Assembly (NCBI RefSeq): GCF_000754095.2
Contig: NZ_JQSG02000003.1
Coordinates: 113,397-177,396 of the forward strand
Direction of reading: 5' to 3'
Source: Acidihalobacter prosperus
GTDB taxonomy: Bacteria; Pseudomonadota; Gammaproteobacteria; DSM-5130; Acidihalobacteraceae
Length of the DNA: 64,000 nucleotides
The notes beneath the pieces are model-generated. The model had not been told where the DNA came from. It did no database searches and saw nothing but the letters and a program-made list of their open reading frames with translations. This document shows positions 1-64,000 of the stretch, piece after piece (the first letter of the stretch is position 1; each line of letters starts with the position of its first letter). The position numbers and the translations under genes are program-made.

Positions 1-11
1 GGGAACCAACC

Positions 12-872
12 GTGAGACTGATCATCATCAGCGGCCTTTCGGGCTCCGGCAAGACCGTCGCCCTGCACGCCCTAGAAGACGAGGGATTGTATTGCATCGA
101 CAACCTGCACCTCGGCCTGCTGCCTGCCTTCGTCGAAAACCTGCTCAGCCCCAAGGTCAAGCTTTACGACGAAGCCGCCGTCGGCATCGATGCCCGCAGC
201 GGCATCGAGGAGCTACGCCGCTTCAAGGACATTCTCGAGGACATCCGCACGCGCGGCGTGCAACTCGAAATCATCTATCTGCAGGCCGAGATCGACACGC
301 TGCTCAAGCGCTTCAGCGAAACCCGCCGCAAACACCCGCTGTCGCGCAAGGGCCTGCCGCTGATCGAGGCGATACACCTGGAACGTTCGCTGCTCGCGGT
401 GATCGCCGAACATGCCGATCTGACCATCGACACCACCCGCAGCAACGTCCATCAACTCAGCGCCCAGATTCGCGAACGCATCGGACGCAGCCACGTCGGC
501 TCACTGTCGCTGCAATTCCAGTCGTTCGGCTTCAAGCACGGCGTGCCGGGTGACTCCGATTTCATTTTCGACGTCCGCTGCCTGCCCAATCCGCACTGGG
601 AACCGCGGCTGCGCAACCAGACCGGACTCGACCCATCGGTGCAGCACTATCTGGCCTCGCACCCGATGGTCGAGGATATGTACCATGATATCCGCCAGTT
701 CCTGCAGACCTGGATTCCGCGCTTCGAGGCGGAAAACCGCAGTTATCTGACCGTGTCGATCGGCTGCACGGGCGGGCAACACCGCTCGGTCTACCTCGTG
801 CAGCGGCTCGGAGACGCCTTCCGCGACGAACGCGGTACCGAAATCACCATCCGTCACCGGGAGCTGGGTTGA
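12..872 (+). CDS. rapZ: RNase adapter protein RapZ
   Basis: RapZ (YvcJ family) is a nucleotide-binding protein which in enterobacteria hands the GlmZ small RNA to RNase E and so tunes glucosamine-6-phosphate synthase. The 286-residue length is normal for the family. A Walker A loop GLSGSGKT sits at residues 8-15, directly after the first beta strand, and the conserved GCTGGQHRS loop is near residues 251-259 in the C-terminal RNA/metabolite-binding half. Translation starts at GTG, which puts the P-loop in its usual place. It heads a same-strand run with EIIA, HPr and EI genes, the classic neighbourhood of rapZ in Gamma- and Betaproteobacteria. The window begins 11 bases upstream, so any preceding ptsN/hprK genes are not visible. 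Confidence 0.95.
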   Translation: MRLIIISGLSGSGKTVALHALEDEGLYCIDNLHLGLLPAFVENLLSPKVKLYDEAAVGIDARSGIEELRRFKDILEDIRTRGVQLEIIYLQAEIDTLLKRFSETRRKHPLSRKGLPLIEAIHLERSLLAVIAEHADLTIDTTRSNVHQLSAQIRERIGRSHVGSLSLQFQSFGFKHGVPGDSDFIFDVRCLPNPHWEPRLRNQTGLDPSVQHYLASHPMVEDMYHDIRQFLQTWIPRFEAENRSYLTVSIGCTGGQHRSVYLVQRLGDAFRDERGTEITIRHRELG

Positions 873-916
873 TGGCCCGCCCCCATTCGCCCGACCCTGC
901 ATAGGCTCATCGTTTC

Positions 917-1330
917 ATGTCCGTGGGAATCCTGCTCATCACGCACAACCGACTGGGTGCCGACCTGATGGAAACGGCCCGCGGCATGTTGCGCGAGACA
1001 CCGCTGTCCGTGGCCAATCTGGCCGTCTCGCCGGTATCGGATCCGGATGAAATACTCAAACGTGCCCGCGAACTGTGCGACCGACTCGATACCGGCAACG
1101 GCGTCCTGGTGCTGACCGACATGTTCGGCTCCACGCCCAGCAATATCGCCTGCCGACTCTGCAATGACGCGCATCAGGTGCGCATTCTGGCCGGCGTCAA
1201 CCTGCCCATGCTGATCCGCATCTTCAATTATCCCGCGCTCGATCTGGATGCGCTCATGGACAAGGCGCTGAGCGGCGGGCACGACGGCGTCCTCAACTGC
1301 CAGGAGGTCAGCAGGCATGGCAAAGACTGA
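917..1330 (+). CDS. PTS EIIA component, mannose/fructose (ManX-type) family
   Basis: This 137-residue protein is a stand-alone EIIA of the mannose family. The phosphorylatable histidine is His10 in ILLITHNRLG, the position used by E. coli EIIA-Man. A GG/TDMFGSTPSN segment near residues 70-80 is also typical. Such proteins accept phosphate from HPr-His15. No EIIB, EIIC or EIID gene is present beside it, so a regulatory rather than sugar-transport role is inferred. Its 3' end overlaps the HPr gene by 14 bases, which suggests translational coupling. Confidence 0.9.
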   Translation: MSVGILLITHNRLGADLMETARGMLRETPLSVANLAVSPVSDPDEILKRARELCDRLDTGNGVLVLTDMFGSTPSNIACRLCNDAHQVRILAGVNLPMLIRIFNYPALDLDALMDKALSGGHDGVLNCQEVSRHGKD

Positions 1331-1586
1331 GGTCACCATCGTCAACCGGCTCGGGCTGCACGCGCGCGCCGCGGCGCGCCTGGTCGGGCTGGCCAGCCGC
1401 TTCGATGCCCACATCGAACTCGAGCGCAACGGGCGCCGCGTGAACGGCAAGAGCATCATGGGGGTCATGATGCTTGCCGCCGCCCAAGGCAGCACGCTGA
1501 CACTGCACGCCGACGGTACCGACGCCGAACAGGCGCTGGCCGAACTGAGTACGCTGATCGCCGACCGTTTCGGGGAAGAAAGCTGA
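1317..1586 (+). CDS. ptsH: PTS phosphocarrier protein HPr
   Basis: HPr carries phosphate from Enzyme I to EIIA proteins in the cytoplasm. The 89-residue length is standard. His15 lies in NRLGLHARAA, and Lys45-Ser46 in NGKSIMGVMML match the regulatory site phosphorylated by HPr kinase in organisms that have it. The ATG lies inside the end of the EIIA gene (14-base overlap). The Enzyme I gene follows after 111 bases. Whether it belongs to the sugar or the nitrogen PTS branch cannot be settled from sequence alone, because both ptsI and ptsP homologues are nearby. Confidence 0.93.
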   Translation: MAKTEVTIVNRLGLHARAAARLVGLASRFDAHIELERNGRRVNGKSIMGVMMLAAAQGSTLTLHADGTDAEQALAELSTLIADRFGEES

Positions 1587-1697
1587 GACCGGCGACAAGG
1601 GCCCGAATGCTATAAACAGAAGGGGCATCGCACACGCGACGCCGCCACCCGGCGCGGATCCCGACTCCGCCCGCCAGCACGAAGGAAGCATCACTGC

Positions 1698-3443
1698 ATG
1701 AGCCTGCTGCTCAACGGCATCGGTGTCTCCCGCGGCATCGCCATCGGCCGCGCATACCGCTATGAACAGGAGTCGCCGGAAATCGTCGAACGGCGCCTTG
1801 CCACCGCGGATCTGCCTGCCGAGATTCGTCGTTTCCGCCGTGCGCTACAGCGCGCCAAGGCCGAACTCAAGGGCGTGCGCGACCGCATCCCCGAAAATGC
1901 GCCTGCCGATGTCGGCACCTTCATCGACACGCATCTGCTGATGCTGGAGGATGGGCTCCTGGCCCAGGCGCCCATCCAGCACATGCGCGCGTTGCACTGC
2001 AATGCCGAATGGGCGCTCAAGCTCCAGTACGACGAACTGGTCGCCACCTTCGATGCCATGGAGGACGCTTACCTGCGCACCCGCCGCGACGACGTCGCGC
2101 ACGTCATCGGACGGATACAACGGTTGCTCGCCGGCCATGAAGCGACTTCCGCGCCCGCCAGCCGGGGCGATGTCGTGGTCGCCGGCGACCTGTCGCCCGC
2201 CGACATCGCCAGCCTGCACGATGCCCGCGTAGCCGGCGTGATCACCGAGTTCGGCGGACCGCTGTCGCATACCGCGATCCTCCTGCGCAGCCTGGAGATA
2301 CCCGCCGTCGTCGGTACCCATGCCGCACTGCGCCTGATCGGCAGCGGCGAAACGCTGATCATCGACGGTGACGCGGGCCTCGTGCTCGCGGGTGCAGCCC
2401 CTTCCCTGCAACGCCATTTCCGCGAACGCCTGCGCCGCGACCGGGTACGTCGCGCGACGCTGGCCAAATCGGTCCTATTGCCCGGCATCACCCTCGACAG
2501 ACACGTCATTTCTCTGCAGGCCAATATCGAGCTGGATGCCGACCTTGCCGCGCTGCGCCGGCTCGGCCCCACCGCGGTCGGCCTCTACCGTACCGAATTC
2601 CTTTTCATCAACCCGAAGGCCAGCCCGCCGGGCGAGGAAGAACAGCTGCGAGCCTACCGCAAGGCGCTGCGTGCCCTGCGGGGCTCGGCGCTGACGATCC
2701 GCACCTACGATCTCGGCGGCGACAAACTCTTCGACGGCGACATGCGCGACGGGCAAATCTCGCCCAATCCGGCGCTCGGCCTGCGCGCGGTACGCCTGAG
2801 CCTGCGCGAACCGGCCCCCTTCGCCGCGCAGATCCGCGCCATACTGCGCGCTTCGGCGCAAGGCCCCGTCCGGCTGATGCTGCCGATGCTGACCGATCTC
2901 TCCGAACTCGATCAATGCCTCGCCCTGATCGCCGAGCAGCGCGAGGCACTGCGTCGGGCAGGTCGCCCGTTCGACCCGGATCTGCCGATCGGCGCCATGA
3001 TCGAGGTACCCGCCGCAGCGCTGACCGCCGAGGCCTTCGCTCGACGCCTGGATTTTCTGTCCATCGGCACCAACGACCTCATCCAGTACACCCTCGCCAT
3101 CGACCGTACCGACGAGATGGTCAACCATCTCTACGACCCGCTGCATCCGGCGGTATTGCAACTGATCCGATTGACCCTGGAAGGCGGCGCACGCGCCGGC
3201 ATTCCGGTCGCGATGTGCGGCGAGATGGCGGGCGACGCCCGTTACACCCGTCTGCTGCTCGGCCTGGGGCTGCGCGAATTCAGCGTCCCGATCAACCGGC
3301 TTGCCGAAATCCGCCACGTCATTCGCAATTCCGACTGCGGCGCCCTTAGCCAACCGGCCGATGCGCTGCTCGCAACGCCCGATCGGGCCGAGCGCCTGCG
3401 TCGCTTGCAAGAGATCAACCGCGATCTGGACCCGGCCGTTTAA
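1698..3443 (+). CDS. ptsI: PTS phosphoenolpyruvate-protein phosphotransferase (Enzyme I)
   Basis: Enzyme I transfers phosphate from PEP to HPr. The 581-residue protein has the normal three-part build: HPr-binding helical region, swivelling phosphohistidine domain with His191 in GGPLSHTAILLRSLEIPAVVG, and a C-terminal PEP-binding barrel with GLYRTEFLF, the TYDLGGDK motif and the catalytic cysteine in VAMCGEMAGD. It lacks an N-terminal GAF domain, in contrast to the ptsP product encoded at 5504-7828. It follows ptsH with a 111-base gap that contains a TATAAA element near 1611, so an internal promoter is possible. Confidence 0.94.
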   Translation: MSLLLNGIGVSRGIAIGRAYRYEQESPEIVERRLATADLPAEIRRFRRALQRAKAELKGVRDRIPENAPADVGTFIDTHLLMLEDGLLAQAPIQHMRALHCNAEWALKLQYDELVATFDAMEDAYLRTRRDDVAHVIGRIQRLLAGHEATSAPASRGDVVVAGDLSPADIASLHDARVAGVITEFGGPLSHTAILLRSLEIPAVVGTHAALRLIGSGETLIIDGDAGLVLAGAAPSLQRHFRERLRRDRVRRATLAKSVLLPGITLDRHVISLQANIELDADLAALRRLGPTAVGLYRTEFLFINPKASPPGEEEQLRAYRKALRALRGSALTIRTYDLGGDKLFDGDMRDGQISPNPALGLRAVRLSLREPAPFAAQIRAILRASAQGPVRLMLPMLTDLSELDQCLALIAEQREALRRAGRPFDPDLPIGAMIEVPAAALTAEAFARRLDFLSIGTNDLIQYTLAIDRTDEMVNHLYDPLHPAVLQLIRLTLEGGARAGIPVAMCGEMAGDARYTRLLLGLGLREFSVPINRLAEIRHVIRNSDCGALSQPADALLATPDRAERLRRLQEINRDLDPAV

Positions 3444-3520
3444 CCACCATCCCGACCGGCCGCAGAGGCTTTCGGCTGTTACACTGCCATCGTCCGTATT
3501 CTTCAACACGAGCGCGCGCC

Positions 3521-4885
3521 ATGGCCGACCCGGAACCGACTAGACGCACCGCGAGCAATCTGGAACTCATCTCCGCAACCCTGCAGACGGGGACCATGCA
3601 GCAGGCCAGACGCATGCTCAACGCATTGCACCCTGCTGAAATCGCCCACCTGCTCGAATCCATGCCGCCGGCGCAGCGCGAGCTGGTCTGGGAACTGGTC
3701 GATCCCGAATACGATGGCGAAGTGCTGTTGCACCTCGGCGACGAGGTGCGCCAGAGCCTGATCCAGGGCATGGATGCGGACGAACTCGTCCAGGCCGCGC
3801 ATAGCCTCGACGTCGACGATCTTGCCGACCTGATCCAGGACCTGCCCGCCGCAGTGCTGCAGGAAACCCTGGAGGGAATGGACAAACAGCGCCGTTCCCG
3901 CCTCGAGGCGGTCCTGTCCTATCCAGAGGACAGCGCCGGCGGCCTGATGGATACCGACACGGTGACCGTGCGCGCCGACGTCACCCTCGATGTGGTGCTG
4001 CGCTATCTGCGCCTACGCGGCGCGCTGCCGGATCTCACCGACAAGCTCATCGTCGTCAACCGCTACGACAAATACCTTGGCCTGCTGGGGCTGTCCGAGC
4101 TGCTCACCCAGGACCCGGAACATACCGTTGCCGAGGTCATGGATACCTCCAGTTCGGCCATCGAGGCGGCCACGCCGGCGCACGAGGTGGCCAAAATCTT
4201 CCAGGACCGCGACCTGATCTCCGCGCCCGTGATCAACGAGAGCGGTGTCCTGCTCGGACGCATCACTATCGACGACGTGGTTGACGTGATCCGCGAGCAG
4301 GCGGATCACTCGGTAATGGGGCGCGCCGGCCTCAGCGAGGACGAAGACATATTCGCACCGGTGATCCTCAGCTCGCGCCGGCGCGCGGTCTGGCTCGGCA
4401 TCAATCTCGCCACCGCCTTCCTGGCCTCATGGGTGATCGGCCTGTTCGAGGGCACCATCGAACGTTCCGTCGCGCTGGCCGTGCTGATGCCGATCGTCGC
4501 CAGCATGGGCGGCATTGCCGGCAGCCAGACGCTCACCCTGGTCGTGCGCGGGCTGGCGCTCGACCAGGTCAACCGCGGCAACCTGCGCTGGATATTCAGC
4601 AAGGAAATCGCCGTGGGCGCGATCAACGGCCTGCTCTGGGCGCTGGTCGTCGCCCTGATCGCGTTGATCTGGTTCGACAGCCTGCGCATCGGCGGCATCA
4701 TCGCCCTGGCGATGATCATCAACCTGTTCGCCGCGGCCGTGGTGGGCGTGACGCTGCCCCCGTTGCTACGTCGATTCGGCGTCGACCCCGCAATCGCCGG
4801 CAGCGTGATCCTGACCACTTTCACCGACGTGATCGGCTATGCCTCCTTCCTCGGGCTGGCCACCGTGGTGCTGTTCAGCCTTTAG
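3521..4885 (+). CDS. mgtE: Magnesium transporter MgtE
   Basis: MgtE is an inner-membrane Mg2+ channel/transporter gated by cytoplasmic Mg2+. The 454-residue protein has the full family layout: an N-terminal superhelical domain (about residues 20-125) rich in acidic helices, tandem CBS domains (about 135-260), and a C-terminal membrane domain (about 285-454) with conserved acidic and Gly/Pro-rich segments such as GSQTLTLVVRGLA. No magnesium-sensing leader was recognised in the 77 bases after ptsI. Confidence 0.92.
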   Translation: MADPEPTRRTASNLELISATLQTGTMQQARRMLNALHPAEIAHLLESMPPAQRELVWELVDPEYDGEVLLHLGDEVRQSLIQGMDADELVQAAHSLDVDDLADLIQDLPAAVLQETLEGMDKQRRSRLEAVLSYPEDSAGGLMDTDTVTVRADVTLDVVLRYLRLRGALPDLTDKLIVVNRYDKYLGLLGLSELLTQDPEHTVAEVMDTSSSAIEAATPAHEVAKIFQDRDLISAPVINESGVLLGRITIDDVVDVIREQADHSVMGRAGLSEDEDIFAPVILSSRRRAVWLGINLATAFLASWVIGLFEGTIERSVALAVLMPIVASMGGIAGSQTLTLVVRGLALDQVNRGNLRWIFSKEIAVGAINGLLWALVVALIALIWFDSLRIGGIIALAMIINLFAAAVVGVTLPPLLRRFGVDPAIAGSVILTTFTDVIGYASFLGLATVVLFSL

Positions 4886-4956
4886 CCATGCACGCCTTCC
4901 CTCGTGCACGGCCGGGGTCTAAGCTATTGCGGCCCCAGCCTTGAGTCCAGAACAGA

Positions 4957-5484
4957 ATGAACGCAATGAAGATGAAGCCCCGCGATCTCATCATCGGACT
5001 TGTCGTCCTCGGCCTCGTCGGGCTTGCAGGCTGGCTATGGCTCGCACCATCGGGCAACGCCGCGCCGAACGTTGAGATGACCCTGCTCGATGGCAAGACC
5101 GTCGATCTGCGCGAACTGCGCGGCCACCCGGTGCTGATCAACTTCTGGGCCACCAGCTGCCCCGGCTGCGTCGAGGAGATCCCCCACCTCGCCAAGCTTT
5201 ACGACCGCCTCTCCCCGCAGGGCTTCGAGATCATCGGCGTGGCAATGTCGTACGACGTGCCCTCGCAGGTGCGCAACATGCAGCAGGACCGGCATATTCC
5301 GTATCCGATCGCCATCGATCACACGGATGCCATTTCCAAGGCCTTCGGCACCATTCGACTGACACCGACCTCCTTCCTGATCGATCCGCAGGGGCGCGTG
5401 GTCTACCAGAAGATCGGCAATGTCGACGTCCACAAGCTCGCGGCCCGGATCGAGCGCATGCTGAAAAAACAGGGCAACGGCTAG
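4957..5484 (+). CDS. TlpA/ResA-family membrane-anchored thiol-disulfide oxidoreductase
   Basis: This 175-residue protein has one N-terminal membrane segment (about residues 9-29) and a periplasmic thioredoxin fold of the TlpA/ResA type. The active site is WATSCPGC, with Cys68 and Cys71, followed by EEIPHLAKLY. A cis-Pro segment TPTSFLIDP is present. Proteins of this type reduce disulfides in periplasmic cytochromes or metallochaperones; the partner here is unknown. CPGC is an uncommon dipeptide version of the usual CPPC/CEPC motif. It is convergent with ptsP, 19 bases away. Confidence 0.88.
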   Translation: MNAMKMKPRDLIIGLVVLGLVGLAGWLWLAPSGNAAPNVEMTLLDGKTVDLRELRGHPVLINFWATSCPGCVEEIPHLAKLYDRLSPQGFEIIGVAMSYDVPSQVRNMQQDRHIPYPIAIDHTDAISKAFGTIRLTPTSFLIDPQGRVVYQKIGNVDVHKLAARIERMLKKQGNG

Positions 5485-5503
5485 GCGCGAGCGCGCGACA
5501 GGC

Positions 5504-7828
5504 TCAACGTTTGCCGGCCCGCACCAACCCGCCGAGACCTGCGTCGACGAGCGCATCATTGAGCAGTTCGCGCACGCGGTCCGGATCTTCCAGCTTCAGC
5601 GCCTCGTCCGTGAGCGCTCGCGCCGTCTCGGTGGAAAAGCTGCGCACCACCCACTTGACCCGCGTCAGCCCCGCCACGCTGACGCTCAGGCCGTCGTAAT
5701 CCATGCCCAGCAGCAGAATGACCGCCGCGGGATCACTCGCCATCTCGCCGCACACGTAGATCGGCTTGCCGGCACGGCGCGCACCTTCACGCGCCTGTCT
5801 CAACGCCTGCAGAACCGCCGGGTGCAACGGGCGGTATAGGTCTGCGACCCGGCTGTTGTTGCGGTCGACCGCCAGCAGATACTGGACCAGATCGTTGGTG
5901 CCGACACTCAGGTAATCCACCCGTCGCGCCAACGATTCCGCGAGATAAACCGCCGAAGGCACCTCGACCATGACACCCACCTGCGGCGGCGGGATCACCA
6001 GGCCTTCTTCACGCAATTCCTCGGCGGCGCGTGCGAGCAGTCGATTGGCCTCTTCCAATTCGCTGACCGCGCTGATCATGGGGAACAGCACCCGCAGATT
6101 GTCGAGGCCGGCATTGGCGCGCAGCATGGCGCGGATCTGGGTGAGGAAGATGTCCGGGTGATCCAGGGTCACGCGGATGCCGCGCCAGCCGAGGAACGGA
6201 TTGTCCTCGCTGAGCGGGAAGTACGGCAATGGCTTGTCGCCGCCGATGTCCAGGGTACGCAGGGTGACCGGACGCGGATAGAAGGCGCTCAGCATCTGCC
6301 GGTAGGTGGATACCTGGGCCTCCTCGGAGGGAAAGCGGTCGCGCACCATGAAGGGAAACTCGGTGCGGTAAAGCCCCACGCCTTCGGCGCCGCATTTGAG
6401 CGCCGGTTCGACATCGGCGAGCAGGCCCGTGTTCACGTAGATCGGGATCAGGCGGCCGTCCGGCGTGAGCGCGGGCTCGCCGGCCAGTGCGTTGAGGCCG
6501 TCCGAAAGCTCGCGTTCCTCGCGCGCAAGGCGTTCGAACTCCCGGCGCACTTGCGGGCCGGGCTGGATGAACAGGCGGCCCTGATAGCCGTCGACCACCA
6601 GCTCCTGACCCTCGAGACGACCCACGGGCAGATTCTCCGCGCCCATCACTGCCGGGATACCCAGCGCGCGCGCCAGAATGGCCACGTGCGAAGAACTCGA
6701 GCCGCGCGCCGAGACCACGCCGACCAGCCGTTCCGGGGGAATTTCGGCCAGCTGAGCGGCGGACACGTCTTCGCCGATCAGGACCGTGCGCTCGGGCATC
6801 GGAGATTCGCTGCTGACCTGGCTGAGCAGTTGCGCCAGAATGCGTCGGCCAAGATCGCGGATGTCGCTGGCGCGCTCGCGCAGGTAGGCGTCCTCCATCT
6901 CCTCGAACGCGCGTGCGTACTGCCGCACGGTGTCGCGCAGCGCCGCCGGCGCCCAGCTGCCTTCCTCGATGCGCGCGGCCGTGCCCTCGATCAGATGTTC
7001 GCTTGCCAGCATCATGGTGTAGGCATCGAACAGAGCCTGCTCCTCGGCCGGCAGCACGTCCACCATGCGCGTGCGGATCGCGGCCATCTCCTCGCGTACC
7101 GCCTCCACGGCCTGACGGAAGGCCAGCACCTCGGCCCCGATATCGGCGGCCTGCCGGTCGGGGATGCGGTCGAGGTCGGACTGCGAGTAGGCAACGCGTC
7201 CCACACCAATGCCCACGCCCGGCGAGCCGCCAAGGCCGGTGATGATGAGGTCGGTCGGCAGTTCTCCGCGCAGCAGTCGCAGCGTTTCGCCCGACAGCTC
7301 CGCCTGGCGGATGGCTACCGCGATCTGCACCGCGAGCGTGGACAGCAGCGCGACCGCGCCATCGTCGAAGCTGCGGCTGACACGCTGCTGCACGACCAAC
7401 ACGCCAAGCACGCGGCGACGATGGATGATCGGCACGCCAAGGAACGCGTGATAACGCTGTTCGCCGGTTTCGGGGAAAAACTTGTAGCGGGCGTGGGCAG
7501 GGGCCTCGTCCAGGTTGACCGGTTCCGCGCGCTGCGCCACCAGCCCGACCAGCCCCTCGTCGAAATCGAGCTGCACCTGACCGACCGCCGCCTGGTTCAG
7601 GCCCTCGGTGGCCATCAGCACCAGGCGCTCGCGCCCCGGCATGACCAGATACATGGAGCAGACGTCGACCTCCAGCGCCGTGCGCACGCGCGTGACCAGC
7701 ACGCGCAGCGCCTCGCCGGTGGAATCGGCCGCGCCGACGGCCTCCACGATGCGCTGCAGGGTCTGCAGCAACGGCTGCTGCAGCAGCTGCTCCGGCGCTG
7801 CCGTGGCGTGATCGTCGTCAGGACACAC
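5504..7828 (-). CDS. ptsP: PTS Enzyme I with GAF domain (nitrogen PTS, PtsP)
   Basis: PtsP (EI-Ntr) starts the nitrogen-related phosphorelay. The N-terminal GAF domain (about residues 15-150) contains [11 protein letters not shown] and ends in [19 protein letters not shown]. It is followed by an Enzyme I module with the phospho-histidine at about residue 381 in [27 protein letters not shown], and [10 protein letters not shown]. The frame is open to 7879, but that would overlap rppH by 62 bases; GTG at 7828 (overlap 11 bases, about 774 residues) fits the usual N-terminus better. rppH-ptsP is a widespread gammaproteobacterial pair. Its co-occurrence with a second Enzyme I at 1698-3443 means two entry points for PTS phosphate. 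Confidence 0.93.
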
Positions 7829-8354
7829 GTCGGGCCGGGCCTGAAGTGGGCAGGGGGGACGCGGTTTCCGCTTCCGCACCGAACAGCAGCGGCGCCAGTT
7901 CGCTCAGCGCGCGCCGGTAGACCTTGCGTTTGAAGAACACGACCTCTTCCATGGGCAGCCAGTAATCCACCCAGCGCCAGCCGTCGAATTCGGGTTTGGG
8001 CGAAGCGCCCAGATTGAAGCAGCTTTCGTCGCAATCAAGGCTGAGCAGGAACCAGACCTGCTTCTGCCCGATACAACGTGGCGAAGCATGACGTCGAACC
8101 AGGTTCTTGGGCAGGCGATAGCGCAACCAGCCCCGCGTCCTGCCGACCAAGCTTACATGCCCGGCCTCAAGGCCGGTCTCCTCCCACAGCTCGCGATACA
8201 TCGCCTCCTCAGGCGACTCGTCCGGGCGGATTCCGCCCTGCGGGAACTGCCAGGTGCACTGGCCGATGCGCTTGCCCCAGAAGACCCGCCCCTCGGCATT
8301 GCTCAGGATGATCCCAACGTTATGTCTAAATCCGTCCGAATCAATCACTTGCAA
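7818..8354 (-). CDS. rppH: RNA pyrophosphohydrolase RppH
   Basis: RppH removes pyrophosphate from the 5' end of transcripts and opens them to RNase E decay. The complete Nudix box is present: [23 protein letters not shown], equal to GX5EX7REUXEEXGU. The 178-residue length and the N-terminus [23 protein letters not shown] are typical of the RppH/NudH family. It is transcribed away from the HAD gene and its 3' end overlaps ptsP. Both RppH and RapZ (12-872) act on RNase E-dependent decay, so two RNA-turnover factors flank this PTS locus. Confidence 0.95.
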
Positions 8355-8473
8355 ACCCCAATGGCGGCATCAATGCATGCCCTCATTTTTCCATAAGCGC
8401 CGTCGTTGGGCAAATGACGGTATCCGCGACAACCGGTACAATGACAGCGCCTTAATCGACACCTTGGACAATC

Positions 8474-9163
8474 ATGGGACTTGCCCTTTTCGATCTCGAT
8501 CACACCCTGCTCAACGGCGACAGCGACCACGAGTGGGCCCGCTTCCTGATGGACGAGGGCATCGTCGACCGCGAAGCCAACAGCAGCGCCAACGAACAGT
8601 TTTATGCCGACTACACCGCCGGCACGCTGGATATCCACGCCTTCGCGCGATTCGCCTTCGCACCGCTGGCCGCGCACCCGCTGCAGGCACTGGAATCGTG
8701 GCGCGCACGCTATCTGCAGGAACGCATCGAGCCGATGATCGGCGAGCAGGCCCGCGCACTGGTATCGCGTCACCGCGAGGCCGGCGACACCCTCGTTCTG
8801 ATTACGGCCACCAACAGCTTCGTGACCCGCCCGATTGCGGACCTGTTCGACATCGAGCACCTGATCGCGACCGAACCGAAACGGATCGACGGCCGCTTCG
8901 TCGCCGAAATCGAGGGCACCCCCGCCTTCCGCGAGGGCAAGGTCGCGCGCCTGCAGGCCTGGCTGGCCTCGCGACCCGATCTGGCAGAGGCGGAATCCTG
9001 GTTCTACAGCGATTCGCACAACGACCTGCCGCTACTGGAACGCGTCGATCATCCGGTGGCCGTCAATCCCGACACCAAGCTGGCCGCCGTTGCCGATGCC
9101 CGCGGCTGGCCGATACTCAACCTGCGCGACAGCGCTCAGCCGAAGCTTTCGGCCAAGGCCTGA
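8474..9163 (+). CDS. HAD-superfamily hydrolase, subfamily IB (PSPase-like)
   Basis: This 229-residue cytoplasmic phosphatase has HAD motif I FDLDHTLLNGDSD at residues 5-17 (nucleophile Asp6 or Asp8), motif II Thr in VLITATNSF, and motif III/IV FYSDSHNDLPLLE. It matches HAD-IB proteins annotated as phosphoserine-phosphatase-like hydrolases, and some relatives act on histidinol phosphate or other small phosphomonoesters. The substrate cannot be named. A possible -10 (TACAAT, 8437-8442) lies upstream. The last 28 bases overlap the convergent gene at 9136-9570. Confidence 0.85.
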   Translation: MGLALFDLDHTLLNGDSDHEWARFLMDEGIVDREANSSANEQFYADYTAGTLDIHAFARFAFAPLAAHPLQALESWRARYLQERIEPMIGEQARALVSRHREAGDTLVLITATNSFVTRPIADLFDIEHLIATEPKRIDGRFVAEIEGTPAFREGKVARLQAWLASRPDLAEAESWFYSDSHNDLPLLERVDHPVAVNPDTKLAAVADARGWPILNLRDSAQPKLSAKA

Positions 9164-9570
9164 AGCTCGCGTCCAGCAGGCGTTCCCGCCTTGCCTGCTG
9201 CAGCCACGGCCGTCACGTAACCCTGGAAGAACGCAGGCAGTGCCCTGACCAGTTGCTGCTTGCGCAGCCGGCCCACGCCATGGATCGGCCACATCGGGCG
9301 CAGGCCGCCATTGGGCAGCGCGTCGCAGACCTTCACCCCCCAGCCGGCATGCGCGACGTCCCACACGTGATGGCGCACGGCCAGCCGGAACACGTGCTCG
9401 GCATCCATGTCCAGCATACCGATGCCCGGCCCCAGATATTCGACCTGTAATGCTTCGGCCAGCACCTCGATGCGTCGGTCAAGCGCGCGCAGCGCCTCGT
9501 CGAGCGCCGCGTTCACTGTCACGCTGGGCGCGGCGGCCTGGGCGGCCAGCAGCGAGATATTGTCATCCAT
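9136..9570 (-). CDS. Conserved hypothetical protein
   Basis: I do not recognise this 144-residue protein. It has an N-terminal helical part (LDEALRALDRRIEVLAEALQ) and a central region rich in His/Trp/Gly (FRLAVRHHVWDVAHAGWGVKVCDAL) that reads like a folded domain, with a helical C-terminus. There is no signal peptide or membrane segment. The ATG at 9570 has AAGGA six bases upstream and is a better start than the ATG at 9576. It overlaps the end of the convergent HAD gene by 28 bases. Coding is supported by codon usage like its neighbours and by the well-placed ribosome site. Confidence 0.65.
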   Translation of the reverse strand: MDDNISLLAAQAAAPSVTVNAALDEALRALDRRIEVLAEALQVEYLGPGIGMLDMDAEHVFRLAVRHHVWDVAHAGWGVKVCDALPNGGLRPMWPIHGVGRLRKQQLVRALPAFFQGYVTAVAAAGKAGTPAGRELQALAESFG

Positions 9571-9624
9571 AGTCATTCCTTCATTTCCGCCCCGCCGTTG
9601 GCGTGGCCTTCGGCATTCACGGCC

Positions 9625-9789
9625 TCAAACCTCGACCATCTCGAAGTCTTCCTTGTTGGCGCCGCATTCCGGGCAGGTCCAGGTCAGCGGCACATCCTCC
9701 CAGCGCGTGCCCGGCGCAATGCCCTCCTCGGGCAGGCCCTTGGCCTCGTCATAGATAAAGCCGCAGATCACACACATGTACGTCTTCAC
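9625..9789 (-). CDS. Rubredoxin
   Basis: This 54-residue one-iron electron carrier has Cys6-x2-Cys9 in MCVICGF and Cys39-x2-Cys42 in WTCPECGA, the four ligands of an Fe(SCys)4 centre. The spacing and the intervening [22 protein letters not shown] are canonical. The start is GTG at 9789 with GGAGG seven bases upstream on the minus strand. It lies immediately upstream of thiD in divergent orientation, so the two share a short intergenic promoter region. The electron-transfer partner is not evident. Confidence 0.95.
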
Positions 9790-9890
9790 ACGCCGCCTCC
9801 TAGGCTTGCACGACAAAAGCGCGATATTCTCTACTCTTACCGGCCCGGAAGTAACCCCCTCGGGCCAGGCGAATGCGCGGCGGATACGCA

Positions 9891-10697
9891 ATGAACGAAG
9901 CACCCACCCTACCCATTGTCCTATGCATCGGCGGCAACGACCCGACCGGCGGCGCCGGCCTGGCGGCCGATATGGCAGCGGTGCTGAGCCTGGGCGGACA
10001 CCCCACACCGGTGGTCACCGCCGTCACCGTCCAGGACACCCGGCGCGTCCACGATTACCACGCCCTGCCGCCCACTCTGGTGATCGAACAGACACACGCC
10101 GTACTCGACGACATGCCGGTCGGCGCAATCAAGCTCGGCATGCTTGGCGAGATCGACATCATCGAAGCCGTACATACCCTGCTGCGCGATCATGCCACGA
10201 TTCCGGTCGTGCTCGACCCCGTGCTGCAGGCCGGCGGGGGCGGCGACCTGTCCGGCCAAGGCGCCGCCGAGGCCATAAGCGAACTGCTGCTGCCGCTGTG
10301 CACGCTGATCACGCCCAATACGCCGGAGGCCCACCTGCTGGCGCCCGGCGCCGACTCGATCGATGCGGCGGGCATGGCCCTGCTCGAAGCCGGCGTCGAG
10401 TACGCGCTGATCACCGGCACCCATGCGCGCACCAACGCCGTCGTCAACCGGCTTTACGGTAGCCACGATCTGATCGAGCGCTACGAATGGCCTCGTCTGG
10501 CGGGCGAATACCACGGCTCCGGCTGCACCCTGGCCGCCGCCTGTGCTGCACTGATCGCACAGGGCGAATCGCCCGCAGCCGCGGTCAGACGGGCCCAGTC
10601 ATACACCTGGCGCAGCCTGCAGGGTGCGCACTCGCCCGGCGGCGGACAGGCGATTCCCGACCGGCTGTTCTGGGCCCGCGACGGAGGCGAGCATTAA
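9891..10697 (+). CDS. thiD: Hydroxymethylpyrimidine/phosphomethylpyrimidine kinase
   Basis: ThiD phosphorylates HMP and HMP-phosphate for thiamine synthesis. The ribokinase-fold signatures [16 protein letters not shown] near the N-terminus and [17 protein letters not shown] near residue 215 (anion hole and catalytic base region) are clear. An upstream in-frame ATG at 9873 would add six residues; ATG 9891, preceded by GGCGGA, is preferred. The 3' end abuts thiE. No TPP riboswitch was recognised upstream. Confidence 0.93.
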
Positions 10698-11340
10698 CGC
10701 TGCCGCTGGACGACGCCCGCCTCTCGGCGGCCTGTACGTGATCACCGACGCAAACTTGAGTCCTGGCGTGAACCGCCTTCGCGAGGCCGTGGGCGCGGCA
10801 CTCGCCGGAGGCGCGCGCTGGGTGCAATACCGCGACAAGGGCGGCGACCCCGCTCGCCGCCTGCATGAGGCGCTGGCCGTGAAGGCGGCGTGTCGGGCCC
10901 ATGGCGCCGGCTTCATCATCAACGACGATCTCGAACTCGCCGTCGCCAGCGGTGCCGACGGGCTGCACGTCGGTGCGCAGGATATTCCCCTGAGCGCGGC
11001 GCGTGCCCGGCTCGGCCCGCAGGCCATCATCGGGGCCTCCTGCTACAACCGTCTGGCACTCGCCCGCGAAGCCGCGGCGGCTGGCGCCGACTATCTGGCC
11101 TTCGGCAGCGTGTATCCGTCGCAGACCAAGCCCGCAGCCGTCTCAGCCGGACTGGCGCTGATTCGCGAGGCCCGCAGCCTGGGCCGTCCGATCTGCGCCA
11201 TCGGCGGCATCGGCGTCGACAATGCCGCAGCGGTGATCGCCGCCGGGGCCGATCTGGTTGCCGTCGTCAGCGCGGTATTCGGCGCCGCCGACGTGCGCGG
11301 CGCGGCACAGCGCCTCGCCGCGCTGTTTGCAGCGCCCTGA
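10693..11340 (+). CDS. thiE: Thiamine-phosphate synthase, probable ATT start
   Basis: ThiE couples HMP-PP with thiazole phosphate to make thiamine phosphate. The TIM-barrel motifs are complete: [66 protein letters not shown] and [30 protein letters not shown]. The first usable ATG/GTG in frame is GTG 10624, 74 bases inside thiD, and the next is GTG 10738, inside the first strand. ATT at 10693 has GGAGG at 10683-10687, five bases upstream, and overlaps the thiD TAA. That makes translation from a rare ATT codon, coupled to thiD termination, the best reading (about 215 residues). Confidence 0.88.
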
Positions 11341-11404
11341 GTCCCCCCACAGGCGGCCATCGGGTACACTCCCGCCTTTGGCGACACGCACGAGGACCGA
11401 CCCC

Positions 11405-12688
11405 ATGAGCGACACCCACGCACGCTTTGACCGCGCTCAGCGACACATCCCCGGCGGCGTCAATTCGCCGGTGCGCGCCTTCAGGGGCGTCGGCGGCGAC
11501 CCGCTGTTCATCGAACGCGCGGCAGGCGCCTATCTGCACGCTACCGACGGTCGTCGCTATATCGACTACGTGGGTTCATGGGGCCCTATGATCCTCGGAC
11601 ATGCGCACCCCGAGGTGATCGCCGCCGTGCAGGGCGCGGCCGCCAACGGCCTCTCCTTCGGCGCGCCCACCGAGCTCGAAACCGAAATGGCCGACCGCGT
11701 CTGCAAACTCGTGCCCTCGATGGACATGGTGCGCATGGTCAACTCGGGCACCGAGGCAACCATGAGCGCCATCCGGCTCGCCCGCGGCTTCACCGGCCGC
11801 GACAAGATCGTGAAATTCGAAGGCTGCTACCACGGCCATGCCGACAGCCTGCTGGTCAAGGCCGGCTCAGGCGCACTAACCCTCGGCGTGCCCGATTCCC
11901 CCGGCGTACCCGCGGCACTGGCCGAACACACGCTGACGCTGCCCTACAACGATCTCGATGCCGTCGCCGAGGCCTTCGCCCGCGTCGGCGGCCAGATTGC
12001 CTGCATCATCGTCGAGCCGGTGGCGGGCAACATGGGCTGCGTGCCACCCGTACCGGGTTTTCTGGAAGGCCTGCGCACCCTGTGCGACCGCTATGGCACC
12101 CTGCTCATTTTCGACGAAGTCATGACCGGCTTCCGCGTCGCCCTCGGCGGCGCGCAGGCGCTCTACGGCATCCAGCCAGACCTCACCACGCTCGGCAAGA
12201 TCATCGGCGGCGGCATGCCCGTGGGCGCCTTCGGCGGCCGCCGCGAAATCATGGAGCAGCTGGCCCCGCTCGGCCCCGTGTACCAGGCGGGCACGCTCTC
12301 GGGCAATCCGCTGGCCATGACGGCGGGCCTCAAGACCCTGGAACTGATCGGCGCCCCCGGCTTCCATGAACGCCTGACCGAGACCACCGCGCGTCTGATG
12401 CACGGCCTGGAGGTCGCTGCTGCCGAAGCCGGCGTGGCGGTACGAATCAACCAAGTGGGCGCCATGTTCGGCCTGTTCTTCACCGACGCGCCGGCCGTCA
12501 CCCGCTTCGCCGACGTCATGGCCTGCGACGCCGACCGTTTTCGGCTGTTCTTCCACGGCATGCTCGACGAGGGCGTCTACCTCGCCCCCTCCGCCTACGA
12601 GTCCGGCTTCGTCTCCAGCGCTCACGGCGAGACCGAAATCGAAGCCACCCTGGCTTCCGCACAGAGGGCCTTCGCCGCGATCGGTTAG
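11405..12688 (+). CDS. hemL: Glutamate-1-semialdehyde 2,1-aminomutase
   Basis: HemL converts glutamate-1-semialdehyde to 5-aminolevulinate in C5-pathway tetrapyrrole synthesis. The protein is 427 residues. The PLP lysine is Lys265 in [17 protein letters not shown], the same number as in E. coli. Other hallmarks are [12 protein letters not shown] at the N-terminus, [19 protein letters not shown] and [12 protein letters not shown]. The frame is open further upstream, but ATG 11405 gives the standard N-terminus. It overlaps the convergent tauR stop by four bases. Confidence 0.96.
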
Positions 12689-14178
12689 CCCGCCGCCACC
12701 TGCGCCAAACGCGCGATACCCGCATCGATCCTGGCGGCCTCGATGGAGGAAAAACCGATACGGATGAAGCGGCCGTTGTGGTCGTCGCCATAGAAAAACG
12801 GGTCGCCGCTGTCGATCAAGACCCCGGCCTCTAGTGCGTCGGCCACGAGCTGCCGGCCGCTCAGCCCCTCGGGCAGACGCGCCCAGACCACGGAACCGCC
12901 GGCGGGGTTGCGGAACGTCAGATCTGGCCAGTGTCGGCCCAGCGATTCGGCCAGACCTTCCGCGCGCTCGGACAATATCCGCCGCGTACGCGTGATCAGC
13001 TTGTCGTAATGGCCCTGGGCGATGAACAGCGCCAGCGTGCGCTGATTGTTGAACGAAGGGTGACGGATCATGAGGCGGCGCAAGCGCCGCAGAACGGCGA
13101 TCAGCGCCTCGTTGGCGACCACGTAGCCGATACGCAGCCCGGGCGAAACGATTTTCGACATGCTGCCGACGTAAACCACACGGTCGTTGCGATCGATTGC
13201 CTTCATCGCCGGCAGCGGCTCTCCCCGATACTGGGTTTCGGCATCGTAATCGTCCTCGATGATGACCATGTCGTCGCGCTCCGCGTGGCGCAGCAGCGCC
13301 AGACGGCGTTCGGTCGACATGGTGATGCCGGTCGGGCACTGATGACTGGGCGTACAGTACAGATAGCGGCAACCAGCCAGTCGCGCATCCGGCGCCAGAC
13401 CATGTCGATCCAGTCCGACGGGCACGATTCGCGCCGCCCGGCGCATGAATATGTTGCGCGCGTCCATGTACCCGGGTTCCTCGAACGCGACCGGCATGTC
13501 CTTTTCGAGCAGGGCTTCGGCAAGCAGAAACAGGGCCTGCTGGGCACCGACGGTGAGCAGTATCTGCGAGGGCCTGGCCGCAATTCCGCGACGCGGCAAC
13601 ACGCGCCGGATGAGCTGTTCCACCAGTACCGCGTCGTCCTGCTCCACTGCGTCGGAAGCCCAGTCGTGAATTTGTCCCACGCTGAGTGCCAGGCGGCTGC
13701 ACTCACGCCATTCGGCCACAGGAAAACATTTCGGGTCGAACTGCCCGTAGACGAACGGATAGGGATAGCGCATCCAGTCCGGAGGCTTGTCCAGCCACTT
13801 CCCGGTACTGGCGGCAGGCAGGACTCGCGCGGCCCAGTCAGGCGCATCTGCACCCGCGGGCCCGGATGCCGGGCGGTCGAACTGCGGCACGTCGGTTTCG
13901 CGCGGCGCGACGAAATAGCCACTGCGGGGCCTTGAAAGCAGGTACCCGTCGTCGACCAGTTGATCCAGCGTCAACACCACCGTATTGCGCGCAACCTTGA
14001 GCATGGTCGCCAGCGCGCGGCTGGAAGGCAATCGGACCTGCGGACGCAGCACGCCATTGAGAATGGCACCGACGATGGCGGCGCGCAGCTGGCTCTGCAA
14101 GGTCGCGCCATCCTGATGCAGAAGCAGCTGCTGCCAGAACAGTACATGCGGCGCTTCCCGTTCCGAACGTTCTTTCAC
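12685..14178 (-). CDS. tauR: MocR/GntR-type PLP-dependent regulator, probable TauR
   Basis: This 497-residue protein joins an N-terminal GntR winged helix (about residues 15-85, with [19 protein letters not shown]) to a fold-type I aminotransferase-like domain containing [19 protein letters not shown], whose lysine would hold PLP. This is the MocR architecture; TauR, which activates taurine genes in Rhodobacter, belongs to this class. The start is GTG at 14178. It is divergent from the taurine aminotransferase gene with a 93-base gap, so autoregulation and control of tpa from the shared region are likely. The ligand assignment (taurine) rests on context. Confidence 0.85.
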
Positions 14179-14206
14179 GCCCGCCTGGCCTCATGAATTT
14201 TCCGAA

Positions 14207-14228
14207 CTGGCATTATGCATGAGTCCAG
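14207..14228. promoter_or_regulatory. CTGG-N14-CCAG inverted repeat in tauR-tpa intergenic region
   Basis: CTGG (14207-14210) and CCAG (14225-14228) face each other around ATGCAT in the 93-base divergent region. Read on the minus strand the right arm is CTGGACTCA, close to the CTGGACYTAA repeats reported for Rhodobacter TauR. It is a candidate operator only. Confidence 0.35.
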
Positions 14229-14271
14229 AACGTCTGCGAGCATGACTCTCGATCATCATCGAGAGGTCGTC

Positions 14272-15609
14272 ATGAGCGCCGCAAATCCCATCGAGACCCG
14301 CGACTCCACGCCACTGGGCACGCAGCAGTGGCTCCCCTTCACGCCCAACCGCGAGTTCCTCGCGGACCCGAAACTGTTTGCGTCGGCGTCGCGTCAGCAT
14401 TACTACGACGCGAGCGGACGAGCCATTCTCGACGGCAGCTCCGGACTGTTCACCACGCCGGCCGGCCATGGGCGCCAGGAAATCGCCCAGGCCGTATACG
14501 ACCAATTGCTCAAAATGGATTTCTGCGCCGGCTTCACGCGCGCCCATGCCGGCTCGTTCGCCCTCGCCGAACGCCTGGCCGGACTGCTGCCGGAGCCATT
14601 GAATCACGTCTTTTTCGCCAGCTCCGGTTCGGATGCGGTCGACACGGCGATGAAAATCAGCATCGCCTACCATCGCGCCCGCCGCGAACCCTCGCGCACG
14701 ATGTTCGTCTCGCGCGAGCGTGCCTACCATGGCTCCAATCTTAGCGGCACGGCCTTGTCCGGCATGGTCAATAACCGGCGCGCCTTCGGCAATCCGGTTT
14801 CCGGAGTCGTGCACATGCGCCACACCTGGCTGCCGGAACAGCGCATGCAGCCCGGGCAGCCGACCGTGGGCGCGGAACTGGCCGACGATCTGCTGCGACT
14901 GATCCAGCTTCACGGAGCGGAAAACATCGCCGCCTGCGTCGTCGAACCGGTCGCAGGTTCGACCGGCACGTTGGTTCCGCCGGTGGGCTACCTGGATCGT
15001 CTGCGCGAGCTGTGCACCACACACGGCATCCTGCTGGTATTCGACGAGGTCATCTGCGGTTTCGGACGCACGGGCGAGTCCTTCGCGGCGCAGAGCTTCG
15101 GCGTCACGCCGGACATCATCACGATGGCCAAGGCCATCACCAACGGCGCGATCCCCATGTCGGCGGTGGCCGTCAGCGACGAGATCTATCGCACGGTCAT
15201 CGATTCGGCGGTCGATGACGGCATCGAGTTCTTCCACGGCTACACCTGGTCGGGGCACCCCGTGGCCTGCGCCGCCGCCCTGGCCACTCAGGACATCTAT
15301 GCGAACGAGCGACTCTTCGAGCGCGGACGAGCACTTTCCCCCTATTTCCTCAATCAGCTCCACACTCTGGCCGACCTGCCGGCGGTATTCGATATCCGCG
15401 GTTACGGCATGATTGCCGGCATCGAAATCCACCCGGACGGCAAACCGGGACAACGCGGCCATCGACTGCAGAAGCATCTGTTCGAGCAAGGGTTGCATCT
15501 CAAGGCTACCGGCGACACCGCCATCCTTGCGCCACCGCTGATTTTCGAGCGAGAGGACGTCGACCGGATGATCGGCCTGCTGCGCGACGCACTCGCCGCA
15601 CTGGATTAG
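14272..15609 (+). CDS. tpa: Class III aminotransferase, probable taurine-pyruvate aminotransferase
   Basis: This class III PLP aminotransferase of about 445 residues belongs to the omega-amino acid:pyruvate group. The PLP lysine is Lys287 in TMAKAITNGAIPM. FDEVICGFGRTGESFAAQSF, ASSGSDAVDTAMKI and SRERAYHGSNLSGTALSG are all family signatures. ATG 14272 with GAGAGG upstream is chosen over the in-frame ATG 14215. Its position between tauR and isfD, and tauABC nearby, argues for taurine + pyruvate to sulfoacetaldehyde + alanine. A beta-alanine:pyruvate enzyme would look very similar. Confidence 0.85.
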   Translation: MSAANPIETRDSTPLGTQQWLPFTPNREFLADPKLFASASRQHYYDASGRAILDGSSGLFTTPAGHGRQEIAQAVYDQLLKMDFCAGFTRAHAGSFALAERLAGLLPEPLNHVFFASSGSDAVDTAMKISIAYHRARREPSRTMFVSRERAYHGSNLSGTALSGMVNNRRAFGNPVSGVVHMRHTWLPEQRMQPGQPTVGAELADDLLRLIQLHGAENIAACVVEPVAGSTGTLVPPVGYLDRLRELCTTHGILLVFDEVICGFGRTGESFAAQSFGVTPDIITMAKAITNGAIPMSAVAVSDEIYRTVIDSAVDDGIEFFHGYTWSGHPVACAAALATQDIYANERLFERGRALSPYFLNQLHTLADLPAVFDIRGYGMIAGIEIHPDGKPGQRGHRLQKHLFEQGLHLKATGDTAILAPPLIFEREDVDRMIGLLRDALAALD

Positions 15610-15623
15610 GGCCGGATCCCACG

Positions 15624-16391
15624 ATGATCATTCTCGTGACCGGTGCCACGGCGGGATTCGGGCGCGCCATTGCGCTCGAGCTTGCGGCGGCCGGCCATAC
15701 CGTGATCGCCAGCGGCCGCCGGCGGTCGCGCCTCGATCAACTCGCAGCCGAAGCGGCGGACGCGGCCGGCACGCTCGTCACCCGGGCACTCGATGTCACC
15801 CGCAGCCTGGCCGTCGGCGAGACGATCGCGGAAATCGAACGCAACGTGGGTCCGATCGACATACTCGTCAACAATGCCGGCCTTGCCCTGGGGCTGGCGC
15901 CTGCCCAGTCGGTCGAGCTAGACGACTGGGAAAACATGGTCGATACCAACATCAAGGGCCTGCTCTACTGCACTCATGCGGTACTACCGGGCATGGTGCG
16001 GCGCGACCGAGGCTACATCATCAACCTCGGCTCGGTCGCCGGCAACTATCCCTATCCCGGCAGCCACGTGTATGGCGCCAGCAAGGCCTTCATCCATCAA
16101 TTCAGCCGCAATCTTCGCGCCGATCTGCTGGGCACGCGCATCCGCGTGACCTGTCTCGAGCCCGGGCTGTGTGGCGGTACCGAATTTTCGCTTACGCGAT
16201 TCAAGGGCGATGCCGACAAGGCCGAGGCGGTCTACCGCGGCACGAAGCCGCTCACCGCCGAGGACATCGCACAACTTGTCGCCTATCTGATCGGACTGCC
16301 CGCGCACATCAACGTGAACCAAATGGAACTGATGCCGACCTGCCAGGCATTCGGCCCCTTCGCCGTCTCGCGCACCCGCGACATGCAGTGA
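15624..16391 (+). CDS. isfD: SDR oxidoreductase, probable sulfoacetaldehyde reductase
   Basis: This 255-residue classical short-chain dehydrogenase has the cofactor loop TGATAGFG at residues 6-13, NNAG at 83-86 and the triad Ser137, Tyr150, Lys154 (YGASK). Arg residues after the second strand (SGRRRSR) favour NADP(H). It resembles the YdfG/serine dehydrogenase group, which includes IsfD, the NADPH-dependent sulfoacetaldehyde reductase known from Chromohalobacter and Klebsiella. Placement directly after tpa and fused by a 4-base overlap to isfE supports reduction of sulfoacetaldehyde to isethionate. Confidence 0.84.
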   Translation: MIILVTGATAGFGRAIALELAAAGHTVIASGRRRSRLDQLAAEAADAAGTLVTRALDVTRSLAVGETIAEIERNVGPIDILVNNAGLALGLAPAQSVELDDWENMVDTNIKGLLYCTHAVLPGMVRRDRGYIINLGSVAGNYPYPGSHVYGASKAFIHQFSRNLRADLLGTRIRVTCLEPGLCGGTEFSLTRFKGDADKAEAVYRGTKPLTAEDIAQLVAYLIGLPAHINVNQMELMPTCQAFGPFAVSRTRDMQ

Positions 16392-17134
16392 CCGCGCCCC
16401 TGATCCCCGCCACGGCGACGCTGCTCGAACTCGAACTGATCAGCCTGTTGGCCGGCTTGATCAAGGGATTGACCGGCTTTGGCTCGGCTTTGGTGATGGC
16501 CCCGTTCTTCAGCCTGTTGCTGGGGCCACATATCTCGATCGCACTGATCATACTGATACATACCTTCACCTCTCAGCAAGGCGCATCGGCGTGGCGGGGG
16601 CAGATCCGATGGCCGCCGGTACTCGGCCTGGCCACTCTGGCCGTCGTTTTCGACATCCTGGGCACCCACGTCATGGCCGAGGCCGAGGCCGATCCCGATA
16701 CGCTGCGCCGGGCCACCGGCGCGCTGGTCATACTGCTCGCCGCACTGCACACTCGAGGCATCCGCTGGCGTCACAACGGCGGCGCCGTACCGACGCTGCT
16801 GGCCGGCGCGATATGCGGCACCTTCATGTCGATGGCCGGCCTCGGCGGCCCGCCCGCGGTTTATTATTTCGACGGCCTGGTCGGAAATTCGACACGCCTA
16901 CGCGCGCACCTGCTCGCTTTCTTCATGATTCTTTTCATCGCCATCACGGCGGCGCTGGCCATGCAGGGGCTTCTCACGCTTGAGCTTTGCCTGCTTGCCC
17001 TACTGCTGGTACCAGCCTTTTATCTAGGCGCCTGCCTGGGCGAATTGGGATTCCATCGCCTCCACGTCGATCATTTCAAATATCTGATCGGCGCACTGCT
17101 GGCCGGCTCGGGATTGATCGCGCTGTGCGCCTAG
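16388..17134 (+). CDS. isfE: TauE/SafE-family exporter, probable isethionate exporter
   Basis: This is an inner-membrane protein of 248 residues with about eight hydrophobic segments and two pseudo-repeats, each with the family motif (GLIKGLTGFGSALVMAPF near residue 20 and AGAICGTFMSMAGLGGPPAVYYF in the second half). TauE/SafE proteins export organosulfonates or sulfite. The start is GTG 16388 in a GTGA overlap with the isfD stop, indicating translational coupling. In known taurine-nitrogen pathways the equivalent gene, isfE, sits beside isfD and exports isethionate; that function is inferred from context. Confidence 0.82.
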   Translation: MTAPLIPATATLLELELISLLAGLIKGLTGFGSALVMAPFFSLLLGPHISIALIILIHTFTSQQGASAWRGQIRWPPVLGLATLAVVFDILGTHVMAEAEADPDTLRRATGALVILLAALHTRGIRWRHNGGAVPTLLAGAICGTFMSMAGLGGPPAVYYFDGLVGNSTRLRAHLLAFFMILFIAITAALAMQGLLTLELCLLALLLVPAFYLGACLGELGFHRLHVDHFKYLIGALLAGSGLIALCA

Positions 17135-17515
17135 AAATGCACCTCGTTGGTGCGCCCACGGGCCGTTATGACGCGGCGGGCCGGCGTCCCGAACCGGACC
17201 CGGAAGCTGGAGATCGCCTGCGCTGATCGCAGCTCGACCCTATCGGCGGACTGCTTGCGCCCGCGAAGGCGCACGCGCCGAACCGACCGGGTCACGAGAC
17301 AGCGATACAAGCGTAACAAAATGATTTTTAGTAATTTTTATAAATTACACCCGAACCTCGGCGCGGCCATGAAACGACCGTCTCAGACTCCTCGATCGGC
17401 AATTTCGCCCCGTATAGACCGCGATTTGGCCTTGGCCCGGATTCTGCATCCAATACCCATGCATTCGACTCACTTATCACAGGATTTCAAACGACCCATG
17501 TAGCGAGGTATCAAC
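17135..17515 (+). promoter_or_regulatory. tauA upstream region with 18-bp AT-rich palindrome
   Basis: This 381-base gap has no convincing gene. The sequence turns A/T-rich from about 17310 and contains the palindrome GTAATTTTTATAAATTAC (17331-17348), arms of seven bases around TTAT. The tauA start at 17516 has GAGGT just upstream. The palindrome is a candidate operator for TauR or a nitrogen/sulfur regulator. Confidence 0.4.
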
Positions 17516-18640
17516 ATGAAGAGCGCTGAGCACGGCCGTACCGCCGCAACTGCCGGTACGCATCGCAGGGCTGGCGGGGCAAGCCTCCTGATGGCCTTTC
17601 TTAAAGGCCGAAAGGCGACAGCAACGGCACCAAAACCAAAAACACGGACATTCGGAATCGGTGTCGCAGCCATCTGCATTTTCAGCCTGATCGGTCAATA
17701 CGCCCATGCCGCAGACAAAGAGGTCACTATCGGCTACGTGCCCATCGTCGACACATATGCGGCCGCCATCGCCGATCACGCCTTCGAAAAGGCAACCGGC
17801 TACAAAATCCACTGGCAGCAGTTTTCATCGGGCGGGCCGGTGATCAAGGCACTTGCCTCGGGCGCCGTGCAGATTTCAACATTGGGTTCCTCACCGATCG
17901 CGGCAGCCGTGTCCCATGGCATCCCGATCGAACTTTTCTGGATACTGGAAGGCATCGGTTCCAACGAAGAACTGGTGATTCGTAATGGCTCCGGCATCCA
18001 CTCCCCCAAGGATCTGGCCGACAAGCCGATAGCCGTACCGGCGGCATCGACCTCGGCGCTGGATCTTTTCTTCGCGCTCAAGCAATGGGGCGTCAATGCC
18101 CGTGTCCTCAATATGCCGCCTTCCGCGATCACGGCTGCCTGGGACCGCGGAGATATCGACGGCGCTTTCGTCTGGGACCCGGCGCTGAGCCATATCAAGC
18201 GCACCGGCAAGGTCATGGTTTCATCCGGTCAGCTATGCAAGGAATCGGGTGTCTGCACGTTCGATGGACTCGTCGTGGACAAGGATTGGGCCGCCAAGCA
18301 TCCCAAATTCATGACGGCATTCGTGAAGGTGCTCGCAAAATATTACGCCGATTACGAGAAGAACCCTGAGGCCTGGACAGCTGATTCTCCGATGGTGAAA
18401 GGCATTGCCCAATTCTCTGGCGCCGACCCCATGGAAATCCCAGGAATACTGAAAAACTACGAATTCCCCAATCTGGAACAGCAGGCATCCTCCGCATGGC
18501 TAGGCGGCAGTGCCGGCAAAAACCTGGTTACCAGCGCCTCCTTCCTCAAGGAAGTGGGACAACTCGACAGCCCCCTGCCCGCTGCCGACTATGAGGCTGC
18601 CGTCACCACGAAATGGGTCGAAAAGGCACTTGCCAAATAA
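17516..18640 (+). CDS. tauA: Taurine ABC transporter substrate-binding protein
   Basis: This 374-residue periplasmic binding protein belongs to the TauA/SsuA (NMT1-like) family. The mature part begins after an AHA-A site near residue 66; the membrane-crossing segment is about residues 46-62. The signal peptide is unusual in having a basic N-region of about 45 residues. VTIGYVPIVDTYAAAIAD, SSGGPVIKALASGAVQISTLGSSPIAAA and FVWDPALS are typical sulfonate-binding motifs. The SD GAGGT lies six bases before ATG 17516; an internal ATG at 17591 lacks one. A strong intergenic hairpin separates it from tauB. Confidence 0.9.
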   Translation: MKSAEHGRTAATAGTHRRAGGASLLMAFLKGRKATATAPKPKTRTFGIGVAAICIFSLIGQYAHAADKEVTIGYVPIVDTYAAAIADHAFEKATGYKIHWQQFSSGGPVIKALASGAVQISTLGSSPIAAAVSHGIPIELFWILEGIGSNEELVIRNGSGIHSPKDLADKPIAVPAASTSALDLFFALKQWGVNARVLNMPPSAITAAWDRGDIDGAFVWDPALSHIKRTGKVMVSSGQLCKESGVCTFDGLVVDKDWAAKHPKFMTAFVKVLAKYYADYEKNPEAWTADSPMVKGIAQFSGADPMEIPGILKNYEFPNLEQQASSAWLGGSAGKNLVTSASFLKEVGQLDSPLPAADYEAAVTTKWVEKALAK

Positions 18641-18681
18641 AGCGCCATCGACCGTAAGGCAAGTTGATCTTGCACAGGACC

Positions 18682-18710
18682 CATGCGCAGCCGCCAAGCG
18701 GCTGCGCATG
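18682..18710 (+). terminator. Perfect 13-bp stem-loop between tauA and tauB
   Basis: Arms 18682-18694 and 18698-18710 are exact reverse complements around a CAA loop. No T-tract follows, so it is more likely a 3' mRNA stabiliser or partial attenuator that keeps tauA transcripts more abundant than tauBC than a full terminator. Such arrangements are common after binding-protein genes. Confidence 0.6.
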
Positions 18711-18810
18711 TATACGCCGCAGCGTCCTTGCTCATCGGTCATGCCAGAATACCGTCCGTGCAAAGACCGTAAATCGATGACCGAAAGAGCGTCAGGATCG
18801 GAGAAAATCG

Positions 18811-19593
18811 ATGTTGGAAATCGACCAGCTAAGCATTGAGTACGGCGCAAAGGACACCCAGCCGACCATTGCGTTGCAAAACGTCAATCTCTCTGTTCAA
18901 TCCAACGAATTCATCGTCGTCCTGGGAGCATCAGGCTGCGGCAAAACTACTTTGCTCAATGCGATAGCCGGGTTTATCGCCCCCACGCGCGGCGAGATCC
19001 GGGTCAATGGCATGCCAGTGACCGGGCCAGGGAAGGATCGCGGCGTCGTGTTTCAGAAGCATGCGCTCATGCCATGGATGTCGGTGATCGAGAATGTGGA
19101 ATTCGGCCTGCTTCTGCAAGGTCTCCCCCTGCATGAGCGGCGCCCCATAGCAATGGAAAACCTGAGGCGCGTCGGGTTGTCCAAATCGGCGAGCACACCC
19201 GTTTACGAACTATCCGGCGGTATGCAGCAACGCGTCGGGCTGGCCCGCGCAATCACCGCCTCGCCGGATGTCATGTTGCTCGATGAGCCATTGGGGGCCC
19301 TCGACGCTTTCACCCGTGAATCCATTCAAGGACTGCTGCTTGAACTGTGGCACGAAACGCAACGCACGTTCTTTTTCATTACCCACGATGTCGAGGAAGC
19401 GCTGTTTCTTGCCACGAAACTGATCGTGATGGCGCCGTCCCCAGGGCGCATATCTCACGAATATTCACCTGAATTCTCAAGGAAATTCATGGGGTCGAAA
19501 GACGCAAGACAAATCAAATCCGCATCCGATTTCATCGAAATGCGCGAACATGTCCTGAGCGTGGTCCGCGATGTATCGTCCGGAGGACACTGA
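18811..19593 (+). CDS. tauB: Taurine ABC transporter ATP-binding protein
   Basis: TauB powers taurine/sulfonate uptake. In the 260-residue protein the Walker A is GASGCGKTT (about residues 39-47), the ABC signature is LSGGMQQRVGLARA, the Walker B is VMLLDEPLGALDAF, and the switch histidine is in FFITHDVEEAL. The nitrate/sulfonate/taurine subfamily is indicated by GKDRGVVFQKHALMPW. It overlaps tauC by one base (TGATG), so the two are translationally coupled. Confidence 0.93.
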   Translation: MLEIDQLSIEYGAKDTQPTIALQNVNLSVQSNEFIVVLGASGCGKTTLLNAIAGFIAPTRGEIRVNGMPVTGPGKDRGVVFQKHALMPWMSVIENVEFGLLLQGLPLHERRPIAMENLRRVGLSKSASTPVYELSGGMQQRVGLARAITASPDVMLLDEPLGALDAFTRESIQGLLLELWHETQRTFFFITHDVEEALFLATKLIVMAPSPGRISHEYSPEFSRKFMGSKDARQIKSASDFIEMREHVLSVVRDVSSGGH

Positions 19594-20462
19594 TGAGCAC
19601 TACGAAAACAGAAGACAATCGCGTGGCCGAATCCGCCCCAAACAAACACAGACGGAAAAACGGCAGAAATCCAGCAAGTCATTTCGGCTCGAACGAACAC
19701 AAAACCACACGCATCAGCGTGGTCACGGTGATTTTTCTGCTGGGCGCATGGTGGATGACCACGTATTTCGGACTGGTCAAGCCGCTTTTCCTGCCCTCGC
19801 CCGATGCCATTTACAATGCATTCTATAAAGCGCTTTTCAGCACACTGCCGGGACAGCCGAACCTTCTGGACAACACCCTGATCAGCCTTGCTCGAGTATT
19901 CGGCGCATTCCTGCTGGCTGTCGTCACCGCCATCCCGCTGGGACTTGCGATGGGTACATCGCGGATAGCCAACGGCATCTTCGACCCGATCATCGAATTT
20001 TATCGTCCACTCCCACCACTTGCGTATCTGCCGCTCGTGATCATATGGCTCGGTATTGGGGAAACCGCCAAGATCGTCCTGATATACCTCGCCTGCTTCG
20101 CGCCGCTGGTCATCGCCACCAAGGCCGGCGCGCGCACGGTACCCCGCGAACAGATCAACGCAGCCCTGTCTCTCGGCGCCAGCCGCTGGCAAGTCCTGAG
20201 ATACGTCGTACTACGCGGGTCGATGCCGGAAATCATCACCGGTATGCGCATTTCGATCGGTTTTGGATGGACCACTCTGGTGGCCGCGGAAATGGTGGCA
20301 GCCAACACAGGTCTAGGACAGATGGTCCTGAAAGCCTCCAATTATTTGCGTACCGATGTCGTGATCATGGGCATCATCATCATCGGTCTACTGGCCTTGT
20401 TCATCGATCTGATCATGCGCAAGGCGGAAAAACTTTTCGTCCCCTGGAAAGGGAAAATGTAG
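19593..20462 (+). CDS. tauC: Taurine ABC transporter permease
   Basis: This 289-residue inner-membrane permease has an N-terminal cytoplasmic extension rich in Arg/Lys/Asn (residues 1-40) and then about six membrane helices. The cytoplasmic EAA-type loop that docks the ATPase is recognisable as EQINAALSLGASRWQVLRYVVLRGSMPEIITG. FYRPLPPLAYLPLVIIWLGIGE is typical of SsuC/TauC permeases. The gene is coupled to tauB by a one-base overlap. The TPR gene follows 114 bases later on the same strand and may be co-transcribed. Confidence 0.92.
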   Translation: MSTTKTEDNRVAESAPNKHRRKNGRNPASHFGSNEHKTTRISVVTVIFLLGAWWMTTYFGLVKPLFLPSPDAIYNAFYKALFSTLPGQPNLLDNTLISLARVFGAFLLAVVTAIPLGLAMGTSRIANGIFDPIIEFYRPLPPLAYLPLVIIWLGIGETAKIVLIYLACFAPLVIATKAGARTVPREQINAALSLGASRWQVLRYVVLRGSMPEIITGMRISIGFGWTTLVAAEMVAANTGLGQMVLKASNYLRTDVVIMGIIIIGLLALFIDLIMRKAEKLFVPWKGKM

Positions 20463-20576
20463 ACGTTTCGAATTCGGCCGGTGGCCAGTGCCGATCCTTT
20501 GCATCATCGGCATAGGCCTGTGGACCCGCGCCACTCGCGTATCGGACCTCATCGACTTACCGCATCGGGGGAAATC

Positions 20577-21905
20577 ATGCACAAGGACCGCTTTGGCCAC
20601 ACCGTAACAGGCGCTAATACGGAAGCACTGGAAAGCTATGAATGCGCACTCGAAGCATTCAATATCTATCGGGGTGATCCCGTCGGCCTGATCGACCAGG
20701 CCCTTGAGGCGGCACCCGGGTTCGTGATGGCCCATGTTCTCAAGGCCTACATGTTCGGGCTGGCGACCGAGCCCGAAGGCACCCGCGAGGCTGCACGGCT
20801 GTTGGCCGTGGCCAGCGAACTGAGTTGCAATGAGCGCGAATCCTCCCATGTGGCCGCACTGAGGCCGTTGATTGCCGGTAACTGGACCGCTGCGGCGACC
20901 GCGCTCGACCTCCACAACCTGCACTACCCTCACGATCTGCTGGCCCTGCAAGCAGGCCATCTCATGGATTTCTATCGCGCCAATTCACGCAACCTGAGGG
21001 ATCGCATAGCACGCGTGCTGCCACTGTGGTCACGCGAAATGCCGGGCTACTCGATCGTATTGGGTCTGTATTCCTTCGGCCTGGAGGAAACCGGCGCCTA
21101 CGCCCACGCGGAAGACACGGGGCGTGAAGCGCTCGACAGGCAACCCCTGGATTGCTGGGCCCACCACGCGGTCGCCCATGTGATGGAAATGCAGGGTCGC
21201 GTACAGGATGGCATTGGCTGGATGAGCGAACGCGAACCCTACTGGTCCGGCGAAGACAATCTTTTCAAGGTGCACAACTGGTGGCACAAGGCGCTCTACC
21301 ACATGGACCTGGGCCAGGTCGAACGGGCATTCGACATCTACGATCGTCACATCGCTCCCGATCTCGGCGGCGTCGCCCTGAATCTGGTAGATGCGTCGGC
21401 CCTGCTCTGGCGGCTGCATCTGTCGGGCCTGGCAGTGGGTGATCGTTGGCAGGCAGTGGCCGACGGCTGGGACGAACTGGCCGACGGCAAGCTTTACCCC
21501 TACAACGACTGGCATGCGGTGATGGCTTACCTTGGCGCCAACCGTGGCGATCGCGTCGATGCCATCATATCGGCATTCGATCAAGCCTCGTCCCAGTCCG
21601 AGACCGATACCTGGGCACAGGCCATCGGCATGCCCCTGGTCCGTGGATTTAGCGCCTTCTGGCATGAGGATTACGCCACCTCGGCAAAGACGCTTCATGG
21701 GGCGCGCTTCATCGTCAATGCGTTCGGCGGCAGCAATGCGCAACGCGATGTGATCGACTGGACGCTCGCCGAAGCCGGACTGCGCAGCGGCGACAGCGGT
21801 ATCGCCCGCGGCATCGCCAACGAGCGTCTGGCCCTCAAGCCGCACAGCGGATTGAACCGGGACTTCCTATCCCGCGCGTTGGCGATGGGCGACGGGGCTG
21901 TCTGA
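20577..21905 (+). CDS. TTC38-like tetratricopeptide repeat protein
   Basis: This protein of about 442 residues resembles the TTC38 family (bacterial homologues of human tetratricopeptide repeat protein 38). Helical repeat pairs are seen throughout, for example AMEMQ/AHHAVAHVMEMQGRVQDGIGWM and NLFKVHNWWHKALYHMDLGQVERAFDIYDRHI, with the conserved HNWWH-type segment. ATG 20577 follows GGGGGAA and excludes an upstream extension. It has no signal peptide. Family members have no settled biochemical role; a scaffold or enzyme-like role next to taurine uptake is speculative. Confidence 0.75.
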   Translation: MHKDRFGHTVTGANTEALESYECALEAFNIYRGDPVGLIDQALEAAPGFVMAHVLKAYMFGLATEPEGTREAARLLAVASELSCNERESSHVAALRPLIAGNWTAAATALDLHNLHYPHDLLALQAGHLMDFYRANSRNLRDRIARVLPLWSREMPGYSIVLGLYSFGLEETGAYAHAEDTGREALDRQPLDCWAHHAVAHVMEMQGRVQDGIGWMSEREPYWSGEDNLFKVHNWWHKALYHMDLGQVERAFDIYDRHIAPDLGGVALNLVDASALLWRLHLSGLAVGDRWQAVADGWDELADGKLYPYNDWHAVMAYLGANRGDRVDAIISAFDQASSQSETDTWAQAIGMPLVRGFSAFWHEDYATSAKTLHGARFIVNAFGGSNAQRDVIDWTLAEAGLRSGDSGIARGIANERLALKPHSGLNRDFLSRALAMGDGAV

Positions 21906-21955
21906 CGCTATAAGAGGGAGTCCTGCCCAAACGGCCATCGATCGTGCAAACGGCT

Positions 21956-22840
21956 TCAGGTCAGCTCGCGCAATATCCTCAAACCAAGGTTGGTATCGAG
22001 CTCGTCGGCCAGGCGTGGCCGCCTGGCCGCGCTGCGGGCGAGCGCTGCAGGATCGAACCATGAGCCGCCGCGCGTGGTCAGGCGTGACGGCGCGCCCGAC
22101 GAAGGATGCGCGTGGCCATCGGAGTCGACATCGCCCAGGTCGTCACACCAGGGGCTGAGGGTCATTTCCCACACGTTGCCGTGCATTTCGTGCAACCCCC
22201 ACAAGTTCGCCGGCAGGCTGCCGGCTTCGCGCAAGCGCGCCCACGGCAGGCAGCCAGCCGGCCGACGGACACCCGGCGGATAGGGGAAAGCGGGATTGTA
22301 GCTAACCTGGCTGCAATCGACGGACTTGCCGAAGGCAAACGGCGTCCGCGTGCCTGCACGCGCGGCATATTCCCATTCCGCCTCGGTTGGCAGACGATAG
22401 CGGTAGCCGGTTTGCCAGGATAGCCAATCGACATAGGCCTGGGCCTCGCGTGGCCGCAGATTGATCATCGGCTGCAGCCCCAGCGACTGGATCAGGTCCG
22501 GACGCGGTCGCCAGCCGCTCTCGCGGGCGTAATGTCCGAACGCATCGGCCGTGACCGTGCAACGCCCCAAGGCAAACGCGTGCTTCAACCGGACGTAGCG
22601 CAATGGCCCCTCCACCGGCTCCCGCCCAGGCTCGTCTTCCGGCGAACCCATCTCGAAATGGCCGGGCGGAATGACGACCAGGGCAGGTCCTTCCCCGCCG
22701 TCCGCCAAAGTGTCGGCGAAACACACCGGCACACCGGCCGCGACAGCGGCGGCTTTCTGTCGGGCACAGCGTGCCCGCGCGTCGAGTTCGTGCATCAACG
22801 TCAAGGATTCTGCTTCCGGTCCCGCACGTCTATCCGTCAT
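21956..22840 (-). CDS. Formylglycine-generating-enzyme-like (SUMF1-fold) protein
   Basis: This 294-residue protein has the FGE-sulfatase fold: VVIPPGHFEMGSPEDEPGREPVEGPLRYVRL near residue 55, YRLPTEAEWEYAARAGTRTPFAFG, GLHEMHGNVWEMTLSPWCDD and TTRGGSWFDPAALARSAARR near the C-terminus, ending NLGLRILREL. The C-terminal cysteine pair that catalyses formylglycine formation in true FGE is absent (the segment after RGGSW contains no Cys). It is therefore probably not a sulfatase activator and may be a binding or otherwise divergent member. It is convergent with the TPR gene. Confidence 0.78.
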   Translation of the reverse strand: MTDRRAGPEAESLTLMHELDARARCARQKAAAVAAGVPVCFADTLADGGEGPALVVIPPGHFEMGSPEDEPGREPVEGPLRYVRLKHAFALGRCTVTADAFGHYARESGWRPRPDLIQSLGLQPMINLRPREAQAYVDWLSWQTGYRYRLPTEAEWEYAARAGTRTPFAFGKSVDCSQVSYNPAFPYPPGVRRPAGCLPWARLREAGSLPANLWGLHEMHGNVWEMTLSPWCDDLGDVDSDGHAHPSSGAPSRLTTRGGSWFDPAALARSAARRPRLADELDTNLGLRILRELT

Positions 22841-23000
22841 GACAGTCCCCCATCACGGTCGGCCGGCCAAGACGACGGCCGGCCGCGCTTGCACTATGCT
22901 GACGAGTGATCGGCCCCGCATGCGACGGGGAACCCTCGCCGCGCAGGCCTGTCCCATTCAATGAAAGGATGGCACATACACGCAAGCACGGAGGTCCAGC

Positions 23001-23228
23001 ATGAACGTGACCCGGCTAGACGATGGCCACCTCGCCATCGAAATCGACATCCCCACCGCCGAGAAGCTCTATCAGGCCGTCAACAAGCATGCGGTGGACA
23101 TGACCAACGGCGCGCTCGAACTCGCGAGCCTGTTGCAGGAGGCCTACTACGACGCCTCCCACACCTTTCGGCAGCCGCCGCACGCCTTCGACGAACACCA
23201 CCCGCGGCACCCGGTATCGGAGGACTAG
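23001..23228 (+). CDS. Small hypothetical protein (first of a pair)
   Basis: This 75-residue acidic protein has an N-terminal beta-hairpin-like segment (NVTRLDDGHLAIEIDIP) followed by a long helix (AEKLYQAVNKHAVDMTNGALELASLLQEAYYDA) and a His/Pro-rich tail (HAFDEHHPRHP). The ATG is preceded by GGAGG (22990-22994). No family was recognised. The next small gene starts three bases after its stop and has the same strand-helix plan, so the two probably form an operon and may be distant paralogues or partners. Confidence 0.6.
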   Translation: MNVTRLDDGHLAIEIDIPTAEKLYQAVNKHAVDMTNGALELASLLQEAYYDASHTFRQPPHAFDEHHPRHPVSED

Positions 23229-23231
23229 GCC

Positions 23232-23438
23232 ATGCGTATCGTCAAACGCGACAAGCAATCGGTCACCATCTCGCTCAGCGAGACCAAGGCGCAGGATCTG
23301 CTCGACGGCCTGCTGGCGCATCCGGAGTTGGGCGACGCAGCCGCCGAGTTGGGCGCAAAGCTGAAGGAGGCTGGCGTGCAGCCGCCGCGCCACGAGGATC
23401 ACATCCGCTACGAGCACGCATCGCCGTTGAACCACTAG
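23232..23438 (+). CDS. Small hypothetical protein (second of a pair)
   Basis: This is a 68-residue protein: RIVKRDKQSVTISLSE (hairpin), then a helical region TKAQDLLDGLLAHPELGDAAAELGAKLKEAG and a charged tail. It starts three bases after the stop of the preceding small gene and has the AGGAC of that stop region as ribosome site. The function is unknown. The pair is located between an FGE-like gene and a SulP transporter, neither of which gives a clear functional link. Confidence 0.6.
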   Translation: MRIVKRDKQSVTISLSETKAQDLLDGLLAHPELGDAAAELGAKLKEAGVQPPRHEDHIRYEHASPLNH

Positions 23439-23510
23439 AGGCGCGGCGCCAGCCGCCAGTTCTGCAACCGGCCCGGCCGCAAGCGGTCGGGCCGGGCCGC
23501 CGTGGCGGCC

Positions 23511-25310
23511 TCATTCGATCAGCGGCGCCTCCGGTCCAGGCATCGCCTTGCATTCGTTGAAAATGCGGCGACTGCAGTGGCGGCAGATGTCGTGATCGAG
23601 CTTGCGGCGCACGATATCGGCGATCGCCTCGCTCTTGTTCAGATAGACATTGTCCCAGCCGATCTTGTCGAGATAGTCGCCGCGCCGCAGGGTGTTCCAC
23701 GGCTCCTCCTTGAGCCGGTAGAGCGACAGGCTGCCGCCCGCCGCACGTCGGCTGGTGGCTTCTCGTGTGAGGAACTCGGCCCCCGCCACGTCGACGAAGT
23801 TCACGCCCGAGGCCACCATCAGCAGGTGCTTCTGGCGCGGCTCGCGCTCGGTGAATTCGCGCAGACGCTCGGCCACGTAGTTGACCGCTCCGAAGAACAG
23901 CGAGCCGTCGACGCGTACAATCTTGAGCTGCGGACACTCGGGCAGCTCGGCATCGGTGTTGAACTTGCGGTTGGGCAGGCGGGCGTCCGGCACGCGAACG
24001 CGCACGTTGGGCCGCGAGGTGCGGTTCAGATACACCAGCAGCGACGCAATGATGCCGACCATGATGGCGAATTCCAGCTCCATCAGCAGCGTGGAAAAGA
24101 AAGTCACGGCGAGCACCATGGCCTCGGTGCGGCTGGTCTTGAAGATCAGCGAGATATGGTGGAAATCGATCAGCCCCCAGGCCACCAGCATCAGGATGCC
24201 GGCCATCGCCGCATTCGGCAGGTAGGCGGCGAGCGGCGCCACCAGCAGCACCACGACCATCAGCAACAGGCCGGCGAACACCGCGGCCAGCGGCGTACGC
24301 GCGCCGGCGGCGTAGTTGACGCCGCTGCGATTGAAGGAGCCGGTGGCGACATAGGCCGAAAAGAAGCTGCCGACCATGTTGGACAGCCCCTGGCCGATGA
24401 ACTCCTGATTGCCGTCCACGTGTTGGCCCGAGCGCACCGCCAGCGAGCGCGAAATCGACACCGCCTCGGTCAACGCGAACAGCGTGACGGCGATCGCGCC
24501 GGGCAACAGGTGCTTGATGGTCTCGGGCGAGAAATCCGGCATCGACAACGGCGGCAGCGAGGCCGGCAGGGCGCCGACGGTCTTGATGCCCGTGACCGCC
24601 TGCCCCAGCGAGGTGTTGAACAGGTAGGCGACCACGCTGCCGAAGATCATCGCCGCGATCATGTACGGGAATTTCGGCAGGAAGCGCTTGAACAGCAGCC
24701 CCGACACCAGGGTCGCGACGCTGACGGCGACGACGTAGGGATTGATTTCGACGATGTGCGTGCCGATGTGCAGCAATACCTCATGCGGGTGCAGACCGCG
24801 CGGGATATCCATGCCAAGGAAATGCTTGAGCTGACTGGCCGCAATCAGAATCGCGGCGCCGGCGGTGAAACCGATCACCACCGAATGGGAAATGAAGTTC
24901 ACCAGTGTGCCCAGACGCGCGAAGCCCAGTCCGAGCTCGATCACGCCGACCATGAACGTCAGTGTCAGCGCCAAGGCGACATAATGGGCCGTACCGGGTT
25001 CGGCGTAGGCCGAGAGCACCGAGAACAGCACAATGGAGCCGGCCGTGGTCGGGCCCGACACCAGGTGCCAGGAGGAGCCGAACAGCGCCGCGATGATGGC
25101 CGGCACCATGGCCGCGTAGAGGCCGTATTCGAGCGGCATGCCCGCGATCGCGGCGAAGGCCACGCCCTGCGGCAGCACCACCACCGCCCCGGTCAAGCCG
25201 GCCATCAGATCGGTACGGAAACTGCGCCGGTTCACGTTCGGCAGCCAGGCCATGAACGGGAACAGCGTTTTTACCCAGATGGGCGGACTGCGGCGGACAC
25301 CGGCTTCCAA
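23511..25310 (-). CDS. SulP-family inorganic anion transporter with STAS domain
   Basis: This 599-residue protein has a SulP membrane domain of 10-14 helices (about residues 10-430) with the N-terminal DLMAGLTGAVVVLPQGVAFAAIAGMPLEYGLYAAMVP motif, and a cytoplasmic STAS domain (about 455-560). A short Cys/His tail follows (DHDICRHCSRRIFNECKAMPG), unusual for SulP and possibly metal-binding. Substrates of the family are sulfate, bicarbonate and similar anions; which one is unclear. The start is TTG 25310, with AGGAGGT five bases upstream. It is divergent from the P-type ATPase gene. Confidence 0.92.
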   Translation of the reverse strand: MEAGVRRSPPIWVKTLFPFMAWLPNVNRRSFRTDLMAGLTGAVVVLPQGVAFAAIAGMPLEYGLYAAMVPAIIAALFGSSWHLVSGPTTAGSIVLFSVLSAYAEPGTAHYVALALTLTFMVGVIELGLGFARLGTLVNFISHSVVIGFTAGAAILIAASQLKHFLGMDIPRGLHPHEVLLHIGTHIVEINPYVVAVSVATLVSGLLFKRFLPKFPYMIAAMIFGSVVAYLFNTSLGQAVTGIKTVGALPASLPPLSMPDFSPETIKHLLPGAIAVTLFALTEAVSISRSLAVRSGQHVDGNQEFIGQGLSNMVGSFFSAYVATGSFNRSGVNYAAGARTPLAAVFAGLLLMVVVLLVAPLAAYLPNAAMAGILMLVAWGLIDFHHISLIFKTSRTEAMVLAVTFFSTLLMELEFAIMVGIIASLLVYLNRTSRPNVRVRVPDARLPNRKFNTDAELPECPQLKIVRVDGSLFFGAVNYVAERLREFTEREPRQKHLLMVASGVNFVDVAGAEFLTREATSRRAAGGSLSLYRLKEEPWNTLRRGDYLDKIGWDNVYLNKSEAIADIVRRKLDHDICRHCSRRIFNECKAMPGPEAPLIE

Positions 25311-25422
25311 GGGCTACCTCCTGCGCGATGGGCTTGAATGCCCTCACAAAAATTTTGGCATTATAGCGCTTACCCGGGCCTTAGCCGAGCAGGCGGTAAT
25401 ATTCTGATATAGCCTATAGCCT

Positions 25423-29028
<3,606 letters not shown>

Positions 29029-29029
29029 C

Positions 29030-29395
29030 ATGCCGCCGGACCTGCGCCCGCGCGCACGGCTGCGCAGCATGGGCCATGCCTGGCGCGGCCTGCGCTGGAT
29101 GCTGCGCAGCCAGGCCAACGCCCGCGTACACCTGATCTTGACGACACTCGTCATCGGTGCCGGTCTGGCGACCAGGCTGGATGCCTGCGAATGGACGCTG
29201 CTGGTGCTGGCGATCGCCCTGGTTTGGGTCGCCGAGGCGATGAACACCGCCATCGAGTGCCTTGCCGACGCGCTGCATCCCGAACATCACCCGCTGATCG
29301 GGCGCGCCAAGGACGTCGCCGCGGGCGCGGTGCTGCTGGCGGCGCTCGGCGCGCTGGCTGTCGGCGTGCTGATCCTGCTGGGGCGTTTCGGCTAG
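29030..29395 (+). CDS. dgkA: Diacylglycerol kinase family protein
   Basis: This is a small integral membrane kinase of 121 residues with three hydrophobic helices. The conserved core EAMNTAIECLADALHPEHHPLIGRAKDVAAGAVLL contains the catalytic Glu and Asp residues of the DgkA/undecaprenol kinase family. The soluble N-terminal amphipathic part (LRSMGHAWRGLRWMLRSQANARVH) is also typical. ATG lies one base after the nadC stop. It probably phosphorylates diacylglycerol or undecaprenol; the sequence does not discriminate well. Confidence 0.88.
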   Translation: MPPDLRPRARLRSMGHAWRGLRWMLRSQANARVHLILTTLVIGAGLATRLDACEWTLLVLAIALVWVAEAMNTAIECLADALHPEHHPLIGRAKDVAAGAVLLAALGALAVGVLILLGRFG

Positions 29396-29414
29396 ACCGC
29401 GCGCGGCGACGCCA

Positions 29415-30218
29415 CTACCACCACTTCTCGTAGATCAGCTGCGCCGGCGATAGCCCGCCGTGGCTGAGATCGCGGGCCATGTCGTCGACGAAGCCCGGCG
29501 GGCCGCAGAAGTAGTAGAGCGCGTCGCAATCGACGCCGGCCTCGTCGAGCAGCACCCGGTTGATGCGGCCCTCGAAGCCGCTCCAGTCGCGATTGAGCGG
29601 CTGGGTCACGGTGTAGAAGCAACGAATGTTTTCGCGCGCGGCGCTCATCGCGTCGAGTTCCTCGCGGAACAGGATGTCCTGCGGATCGCTGACGCTGTAG
29701 ATCAGCGTCGCCGACACATCGGGGGCGGTCGCATACACATGCCGCAGGATGCTCAACAGCGGTGTGACGCCGATACCGCCGGCCAGCAACACCAGCCGGT
29801 CGCCCATGTGACGCTCGTAGCGGAAGCCGCCCTGCCCGCCGGAGATGCCGACCGTGTCGCCGACGCGCGCACGATCGTGCAGGTAGTGCGTGACGGCGTG
29901 GGTCTTCGAATCCTTGACCGCGAGCTGGATACGCCCGCGCACGCCCGGGTCGGACACGATGGAATAACCGCCCACCGAAACCTGATCCTCGACACGGGCG
30001 TACAGGTCGATCCACTGCCCCGGCAGAAAGGCGAATGCCTGGTCGCCGTAATCGAGCCAGAACGACTTGATCGTGGGCGATTCGCGCCGTATCTCGACGA
30101 TCTCGGCGCGGAAATCGCCGCCGGCGAGCGGCTCATGCGGCTCCGCCGGCGTGGCCTGCGGGTCAGAAATGGAGCCGGATGCCAACGTGCAGTGCGTTGT
30201 CGAGCTTGTATTCCCCAT
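29415..30218 (-). CDS. Ferredoxin-NADP reductase-type FAD/NAD(P)-binding oxidoreductase
   Basis: This is a flavin reductase of up to 267 residues. An FAD-binding barrel with GQWIDLYARVEDQVSVGGYSIVSDP lies in the N-terminal half, and a Rossmann NAD(P) domain with LAGGIGVTPLLSILRHV and FCGPPGFVDDMARDL follows. There is no iron-sulfur domain, so electrons must pass to a separate partner. The N-terminus is uncertain: ATG 30218 overlaps the upstream YfaZ-like gene by 56 bases with only a weak GAAG, and no better ATG/GTG occurs before the folded domain. Confidence 0.85.
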   Translation of the reverse strand: MGNTSSTTHCTLASGSISDPQATPAEPHEPLAGGDFRAEIVEIRRESPTIKSFWLDYGDQAFAFLPGQWIDLYARVEDQVSVGGYSIVSDPGVRGRIQLAVKDSKTHAVTHYLHDRARVGDTVGISGGQGGFRYERHMGDRLVLLAGGIGVTPLLSILRHVYATAPDVSATLIYSVSDPQDILFREELDAMSAARENIRCFYTVTQPLNRDWSGFEGRINRVLLDEAGVDCDALYYFCGPPGFVDDMARDLSHGGLSPAQLIYEKWW

Positions 30219-30729
30219 AGTTCTTCAGGTCGGTCTGCAGGACGCGATACCCGGCATAGGCCGTCGCGCCGGGCGTAACCTCGATCTGGTAGTCCAGGCT
30301 GAGGTCGGAGAAGGACTTGCCTTGGCCGAAGGTGGTGATATCGGGGGCGTAATAGCCTTCGAGCACCACGGCCATGGGCATGCGGTAGGGAATAGTGTAT
30401 TTGACCAGACCGCCGAGCGCGATTGCCCCCACATTGTCATTGGGTTTGTCGATCGAACCGGCATACGCCTTGACGCCCAGTCCAAAACTCAGCGGCGTTT
30501 CACCTGCCGCCAACCCTTCGACCTTGACGCTGGCATTGGCCATCACGTCGTGGCGGCTGTTGACGAATCCGCCAAAACCCACGATGCCGCCGCTGTAGCC
30601 CAAGGCACTCGAACCGGTGTAGAACTGAAGTTGGGCGGTATGGTTGCCAAGCTGGAAATCCAGGCCGTTGGCCATCGCTGCGGAACTCGCCGCCAGCAGA
30701 CCGGCTCCAAGGACAGTCACAATGCGCAT
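30163..30729 (-). CDS. YfaZ-family outer membrane protein
   Basis: This 188-residue protein has a signal peptide (MRIVTVLGAGLLAASSAAMA, cleavage near residue 20) and alternating amphipathic beta strands ending in the terminal phenylalanine (VGIRLHF) used for outer-membrane insertion. The pattern YRMPMAVVLEGYYAPDITTFGQGKSFSDLSLDYQIEVTP resembles YfaZ precursors. The function of the family is not established. It is followed by the flavin reductase gene in overlapping arrangement. Confidence 0.8.
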   Translation of the reverse strand: MRIVTVLGAGLLAASSAAMANGLDFQLGNHTAQLQFYTGSSALGYSGGIVGFGGFVNSRHDVMANASVKVEGLAAGETPLSFGLGVKAYAGSIDKPNDNVGAIALGGLVKYTIPYRMPMAVVLEGYYAPDITTFGQGKSFSDLSLDYQIEVTPGATAYAGYRVLQTDLKNYGEYKLDNALHVGIRLHF

Positions 30730-30864
30730 AGTGTCACCTTAAGAACAGTAGAACAGAGGGTTGGACGGAATCCCGGCAAACCGGGGCACGGCGGGGAACA
30801 AGTCTATCATTCCCGGCCCGAACGCCGTCCACCGTCGCCATTCAACGACGCGGAGCGACAGAAT

Positions 30865-31026
30865 ATGATGCGACTGGTCACCATGGCAGGCGCCACCGTC
30901 GGCGGCTGGCTGGGCTGGGATATCGGCCAGCCCGGCGGCACCGGCATGGCCTTCGCGCTCAGCAGCGCGGGCACGCTGGCTGGCGTCGTACTGGGCTGGT
31001 GGTTGGTTCGACGGTATCTGGAGTAA
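30865..31026 (+). CDS. Small glycine-rich membrane protein (53 residues)
   Basis: This is a short gene with ATG 30865 (GGAG about nine bases upstream) encoding a two-helix hydrophobic protein: TMAGATVGGWLGWDIGQPGGTGMAFALSSAGTLAGVVLGWWLVRRYLE. GxxxG spacing resembles glycine-zipper proteins. It is divergent from the YfaZ-like gene and just upstream of a LysR gene on the same strand. The function is unknown. Confidence 0.6.
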   Translation: MMRLVTMAGATVGGWLGWDIGQPGGTGMAFALSSAGTLAGVVLGWWLVRRYLE

Positions 31027-31084
31027 GACCGCGCGCGGCGCCGATGGGCCTATAATTCCACCGAATTACCGCCGGGACCCCATC

Positions 31085-31987
31085 ATGCGCCTCACCCTGG
31101 ACGCGCTCAACGTGCTCGACGCCATCGAGCGCAAAGGCAGTTTCGCAGCCGCAGCCGAGGCCCTCCACCGCGTGCCCTCGGCGGTCACCTATACCGTACA
31201 GAAGCTGGAGCAGGATCTGGACGTGACGCTGTTCGACCGCAGCGGGCATCGCGCACGACTGACCGAGGCCGGCCGCAAGCTGGTAGTGGAAGGCCGACAC
31301 CTGCTGCGCATGGCCGACGATCTCGAATCGCTGGTCAAACGCGTGTCCACCGGCTGGGAAACCGAGCTACGCATCGCCGTCAGCGACCTGATCCCCATCT
31401 CGCGGCTGTACCCCGTCCTCGAAGAATTTTATGCGGCCGGACACGGCACCCGCCTGCGCCTGAGCGAAGAAACCTTCGGCGGCAATTGGGATGCCCTGAT
31501 GAGCGGCCGGGCGGACCTGGTCGCGGGCGCGCCGGGTGACGGCCCGCCCGAAGGCGGCTACAACGTGCAGCCGCTCGGCGAAGTCGAGTTCGTCTTCGCC
31601 GTCGCGCCGCATCACCCATTGGCCCGCGCGGCGGAACCGATCCCCGAGTCTCTGATCCGCAGTCACCGCGTCATCGTGGCCGCCGATTCCTCTCGCCATC
31701 TGCCACCGCGCAGCTCGGGCATCGCCGGTACCCAGGCCATCCTGACCCTGCCCAGCATGGAAGCCAAGCGCGAGGCCCAATGCCGCGGCCTGGGCATCGG
31801 CTATCTACCGCGCCACCTGATCGCGCGCGACCTCGCCAGCGGCCGTCTGCTCACCCGTCAGGTCGCCGCCGACGTCCCCAAGCCCCGGCTGTCGCTCGCC
31901 TGGCGAGGCAATGCCGAAGGGCGCGCGCTGGCGTGGTTCCTCGAACGCCTCTCGCACCGTGACTGGCTGGAAGGCATCATCGGCTGA
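31085..31987 (+). CDS. LysR-family transcriptional regulator
   Basis: This 300-residue LysR regulator has an N-terminal winged helix (residues 3-62: LNVLDAIERKGSFAAAAEALHRVPSAVTYTVQKLEQDLDVTLFDRSG) and a periplasmic-binding-like effector domain. It is most like the YafC/PtrR-type group of LysR proteins. The pirin gene lies convergent downstream, so its target is not obvious; LysR proteins usually act on the adjacent divergent gene, which here would be the YfaZ-like/flavin-reductase side. Confidence 0.9.
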   Translation: MRLTLDALNVLDAIERKGSFAAAAEALHRVPSAVTYTVQKLEQDLDVTLFDRSGHRARLTEAGRKLVVEGRHLLRMADDLESLVKRVSTGWETELRIAVSDLIPISRLYPVLEEFYAAGHGTRLRLSEETFGGNWDALMSGRADLVAGAPGDGPPEGGYNVQPLGEVEFVFAVAPHHPLARAAEPIPESLIRSHRVIVAADSSRHLPPRSSGIAGTQAILTLPSMEAKREAQCRGLGIGYLPRHLIARDLASGRLLTRQVAADVPKPRLSLAWRGNAEGRALAWFLERLSHRDWLEGIIG

Positions 31988-32007
31988 CTCGCCGCGCGGC
32001 ATCGCCC

Positions 32008-40014: not shown

Positions 40015-41304
40015 ATGAACGCCGCAGTCAGCGAGGCCACGCGCAGTCCGGGCAGCCCGGGCAAGACTAACCTCCAGCGCCTCTACGTGATGCGCAATCT
40101 CGCCGTCGCAGCGCAGCTCGGCGCGATCATCGTCGCGCGCGAGCTGTACCGCATCCACCTGCCGCTCGACCCGCTGCTGCAGATCATCGGCGGCCTGGCC
40201 GTGATCAACGTGCTCACCTGGCTGCGCCTGCAGAGCGCGCGCGACTGCGGCGAACGCGAGTTCCTGTTCCAGCTGCTACTCGACATCGGCGCGCTGACCG
40301 CGGTGCTCTATTTCACCGGCGGCGCCACCAACCCGTTCGTCGGCCTGTTCCTGCTGCCGCTGACCATCGCCGCCACGGTCCTGCGCCCCTATTACACATG
40401 GCTGCTCGCCGGCATTACGGTGCTGGCCTACACCTGGCTGATGACCCACTTCGTGCCCATGCCGCCATCGCTCGGCGCCGCGGCCACCGGCTTCGATCCC
40501 ATGGTGACCGGCATGTGGCTGCGTTTCGTGATCAATTCCGCGCTGATCGCGTATTTCGTGGTCGGCATGGCGGAAACGCTGCGCCAGCGCGAACGCACCC
40601 TGGCGCAGGCGCGCGAGGAGACGTTGCGCAACGAACGCCTGGTCGCGCTCGGCATGCTTTCCGCCGGTGCCGCGCACGAACTCGGCACACCGCTGGCCAC
40701 GCTGGCCACCCTGACCGGCGAACTGCGGCGGCGCTACAAGGGCGCCGAATACGAGGAACTGCAGGAAAGCCTGGGACTCATGCGCGGCCAGATCGACCGC
40801 TGCAAGGAAGCGCTCGGTGAAATTTCCGCCTCGGCGGGCGGACAGCAGGCCCAGGCCGGACACGTCGTACCCGTGCGCGGCTACCTGCTCGACACCCTCG
40901 AGCAGTGGACGCTCATGCGCCCGGGCGTCAGCGTCAAGCCGCGACTCGCGGGACCGGAGGCCCAGCCGCGCATTCTCACCGAGCGCACGCTGTCCCAGGC
41001 CATCATCACCATGCTCAACAACGCCGCCGACGCATCGCCCCAAGCGGTCGAGCTCAATGCCGAATGGGATGACCAGCACCTGATTCTGGAGGTCTGCGAC
41101 CGGGGAGCCGGCCTTGCGCCGGCGGCCTCGGCGACGGTCGGACAATCGCCCTTCTCCACCAAGGAGCAGGGCTTAGGCCTCGGCCTCTATCTGGCCCACG
41201 CTGCCATCAAGCGGGTCGGCGGTCAGGTGTCCCTGCTCGACCGCCCTGGCGGCGGCACCTGCGCGCGGGTCGAGCTTCCCCTTAACCGACTCTCAGCGAC
41301 CTAA
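40015..41304 (+). CDS. regB: RegB/PrrB-family redox-sensing histidine kinase
   Basis: This inner-membrane sensor kinase has 429 residues from ATG 40015 (AGGGTGA upstream; the frame is open to ATG 39934). It has six membrane segments, the ubiquinone-binding motif GGATNPF in the second loop, an H-box AGAAHELGTPLATLATLTGELRRR, and the redox cysteine in QIDRCKEALGEIS 42 residues after the H-box His, as in RegB. N- and G-boxes are MLNNAADASP and KEQGLGLGLYLAHAAI. It passes phosphate to RegA, encoded four bases downstream. Confidence 0.94.
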   Translation: MNAAVSEATRSPGSPGKTNLQRLYVMRNLAVAAQLGAIIVARELYRIHLPLDPLLQIIGGLAVINVLTWLRLQSARDCGEREFLFQLLLDIGALTAVLYFTGGATNPFVGLFLLPLTIAATVLRPYYTWLLAGITVLAYTWLMTHFVPMPPSLGAAATGFDPMVTGMWLRFVINSALIAYFVVGMAETLRQRERTLAQAREETLRNERLVALGMLSAGAAHELGTPLATLATLTGELRRRYKGAEYEELQESLGLMRGQIDRCKEALGEISASAGGQQAQAGHVVPVRGYLLDTLEQWTLMRPGVSVKPRLAGPEAQPRILTERTLSQAIITMLNNAADASPQAVELNAEWDDQHLILEVCDRGAGLAPAASATVGQSPFSTKEQGLGLGLYLAHAAIKRVGGQVSLLDRPGGGTCARVELPLNRLSAT

Positions 41305-41308
41305 AACC

Positions 41309-41872
41309 ATGACATCACTCGCGACAAGCCCCCTTTCCGCTCCCCGACCCTCCCTGCTGCTGGCCGAAGACGACGAAATATTCCGCCACGTGCTTTCCCG
41401 CGCGCTCAACGAGCGCGGCTACGAAGTGATCGCGGCCAGGGACATGGCCGACGCCGAAAGCCTCGCCGATCAGCACAAGCCGGCCTACGCCGTGGTCGAC
41501 CTGCGCCTCGGCGAGGATTCCGGCCTCGAACTGATCGACCGGCTGGCGCGACTCTCGCCCGGCATACGCGCCGTGATCCTGACCGGCTACGCCAGCATCG
41601 CCACCGCCGTGGAGGCCATCAAGCTGGGGGCCATCTATTACCTCACCAAGCCCGTGGACGCCGACGAGGTCGTCGCCGCGCTGCACCGCGACGAAGGCGA
41701 CCCCGGCATCACCCCGGCCGAGCGCCCCTGCTCGGTCAAGCGCCTGGAATGGGAGCACATCCAGCAGGTGCTGCAGCAGTGCAACGGCAACATCTCGGAA
41801 ACCGCACGCAAGCTGGGCATGCACCGGCGCACCCTGCAGCGCAAGCTGCAGAAGCGCCCGGTGCGTCACTAG
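41309..41872 (+). CDS. regA: RegA/PrrA/ActR-family response regulator
   Basis: RegA is the partner of RegB. The 187-residue protein has a receiver domain with phospho-acceptor Asp64 in YAVVDLRLGEDSG and the switch segment ILTGYASIATAVEAIKLGAIYYLTKPVDADEV. A Fis-like C-terminal helix-turn-helix follows: WEHIQQVLQQCNGNISETARKLGMHRRTLQRKLQKR. The C-terminal sequence is nearly invariant in RegA homologues, so DNA recognition of GCGNC-N-GNCGC sites should be conserved. It is convergent with the next gene by four bases. Confidence 0.95.
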   Translation: MTSLATSPLSAPRPSLLLAEDDEIFRHVLSRALNERGYEVIAARDMADAESLADQHKPAYAVVDLRLGEDSGLELIDRLARLSPGIRAVILTGYASIATAVEAIKLGAIYYLTKPVDADEVVAALHRDEGDPGITPAERPCSVKRLEWEHIQQVLQQCNGNISETARKLGMHRRTLQRKLQKRPVRH

Positions 41873-42243
41873 GCGCCGACCGCGACCCCTGCCGGGCGCC
41901 GCAGATCGAGCACCGGCAGGCCCTGGGTCCGCGCGCGTTCGACCAGGTCCGGCGTACCGCGCCCCCCGGGGAAGGCCACGAGGAAATCCGGACGCCCCAG
42001 CTCGAACATGCGCCGGTGGCAGTCCGGGCCGGCCGCAAAGCCGCGGCGGCGCCAGTCGGCAGCGAACACTTCGGTGGCGATGCCCTGCTGTTCCGCCCAG
42101 GCCTGTGCCAGTCGATCGACCTCGCTGCGGCCGGCATGGATCACGCAGGCGATGGGCCAGCGTTCGTGCACGGTGTAGAGCGCATGGTAGACACGCGAAT
42201 GCGCATTGTCCGCCGCGCCGCCCGCCACGAGCACCCGCCTCAC
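41869..42243 (-). CDS. DUF2493 (SLOG-like, YspA) protein
   Basis: This 124-residue Rossmann-like protein matches DUF2493: RVLVAGG at the N-terminus, HAGRSEVDRLAQAWAEQQGI, ADWRRRGFAAGPDCHRRMFELGRPDFLVAFPGGRGTPDLVERARTQGLPVLDLR. The family belongs to the SLOG nucleotide-binding superfamily, which includes sensors of nucleotide signals. The function is unknown. It starts 4 bases inside the end of the upstream Sel1-repeat gene, so the two appear co-translated. Confidence 0.8.
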   Translation of the reverse strand: MRRVLVAGGAADNAHSRVYHALYTVHERWPIACVIHAGRSEVDRLAQAWAEQQGIATEVFAADWRRRGFAAGPDCHRRMFELGRPDFLVAFPGGRGTPDLVERARTQGLPVLDLRRPAGVAVGA

Positions 42244-42821
42244 GGCTGCTTTCTGCGCGCCAGCCAGGCCTGCGCAGCCCGGGTTGCCCGCGCCGTTTCA
42301 TCCGGCCCGATCTCGTCCGCGAGCGCGTGCAGCACCGGCCGCCACTGCGGCGAGCGGCTGGCCGCCAGCCAGTACCAGCGGTAAGCGCGCGCACGATCGC
42401 GGCGCACGCCCTGCCCGAGGTAATAGGCATCGCCCAACTCCGCCAGCGCACGCGCGCTGCCGAGTTGCGCGGCGCGCCGGTACCACGCCACGGCCTTGGC
42501 CGGATCGACCGCGACGCCCCGCCCGAAGCGGTACAGATACCCCAGGTTGAGCGCCGCGGTGCGATTGCCCGCGGCCGCCGCGCGCAGATAGTCCCGCCGC
42601 GCGCGCGCGGGCTTGCCCGCACTTTCCCAGTAGGCCCCCAGCCAGTTCATGGCCACCGCGTCGCCGCGGTGGGCGGCGGCATCGAGACGCAGGTAGGCGC
42701 GCGCGTCGTGCGCCAGCGCCATCACCGCCAGCCGATGCCCCTGCGCCGAACTCATGTCGGCGTCTGCGACCGGCGGCAACAGCAATCCGAGCAACACCAA
42801 CCCTGCGATGTGCCGAGTCAT
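42240..42821 (-). CDS. Exported Sel1-like repeat protein
   Basis: This 193-residue protein has a signal peptide (MTRHIAGLVLLGLLLPPVADA) and tandem Sel1-like repeats (AAHRGDAVAMNWLGAYWESAGKPARARRDYLRAAAAGNRTAALNLGYLYRFGRGVAVDPAKAVAWYRRAAQLGSARALAELGDAYYLGQGV). The periplasmic TPR-like scaffold presumably binds another protein. The ATG overlaps the cytochrome b stop (ATGA), suggesting a joint function with that membrane cytochrome. Confidence 0.85.
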   Translation of the reverse strand: MTRHIAGLVLLGLLLPPVADADMSSAQGHRLAVMALAHDARAYLRLDAAAHRGDAVAMNWLGAYWESAGKPARARRDYLRAAAAGNRTAALNLGYLYRFGRGVAVDPAKAVAWYRRAAQLGSARALAELGDAYYLGQGVRRDRARAYRWYWLAASRSPQWRPVLHALADEIGPDETARATRAAQAWLARRKQP

Positions 42822-43411
42822 TCCTGACGCACCCGGCGCGGCCCGAACATCGAGGACACCACCGGCTGGCGCGCAAGCTGATGGATCACCACGATGCCCA
42901 CATGGCCAAGCCAATAGGCCCAGGCCAGGTAGGAGATGAGGTTGTGGGTTTCCGACACGGCCGTGAAGATTGCCGCGCCGTGCATACCCTTGAAGGAAGG
43001 GCGCAGCAGCAGATTGAGCACGCCGGTCAGGCCCATACCGGTCATGATCAGGAACCCGAGACCGTGGATATAGCTCGGCAGACCCACTCGCGGGCCGGAC
43101 TCCGGCAGCTGCCCGCGCAGCAGCCCGCGCAGATCCGCGAGCACCGCCCGGCGGCCGCTCGGATACCAGGGAAACAGCTGGGTCACATACCAGCCGTTGC
43201 GATAGCGGACGATCCAGACCCAGTGGGCGGTGACCAGGCAGGCCGCAGTCACGCCGATGATCTGGTGCATCAGAAACACATCCGCCGTCTGGGGCGTTGA
43301 CATGTCGAGACTGCTGAACAGCTGAAACGTGATGGTCAGGGCCATCCCCAGATGCAACCAGCGTATGGTCGGATCCCAGGAGCGGCCCATATCGGGCGCG
43401 TGCATGGTCAT
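42818..43411 (-). CDS. Cytochrome b561-type membrane protein
   Basis: This 197-residue four-helix di-heme b-type cytochrome has conserved histidines in IRWLHLGMALTITF, VFLMHQIIGVTAACLVTAHWVW, YIHGLGFLIMTGMGLTG and TAVSETHNLISYLAWAYWLGHVGIVVIHQLAR. ATG 43411 follows GGAGG. It is placed between a soluble cytochrome c gene and a Sel1-repeat gene, suggesting a quinol-to-cytochrome c or periplasmic electron-transfer module. Confidence 0.88.
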   Translation of the reverse strand: MTMHAPDMGRSWDPTIRWLHLGMALTITFQLFSSLDMSTPQTADVFLMHQIIGVTAACLVTAHWVWIVRYRNGWYVTQLFPWYPSGRRAVLADLRGLLRGQLPESGPRVGLPSYIHGLGFLIMTGMGLTGVLNLLLRPSFKGMHGAAIFTAVSETHNLISYLAWAYWLGHVGIVVIHQLARQPVVSSMFGPRRVRQE

Positions 43412-43651
43412 CGTGTCGCCTCCGGTGGTTCGATCTCGCCACGCACCCCGTGGGGATGCGCGGTTCCACTCGGAAACGATGCACAGCCCGCGCCAGCGTC
43501 GGAAAAGCGGGCGGCTGCAACGCTCCGGTAGCCGCCAGACCATATCTGGCGCGGCTGTGCCGCTTATCCTGCGCTTGCCGCCGCAACGCCTGTGCTCAGC
43601 CTTACTGATTCACCCTGAGACCCGGCTGACGCAAAACGAGTCTGCACGGCC

Positions 43652-44017
43652 TCAGCTGGCCAGCTTGAGAATCAGCTTGGCAAGCACCTTCGCCTGCGCC
43701 GGGCTGGCCATGCCGGGCGGCATCGGCGGATAGCCGGGCCACAGGCCGCTGCTGCCATTCGCGATCGCCTTGCTGACGTCGGCGGCCGCATGAGCCTTGC
43801 CGTGATAGCGCAACGCCACGTCGGCCCAAGCCGGGCCGACGACCCGATGATTGACGGCATGACAACCCATGCAGGCAAGGCCTTTGGCGTTCACATAGGC
43901 GAGCAACTTGGCGGCATCCGCCTGATTCACCTTAGGCGTGGCCAACGCCGGCGCGCAAAGGCCGGCGAGCAGCATGGCGACGCCGGCGGCCTGAAGGGAT
44001 CTGACAATTTTTTTCAT
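43652..44017 (-). CDS. Class I c-type cytochrome (c551/c5-like)
   Basis: This 121-residue periplasmic mono-heme cytochrome has signal peptide residues 1-26 (GLCAPALA), the heme site Cys49-Met-Gly-Cys52-His53, and a probable distal methionine in GYPPMPPGM. The KLLAYVNAKGLACMGCHAVNHRVVGPAW pattern is typical of c551/c5-type carriers. It is followed 240 bases later by the cytochrome b gene on the same strand. A RegA-type palindrome lies 64-79 bases upstream. Confidence 0.92.
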   Translation of the reverse strand: MKKIVRSLQAAGVAMLLAGLCAPALATPKVNQADAAKLLAYVNAKGLACMGCHAVNHRVVGPAWADVALRYHGKAHAAADVSKAIANGSSGLWPGYPPMPPGMASPAQAKVLAKLILKLAS

Positions 44018-44080
44018 ATCGCGGCACTCCCGTTTTCGATGCCACCGACAGTGGTCGGGGCAAGATGTAATCTACCGCCG

Positions 44081-44096
44081 GCGACCGCGCCGTCGC
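44081..44096. promoter_or_regulatory. RegA-type half-site pair upstream of cytochrome c gene
   Basis: GCGAC (44081-44085), six bases, GTCGC (44092-44096) lies in the region shared by the cytochrome c gene (minus) and the MHYT-GGDEF-EAL gene (plus). It is less perfect in flanks than the sites at 39865 and 52853, and chance occurrence in GC-rich DNA is possible. Confidence 0.35.
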
Positions 44097-44232
44097 TTGA
44101 TCGGGATCACGAAACGAGCGGAAGACTTCAGCGCGCAACCCGAAGTAAATTAGCGTAGACTTATATACTTGCCTTTTACCGCTGCAACCCCCGAAACTAC
44201 GCTACAACTCATAACAACCAGCCAATGGGCCC

Positions 44233-46821
44233 ATGCCTTCGCTGCCGACGTCCGCGCCCGGGCAGCCGAGAACCCCTCAAGCCATGCACGACCTGCACAC
44301 CGCCTACAACATGCCGCTGGTCGGCCTCTCCTTCGTGGTTGCCACGATGGCCTCCTTCACGGCGCTGGAACTGGCCCGCCGCGTTTCCGAGCACGGCGCG
44401 GGCCGCCGTGCCGATCTCTGGCTCATCACCGGCGCGATCATCATGGGGCTGGGCATCTGGTCGATGCACTTCATCGGCATGCTCGCCTTCGAGACCGGCA
44501 TGCGCATCCACTACGCGACCGGCCTCACCGTGCTGTCGATGGCGGTCGCCATCGCGGCCTCCGGTTTCGCCCTGCATATCGCCACGCGCAGCCAGCTCGG
44601 CGCCCGACGGCTCGTCATCAGCGGGCTGCTGATGGGCGGCGGCATCGCCTCGATGCACTACATCGGCATGGCGGCGATGATCATGCCCGCCCGCCCGCAC
44701 TACGACCCGTTCATTCTCGGGCTGTCGATCGTCATCGCCGTGGTCGCCGCCACGGCGGCGCTATGGATGACCTACCACCTCTCGCGCAAGCATGCGCAGA
44801 TGCTGCCGCCGATGCGCCTGCGCCTCGCGGCGTCGCTGGCCATGGGCATCGCCATCTGCGGCATGCACTACACCGGAATGGCAGCGGTCGAGTACACCCC
44901 CCTCGCCACCAATACCCTCATCCCCGGCGGCAACGACCTCAACCGCTTCTGGCTCGCGGTCGCCCTGGGCAGCATCATGGTGATCCTGCTCGCCGCCACC
45001 CTGCTGATCGTGCTCGTCGAGACGCGGCTGGCCGACCACGAGCGCGCCGAACGGGCGCTCAAAAACCGCTTCGAAAACACCTCGCGCGCGCTGCACCACG
45101 AGCAGATCCGCGGTCAGGTGACACTGGATGCCATCGCCGACGGCGTGATCACCACCGATCTCGACGGACGCGTGATCCACCTCAACCCCATGGCCGAGCA
45201 AATGAGCGGCTGGTCCGCGGAAACGGCACTGAGCCGCCCCGTGGCGGAGATACTGTCGATCCTGCACGAAACCACCCGTCGTCCCGTCACCCTGCCGATG
45301 GATGCGGTCTTCGACGAACACCGCACCTCGCGTCTGCCCTCGGTCAACCTGATCAACGCCGCCGACCAGAGCGAGATCGCCGTCGACCTGATGGCCTCGC
45401 CCATCCGCGACGACGACGACAGCCTGATCGGCGCGGTGGTCGTGTTCCGCGACATCAGCCAGCGCCAGGAGCTGACCCGCAAGCTCAACTACCAGGCACG
45501 CCACGACGCCCTCACCGGCCTCTACAACCGCACGGAGTTCGACGAGCGCCTGCGCGAGGCCATCCGTTCTTGCCAGGAGGAGGAGCGCGAACACGCGCTG
45601 GTGTACTTCGACCTCGACCACTTCAAACTGGTCAACGACACCGGCGGCCACATCGCCGGCGACGAGCTGCTCAAGCAGCTCAGCCTGCTGCTGCGCAGCT
45701 GCTTCCGCGAAGCCGACGCCATCGCCCGCCTCGGCGGCGACGAATTCGGCGTGATCATGCGCGACTGCCCACCGGTGATGGCCCGCCGGCTGGCCGAAAA
45801 GCTGCGCGAAACGGTCGAACACTTCCGCTTCACCTGGAAGGACCGTACCTACAGCATCGGCATCAGCGCCGGTCTGGTCAGCATCAACGCCTTCGGCAGC
45901 GACGTCACCCGCCTGCTCAGCGCCGTGGATGCCGCCTGCTATCTGGCCAAGGACAATGGCCGCAACCGCATCGAAATCTACGACGAAAAGGCCGAGCTGC
46001 TGGCCTCGCGCGGCCAGGAAATGGAGTGGGCGCACCGCATCCGCGAGGCCCTGGACAACGATCATTTCGTGCTCTACTGCCAGCACATCAGCGCCCTGAA
46101 TCCCGGTTCGCAGCCGGCTCACTGCGAGGTACTGCTGCGCTACCGCGACGAACACGGCCAGATTTCCCCGCCGATGAGCTTCATCCCCACCGCCGAACGC
46201 TACTTCCTGATGCCGGCCATCGATCGCTGGGTGATCCGCAACGTCCTCGACCTCCTGAGCCGCCAACGCGAGCAGGACGACACACCGCACACCTACTCGA
46301 TCAACCTCTCCGGCCAAAGCCTGGGCGACGCCGGACTGATCGACTACATCACCGAACGCCTAGGCGAAACCGGCGTCGACCCCGGCTGCCTGTGCTTCGA
46401 AATCACCGAAACCGCGGCCATCACCAACCTCGGCCATGCGCGCGAATTCATCCGCAAACTCAAGGCCTTGGGCGTACGCTTCTCGCTGGACGATTTCGGC
46501 AGCGGCATGTCCTCCTTTGCCTACCTCAAGGATCTGCCGGTCGACTACATCAAGATCGACGGCTGCTTCATCCGCGATCTGCTCGACGACAGCCTCGATC
46601 ACGCCATCGTCACCTCGATCTGCGACATCGGCCGCGTGCTCGGCATCAAGACCGTGGCCGAATACGTGGAAACCGAATCCGTGATCGAGCGTCTGCGCGA
46701 GATCGGCATCGACTACGCCCAGGGTTTCTGGATCGGCAAGCCGCAGCCGATACCGGAAAACAGCCAGGCAGCCGCGGCGAAGACCGCCGCCCTCGCGCCA
46801 GCCGCCGCGCAACCGACCTGA
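44233..46821 (+). CDS. MHYT-PAS-GGDEF-EAL cyclic-di-GMP signalling protein
   Basis: In this 862-residue protein an integral MHYT sensor domain (about residues 25-245) shows three copies of the motif (MHFIGM 78-83, MHYIGM 141-146, MHYTGM 211-216), proposed to bind copper and sense O2, CO or NO. A PAS domain (about 290-410), GGDEF domain (GGDEF at 501-505, intact) and EAL domain (EVLLR at 632-636 in place of EALLR; DDFGSG and IKIDGCFIRDL intact) follow. It may both make and degrade c-di-GMP. The location beside cytochromes and copper genes fits a redox/metal input. Confidence 0.93.
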   Translation: MPSLPTSAPGQPRTPQAMHDLHTAYNMPLVGLSFVVATMASFTALELARRVSEHGAGRRADLWLITGAIIMGLGIWSMHFIGMLAFETGMRIHYATGLTVLSMAVAIAASGFALHIATRSQLGARRLVISGLLMGGGIASMHYIGMAAMIMPARPHYDPFILGLSIVIAVVAATAALWMTYHLSRKHAQMLPPMRLRLAASLAMGIAICGMHYTGMAAVEYTPLATNTLIPGGNDLNRFWLAVALGSIMVILLAATLLIVLVETRLADHERAERALKNRFENTSRALHHEQIRGQVTLDAIADGVITTDLDGRVIHLNPMAEQMSGWSAETALSRPVAEILSILHETTRRPVTLPMDAVFDEHRTSRLPSVNLINAADQSEIAVDLMASPIRDDDDSLIGAVVVFRDISQRQELTRKLNYQARHDALTGLYNRTEFDERLREAIRSCQEEEREHALVYFDLDHFKLVNDTGGHIAGDELLKQLSLLLRSCFREADAIARLGGDEFGVIMRDCPPVMARRLAEKLRETVEHFRFTWKDRTYSIGISAGLVSINAFGSDVTRLLSAVDAACYLAKDNGRNRIEIYDEKAELLASRGQEMEWAHRIREALDNDHFVLYCQHISALNPGSQPAHCEVLLRYRDEHGQISPPMSFIPTAERYFLMPAIDRWVIRNVLDLLSRQREQDDTPHTYSINLSGQSLGDAGLIDYITERLGETGVDPGCLCFEITETAAITNLGHAREFIRKLKALGVRFSLDDFGSGMSSFAYLKDLPVDYIKIDGCFIRDLLDDSLDHAIVTSICDIGRVLGIKTVAEYVETESVIERLREIGIDYAQGFWIGKPQPIPENSQAAAAKTAALAPAAAQPT

Positions 46822-46834
46822 ACCGCCCGCCGCC

Positions 46835-47395
46835 TTAGCGCCCCGGACGGCGGTAGGTGCCCATCAGCGTCGCCTCGGCGAGCACATGACCGCGCATCGC
46901 AGCGAGCAGGGCCGCACGGTCGGGCGGGGATGCGAAATCGGGGCGCGTGTCGAGCGCGTACAGCCTAAAGAAATAGCGGTGCCGCCCGATCGGCGGGCAC
47001 GGACCGCCATACCCCGTTCGGTTCCAGCTGCTCAAACCGCCCCGTGCGCCGCGCGGTGGCGCCTTCGCGCCCTCGGCCAGACGGCCCGCCGTCGGCGGCA
47101 GATCGTAGAGCACCCAATGCACCCACGTCATGCGCGGCGCCTTCGGATCGGGCGCGTCCGGATCGGTCACGATCAGGGCGAGGCTGCGCGTGCCGGCCGG
47201 CGGCGCGGCCCAGCTCAATGGCGGTGCCAGCCCCGCGCCGTCGCAGGTGAAGCGCACTGGTATCGACCCACCCTCCACGAAAGCCCCCGAAGCGAGCCTA
47301 AAGAATGGCGAAGCGGCCCAAGCCACCCCGCAGGCCAAGACAAATCCGAGGACCACCGCATACAAACGCCACTTCGTGCTGCTCCGTTTCATCAT
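46835..47395 (-). CDS. YbhB/YbcL (Raf kinase inhibitor-like) exported protein
   Basis: This 186-residue protein has a signal peptide (LYAVVLGFVLACGVAWA, cleavage near residue 28). The PEBP fold is marked by FTCDGAGLAPPLSWAAPPAGTRSLALIVTDPDAPDPKAPRMTWVHWVLYDLPP and GRHRYFFRLYALD. YbhB/YbcL proteins bind small anionic ligands; their physiological role is poorly known. It is convergent with the GGDEF-EAL gene and followed by an unexplained repeat-like stretch. Confidence 0.9.
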   Translation of the reverse strand: MMKRSSTKWRLYAVVLGFVLACGVAWAASPFFRLASGAFVEGGSIPVRFTCDGAGLAPPLSWAAPPAGTRSLALIVTDPDAPDPKAPRMTWVHWVLYDLPPTAGRLAEGAKAPPRGARGGLSSWNRTGYGGPCPPIGRHRYFFRLYALDTRPDFASPPDRAALLAAMRGHVLAEATLMGTYRRPGR

Positions 47396-47613
47396 CCACC
47401 TCCCTGGCAGCGCCCTAGGCCCTGTTCACACGATGGGGTCGCGTGCCGTGGCCGGAGCCACTTTCCGTGGCTCGCCAGGCGCGGCGCGCGCGGCGTGGCC
47501 GCCCACACGCGCGAGCGGCAACACCGCGAAACGCGAAACGGGACCCGGCCCTGCGGGTTGCGCCCGGAAAACCGCCACCCGGCGTTGCGCGTCGCTGATT
47601 TGGCATCGCCAAA
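47396..47613. repeat. GC-rich intergenic segment with inverted repeats
   Basis: No plausible gene is seen. Internal palindromes include GAGCCAC-TTTCC-GTGGCTC near 47454-47472. The sequence begins near CTAGGCCCTGTTCACACGA and looks unlike neighbouring intergenic DNA. It may be a dispersed intergenic repeat or a decayed mobile-element end. Whether it is repeated elsewhere cannot be seen in this window. Confidence 0.3.
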
Positions 47614-48492
47614 CTACGCTCCTCGGTCCACGGCAACCTCGCAGAATTCCGCGAAAACCTCCACCAGATAATCCATGACCGCGCGAACGGGCGCAGAACG
47701 CCTTAGGTCGCTGTGAACCACCAACCACAAATCAGGCATATGCGCTTCGCCGTCAAAGGGCAGACGCACCAGTTGTTCATCTGCGTCCCCTAGAAAACAG
47801 GGCAGGTTGGCGACGCCGGCACCCGCTCGCGCAGCGGCCTGCTGCCCGGCGGTTGTGCTTACCCGGCAGGCCACCTCACGCGTACCGGCGGCTTGAATCA
47901 ACCATTGCTGATTGGACACCGACTCGAACTGGGCGTCATAAAAAATGAATTCCCAGGCCTCGGGCCGATCCAGGTGTGGATAATCCCGGCTGCTGTAAAG
48001 CGCGAAAGGAATCTGGCCCAGTTTGCGCGCCACATTGTTCTGTTCGCCCGGCGCATCCATGCGTACCGCGATATCGGCCTCGCGCCGAGTGAGCGACACG
48101 AACAAGTTCTGCGCCGACAACGAAAGCTGGATACCCGGATAACGCCGACGGAAATCCCCCAAGCGAACGGCGAGAATGGCTTCCACCGTCATCGGCGTCG
48201 CGCTCACGGTCACCTCGCCCTTGAGCTGCGCCTGTTCGCCGCGGGCAATACGATCGATTGCGAAGGCCTGACTCTCGATTTCCGAGGCGAGCGCGTACAC
48301 GCGCTCGCCCGTCGCGGTCAGGCGGCACTCACGCGGCAACCGCTCGACCAGCCTCGCCTCCAGCCGACGCTCCAGCGCGGCCAATCGGCGACTTACGGTC
48401 GCGTGATCCACTTTCAGGGTCCGCGCTGCACCGGAAAGGCTGCCGGCCTGCGCCACGGCCAGAAAATGACGGAGATCTTCCCAGTTGGTCAT
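47614..48492 (-). CDS. LysR-family transcriptional regulator
   Basis: This 292-residue LysR protein has an N-terminal winged helix (LRHFLAVAQAGSLSGAARTLKVDHATVSRRLAALERRLEARLVERLPR) and an effector domain with VSATPMTVEAILAVRLGDFRRRYPGIQLSL, similar to the subgroup that controls divergent oxidoreductase genes. It is divergent from the NmrA/epimerase-like gene with a 110-base shared promoter region, so that gene is its probable target. Confidence 0.9.
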   Translation of the reverse strand: MTNWEDLRHFLAVAQAGSLSGAARTLKVDHATVSRRLAALERRLEARLVERLPRECRLTATGERVYALASEIESQAFAIDRIARGEQAQLKGEVTVSATPMTVEAILAVRLGDFRRRYPGIQLSLSAQNLFVSLTRREADIAVRMDAPGEQNNVARKLGQIPFALYSSRDYPHLDRPEAWEFIFYDAQFESVSNQQWLIQAAGTREVACRVSTTAGQQAAARAGAGVANLPCFLGDADEQLVRLPFDGEAHMPDLWLVVHSDLRRSAPVRAVMDYLVEVFAEFCEVAVDRGA

Positions 48493-48602
48493 CTGTGCAT
48501 ATATGCACTAATGCATTGCTGTATTGAGGAATTTACGCAGATTACGCTGCCCCGTAGGATTTTTCCAGCGACTCCCCCTCTCTCTACAAAGGTGCAGCGA
48601 CG

Positions 48603-49544
48603 ATGAAAACCGCCCTCGTGATCGACATTGGCCATGGATTCGGCATCCATATGGCGTCCGCACTCCTGCGCAGGGGCTGGCACGTACGCAGCTTGATGCC
48701 CCGCTCGGCCATTGGATCGGCATGGATGAGCGGCATCGAATACCTCACGGGAGATCCCCGGCAAGCCCAGCACCTGGCACGAGCCGCCGATGGCGTCGAG
48801 GCCATCGTATCGGGTAGCCCGTATCTCGGGCCGCATGAACTCTGGCCTCTCGCGATGGCCGCCGCAGACTCGGGCGCCACACTGGTCCTGCATGACAATC
48901 TGTACGCGCGCCCGAAAATGTCCTCCAGCCGCGGCCTTGATCCGACAGCAACGCTCGATCACCTCATACCCGACGTACAAAACCCGCTGCGTTCGGCCAT
49001 CGAGCACGGCTCCCGGGTCATCTTGATGCGCTCTGGCGACCTCATTGGGGCACACGCCCCGAATGGTCTGCTTTCGCAGTTGCTCGTCGATATGCCCGCC
49101 GGGTATCGGCTCTATCATCCCGGCGGATCCGATCGTGTACACACATGGGCCAATCTGCCCGACGTCGCAAACGCGACCGGCCGGCTACTCGACCACGATA
49201 GCGCCTTGCCCACCTACGCAGCATTCGACTTTCCGGGATATCGACTCAGCTTCGCTGATTTGGCTGACACCGTACGCCGTGCCAGTGGTCGGCCGGTAAA
49301 ACTTCTCCCCTTCGGCGTGAATACGACGCATCCGTTTGCGGGCTTTGCCCTGCATCTTCGCGCGTTGCGCCGTGCGTATCCCGGTGACGCGGCGACCCTG
49401 CCGCCGCTAGACGGCGAGCAGCTACGCGTAACCCTCGGCGGCTCGTTACCGTTCACGCAGCTGCCTGCGGCCCTGATCGCGGCCGGCCTGGTCGACAGCG
49501 TCGACCAGCGAGAACTGCATTGGTCCTACGTGGAGTCGCCATGA
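48603..49544 (+). CDS. NAD(P)-binding epimerase/NmrA-like protein
   Basis: This 313-residue atypical short-chain dehydrogenase/epimerase has an N-terminal Rossmann segment ALVIDIGHGFGIHMASALLRRGWHVRSLMPR, in which the usual GxxGxxG is altered to GHGFG. It resembles DUF-type NAD-dependent epimerase/dehydratase proteins used for plant-like flavonoid or NmrA reactions. No catalytic YxxxK is evident at the standard place, so a regulatory or redox-sensing role is possible. It is divergent from the LysR gene. Confidence 0.7.
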   Translation: MKTALVIDIGHGFGIHMASALLRRGWHVRSLMPRSAIGSAWMSGIEYLTGDPRQAQHLARAADGVEAIVSGSPYLGPHELWPLAMAAADSGATLVLHDNLYARPKMSSSRGLDPTATLDHLIPDVQNPLRSAIEHGSRVILMRSGDLIGAHAPNGLLSQLLVDMPAGYRLYHPGGSDRVHTWANLPDVANATGRLLDHDSALPTYAAFDFPGYRLSFADLADTVRRASGRPVKLLPFGVNTTHPFAGFALHLRALRRAYPGDAATLPPLDGEQLRVTLGGSLPFTQLPAALIAAGLVDSVDQRELHWSYVESP

Positions 49545-49753
49545 CATCGGCGCACGTATTGATCCCATGCTTCGCGGACACGCGGCGAGTGTCCGAGCCG
49601 GCACGCCGATATGGAAATGGCGCGCAATGCGTTCTCCCACAGACCGGCAACCGCACGCGTTTCCTGTTAGGCTCCGCCAGCGAAAGACGGCGCGACGAGA
49701 TTGAACATCACGCGACCCGCCCGAGCGAACCACCCTCACTCAAGAGCTGCCCC

Positions 49754-50359
49754 ATGACCCGCGATACGAACACGGCCCACCCACGGCCGGAACCCGCCGA
49801 TGCGGTCGCCCAGACGCGCTGCTGGATCGAGCGCGTGGTACTCGCCCACAACCTGTGTCCCTTCGCGCGCAGCCCCTTCGAGGCCGACCGTATTCGCTAC
49901 ATGGTGTCGGACGCGCGCGGCGCCGAGGATCTGCTCGGCGATCTGCGCGAAGCCGTATTGCATCTGCACAACAGCCCTGCGGCTGACACCGAAACCACCC
50001 TGCTGATCCACCCCGGCGCGTTGCTCGACTTCCTCGACTACAACGATTTTCTCGATCTTGCCGACGCCCTCATCGAGGATCTCGGACTGAGTGACGAATA
50101 CCAGATCGCCAGTTTCCATCCGGACTACCAGTTCGCCGGCACACGGCCACAGGATGCGGAAAACTATACCAACCGCTCCCCCCATCCCATGCTGCATCTG
50201 CTGCGCCAGAGCAGTCTGAGCGCGGTACTCGATCGCTACCCGGACCCCGAGGCCATCCCCGAACGCAACATCGAAATCCTCAGGGCGCTCGGCGGCGAAC
50301 GGCTACGCTCGACGCTCGCGGGCTGCCGGCTGCCCGCCGACAAGGAAGCCGACGGCTGA
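49754..50359 (+). CDS. DUF1415 family protein
   Basis: This 201-residue protein matches DUF1415: TRCWIERVVLAHNLCPFARSPFEADRIRYMV, TLLIHPGALLDFLDYNDFLDLADALIEDLG, YQIASFHPDYQFAGTRPQDAENYTNRSPHPMLHLLRQSSL. The Cys in NLCPFA and the His residues in the SFHPDYQF segment are invariant-looking. The function is unknown. The start at ATG 49754 leaves a 209-base gap after the preceding gene; the frame is open upstream, but that part lacks family similarity. Confidence 0.88.
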   Translation: MTRDTNTAHPRPEPADAVAQTRCWIERVVLAHNLCPFARSPFEADRIRYMVSDARGAEDLLGDLREAVLHLHNSPAADTETTLLIHPGALLDFLDYNDFLDLADALIEDLGLSDEYQIASFHPDYQFAGTRPQDAENYTNRSPHPMLHLLRQSSLSAVLDRYPDPEAIPERNIEILRALGGERLRSTLAGCRLPADKEADG

Positions 50360-50416
50360 CGCTGCCGGCTGCCCGCGCGGGATACGCGGCCTGACCGCGC
50401 ATCCCGCGCCCCCTGC

Positions 50417-52663
50417 TCAGGCGAAATGCGCGTCGAAGGCGATGTTGAACGAACGGCCGGGGCCGGGCACAGTGATCCCAGCCGGCACGCCGTTGAGCAT
50501 CATGGTCATGCCCTGGCCGACATAGACGCCATTCTGCGGGTTGTAGTACAGGCGGTTGAACAGGTTGTCGATGCCAGCCCGTACCGTCACGTTGCCCTGC
50601 GTGTAGGTCGCGTGCAGGTTCACGATGGCATAGGCGCCCGTCTTCGGCTCGCTCTGGATTTCCGAAACGTTCGTCTTAGCGCCGACGAACTGCACGGCCA
50701 CGCCGTTGTCCCAGTGCACCGTGTGCTGCGTGAGCGCGACATCGCCCTGCCAGGGCGCGATGCCGAACAGCCCCTGATGGGTGCTCGTGTTGCGGGCATG
50801 GATGTAGCTGAGTTTCCCGTTCAGGAAAAATGCGCCGGCGGCCTTCGTCTGCGCCACGCGGACCTTGCCCTTCAGGTCCGCCCCGGCCATGCGCGCCTGC
50901 TGGTTGGTATATTGCAGGATATTGAACTGGCCGGATTTGCAGGTGGTGCCGGGCTCGCACTGCTCGCCGATATAATCGTGAATCTGGGTCAGGTAGGCGT
51001 CCGCGTTGACGATCCACGGGTGTCCCTGCGTATGGGCCCACTCGCCGCTGATGTCGGCGGTGTAGGCGACCTCTGGCTTCAGGCTCAAATTGCCCACGTA
51101 CCCGTTGCCGTCGCCGACCAGATTGTTCATCACCGCCACCATCGGCATCGACGACCAGGTATAGCGCTGATACAGATTGGGCGACCGCTCCTGGCGCATC
51201 ACGCCGAAGGTGTATTTCTGCGTAGCGCTGGGCTTGAATTTCGCGACCGCGCTCCAGTCCCAGTTATGGTCGGTTTTCGCGTGCGACTGGGCGTTGAACG
51301 CCGCCGCCTGCATGTTGTACATCATGTTGTAGCCGTGTACGTCGCCGGCATTCTGCTCGACCGTATCGCCGCGCACGCCCACCAGCGTGCTCCAGCGCGG
51401 CGCCCATTGACGCCGCCACTCGACGTACGCGTCGTAGCGGTTACTGCGGCCGTTGTTGATGTTGTCGAAGGTGTTCGGCGCCATCATGCCGGTACCGGAC
51501 GGCGGCCAGTAGTCGTTGAGCCGGAACGAGTGGAACAGCAGCCCGGTGCGCAACTGATCGTCTTGATCCAGGTGGATCGTGCCGTCGAGCTTGACGCCGT
51601 CGACGTGGCCGTGGGACTTCATCGGCATCCCCGGCGTGGTGCCGTACTGATACTGCTTGTCGCTGCCGAAATCCATCGTATGGCGCACCTCCTGATGGTA
51701 GACATGCAGCTTGATATTGCCCCAGTCGAAGCGATCCCGATAATTCAGGTGGATCAGGACGCTCTTGTTCTCGACCATGTCCATGCGCTGGTTCGGGTAG
51801 TACTCGTAGGGAATGTCTTGCCAGTTCACTCCCAGGCTGGTGAGCTGGGTGCCATGCCGGTAGGCGAACTCCAGCATCTGGTTGTTCGTGCTGTAGGCGG
51901 AAGAACCCACCACGTCGGCGCCGATCGAACCGCGGCCCATGGCGGCAGGGCCGGCGGCATGGAAATCGCCGCCGGCCTTGTAATCCGACGCATGCGACAC
52001 ATCGCCGCTGTACTTCATGCTGAATGCGTCGTTGGCGAGCGTCGCGGCCAGATGCGCCCCCGTCGCCGCGCCGTTGGTGTGGTAGTACGCGCCGATATCC
52101 CCGCGAGTCAGCGTCTTGCCCGGCATCGCGAACTTGGGCGGCGCGGGATGCACGATAATCGATGCGCCGATGCTGTTGCCGTCGGCGCTGACCGGCACGA
52201 TGCCCGTATACGCCGTCACCCCGCCGACCTGGCTCGGGAAGAGGTACGACAGAATCGGATTCATGTGATTGGGGCAGGCGGAATTGAGCTGCATCCCGCT
52301 GAAGGACAGATGCAACTGATCGTCCATCAGGCCATGCACGACCGGAAAACCGGACACGCCGCCCGTCTTGAACACACTGCCGCCGAGTATGCTGTTGAGC
52401 ATGTCGGTCGTATTGCTCGTCTTGAGTCCGTAGCCTTTGATCACTGCGGGGGACAGCACCTGCGCGCCCATCTGGGCTTCCCATGAAGTGGCCGTATTGA
52501 TGGTCACCACGGGAATATGTATCGCCGAGGTCGCGGCAAAGGCGGCATACGGAAAGCCGGTGGCGGCCGACGCGATCGATACCGCCAGCAATTTCTTGGC
52601 GAAGGGTGCAAGACCCGGGTTACGGCATATCGCTCCTGCAAGCGTGGGCAGCTTGTTTTTCAT
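50417..52663 (-). CDS. OprC/NosA-like TonB-dependent copper receptor
   Basis: This outer-membrane receptor of about 748 residues has a long signal region (AFA-A near residue 43), a plug domain (about 60-180) and a 22-strand barrel ending FDAHF-type (SFNIAFDAHFA). Two motifs known to bind copper in Pseudomonas OprC are present: Cys130-x3-Met134 (CPNHM, plug) and His328-x-Met330 (HTM, barrel). Methionine-rich loops (GMPMKSHGH, GTGMMAP) add to this. ATG 52663 with AGAGGATAACG is chosen. The promoter region contains two RegA-type palindromes. NosA-type role (copper for oxidases or N2O reductase) is inferred. Confidence 0.88.
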   Translation of the reverse strand: MKNKLPTLAGAICRNPGLAPFAKKLLAVSIASAATGFPYAAFAATSAIHIPVVTINTATSWEAQMGAQVLSPAVIKGYGLKTSNTTDMLNSILGGSVFKTGGVSGFPVVHGLMDDQLHLSFSGMQLNSACPNHMNPILSYLFPSQVGGVTAYTGIVPVSADGNSIGASIIVHPAPPKFAMPGKTLTRGDIGAYYHTNGAATGAHLAATLANDAFSMKYSGDVSHASDYKAGGDFHAAGPAAMGRGSIGADVVGSSAYSTNNQMLEFAYRHGTQLTSLGVNWQDIPYEYYPNQRMDMVENKSVLIHLNYRDRFDWGNIKLHVYHQEVRHTMDFGSDKQYQYGTTPGMPMKSHGHVDGVKLDGTIHLDQDDQLRTGLLFHSFRLNDYWPPSGTGMMAPNTFDNINNGRSNRYDAYVEWRRQWAPRWSTLVGVRGDTVEQNAGDVHGYNMMYNMQAAAFNAQSHAKTDHNWDWSAVAKFKPSATQKYTFGVMRQERSPNLYQRYTWSSMPMVAVMNNLVGDGNGYVGNLSLKPEVAYTADISGEWAHTQGHPWIVNADAYLTQIHDYIGEQCEPGTTCKSGQFNILQYTNQQARMAGADLKGKVRVAQTKAAGAFFLNGKLSYIHARNTSTHQGLFGIAPWQGDVALTQHTVHWDNGVAVQFVGAKTNVSEIQSEPKTGAYAIVNLHATYTQGNVTVRAGIDNLFNRLYYNPQNGVYVGQGMTMMLNGVPAGITVPGPGRSFNIAFDAHFA

Positions 52664-52852
52664 CGTTATCCTCTCGAATGAAGGCGGACTTGCGACCGAA
52701 TCCGTGTCGCGGGATTGATCCGCAATCGATGCCCGTTCACCGTCGGACGGCGGCGACACGGGTCGTCGATTGCGATAGCTAATCCATGAAATGCGATCGA
52801 GCGCGCACACCCTATGCGATCGCCATTCGAGGTCCAATAGCCCAGAGGATTT

Positions 52853-52870
52853 CTGCGACGATATGTCGCG
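52853..52870. promoter_or_regulatory. RegA-type palindrome 1 upstream of copper receptor
   Basis: CTGCGAC-GATAT-GTCGCG. Ten of the defined GCGNC/GNCGC positions match. The centre lies 42 bp from the next copy, four helical turns. Confidence 0.55.
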
Positions 52871-52894
52871 ATTTTCGGGTGTATTTATGGCTGT

Positions 52895-52913
52895 CTGCGA
52901 CGATATGCCGCAG
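52895..52913. promoter_or_regulatory. RegA-type palindrome 2 upstream of copper receptor
   Basis: CTGCGAC-GATAT-GCCGCAG. It shares the same left arm and spacer (CTGCGACGATATG) with copy 1, so the pair looks duplicated or under common selection. Confidence 0.55.
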
Positions 52914-53032
52914 AAAACAACACAATCAATGAAAGCGAATATCCCACGTCATCGACCAAAAATATTTTGCGGACGCGAGAAAGCCTGCGCGCCCGAATAT
53001 CGGCGCTAATTCGTATTAATCAGGGAAAACCG

Positions 53033-53081
53033 GCCAGATGAACATCTGGCACATGGTGCCTACGCACCGGCCCCATGTGCC
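53033..53081. terminator. Two adjoining hairpins downstream of the TonB-domain gene
   Basis: GCCAGATG-AA-CATCTGGC (53033-53050) and GGCACATGG...CCATGTGCC (53048-53081, with an inner GGTGC/GCACC stem) lie just after the stop of the minus-strand TonB-domain gene. They may act as terminator or mRNA 3' end structure; no clear T-tract follows. Confidence 0.4.
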
Positions 53082-53096
53082 GAAGGCCCGATGCCC

Positions 53097-53879
53097 TTAT
53101 TGCCCATTCACTCCCGGCGTGGACATCGGCGCGATCGTGGCGAAACGCAGATGCAGCTCGCGCCCCGGCGCGGGGAAGGGCGAGGCCTCGCGGATCGCGG
53201 TCCTTTCGACATGCCAGAGTGCCATCGATGAGCTGTTGATATCGCGGATCCGGGTCACCTGCCCGTCGGCCGCGACCGTCACCTCCACGCGCGACACGCC
53301 GATCGGCAATGCAACCGGCCTCCCGCCATGACGCGCCATCGCATGCCGCTCCTGCCGCACCCGGACCGCACGCACCTGCCGCGCGACAAGACGGGATATC
53401 TCGTTGGCATAGATAATCCGAGGCGGACGCATCGCCGACATCATCGGCGGCGCCGCCGATGGACGGTCCGCGACGGTCTTTGCCAGGCAGGCATGAATCT
53501 GCTGACGCAGCTGCATGGCCAGAGCGGGCGGCAGCGCGGCGACATTCCGGTCACCGAACCCCCGACCCTCCAGCCCCGCGAGCAGCACCGCACGCCACTC
53601 GCCCGGCGTGGCCGCCACCGTGTCCGTCATGCAACCGCAGTAGTCGTTCCGGAATCCGGCCATGCCGGCGGCTGTTTCCGCGCAGCTGCCTCGCATCTCA
53701 TGCAGGAAGGTCCGGTCTGGGAAATCGTGTTTCACGCGCGCCTCGGCGAATGTCGCGCGACAGGCGTATGGGCTGATCGGACAGGGCATTGCGGCTGTCG
53801 CGCCGACCGCCGAGAAACTGCCGAGCAGCAACAACCATGCCCCGAGGGCACGAGGGACCACCCTATCGCTTCGCTTCAT
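53097..53879 (-). CDS. Exported Cys-rich protein with TonB C-terminal-like domain
   Basis: This 260-residue protein has a signal peptide or anchor (RALGAWLLLLGSFSAVGATA). The N-terminal part has paired cysteines (CPISPYAC, GSCAETAAG, CGCMTD, HACLAK). The C-terminal part (about 190-260) reads like the TonB domain: GVSRVEVTVAADGQVTRIRDINSSS...ASPFPAPG. The Pro-rich spacer of true TonB is missing and the start is GGGAGG-led ATG 53879. It is placed next to the OprC-like receptor, so it may be a dedicated energy-transfer or accessory partner. Confidence 0.6.
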   Translation of the reverse strand: MKRSDRVVPRALGAWLLLLGSFSAVGATAAMPCPISPYACRATFAEARVKHDFPDRTFLHEMRGSCAETAAGMAGFRNDYCGCMTDTVAATPGEWRAVLLAGLEGRGFGDRNVAALPPALAMQLRQQIHACLAKTVADRPSAAPPMMSAMRPPRIIYANEISRLVARQVRAVRVRQERHAMARHGGRPVALPIGVSRVEVTVAADGQVTRIRDINSSSMALWHVERTAIREASPFPAPGRELHLRFATIAPMSTPGVNGQ

Positions 53880-54001
53880 GACAAGACCTCCCCGGAAAAC
53901 CTTGCAAACACGAATAAAGTGGTTTTTATCGATTATTCCGATCTGCGCACGTCCGCCAGGTTCCATCATTTAAACCAATCGCGCGGCGGCATTCCCGCGC
54001 T

Positions 54002-54898
54002 TTATTCCCCGGCGCGCACGCCCTGCACGAACAGACCGGAGAGGACCAAAGCGCCGCCGGCGACGGTCCACGCCGTCGGCTGCTGTCCGAGAAAAGCCCA
54101 GCCGAAACCGGCCGCGAACAGCGGGGTCGTCAAGCGGATCAGGGTGTTGATGAACGCGGGCAGGCGACTGGAAGCCACGGCGACCGCCAGCGTGGGCAAC
54201 GCCGTCGACACGAGGCCTAGGCCGATCACCGCGATCACGGGCTGCGGGGCCAGCGGCAGCACCTGTCCGACGGGTCCATGCAGCGAGACCGCGACCATCA
54301 AGGCTGCGCCCAGCGGTGCGAAGGCGGCGCGGCCGACCTCGGCACCGGCCGGGGCGCGTTGCCGCAGCGCCAGCCGGCGGTGCAGCGTCGCATAGGCCGC
54401 CGTCAGCGCGGCGGCCAGCAGCGCCACGGACAATCCCGACCACGCGGCTCCCCCGCCCGCACCGCGCAGCCCGGGCCAGACCATCACGGCAAGCCCTGAC
54501 AGCGTCAGCGCTACCGCCGCGATCTCGCGCCGCGCCGGCCAACGGCCGCCCAGCGCCTGATACAACAGCACGAACAGCGGCGCGCAGCCGATGCACAGGG
54601 CCACCTCGCCCACCGGCGCGCGCTGGAAGGCGAACACCGCCGCCAGGTAATACGCCACCAGCAGCGTGCCCAGCCCCCAGGCCTGCGGCCCGTATCCGCG
54701 ACGCACGCGAGGAAACAGCAGCCAGAACAGCGCCGCCGCCAGCAGCAATCGCCAGGCGACCAGCGCGAGCGGCGAAAGCGCGGGGGCCAGATTCACCCAC
54801 ACCCCGGTCGCCGCCCAGGACATGGACGTCACCACCGCACCCACCACGCCGCGCCGGTCGATGTCGCTGTCCAAGGGATCGCGTGTCCGCGCAGTCAT
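54002..54898 (-). CDS. EamA/DMT-family transporter
   Basis: This 298-residue membrane protein has ten predicted helices in two EamA repeats. Examples are WAATGVWVNLAPALSPLALVAWRLLLAAALFWLLFPR near the start and FINTLIRLTTPLFAAGFGWAFLGQQPTAWTVAGGALVLSGLF at the end. The substrate is unknown; DMT proteins export metabolites or drugs. ATG 54898 is the first ATG close to the first helix, but its GGAG is directly adjacent, so the exact start is uncertain. Confidence 0.85.
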   Translation of the reverse strand: MTARTRDPLDSDIDRRGVVGAVVTSMSWAATGVWVNLAPALSPLALVAWRLLLAAALFWLLFPRVRRGYGPQAWGLGTLLVAYYLAAVFAFQRAPVGEVALCIGCAPLFVLLYQALGGRWPARREIAAVALTLSGLAVMVWPGLRGAGGGAAWSGLSVALLAAALTAAYATLHRRLALRQRAPAGAEVGRAAFAPLGAALMVAVSLHGPVGQVLPLAPQPVIAVIGLGLVSTALPTLAVAVASSRLPAFINTLIRLTTPLFAAGFGWAFLGQQPTAWTVAGGALVLSGLFVQGVRAGE

Positions 54899-55026
54899 CT
54901 CCGGCCTGGGTCCGCATCGGGGGAACAGCGGCGATGATATCGGTTGGGAGAGCCCGCGTCTGCAAAGCGCGCCGGCGTCGGATACATGGGTGCACCCCGC
55001 CGGAAAGGCGCGTGACGACCGCCGCT

Positions 55027-55434
55027 CTACCAGTCCACGCACACGTCGGGGCCGCCGAACTGCGGCGCGATGGCGCGATAATGCGGCAACCCGTCGCGCA
55101 CGGGTTGCAAGGCAAACCGGCACTGCATGTGATACCGCGGCCGAAACGCCCCGACCGGCAGGAGATACCCGTTCACGCCCCGCAGTCCGAGCGCGGTGAC
55201 TTCGATGAACAGGCGCGTGCCGCAGTCCTGACAGAAAAAACGCGGATTGCGTTCCAGGGCCCAGGACGCCGGCTCGCCCTTGAGTATCCTCACCTCATCG
55301 GCGCGATAGACCGACTCGGGCACGTAAGCCGCGCCATGTGCGGCCTGGCAGTCATCGCAATGACAGAAAAACTGGGCCATCGGCTCGGCCGCAATCTCAA
55401 GCTCCACGCCTCCGCAACCGCATCGAACGCGCAT
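55027..55434 (-). CDS. GFA/CENP-V family zinc protein
   Basis: This 135-residue protein has the zinc-binding cysteine pattern of glutathione-dependent formaldehyde-activating (GFA) domains: RCGCGGVELEI, FFCHCDDCQAAHGAAYVPESVY, and PRFFCQDCGTRLF. Most members bind Zn and have no proven glutathione activity. It lies 128 bases upstream of the EamA gene on the same strand, possibly one operon. Confidence 0.88.
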   Translation of the reverse strand: MRVRCGCGGVELEIAAEPMAQFFCHCDDCQAAHGAAYVPESVYRADEVRILKGEPASWALERNPRFFCQDCGTRLFIEVTALGLRGVNGYLLPVGAFRPRYHMQCRFALQPVRDGLPHYRAIAPQFGGPDVCVDW

Positions 55435-55786
55435 CGTCGACCACCCTCATCCATGGCAAATCCCGGAGGCACTCATCTTATCCGATCCGAAAACGAAACA
55501 TCGACAGCGCGCCAGGCTATCCTGCCCATCGATAATTGGCGCTTATTAATTATCTTGGCTACGCGCATGCTCGCCTCCACGCGCGCCGCCCGATAATAAA
55601 TTATTATGAATTACCAAATGTTAATGCCGAAAAATAATTAGTTCATTTTCCCGTTACCAATCGTTCATGACGCCAGGTCCAACATGCCCGGCATCCGCCC
55701 AACCGGCGGATGCAAACCGAAGTCAGCCATTAAATCCTGTACGGCAAGCCTTCATGCAACACCACCAAAAATATTAGGAGAGCTTC
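55435..55786 (+). promoter_or_regulatory. TonB-receptor promoter region with Fur-like palindromes
   Basis: This 352-base, very A/T-rich gap has no gene. It holds GATAATT-N10-AATTATC (55531-55554) and ATAATAA-A-TTATTAT (55593-55607). Both resemble Fur-box half-sites (GATAAT). The receptor start GTG 55787 follows AGGAGAG. Iron control of the receptor is a reasonable guess. Confidence 0.4.
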
Positions 55787-58120
55787 GTGAAATCGTTGAA
55801 ACGAAATGCAGTCGCGGCCGCGATTGCATCTGCTTTGATTTGCCCGCTGTCCGCACATGCGGACGGCATTATGAACCTCGGCACGGTCAACGCCAACGTC
55901 AAAAAAATTCGCAAGGAGCGTCCCTCGGACAGCTCGGTCATGAGCGAGAAAAAAAAGCTGGCCTCCACGCAAACGGTCAAGACCGTATCCAGAAACAGCA
56001 TTTCCCTGTTCGGCCCCGACGCGGGCGGCATGCAGGCGCTCAGCATCCTGCCCAACGTCGAGATCAGCAGTTATAACGCCAGCAGCGTTTCATCCCGCTC
56101 CACCATCTCGATGCGCGGCTTGAAAGTCGGCTGGAACAGCGTCCCCGGCGACCTGGAAACCGATGCCATCACCACCGAACTCGACGGCATCCCGCTGAAT
56201 AGCCTCAACCGCAACACCGGCTGGCATTCCCCGGAAGTACCCATTGGCGACCTGATGGCGGGCACCAATGTCATACAGGGCCCGGGCAATCCCGATACCC
56301 ACTGGTACGACAGCCTGGGCGGGACCATCAACTTCATTCCGGTTCAGCCGACCGCGCACGCCAATACCCAGATCAGCCTGTCGGGCGGCAGCTTCAACAC
56401 CAACGTGATTTCCGCCGTGCACAACACGGGCGAGATCGACGGCTGGTCGACCGTGATCGGTCTCGCCCATGCCGGCAGTGACTCGATCCGCAAGACCTCG
56501 GACACCTGGCCGTCCAACACCTATCAGCTCTACGTAAAGACCAAAAAATCCTTTGCCGGCGGATCGTTCAGCGCGGGCGCCTACGCGATCAACAACGACG
56601 AACTTCGGCCCAACATGATCCCGCTCGTGCCCAACAGCGAGATTCACGTCGACGGCTTGAACGGGACAGGTCCGTTGTACAGCCAGCAGACGACCGGGTT
56701 CTATTCGGCGCTGCCGAAATCGGTCTGGTGGAAGCACAACTACGTCAAGGATTACATGGCGTGGTCGCATCTGCATTTGGATCTGTCGCCGAACCTCAAG
56801 CTCTCCAACAGCATCTGGTTCAGGAACGGCAATATTTATCACCATCGCGTGAACTCGGGTTACGATGCCGGCTCGACGACGAATGTCGAAAACTTCCACG
56901 AACATTCCTACAATCTCGGCGACAAGATCGTTTTCGATCAGGCCATCGGCGACGCCAACCTGGTCAGCTTCGGCGGCTGGCTGATCATGGCCAAGTCCCT
57001 CAGCAATTACCTGGGCTATGCGCCAACGCTGGGTTATCACAATTACAATCCCGCCGCGGTTTATTTCAACACCACCTACAGCACCTATTCCTCCGCATTC
57101 ATTCAGGACGCCATCAAGCTCACGCCCTCGCTCAAGATCGTGCCGGGCATCAGCGTGAACGGCTTCCAGACGGACTGGGTGAACAACAGCTACACCGAAA
57201 CGCTGCACCTCTATCCGGCCGGCGTGCCCACCGACCCCAACTTCAGCTACGACACCAACCCGAACGCTTCCAGCAATTTTCTCAAGACCGAACCCTCCAT
57301 CGGCATCAACTGGAAGCTTTCGAAGGGCATGGCGGTATTCGCCAATTACGGCATTGCCTACCAGAACCCCACGGCGGGAAATTACGACAATTACCCGATC
57401 GACATCAGCACCCTGCAGCCCGTCAGGGCGGCGACGTACGACCTGGGCTGGCGTTTCGCGGGCGAGCACGTCCTCGGCCTCGAGCGGATGACGGCGTCGC
57501 TCGAATATTTCCACACCAAGATGGATCATCAGACCATCCCGCGTAACATCGCCGGCAGCCCGGTCACCACCTTCGGCTACGGCGCCGCGACCCTGCAGGG
57601 CGTGGATGCGCAATTTTCCGGCGACCTCGATACGCACTGGTCCGGTTTTGCCAATTTCGGCTGGCTCAAGAGCAACTGGGATTCGTTCTTCTCGACCACC
57701 AACAATACCTATTACAACGGCTACCCGGTCTCGAATTCGCCCTCGACCACGTTCAACGCCGGCGCCAGCTACAAGTGGTATCTCTCGACGTCGGCGATCA
57801 CCACCACGCTGTGGGATCAGTACACGGGCCACAGTTATTTGTGGGACAACAACAACGGCGCGCCGACGAATCAGCAAACCCCGGCCTATAACCTCGTGAA
57901 TCTATCGATTTCCGATGACACCCGGGTCTTCAATCACCTGATTCCGGGGCTCAAGTACGCGACCGTATCCCTCCGCGTCCTCAACCTGCTGGACAAGAAA
58001 TACAATTCCACGGAATACATCTCCAGCGGCGGCTACTTCGGCACCACCTCCACCGGCTACATCATCGCCAACCCCGGCGCGCCGAGAAGCGTCTATCTGA
58101 CGGTCACCGCAAGCTTCTAG
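55787..58120 (+). CDS. TonB-dependent outer membrane receptor
   Basis: This 777-residue receptor has signal peptide MKSLKRNAVAAAIASALICPLSAHA, an N-terminal linker with Lys-rich stretch (KKIRKERPSDSS), a plug domain with SRSTISMRGLKVGW and ITTELDGIPLNSLNRNTGW, and a barrel ending RSVYLTVTASF. The plug lacks the usual TonB-box spacing and shows VIQGPGNPDTHWYDSLGGTINF. The ligand is unknown. Fur-like palindromes upstream suggest iron or siderophore uptake. A 14-bp stem terminator follows. Codon and base composition are more A/T-rich than in neighbouring genes. Confidence 0.88.
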   Translation: MKSLKRNAVAAAIASALICPLSAHADGIMNLGTVNANVKKIRKERPSDSSVMSEKKKLASTQTVKTVSRNSISLFGPDAGGMQALSILPNVEISSYNASSVSSRSTISMRGLKVGWNSVPGDLETDAITTELDGIPLNSLNRNTGWHSPEVPIGDLMAGTNVIQGPGNPDTHWYDSLGGTINFIPVQPTAHANTQISLSGGSFNTNVISAVHNTGEIDGWSTVIGLAHAGSDSIRKTSDTWPSNTYQLYVKTKKSFAGGSFSAGAYAINNDELRPNMIPLVPNSEIHVDGLNGTGPLYSQQTTGFYSALPKSVWWKHNYVKDYMAWSHLHLDLSPNLKLSNSIWFRNGNIYHHRVNSGYDAGSTTNVENFHEHSYNLGDKIVFDQAIGDANLVSFGGWLIMAKSLSNYLGYAPTLGYHNYNPAAVYFNTTYSTYSSAFIQDAIKLTPSLKIVPGISVNGFQTDWVNNSYTETLHLYPAGVPTDPNFSYDTNPNASSNFLKTEPSIGINWKLSKGMAVFANYGIAYQNPTAGNYDNYPIDISTLQPVRAATYDLGWRFAGEHVLGLERMTASLEYFHTKMDHQTIPRNIAGSPVTTFGYGAATLQGVDAQFSGDLDTHWSGFANFGWLKSNWDSFFSTTNNTYYNGYPVSNSPSTTFNAGASYKWYLSTSAITTTLWDQYTGHSYLWDNNNGAPTNQQTPAYNLVNLSISDDTRVFNHLIPGLKYATVSLRVLNLLDKKYNSTEYISSGGYFGTTSTGYIIANPGAPRSVYLTVTASF

Positions 58121-58136
58121 TTCTTTGCCACACCCT

Positions 58137-58166
58137 GGCGCCGAGCATCGACCGATGCTCGGCGCC
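58137..58166 (+). terminator. Strong stem-loop terminator of TonB-receptor gene
   Basis: A perfect 14-bp stem (58137-58150 with 58153-58166) has a 2-base loop and is followed by CCTTTC, 17 bases after the stop codon. The T-run is short, but the stem is very stable. Confidence 0.7.
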
Positions 58167-58360
58167 CCTTTCAGGGCCTCCGCCCACAACGCCATCCGCG
58201 TTGGCCCGTTTACCCCGCCCGCCGGGTCGATTGTTCCGTTTGCGACAGACCCGCTCCGCCCGCCCCGCCGAAAATCAATCGCTTAGCTGTGGCACGTCGC
58301 TTGCTCTCCGATTGCCATCGAGTTTGCCTGCGAAATCCACCCCGTTCCGGAGTGAGTGCC

Positions 58361-58687
58361 ATGCCAAGACCCGCCAAACACGTATTCGTCTGCGTACAGT
58401 CCCGTCCGCCGGGCCACCCCCGCGGCTCCTGCGGCGCCAAGGGCTGCCAGGCCGTGCTCGACGAACTGTTGTCCCAGTCGCAGAGCCGGGAGCTGGCAGC
58501 CCAGGGGATTCAGGTGACCGGTACCGGCTGCCTCGACCCCTGCGATTCCGGCCCCAACCTGCTGATCTATCCCGAGGGCGTCATGTACGGCGGGTTGAAG
58601 AAGGAAGACGTGGCCGAGATCATCGACAGCCACCTGCTCGGCGGCAAGCCGGTCGAACGGCTGCTGGTACCCTCGGAGATCTGGTGA
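58361..58687 (+). CDS. Thioredoxin-like [2Fe-2S] ferredoxin
   Basis: This 108-residue protein has the four cluster cysteines of the thioredoxin-like 2Fe-2S family: Cys11, Cys24 (SCGAKGC), Cys57 and Cys61 (GTGCLDPCDSGPNLLIYPEG). ATG 58361 gives the family N-terminus (PRPAKHVFVCVQSRPPGHP). It overlaps the next gene by one base (TGATG), implying co-translation. It probably donates electrons in the cytoplasm; the partner is unknown. Confidence 0.9.
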   Translation: MPRPAKHVFVCVQSRPPGHPRGSCGAKGCQAVLDELLSQSQSRELAAQGIQVTGTGCLDPCDSGPNLLIYPEGVMYGGLKKEDVAEIIDSHLLGGKPVERLLVPSEIW

Positions 58688-59052
58688 TGCTCAGCGAGCT
58701 CGATCGGCGGCTGGAAGCGCTGCGTCCCCTCGGCATCGAGGTGCTGCGGGAGCTGGAACGCGCCGCCGGCCGCCTGGGGTCGCTGGGTTTCTTCGCCCCG
58801 GCCTGGGAGGCCGGCACGCCCACCCTGCGCCGCGACCCGGCCGACGGCTCGATGGCGCTGGTGATGGAGTGGCGTAACGCCGAGGGCTACCGCTGCGGCG
58901 AGCTGGTGGTCAACGCCGACGGCAGCCTGTATGCCGAGTGCGACGTGCTGCGCCCGCACCCCACCGACTCGCGCTGGTTCGTCGAGGCGATCACAGCCTG
59001 GGGCCGCGCCGGCGCGATCAACACCGAGCCCCGCCTGTTGCAGGCGGTCTAG
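58687..59052 (+). CDS. Hypothetical protein coupled to ferredoxin
   Basis: This 121-residue protein has an N-terminal helical part (LSELDRRLEALRPLGIEVLRELERAAGRLGSL) and a C-terminal beta-rich part (MALVMEWRNAEGYRCGELVVNADGSLYAECDVLRPHP). The ATG overlaps the ferredoxin stop by one base, which supports it as a real gene. I do not recognise the family. It may be a ferredoxin partner. Confidence in function is nil. Confidence 0.6.
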   Translation: MLSELDRRLEALRPLGIEVLRELERAAGRLGSLGFFAPAWEAGTPTLRRDPADGSMALVMEWRNAEGYRCGELVVNADGSLYAECDVLRPHPTDSRWFVEAITAWGRAGAINTEPRLLQAV

Positions 59053-59170
59053 GCGCATCTAGCCCGCAGCCGACCATCGCCGCCGGCCGTTCCCAGGCAA
59101 CGGCGCGGCGCGATGCTGCCCGTCCGCTGGCCGTGGCGCGGCCGATATCGTCAGGAATTCCGAGACACCC

Positions 59171-59467
59171 ATGCAAATGTTCACTCAGCAGGAGATCGAC
59201 GAACTCTCCGCCCTGCACTTCATCAACCAGATCGATGCGCACCTGCGCGTCGTCTCCAAGATTCGGATCGTTGCGGATACCGGCGACCGCCCGCCGCGGG
59301 TGATCCTGCTGCTGGAGCTGCTCTATGACAGGAGCCGCGTCGACCAGCTCAGCTTCGACCTGCACAACCACAGCTACGCAGACATCATCGAAGTGGCGCG
59401 CAACGTCGGCGACAACGAATACCTCATGTGCGAGATCGACAACCTGCTTTCCGGCCACGGCGAATGA
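59171..59467 (+). CDS. Hypothetical protein (98 residues)
   Basis: This is a small acidic cytoplasmic protein: QQEIDELSALHFINQIDAHLRVVSKIRIVADTGDRPPRVILLLELLYDRSRVDQLSFDLHNHSYADIIEVARNVG. It has alternating helix and strand and no known motif. The codon usage matches neighbouring housekeeping genes. It is the last normal-composition gene before the A/T-rich island at 59.5-63.2 kb. Confidence 0.6.
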   Translation: MQMFTQQEIDELSALHFINQIDAHLRVVSKIRIVADTGDRPPRVILLLELLYDRSRVDQLSFDLHNHSYADIIEVARNVGDNEYLMCEIDNLLSGHGE

Positions 59468-59891
59468 CGCCGCCTGTGTCTGATACGAGGTACTTTGCGG
59501 GCTTAATAGCAAGCTTGATCGGTTCAAACCCTGAGTCGATTAGAGCAGGATTGATTGGCCAACAAGGACACGTCTAGTATGAAATGGCAGGGCTGTTTCA
59601 CACGCCTTCAGCGACAACGTTTTTAATAGTTTCAGTGCGGGCGTGCGAACAAATAGGCTCGGGCGCGTCGCCGAGGTCAATCAAAGGCAAGGAAGCTAAT
59701 TCTCGCCCAAAACAGCATGTTGAATTTAATATATGAGCCAATGAAAATCACAATCAACCGATAATTGACTAGAGGCCAGAGGCTAATCCAGATATCCCGA
59801 CAGTCCGCTTCCGACCCCGAGCTGCCAGTTGCTTGTACGTGACACGCTGGTGGTTCCAGAGCCAACAGCGGCCGGCCGTTCAACGCTTGAG
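59468..59891. other. Gene-poor A/T-rich gap
   Basis: These 424 bases have no supported gene. A short open frame at 59677-59883 on the minus strand would need a TTG start and has a hydrophobic tail; it was not accepted. The composition change here marks the left edge of the island. Confidence 0.6.
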
Positions 59892-60596
59892 TTATGTGTC
59901 GCGGAATACTTGCTCCCGGTGAAAATGCATGTATTCCTGATGCTCGGCCTGCAGCTTGACCTTCATGTCTGGAGATACGCCCAATGTCCCTGGCTCTTGG
60001 AGTAATGGCGATATGAGCACCTTCCCAGCAGCATCAAAAGAGATAAGGCCCGAATCAAATGCCTTGTCCAACGTTGGGAGCAAGAGCAAACCATTAAATC
60101 GATCAAGGCGTTCAGCATTAGATGATGCCCGCCACGGCTTGATGTGCGAGGCCACTAGCATTGAAGTGTCTTTGTAGCCAGTAACTGCGCACCCACCCCA
60201 CAAAGCGATCAGTTTCTGCCTGAAATTGCCTTGCCCGATTCTCGTTTTGAGCAAGGAAGCTTTTTCCGTATTGGAAGCATATCCATCTTCCATGATCGCT
60301 TCCACATCTGACTCAATGTCAGAATCGAACCCTTCTTGCAGGTACTCGGCGTACTTGTTCAGTGCGCTGTTGTACATGTTATGGCCCCGTTCATTTCGCT
60401 CCTGGTAGATCGGAAGCTTTCGGAGGCCGATAACAATTGATTGGAATCGGCTGTGGCTGAGAAGCGATGTAAGCGGTCCATCCATGAGGCCACCATTAAC
60501 GGCCCACTCGGACATAACACCGCTAACTGCACCCTCGTACTTCCTGACTGAGGATTCAGATAAGCCCCGGTGCCTCATCCATTCTTCGAACGTCAC
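59892..60596 (-). CDS. HNH endonuclease (HNH_2 domain)
   Basis: This 234-residue protein has an N-terminal helical part (FEEWMRHRGLSESSVRKYEGAVSGVMSEW) that resembles a recombinase-like core-binding domain, and a C-terminal HNH_2 domain with GGCAVTG, SHIKPW (His151), NAERLDRFNGLLL (Asn168) and LDKAFDSGLISFD. Such modules occur in methylation-dependent or R-M-associated nucleases. The start is GTG 60596, with AGGATG upstream. It is downstream of the AIPR gene with a gap containing an attC-like stem. The base composition is A/T-rich, a sign of transfer. Confidence 0.85.
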   Translation of the reverse strand: MTFEEWMRHRGLSESSVRKYEGAVSGVMSEWAVNGGLMDGPLTSLLSHSRFQSIVIGLRKLPIYQERNERGHNMYNSALNKYAEYLQEGFDSDIESDVEAIMEDGYASNTEKASLLKTRIGQGNFRQKLIALWGGCAVTGYKDTSMLVASHIKPWRASSNAERLDRFNGLLLLPTLDKAFDSGLISFDAAGKVLISPLLQEPGTLGVSPDMKVKLQAEHQEYMHFHREQVFRDT

Positions 60597-60614
60597 TTCA
60601 CCATCCTGCCTAGT

Positions 60615-60665
60615 GATATATAACGCCGCGGCGAAGCCGTCGGCGAAAGTGACTCGTTAGCCTAT
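60615..60665 (-). repeat. Weak attC-like site between AIPR and HNH genes
   Basis: On the minus strand GGCTAAC (R''-like) is followed by a stem CGCCG-A-CGGC/TTC/GCCG-CGGCG with one unpaired A, then GTTATAT. The stem with an extrahelical base matches attC design. The right spacer is missing and the R' box deviates from GTTRRRY, so it is only suggestive. Confidence 0.3.
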
Positions 60666-60729
60666 CGGCTCGTTCTACAGACATCTCTACCCATCCCTTC
60701 CGTCCCAAGACAAAACGGTAGGACAATTT

Positions 60730-62496
60730 TTATGCGAACTCGACCTTGGCTGCAAACGCATTGAATGTCGCCTGCTGAAGATTTGCGAACGACGCGAATA
60801 TTCCAATAAAGTTGGGAATGGTTTTCTTTACGCCCTCTGTCGTAACTCGACCTTTGGTAAAAGCGCCTTCCAGCTGACCGCATAGCGGTAGCATTATATC
60901 CAAGATAGGATCCCATTCTTCAGTCATCTTAAATGGCGACCTATTAATCCTAAATCGAACATCGAATTTATTCGGAATCGGCCTCCCAATTATGGTTTCT
61001 AAACACTGAGCAACGGTATATATAAGCAGGAACTGAGAGCCCTTTTTATTCAAGAATTCCAAAGTGTTTTTTTCTACCGTTGTCAAAGAGGAGGGATCTG
61101 CCTTCTGCTTCCCTATCAATCGGAGCCTCCGGTTACTTATTGCTTCCAATATGGAAAAGCAGAAGACAATATGTCGCGCACTTGTTCTGTCTGTGAATAC
61201 GCGGCCGTAGTTATTATCATCTATCCAAATTTCCGACTTTTTATCATATGCCACTACTGGATCACCGTGAAAGGCAGCTAGAGACTGCCCGACAGTATAG
61301 GACGGGAGGGTGTACTTACTCCTCCGGATGGCGTCACTTGCCCCCCCACGACGCCCCCCTTCATATTCGGCATCAGGGACCCCGGAAAATTCCTGCCGCA
61401 ATCGCTCCTGCACTGCATCATTGCTTCGGAAATCTGCCGCCTCAAGCTTATTCTGAGAGTTATTATACTTAACGATTTTTTCAATTAGATCATCGCTATC
61501 AGCCTTGACGAAGCGAACACCTACGAGAAGGTTTTCATCAACAGTGCCTTCAGTACTAGCGATTGATCCGGTGGTCTGCGCTCCGTTGACAATGGAGATG
61601 CCTGTAATCTTCAGGCGCCTGCCCTTATTTGTTTTCTTCGCATAGACATAGTCCAAAACTAACGAAGTAATCCCATTATTGTAGACTAGAAAGTTTTCGG
61701 GCTCATCGACCGTAGTTTTCTTAATTCCGTAGTTTATATTCTTATCGCTCGATCGGGAACCTAGATAACCTCGCAGGTTAGCGGAGAACAGATCGGTCTC
61801 GTATCTACTGTATAAATCCGCCAGCCACTTACCTGGTACAAACGTGCTAATCGATGCCCAGTTAGCCTCTTTGTGCTCAACTACGTCCGGAACTTGAACC
61901 TCGAAAGTGTCTGTTACGATTATCGCGCGCTCTGCTTTGGTATACAAAGTTTCAATTGCATCTGCCCCCATTTCCTTTGCAAAGACATTTACTTGCGATC
62001 CTCCGCTGTAGGAAGAAAGAGCACTGCGAACTGTCTGTTCTACAGTTTCTAGCTCCTTACGAACATTTTCAGAATGTGGCAGATTGTGGACGTACCAACA
62101 GTGAATTTGCTTGATATCTCCTGCCCGTATTGCATCCCGCAGTTCCTGGGCGCGACCGGCAAGTAACGGGTCGAGCGTCTGTATTTCTGCGCTGAGTAGC
62201 CAGCTTACGGCAGTGTTCAAGTCCGCAGCCTTGTTCGCCTTGGCGGCAACCTTTTTCGTCTGTGCCACATAGCATTGTGCAACGACGGCGACACCCATTT
62301 CTTTATCAATGTGCAGAACGTCGCACTTGCGATCATTGCCTCCACCAGTAATCGCCTCTGCGGCGATTGTTTTGATGTCATCTAAGTTGAAGCGCAATTG
62401 AATTGCAAATACACCGATGGCGTCATCGTCGAGACCGAAATTCGCTTTTGTCGTCTCGTAAGCGGCTTGCCATTTTTGACCTGGTGTTAAGTACAT
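60730..62496 (-). CDS. AIPR-family (abortive infection phage resistance) protein
   Basis: This 588-residue protein matches the AIPR family in length and style: AITGGGNDRKCDVLHIDKEMGVAVVAQCYVAQTK near the N-terminus, GYLGSRSSDKNINYGIKKTTVDEPENFLVYNNGITSLV in the middle, ISIVNGAQTTGSIAST, and VKYNNSQNKLEAADFRSNDAVQERLRQEF. AIPR proteins are linked to phage resistance. Start ATG 62496 has AGGA eight bases upstream. The A/T-rich codon usage contrasts with the flanks. The HNH gene follows 133 bases downstream on the same strand. Confidence 0.88.
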   Translation of the reverse strand: MYLTPGQKWQAAYETTKANFGLDDDAIGVFAIQLRFNLDDIKTIAAEAITGGGNDRKCDVLHIDKEMGVAVVAQCYVAQTKKVAAKANKAADLNTAVSWLLSAEIQTLDPLLAGRAQELRDAIRAGDIKQIHCWYVHNLPHSENVRKELETVEQTVRSALSSYSGGSQVNVFAKEMGADAIETLYTKAERAIIVTDTFEVQVPDVVEHKEANWASISTFVPGKWLADLYSRYETDLFSANLRGYLGSRSSDKNINYGIKKTTVDEPENFLVYNNGITSLVLDYVYAKKTNKGRRLKITGISIVNGAQTTGSIASTEGTVDENLLVGVRFVKADSDDLIEKIVKYNNSQNKLEAADFRSNDAVQERLRQEFSGVPDAEYEGGRRGGASDAIRRSKYTLPSYTVGQSLAAFHGDPVVAYDKKSEIWIDDNNYGRVFTDRTSARHIVFCFSILEAISNRRLRLIGKQKADPSSLTTVEKNTLEFLNKKGSQFLLIYTVAQCLETIIGRPIPNKFDVRFRINRSPFKMTEEWDPILDIMLPLCGQLEGAFTKGRVTTEGVKKTIPNFIGIFASFANLQQATFNAFAAKVEFA

Positions 62497-62698
62497 TCGT
62501 TATTTCCTGTATACGTTCAACAAAACAAATGCCGATGCGAGTGGATTCGACAGTAAATGTAGGTTCATAGGAGATTCTGGTTTTGGACGGTGACCCACTA
62601 CCGCCAAGTATTCTCACGAGAAAGCATCTAGCTGATGGAGGACTAACCGACCATAGCTTCGTGAACGGTACTTTGTCCTCAACTGGCCCTCTCAACAT
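62423..62698 (-). CDS. Possible small gene between attC-like site and AIPR gene
   Basis: This is a 91-codon open frame starting ATG 62698, 12 bases after the attC-like R' box, and overlapping the AIPR start by 74 bases. It has a central region IGICFVERIQEITNVLNTRSKMASRL and a basic tail. No family is recognised and the large overlap with AIPR lowers confidence. It may be a leader ORF or chance. Confidence 0.3.
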   Translation of the reverse strand: MLRGPVEDKVPFTKLWSVSPPSARCFLVRILGGSGSPSKTRISYEPTFTVESTRIGICFVERIQEITNVLNTRSKMASRLRDDKSEFRSRR

Positions 62699-62709
62699 AA
62701 GACCGAAGA

Positions 62710-62796
62710 GCCTAACGTAGAGCCAACAGGCGCGGCGCGGCTTTGTCGCGCAGCGTCCAGCGACTGAGGGGAGCGAGGTTGAGCCCCATGTTAGAA
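62710..62796 (-). repeat. attC-like integron recombination site
   Basis: Read on the minus strand: R'' TTCTAAC (62796-62790), spacer ATGGG, L'' GCTCAAC, a GC-rich central part with GCGCG/CGCGC stem, L' GTTGGC, spacer TCTAC, R' GTTAGGC (62716-62710), exactly GTTRRRY. L'' and L' pair except for one extra T in L'', the position of the extrahelical base in real attC sites. R'' departs from RYYYAAC at the first base. A stop codon (TAA 62800-62798) sits one base before R'', as in gene cassettes. Confidence 0.55.
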
Positions 62797-62797
62797 C

Positions 62798-62863
62798 TTA
62801 ACCGTGAGTGTTCCACGGCAGCTTAGCTTTGTGCTTGGCAATATTTGTTTCCTCGACGAACAT
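62798..62863 (-). other. 21-codon ORF ending at the attC-like site
   Basis: ATG 62863 to TAA 62798 encodes MFVEETNIAKHKAKLPWNTHG, ending one base before the R'' box, the layout of an integron cassette. It may be the tail of a longer, decayed frame that is open further upstream. GTTAGAA also occurs at its 5' side (62869-62875 on the minus strand). Confidence 0.3.
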
Positions 62864-62880
62864 GTGAGTTCTAACAGTAA

Positions 62881-62984
62881 ATATAGAGACCGACGGGTCC
62901 GGACATCCTTTAATATAGAGACCCGCGAAAAAAGAGATTAACCATCGGATCCTTCATCACCTTACCATCCCTCTGTCTCTATAT
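62881..62984. repeat. Decamer ATATAGAGAC, two direct and one inverted copy
   Basis: Copies at 62881-62890 and 62913-62922 are direct, 32 bp apart, sharing AATATAGAGACC; the copy at 62975-62984 is inverted (GTCTCTATAT). Together the second and third can form a stem on either strand. The function is unknown. Confidence 0.5.
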
Positions 62985-63216
62985 GCATGCATGAAAACGG
63001 GGACATGACGTTGACGCCAATCAACCATAAGGTTAACGACTGGTTCCAGCCGCAACTCTGCCGTCCAACGGCTTGATAGGGAAGGAGCATGAGCGGCCGG
63101 ATGTGGCCGTTTTCTGCCATCCCACTGAGAAAACATCCAATAAACAACCCACGGTTCAGAATCGAAATAATAAGGCATCAATCAACCTGCATTTCTCTAT
63201 TACCAAGAGAAGTCAC

Positions 63217-63582
63217 TTATTCTCCTGCCACCCACGCTTTCGCCATCTCCAAAGCATCATTCCCAAACAACCTCACCTCCCCGGGAATCGTGAACCCGAA
63301 ATATTTCACCCCGGCATGTATCCACGGCACATCGGTGACGACGGCGACCTTTTCCCAGGCGGCGCGGTGGGCGAGGCCGACCTTGGCGTCGTCCCACATC
63401 GCGCCGGCGGTGAAGCCGGTCCATTCGGGGCCGATGTGGTACAGGAGGCGGATCTTGTCGTGTGCCTTGAGCGCCGCTTCGACGGCGGGTATGACGACGG
63501 TTTCGTAGTCCTCGGCGGTGACCTGGCCAGAGGCGGTCAGGCCCAGGACGCCGGGCGGGAGGTCGGGTATGAGTTCGATCAT
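63217..63582 (-). CDS. STAS/SEC14-like (SpoIIAA-like, DUF3478) protein
   Basis: This 121-residue protein matches the SpoIIAA-like family: GVLGLTASGQVTAEDYETVVIPAVEAALKAHDKIRLLYHIGPEWTGFTAGAMWDDAKVGLAHRAAWEKVAVVTDVPWIHAGVKYFGFTIPGEVRLF. The family has a STAS/SEC14-type fold; the role is unknown. ATG 63582 follows GGGAGA. The composition returns to the GC-rich norm, marking the right side of the island. Confidence 0.88.
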   Translation of the reverse strand: MIELIPDLPPGVLGLTASGQVTAEDYETVVIPAVEAALKAHDKIRLLYHIGPEWTGFTAGAMWDDAKVGLAHRAAWEKVAVVTDVPWIHAGVKYFGFTIPGEVRLFGNDALEMAKAWVAGE

Positions 63583-63929
63583 GGCGGTTTTCTCCCCTGC
63601 GTGGGCCCTCGTTTCGGGGCATTGTCGATGCGTGCGGCGTCTTGCCTTACCGCTCATAAGTAAGGCTGCTGGATGGCGCGAAAGTTCCTGCATAAATTCT
63701 GTGGCCAATAGTGCGGAACGGCAGAGCTGGCGCCGAAATTGCAGCTCGAATCTGTGGAATACTGGCCGGCAGTCGCGCCGATGTGGCCGGGCGGCCCGCG
63801 GCGCTGGCGCTGAGCGGGTCCGCCGGGCAGACTGAGCGCAACGACAGGCGCCCGGATGACGCGAAATAGGCCATCCGTGCACCACGAACCTACGACTGGA
63901 AAACCTCACACGCCCATGGATGCTGCGGC
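63583..63929. other. Gap before the last gene, no feature recognised
   Basis: These 347 bases lie between divergent genes and presumably hold promoters for both. I see no convincing ORF, repeat or RNA. Short frames on both strands have no ribosome site or family resemblance. Confidence 0.55.
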
Positions 63930-64000
63930 ATGAATCAACGCGCTCTCGACCGGCTCGACACCTATTACGAACAGGTCACCCGCATCATCCTGTCGCGTCA
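63930..64000 (+). CDS. Partial gene, probable GH15-like (phosphorylase-kinase-type) protein N-terminus
   Basis: Only the first 23 codons are in the window: MNQRALDRLDTYYEQVTRI followed by ILSR. The pattern LDxYYxxVxxIILSRQ is the start of GH15-type glucoamylase/phosphorylase kinase-like proteins, which continue HPVTGLLPAS in relatives. The identification depends on memory of that family and on few residues, so it is tentative. Confidence 0.45.
   Translation, partial: MNQRALDRLDTYYEQVTRIILSR

Follow-up and report, generated by a model that had tools for sequence, protein, structure and literature searches.

A cassette array carrying AIPR and HNH nuclease genes within one copy of a repeated, intI-less pad in Acidihalobacter prosperus

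Cassette arrays without an adjoining integrase gene (CALINs) are common, and their origin is debated: intI may have been lost, or the integron integrase (IntI) may act in trans on sites elsewhere. The array described here resembles those of Xanthomonas (PMC12444791) in its cassettes of one orientation, its attC, the absence of an adjoining intI and the presence of IntI elsewhere in the genome, but differs in having one clear attC (plus one degenerate) and in being seated in a repeated pad whose cut point does not vary. For an attI without intI the nearest precedent comes from Shewanella prophage M16-3 (PMC9892861), whose CALIN has a receptor site and no intI; that receptor duplicates the resident attI, whereas the pad here is a different sequence present in about ten copies. 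Cassettes also enter away from attI and attC at attG sites, as they do here, although attG is a short consensus at unrelated loci and the pad is one repeated 307-bp element. In the literature searched, which consisted mostly of papers available without subscription, neither a repeated pad other than attI nor any Acidihalobacter integron was found described.

The stretch of DNA analysed (the window, 64 kb) is C3:113397-177396 of the 3.36-Mb assembly G000 and was compared with two relatives of the same genus, G001 and G002. As the preliminary description had stated, A/T-rich genes on one strand lie amid GC-rich DNA (46–50% GC in the island, 62–70% across most of the window). Both island genes are on the minus strand and are flanked by convergent chromosomal genes:

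59171–59467 (+), left chromosomal flank gene, 98 aa; the G002 copy is 97% identical and homology stops at 59468
59892–60596 (−), HNH gene, 234 aa; HNH_2 (PF13391, E = 2.5e-12), HNH domain as in VcaM4I, stop codon overlapping R''
60730–62496 (−), AIPR gene, 588 aa; PF10592 (E = 6.8e-30), AbiU, phrog_1841
63217–63585 (−), right chromosomal flank gene, SpoIIAA-like (PF11964); found in G001 and G002 with other DNA beside both

The gene pair is not fixed at this locus in all relatives, as G001 and G002 differ beside the shared flank gene. The variable DNA beside their SpoIIAA-like gene (L034:5977-12502; L035:10583-13746) contains small toxin-antitoxin-like genes and a transposase inside a 105-aa gene, and marks the locus as a hotspot independent of the pad. 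An interspersed repeat unrelated to the pad (motif GCGTGTGAAA) is common to the three genomes, with partial copies at 59581–59732 of the window, L034:8541-8608 and L035:11353-11438.

Two models for attC were built from class 1 integron plasmids and from IntI-adjacent arrays in other genomes of the class. The narrow model R1 (15 attCs) gave only 5–6 bits, 5.1 of them at 62710–62796 (−), and because it missed this site as well as an attC in the integron array of the same genome it was replaced by the broad model R2 (64 attCs, none from the window; G000 and G001 contributed six from their IntI-linked arrays). Three sites were distinguished:

62710–62796 (−), attC1; R2 34.3 bits, E = 3.3e-6 over 64 kb, model positions 1–71 of 71
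60618–60662 (−), attC2, degenerate; R2 11.5 bits, E = 1.3, second-best in the 64-kb window and not significant by itself
59878–59897 (−), attC3 remnant, ACATAAC-TCAAGC-GTTGAAC; hairpin lost, recognised by sequence with 0 model matches

The well-formed attC-like site announced before AIPR was therefore recovered at full length. The weaker site proposed between AIPR and HNH was found on the predicted strand and at the predicted position, with a score too low to carry it alone. Both ends of attC1 are nearly identical to those of an attC from an unrelated array in another genome (TTCTAACATGGsGCTCAACC ... GCTCTACGTTAGGC; L071:4749), and its inserted segment GTCGCTGGACGCTGCGCGAyAAAGC was found again in another attC (L086:4607). 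The stem of attC2 is 9 bp long and has an extrahelical A, and there is no spacer between L' and R'. A complete third attC 3' of HNH was not found by R2 in the window, where R boxes alone remain. Rfam returned no match, and folding of attC1 as single-stranded DNA was uninformative, with a z of about −0.4. Likely false positives of R2 reached 27.4 bits: L116:4233-4330 and L128:3899-3996 are near-identical sequences from two species, apparently within a conserved gene, and offer a calibration aid for home-made attC models in GC-rich DNA. Whole-genome R2 counts are lower bounds, since no more than 150 first-look candidates were scored per genome, and attC1 was not among these.

On the minus strand the order is pad, cut (G62875^T62874), cassette 1, AIPR cassette, HNH cassette, pad. 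AIPR and HNH each form a cassette of their own, and a third, almost gene-less one comes before them:

62716–62874 (−), cassette 1, 159 bp, longest frame 21 codons, carries attC1; R'' TTCTAAC against its own 5' end G+TTAGAA, 7/7 complementary
60624–62715 (−), AIPR cassette, limits given by R' of attC1 and attC2, degenerate attC2 at the 3' end; R'' GGCTAAC against its own 5' end GTTAGGC, 6/7
59884–60623 (−), HNH cassette, with an attC remnant; R'' ACATAAC against its own 5' end GTTATAT, 6/7

The R''/L''/L'/R' hairpin that characterises the 3' end of an integron gene cassette is present in attC1 of cassette 1. The R'' box and the 5' end pair in the circular form of a cassette; the comparisons were made by eye, and since R boxes follow a common consensus their statistical weight is modest. 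Stop codons of cassette genes commonly overlap R'', as that of HNH does here. Together with attC1 and an insertion point that is the same across repeated pads, these matches bear out the proposal of a cassette array. The array is provisionally placed with the CALINs, and the earlier comparison with such elements was correct in that no intI lies beside it, with the qualification that CALINs are defined by at least two neighbouring attC sites and that it counts one clear attC and one degenerate. Judged from its sequence, the array is now partly fossil, with attC2 shortened and the hairpin of attC3 lost, and HNH is for these reasons probably fixed in place.

The AIPR domain scored 105.2 bits against a cut-off of 25, with a match to AbiU (E = 7.6e-29), and the protein is homologous over its full length to prophage-borne abortive-infection proteins ('Abi alpha-like', phrog_1841, E = 8.5e-122), with 41.6% identity to Klebsiella prophage genes; here it is carried as an integron cassette. 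Its predicted structure had a mean pLDDT of 50 and was set aside. Two further assignments were rejected on NCBIfam cut-offs, MzaE of the MZA system (68.3 bits, cut-off 1050) and a phosphorothioate-DNA restriction endonuclease (NF045808; 27.4 bits, cut-off 180). Residues 101–232 of the HNH protein match the HNH domain of the EVE-HNH nuclease VcaM4I (6yex; E = 2.9e-26), which was also the best fold match. The N-terminal reader of VcaM4I is replaced here by a domain of about 90 aa that weakly resembles integrase SAM domains and is predicted to be all-helical with pLDDT mostly above 90. The recombinase-like N-terminus of the preliminary description is consistent with this fold, although the Phage_int_SAM_5 matches of the protein and two relatives were sub-threshold (E = 0.0017 to 0.08). 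No AIPR gene was found within about 1.5 kb of HNH in any of 12 HNH relatives, nor an HNH gene beside AIPR in any of the six AIPR relatives examined. The neighbourhood comparison thus contradicted the suggested AIPR-HNH pair, and a two-gene defence system was rejected as the adjacency is not kept in the relatives examined; the adjacency reads as a product of cassette stacking. Phage defence by the two proteins is plausible from their families (prophage Abi and AbiU; modification-dependent restriction HNH). Integron cassettes as defence libraries are established by works cited in PMC12444791, so the cargo alone is not new.

G000 encodes one full-length IntI (C3:609572-610510; TIGR02249, 474 bits, cut-off 265), which lies on the same contig as the island at a distance of 434 kb, carries the catalytic motifs of IntI1 and is adjoined by an attI and at least three attCs. 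The observation that no integrase is seen was accurate within the window, but with a complete IntI/attI integron 434 kb away the term integrase-less is misleading. IntI and attI of G001 are almost identical to those of G000. No intI was found next to the array or any pad by profile search of G000 and its relatives. The first IntI-adjacent cassettes (L009:6685-9509) encode a CoiA-like nuclease and two proteins without a Pfam match. Other CALINs of the genus begin at intI-less copies of the resident attI (L114, L118, L122, L127); three of these adjoin the same cytosine-deaminase-like gene, in three species, and those of G000 (L114 = G000:C6:115.8-122.7 kb) hold at least about ten attCs.

The cassettes of the window interrupt a pad of about 307 bp (halves joined) at TTTACTG^TTGAACG:

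62875–63109 (−), left part of the pad, its last base being the G of G^TT (cut 62875/62874); 68–83% identity over 235 bp in the genus
59812–59883 (−), right part of the pad, ending GGGTCG; the same segment stands after the last cassette of other pads

Homology of the left part runs from CGGCCACATCC to TCGGTCTCTATATTTACTG and stops where the cassette begins TTAG or TTAT. About ten copies of this part, some partial and one on a plasmid, were found in three Acidihalobacter species:

G000: C3 (window), C2:488k, C6:872k
G001: 1640k, 3263k, 3289k
G002: 510k, 863k, 927k and a degenerate plasmid copy

The core is TTTACTG^TT in nine of the ten pads and TTTATTG^TT in the tenth (G000 C2). A search for the core pattern gave 11 matches in the three genomes compared to 0 for a reversed control pattern; a core match at G000 C1:549060, outside the ten pads and without the rest of the pad, was put aside as probably due to chance. 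After the cut each pad carries a different cassette, and an attC of at least 20 bits lies 3' of the pad in the same orientation in at least eight of ten copies, while for two it was absent among the matches listed. The right segment, GTTGAACGrCCGCTGTTGG to GGGTCG, follows the last cassette in six of ten. The pad ends are sharp (CGGCC at the start, GGGTCG at the end), with the same starting base in most copies. G000 and G002 share one orthologous pad (flank 95.7% over 2.75 kb) in which the cassettes are unrelated; this speaks for a pad that stays in place while its cassettes turn over. The plasmid copy, on pABPV6 of G002 (L129, C2:32.0 kb), is accompanied by an attC of 26 bits, and plasmid-borne pads are a possible route of spread.

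The survey within the genus covered these three genomes. Among 369 sampled genomes of the class, G000 and G002 included, the left part was absent from the 367 others, and the core had 0 matches in two genomes of a sister genus. Genome-contig and viral-contig collections gave no match to the pad core or to AIPR, and plasmid and phage collections gave none to the pad by blastn; these collections may omit the window's own or very near genomes. A promoter scan of the pad reported none; a weak TTAATC-18-TATATT was noted by eye. The preliminary description was right about a cassette array, right about the missing integrase within the window only, mistaken about an AIPR-HNH pair, and had overlooked the repeated pad.

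Pairwise identity between pads peaks in three blocks of the left part (0.94, 0.82 and 0.83, against 0.55–0.72 elsewhere), and the blocks hold GTSTCTA motifs, which in the window are:

62884–62890 (−), GTCTCTA, −16 from the cut
62916–62922 (−), direct repeat of GTCTCTA, −48 from the cut
near 62975–62981, inverted copy of GTCTCTA, −107 from the cut

The resident attI has GTGTCTA at −14 and an inverted copy at −53; this comparison was post hoc, made after the sequences had been inspected. The pad resembles an attI in taking up cassettes in one orientation at G^TT and in its short repeated motifs beside and upstream of the cut, but it lies away from intI in every copy, occurs many times per genome and is not similar by BLAST to the resident attI. 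A copy of that attI as the origin of the pad was for this last reason ruled out, although such copies do occur at other CALINs.

The most likely reading, to which we assign a probability of roughly 60%, is a three-cassette array (near-empty, AIPR, HNH) within one copy of a dispersed intI-less pad that is attI-like and served by IntI in trans, with a defensive cargo. IntI from the distant integron would act on the pad as on attI, and circular cassettes would recombine at its G^TT in a single orientation: HNH first, AIPR second and the small cassette third. The GTSTCTA repeats, which resemble IntI-binding repeats, may be what makes the pad attI-like, and the cargo would consist of an abortive-infection protein and a nuclease of the modification-dependent-restriction type. 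The good attC1, the intact IntI gene with attI and cassettes, and the pad in three genomes with differing cassettes at the same G^TT were observed directly. Against the action of IntI in trans are the two pads where a strong attC was absent among the matches listed, the lack of similarity between pad and resident attI, the failure to see an empty pad (TTTACTGTTGAACG) in the three genomes, and G002, in which a full-length IntI was not found, yet four pads are present.

The main rival, which we consider unlikely though far from negligible, also has IntI acting in trans but does not make the pad a dedicated site: the pad would be a small mobile element of an ordinary kind, similar to a MITE, bounded on either side by CG[GA]CC and spread on its own account, that happens to carry a good attG-type secondary site, which IntI uses opportunistically. 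The sharp ends of the pad suit such an element, and IntI is known to insert cassettes at attG (Loot et al., 2024, as cited in PMC11023631; PMC12444791); however, attG sites in E. coli are broadly scattered (PMC12444791) whereas every pad copy has one site, the copies share up to 307 bp rather than a short consensus at unrelated loci, and the three conserved internal blocks include motifs far from the cut. It is distinctly less probable that the pads are decayed ends of integrons that lost intI, that is, the true attI of a former second integron class. Copies of attI of the resident class do exist without intI at other CALINs, but no intI remnant was seen upstream of a pad, homology begins at the same base in most copies, and loss alone leaves the dispersal to about ten sites unexplained. 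That the attC-like sites are palindromes arisen by chance, with AIPR and HNH as ordinary genomic-island genes, is very improbable: the low R1 score and the insignificance of attC2 by itself would fit, but not 34.3 bits with R2, ends nearly identical to those of a genuine array's attC, R'' boxes fitting their own 5' ends or one insertion point across repeated pads.

With IntI acting in trans on an attI-like pad, a repeated and conserved pad that has one cut point and holds differing cassettes across three species would demonstrate a route dedicated to stocking in trans. The pad offers a way to test what makes a site an attI other than a neighbouring intI, and a simple DNA signature for finding cassette sites that integrase-centred searches miss. 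A recurring pad with differing cassettes at one cut point hints at a single integron system able to stock many chromosomal sites. We lean, by a small margin, towards regarding Acidihalobacter as having a distributed integron, in which one IntI may serve dispersed pads, both chromosomal and plasmid-borne, together with additional copies of attI, and cassettes, including those for defence, would be stocked and exchanged at many loci per genome, distant from the integrase.
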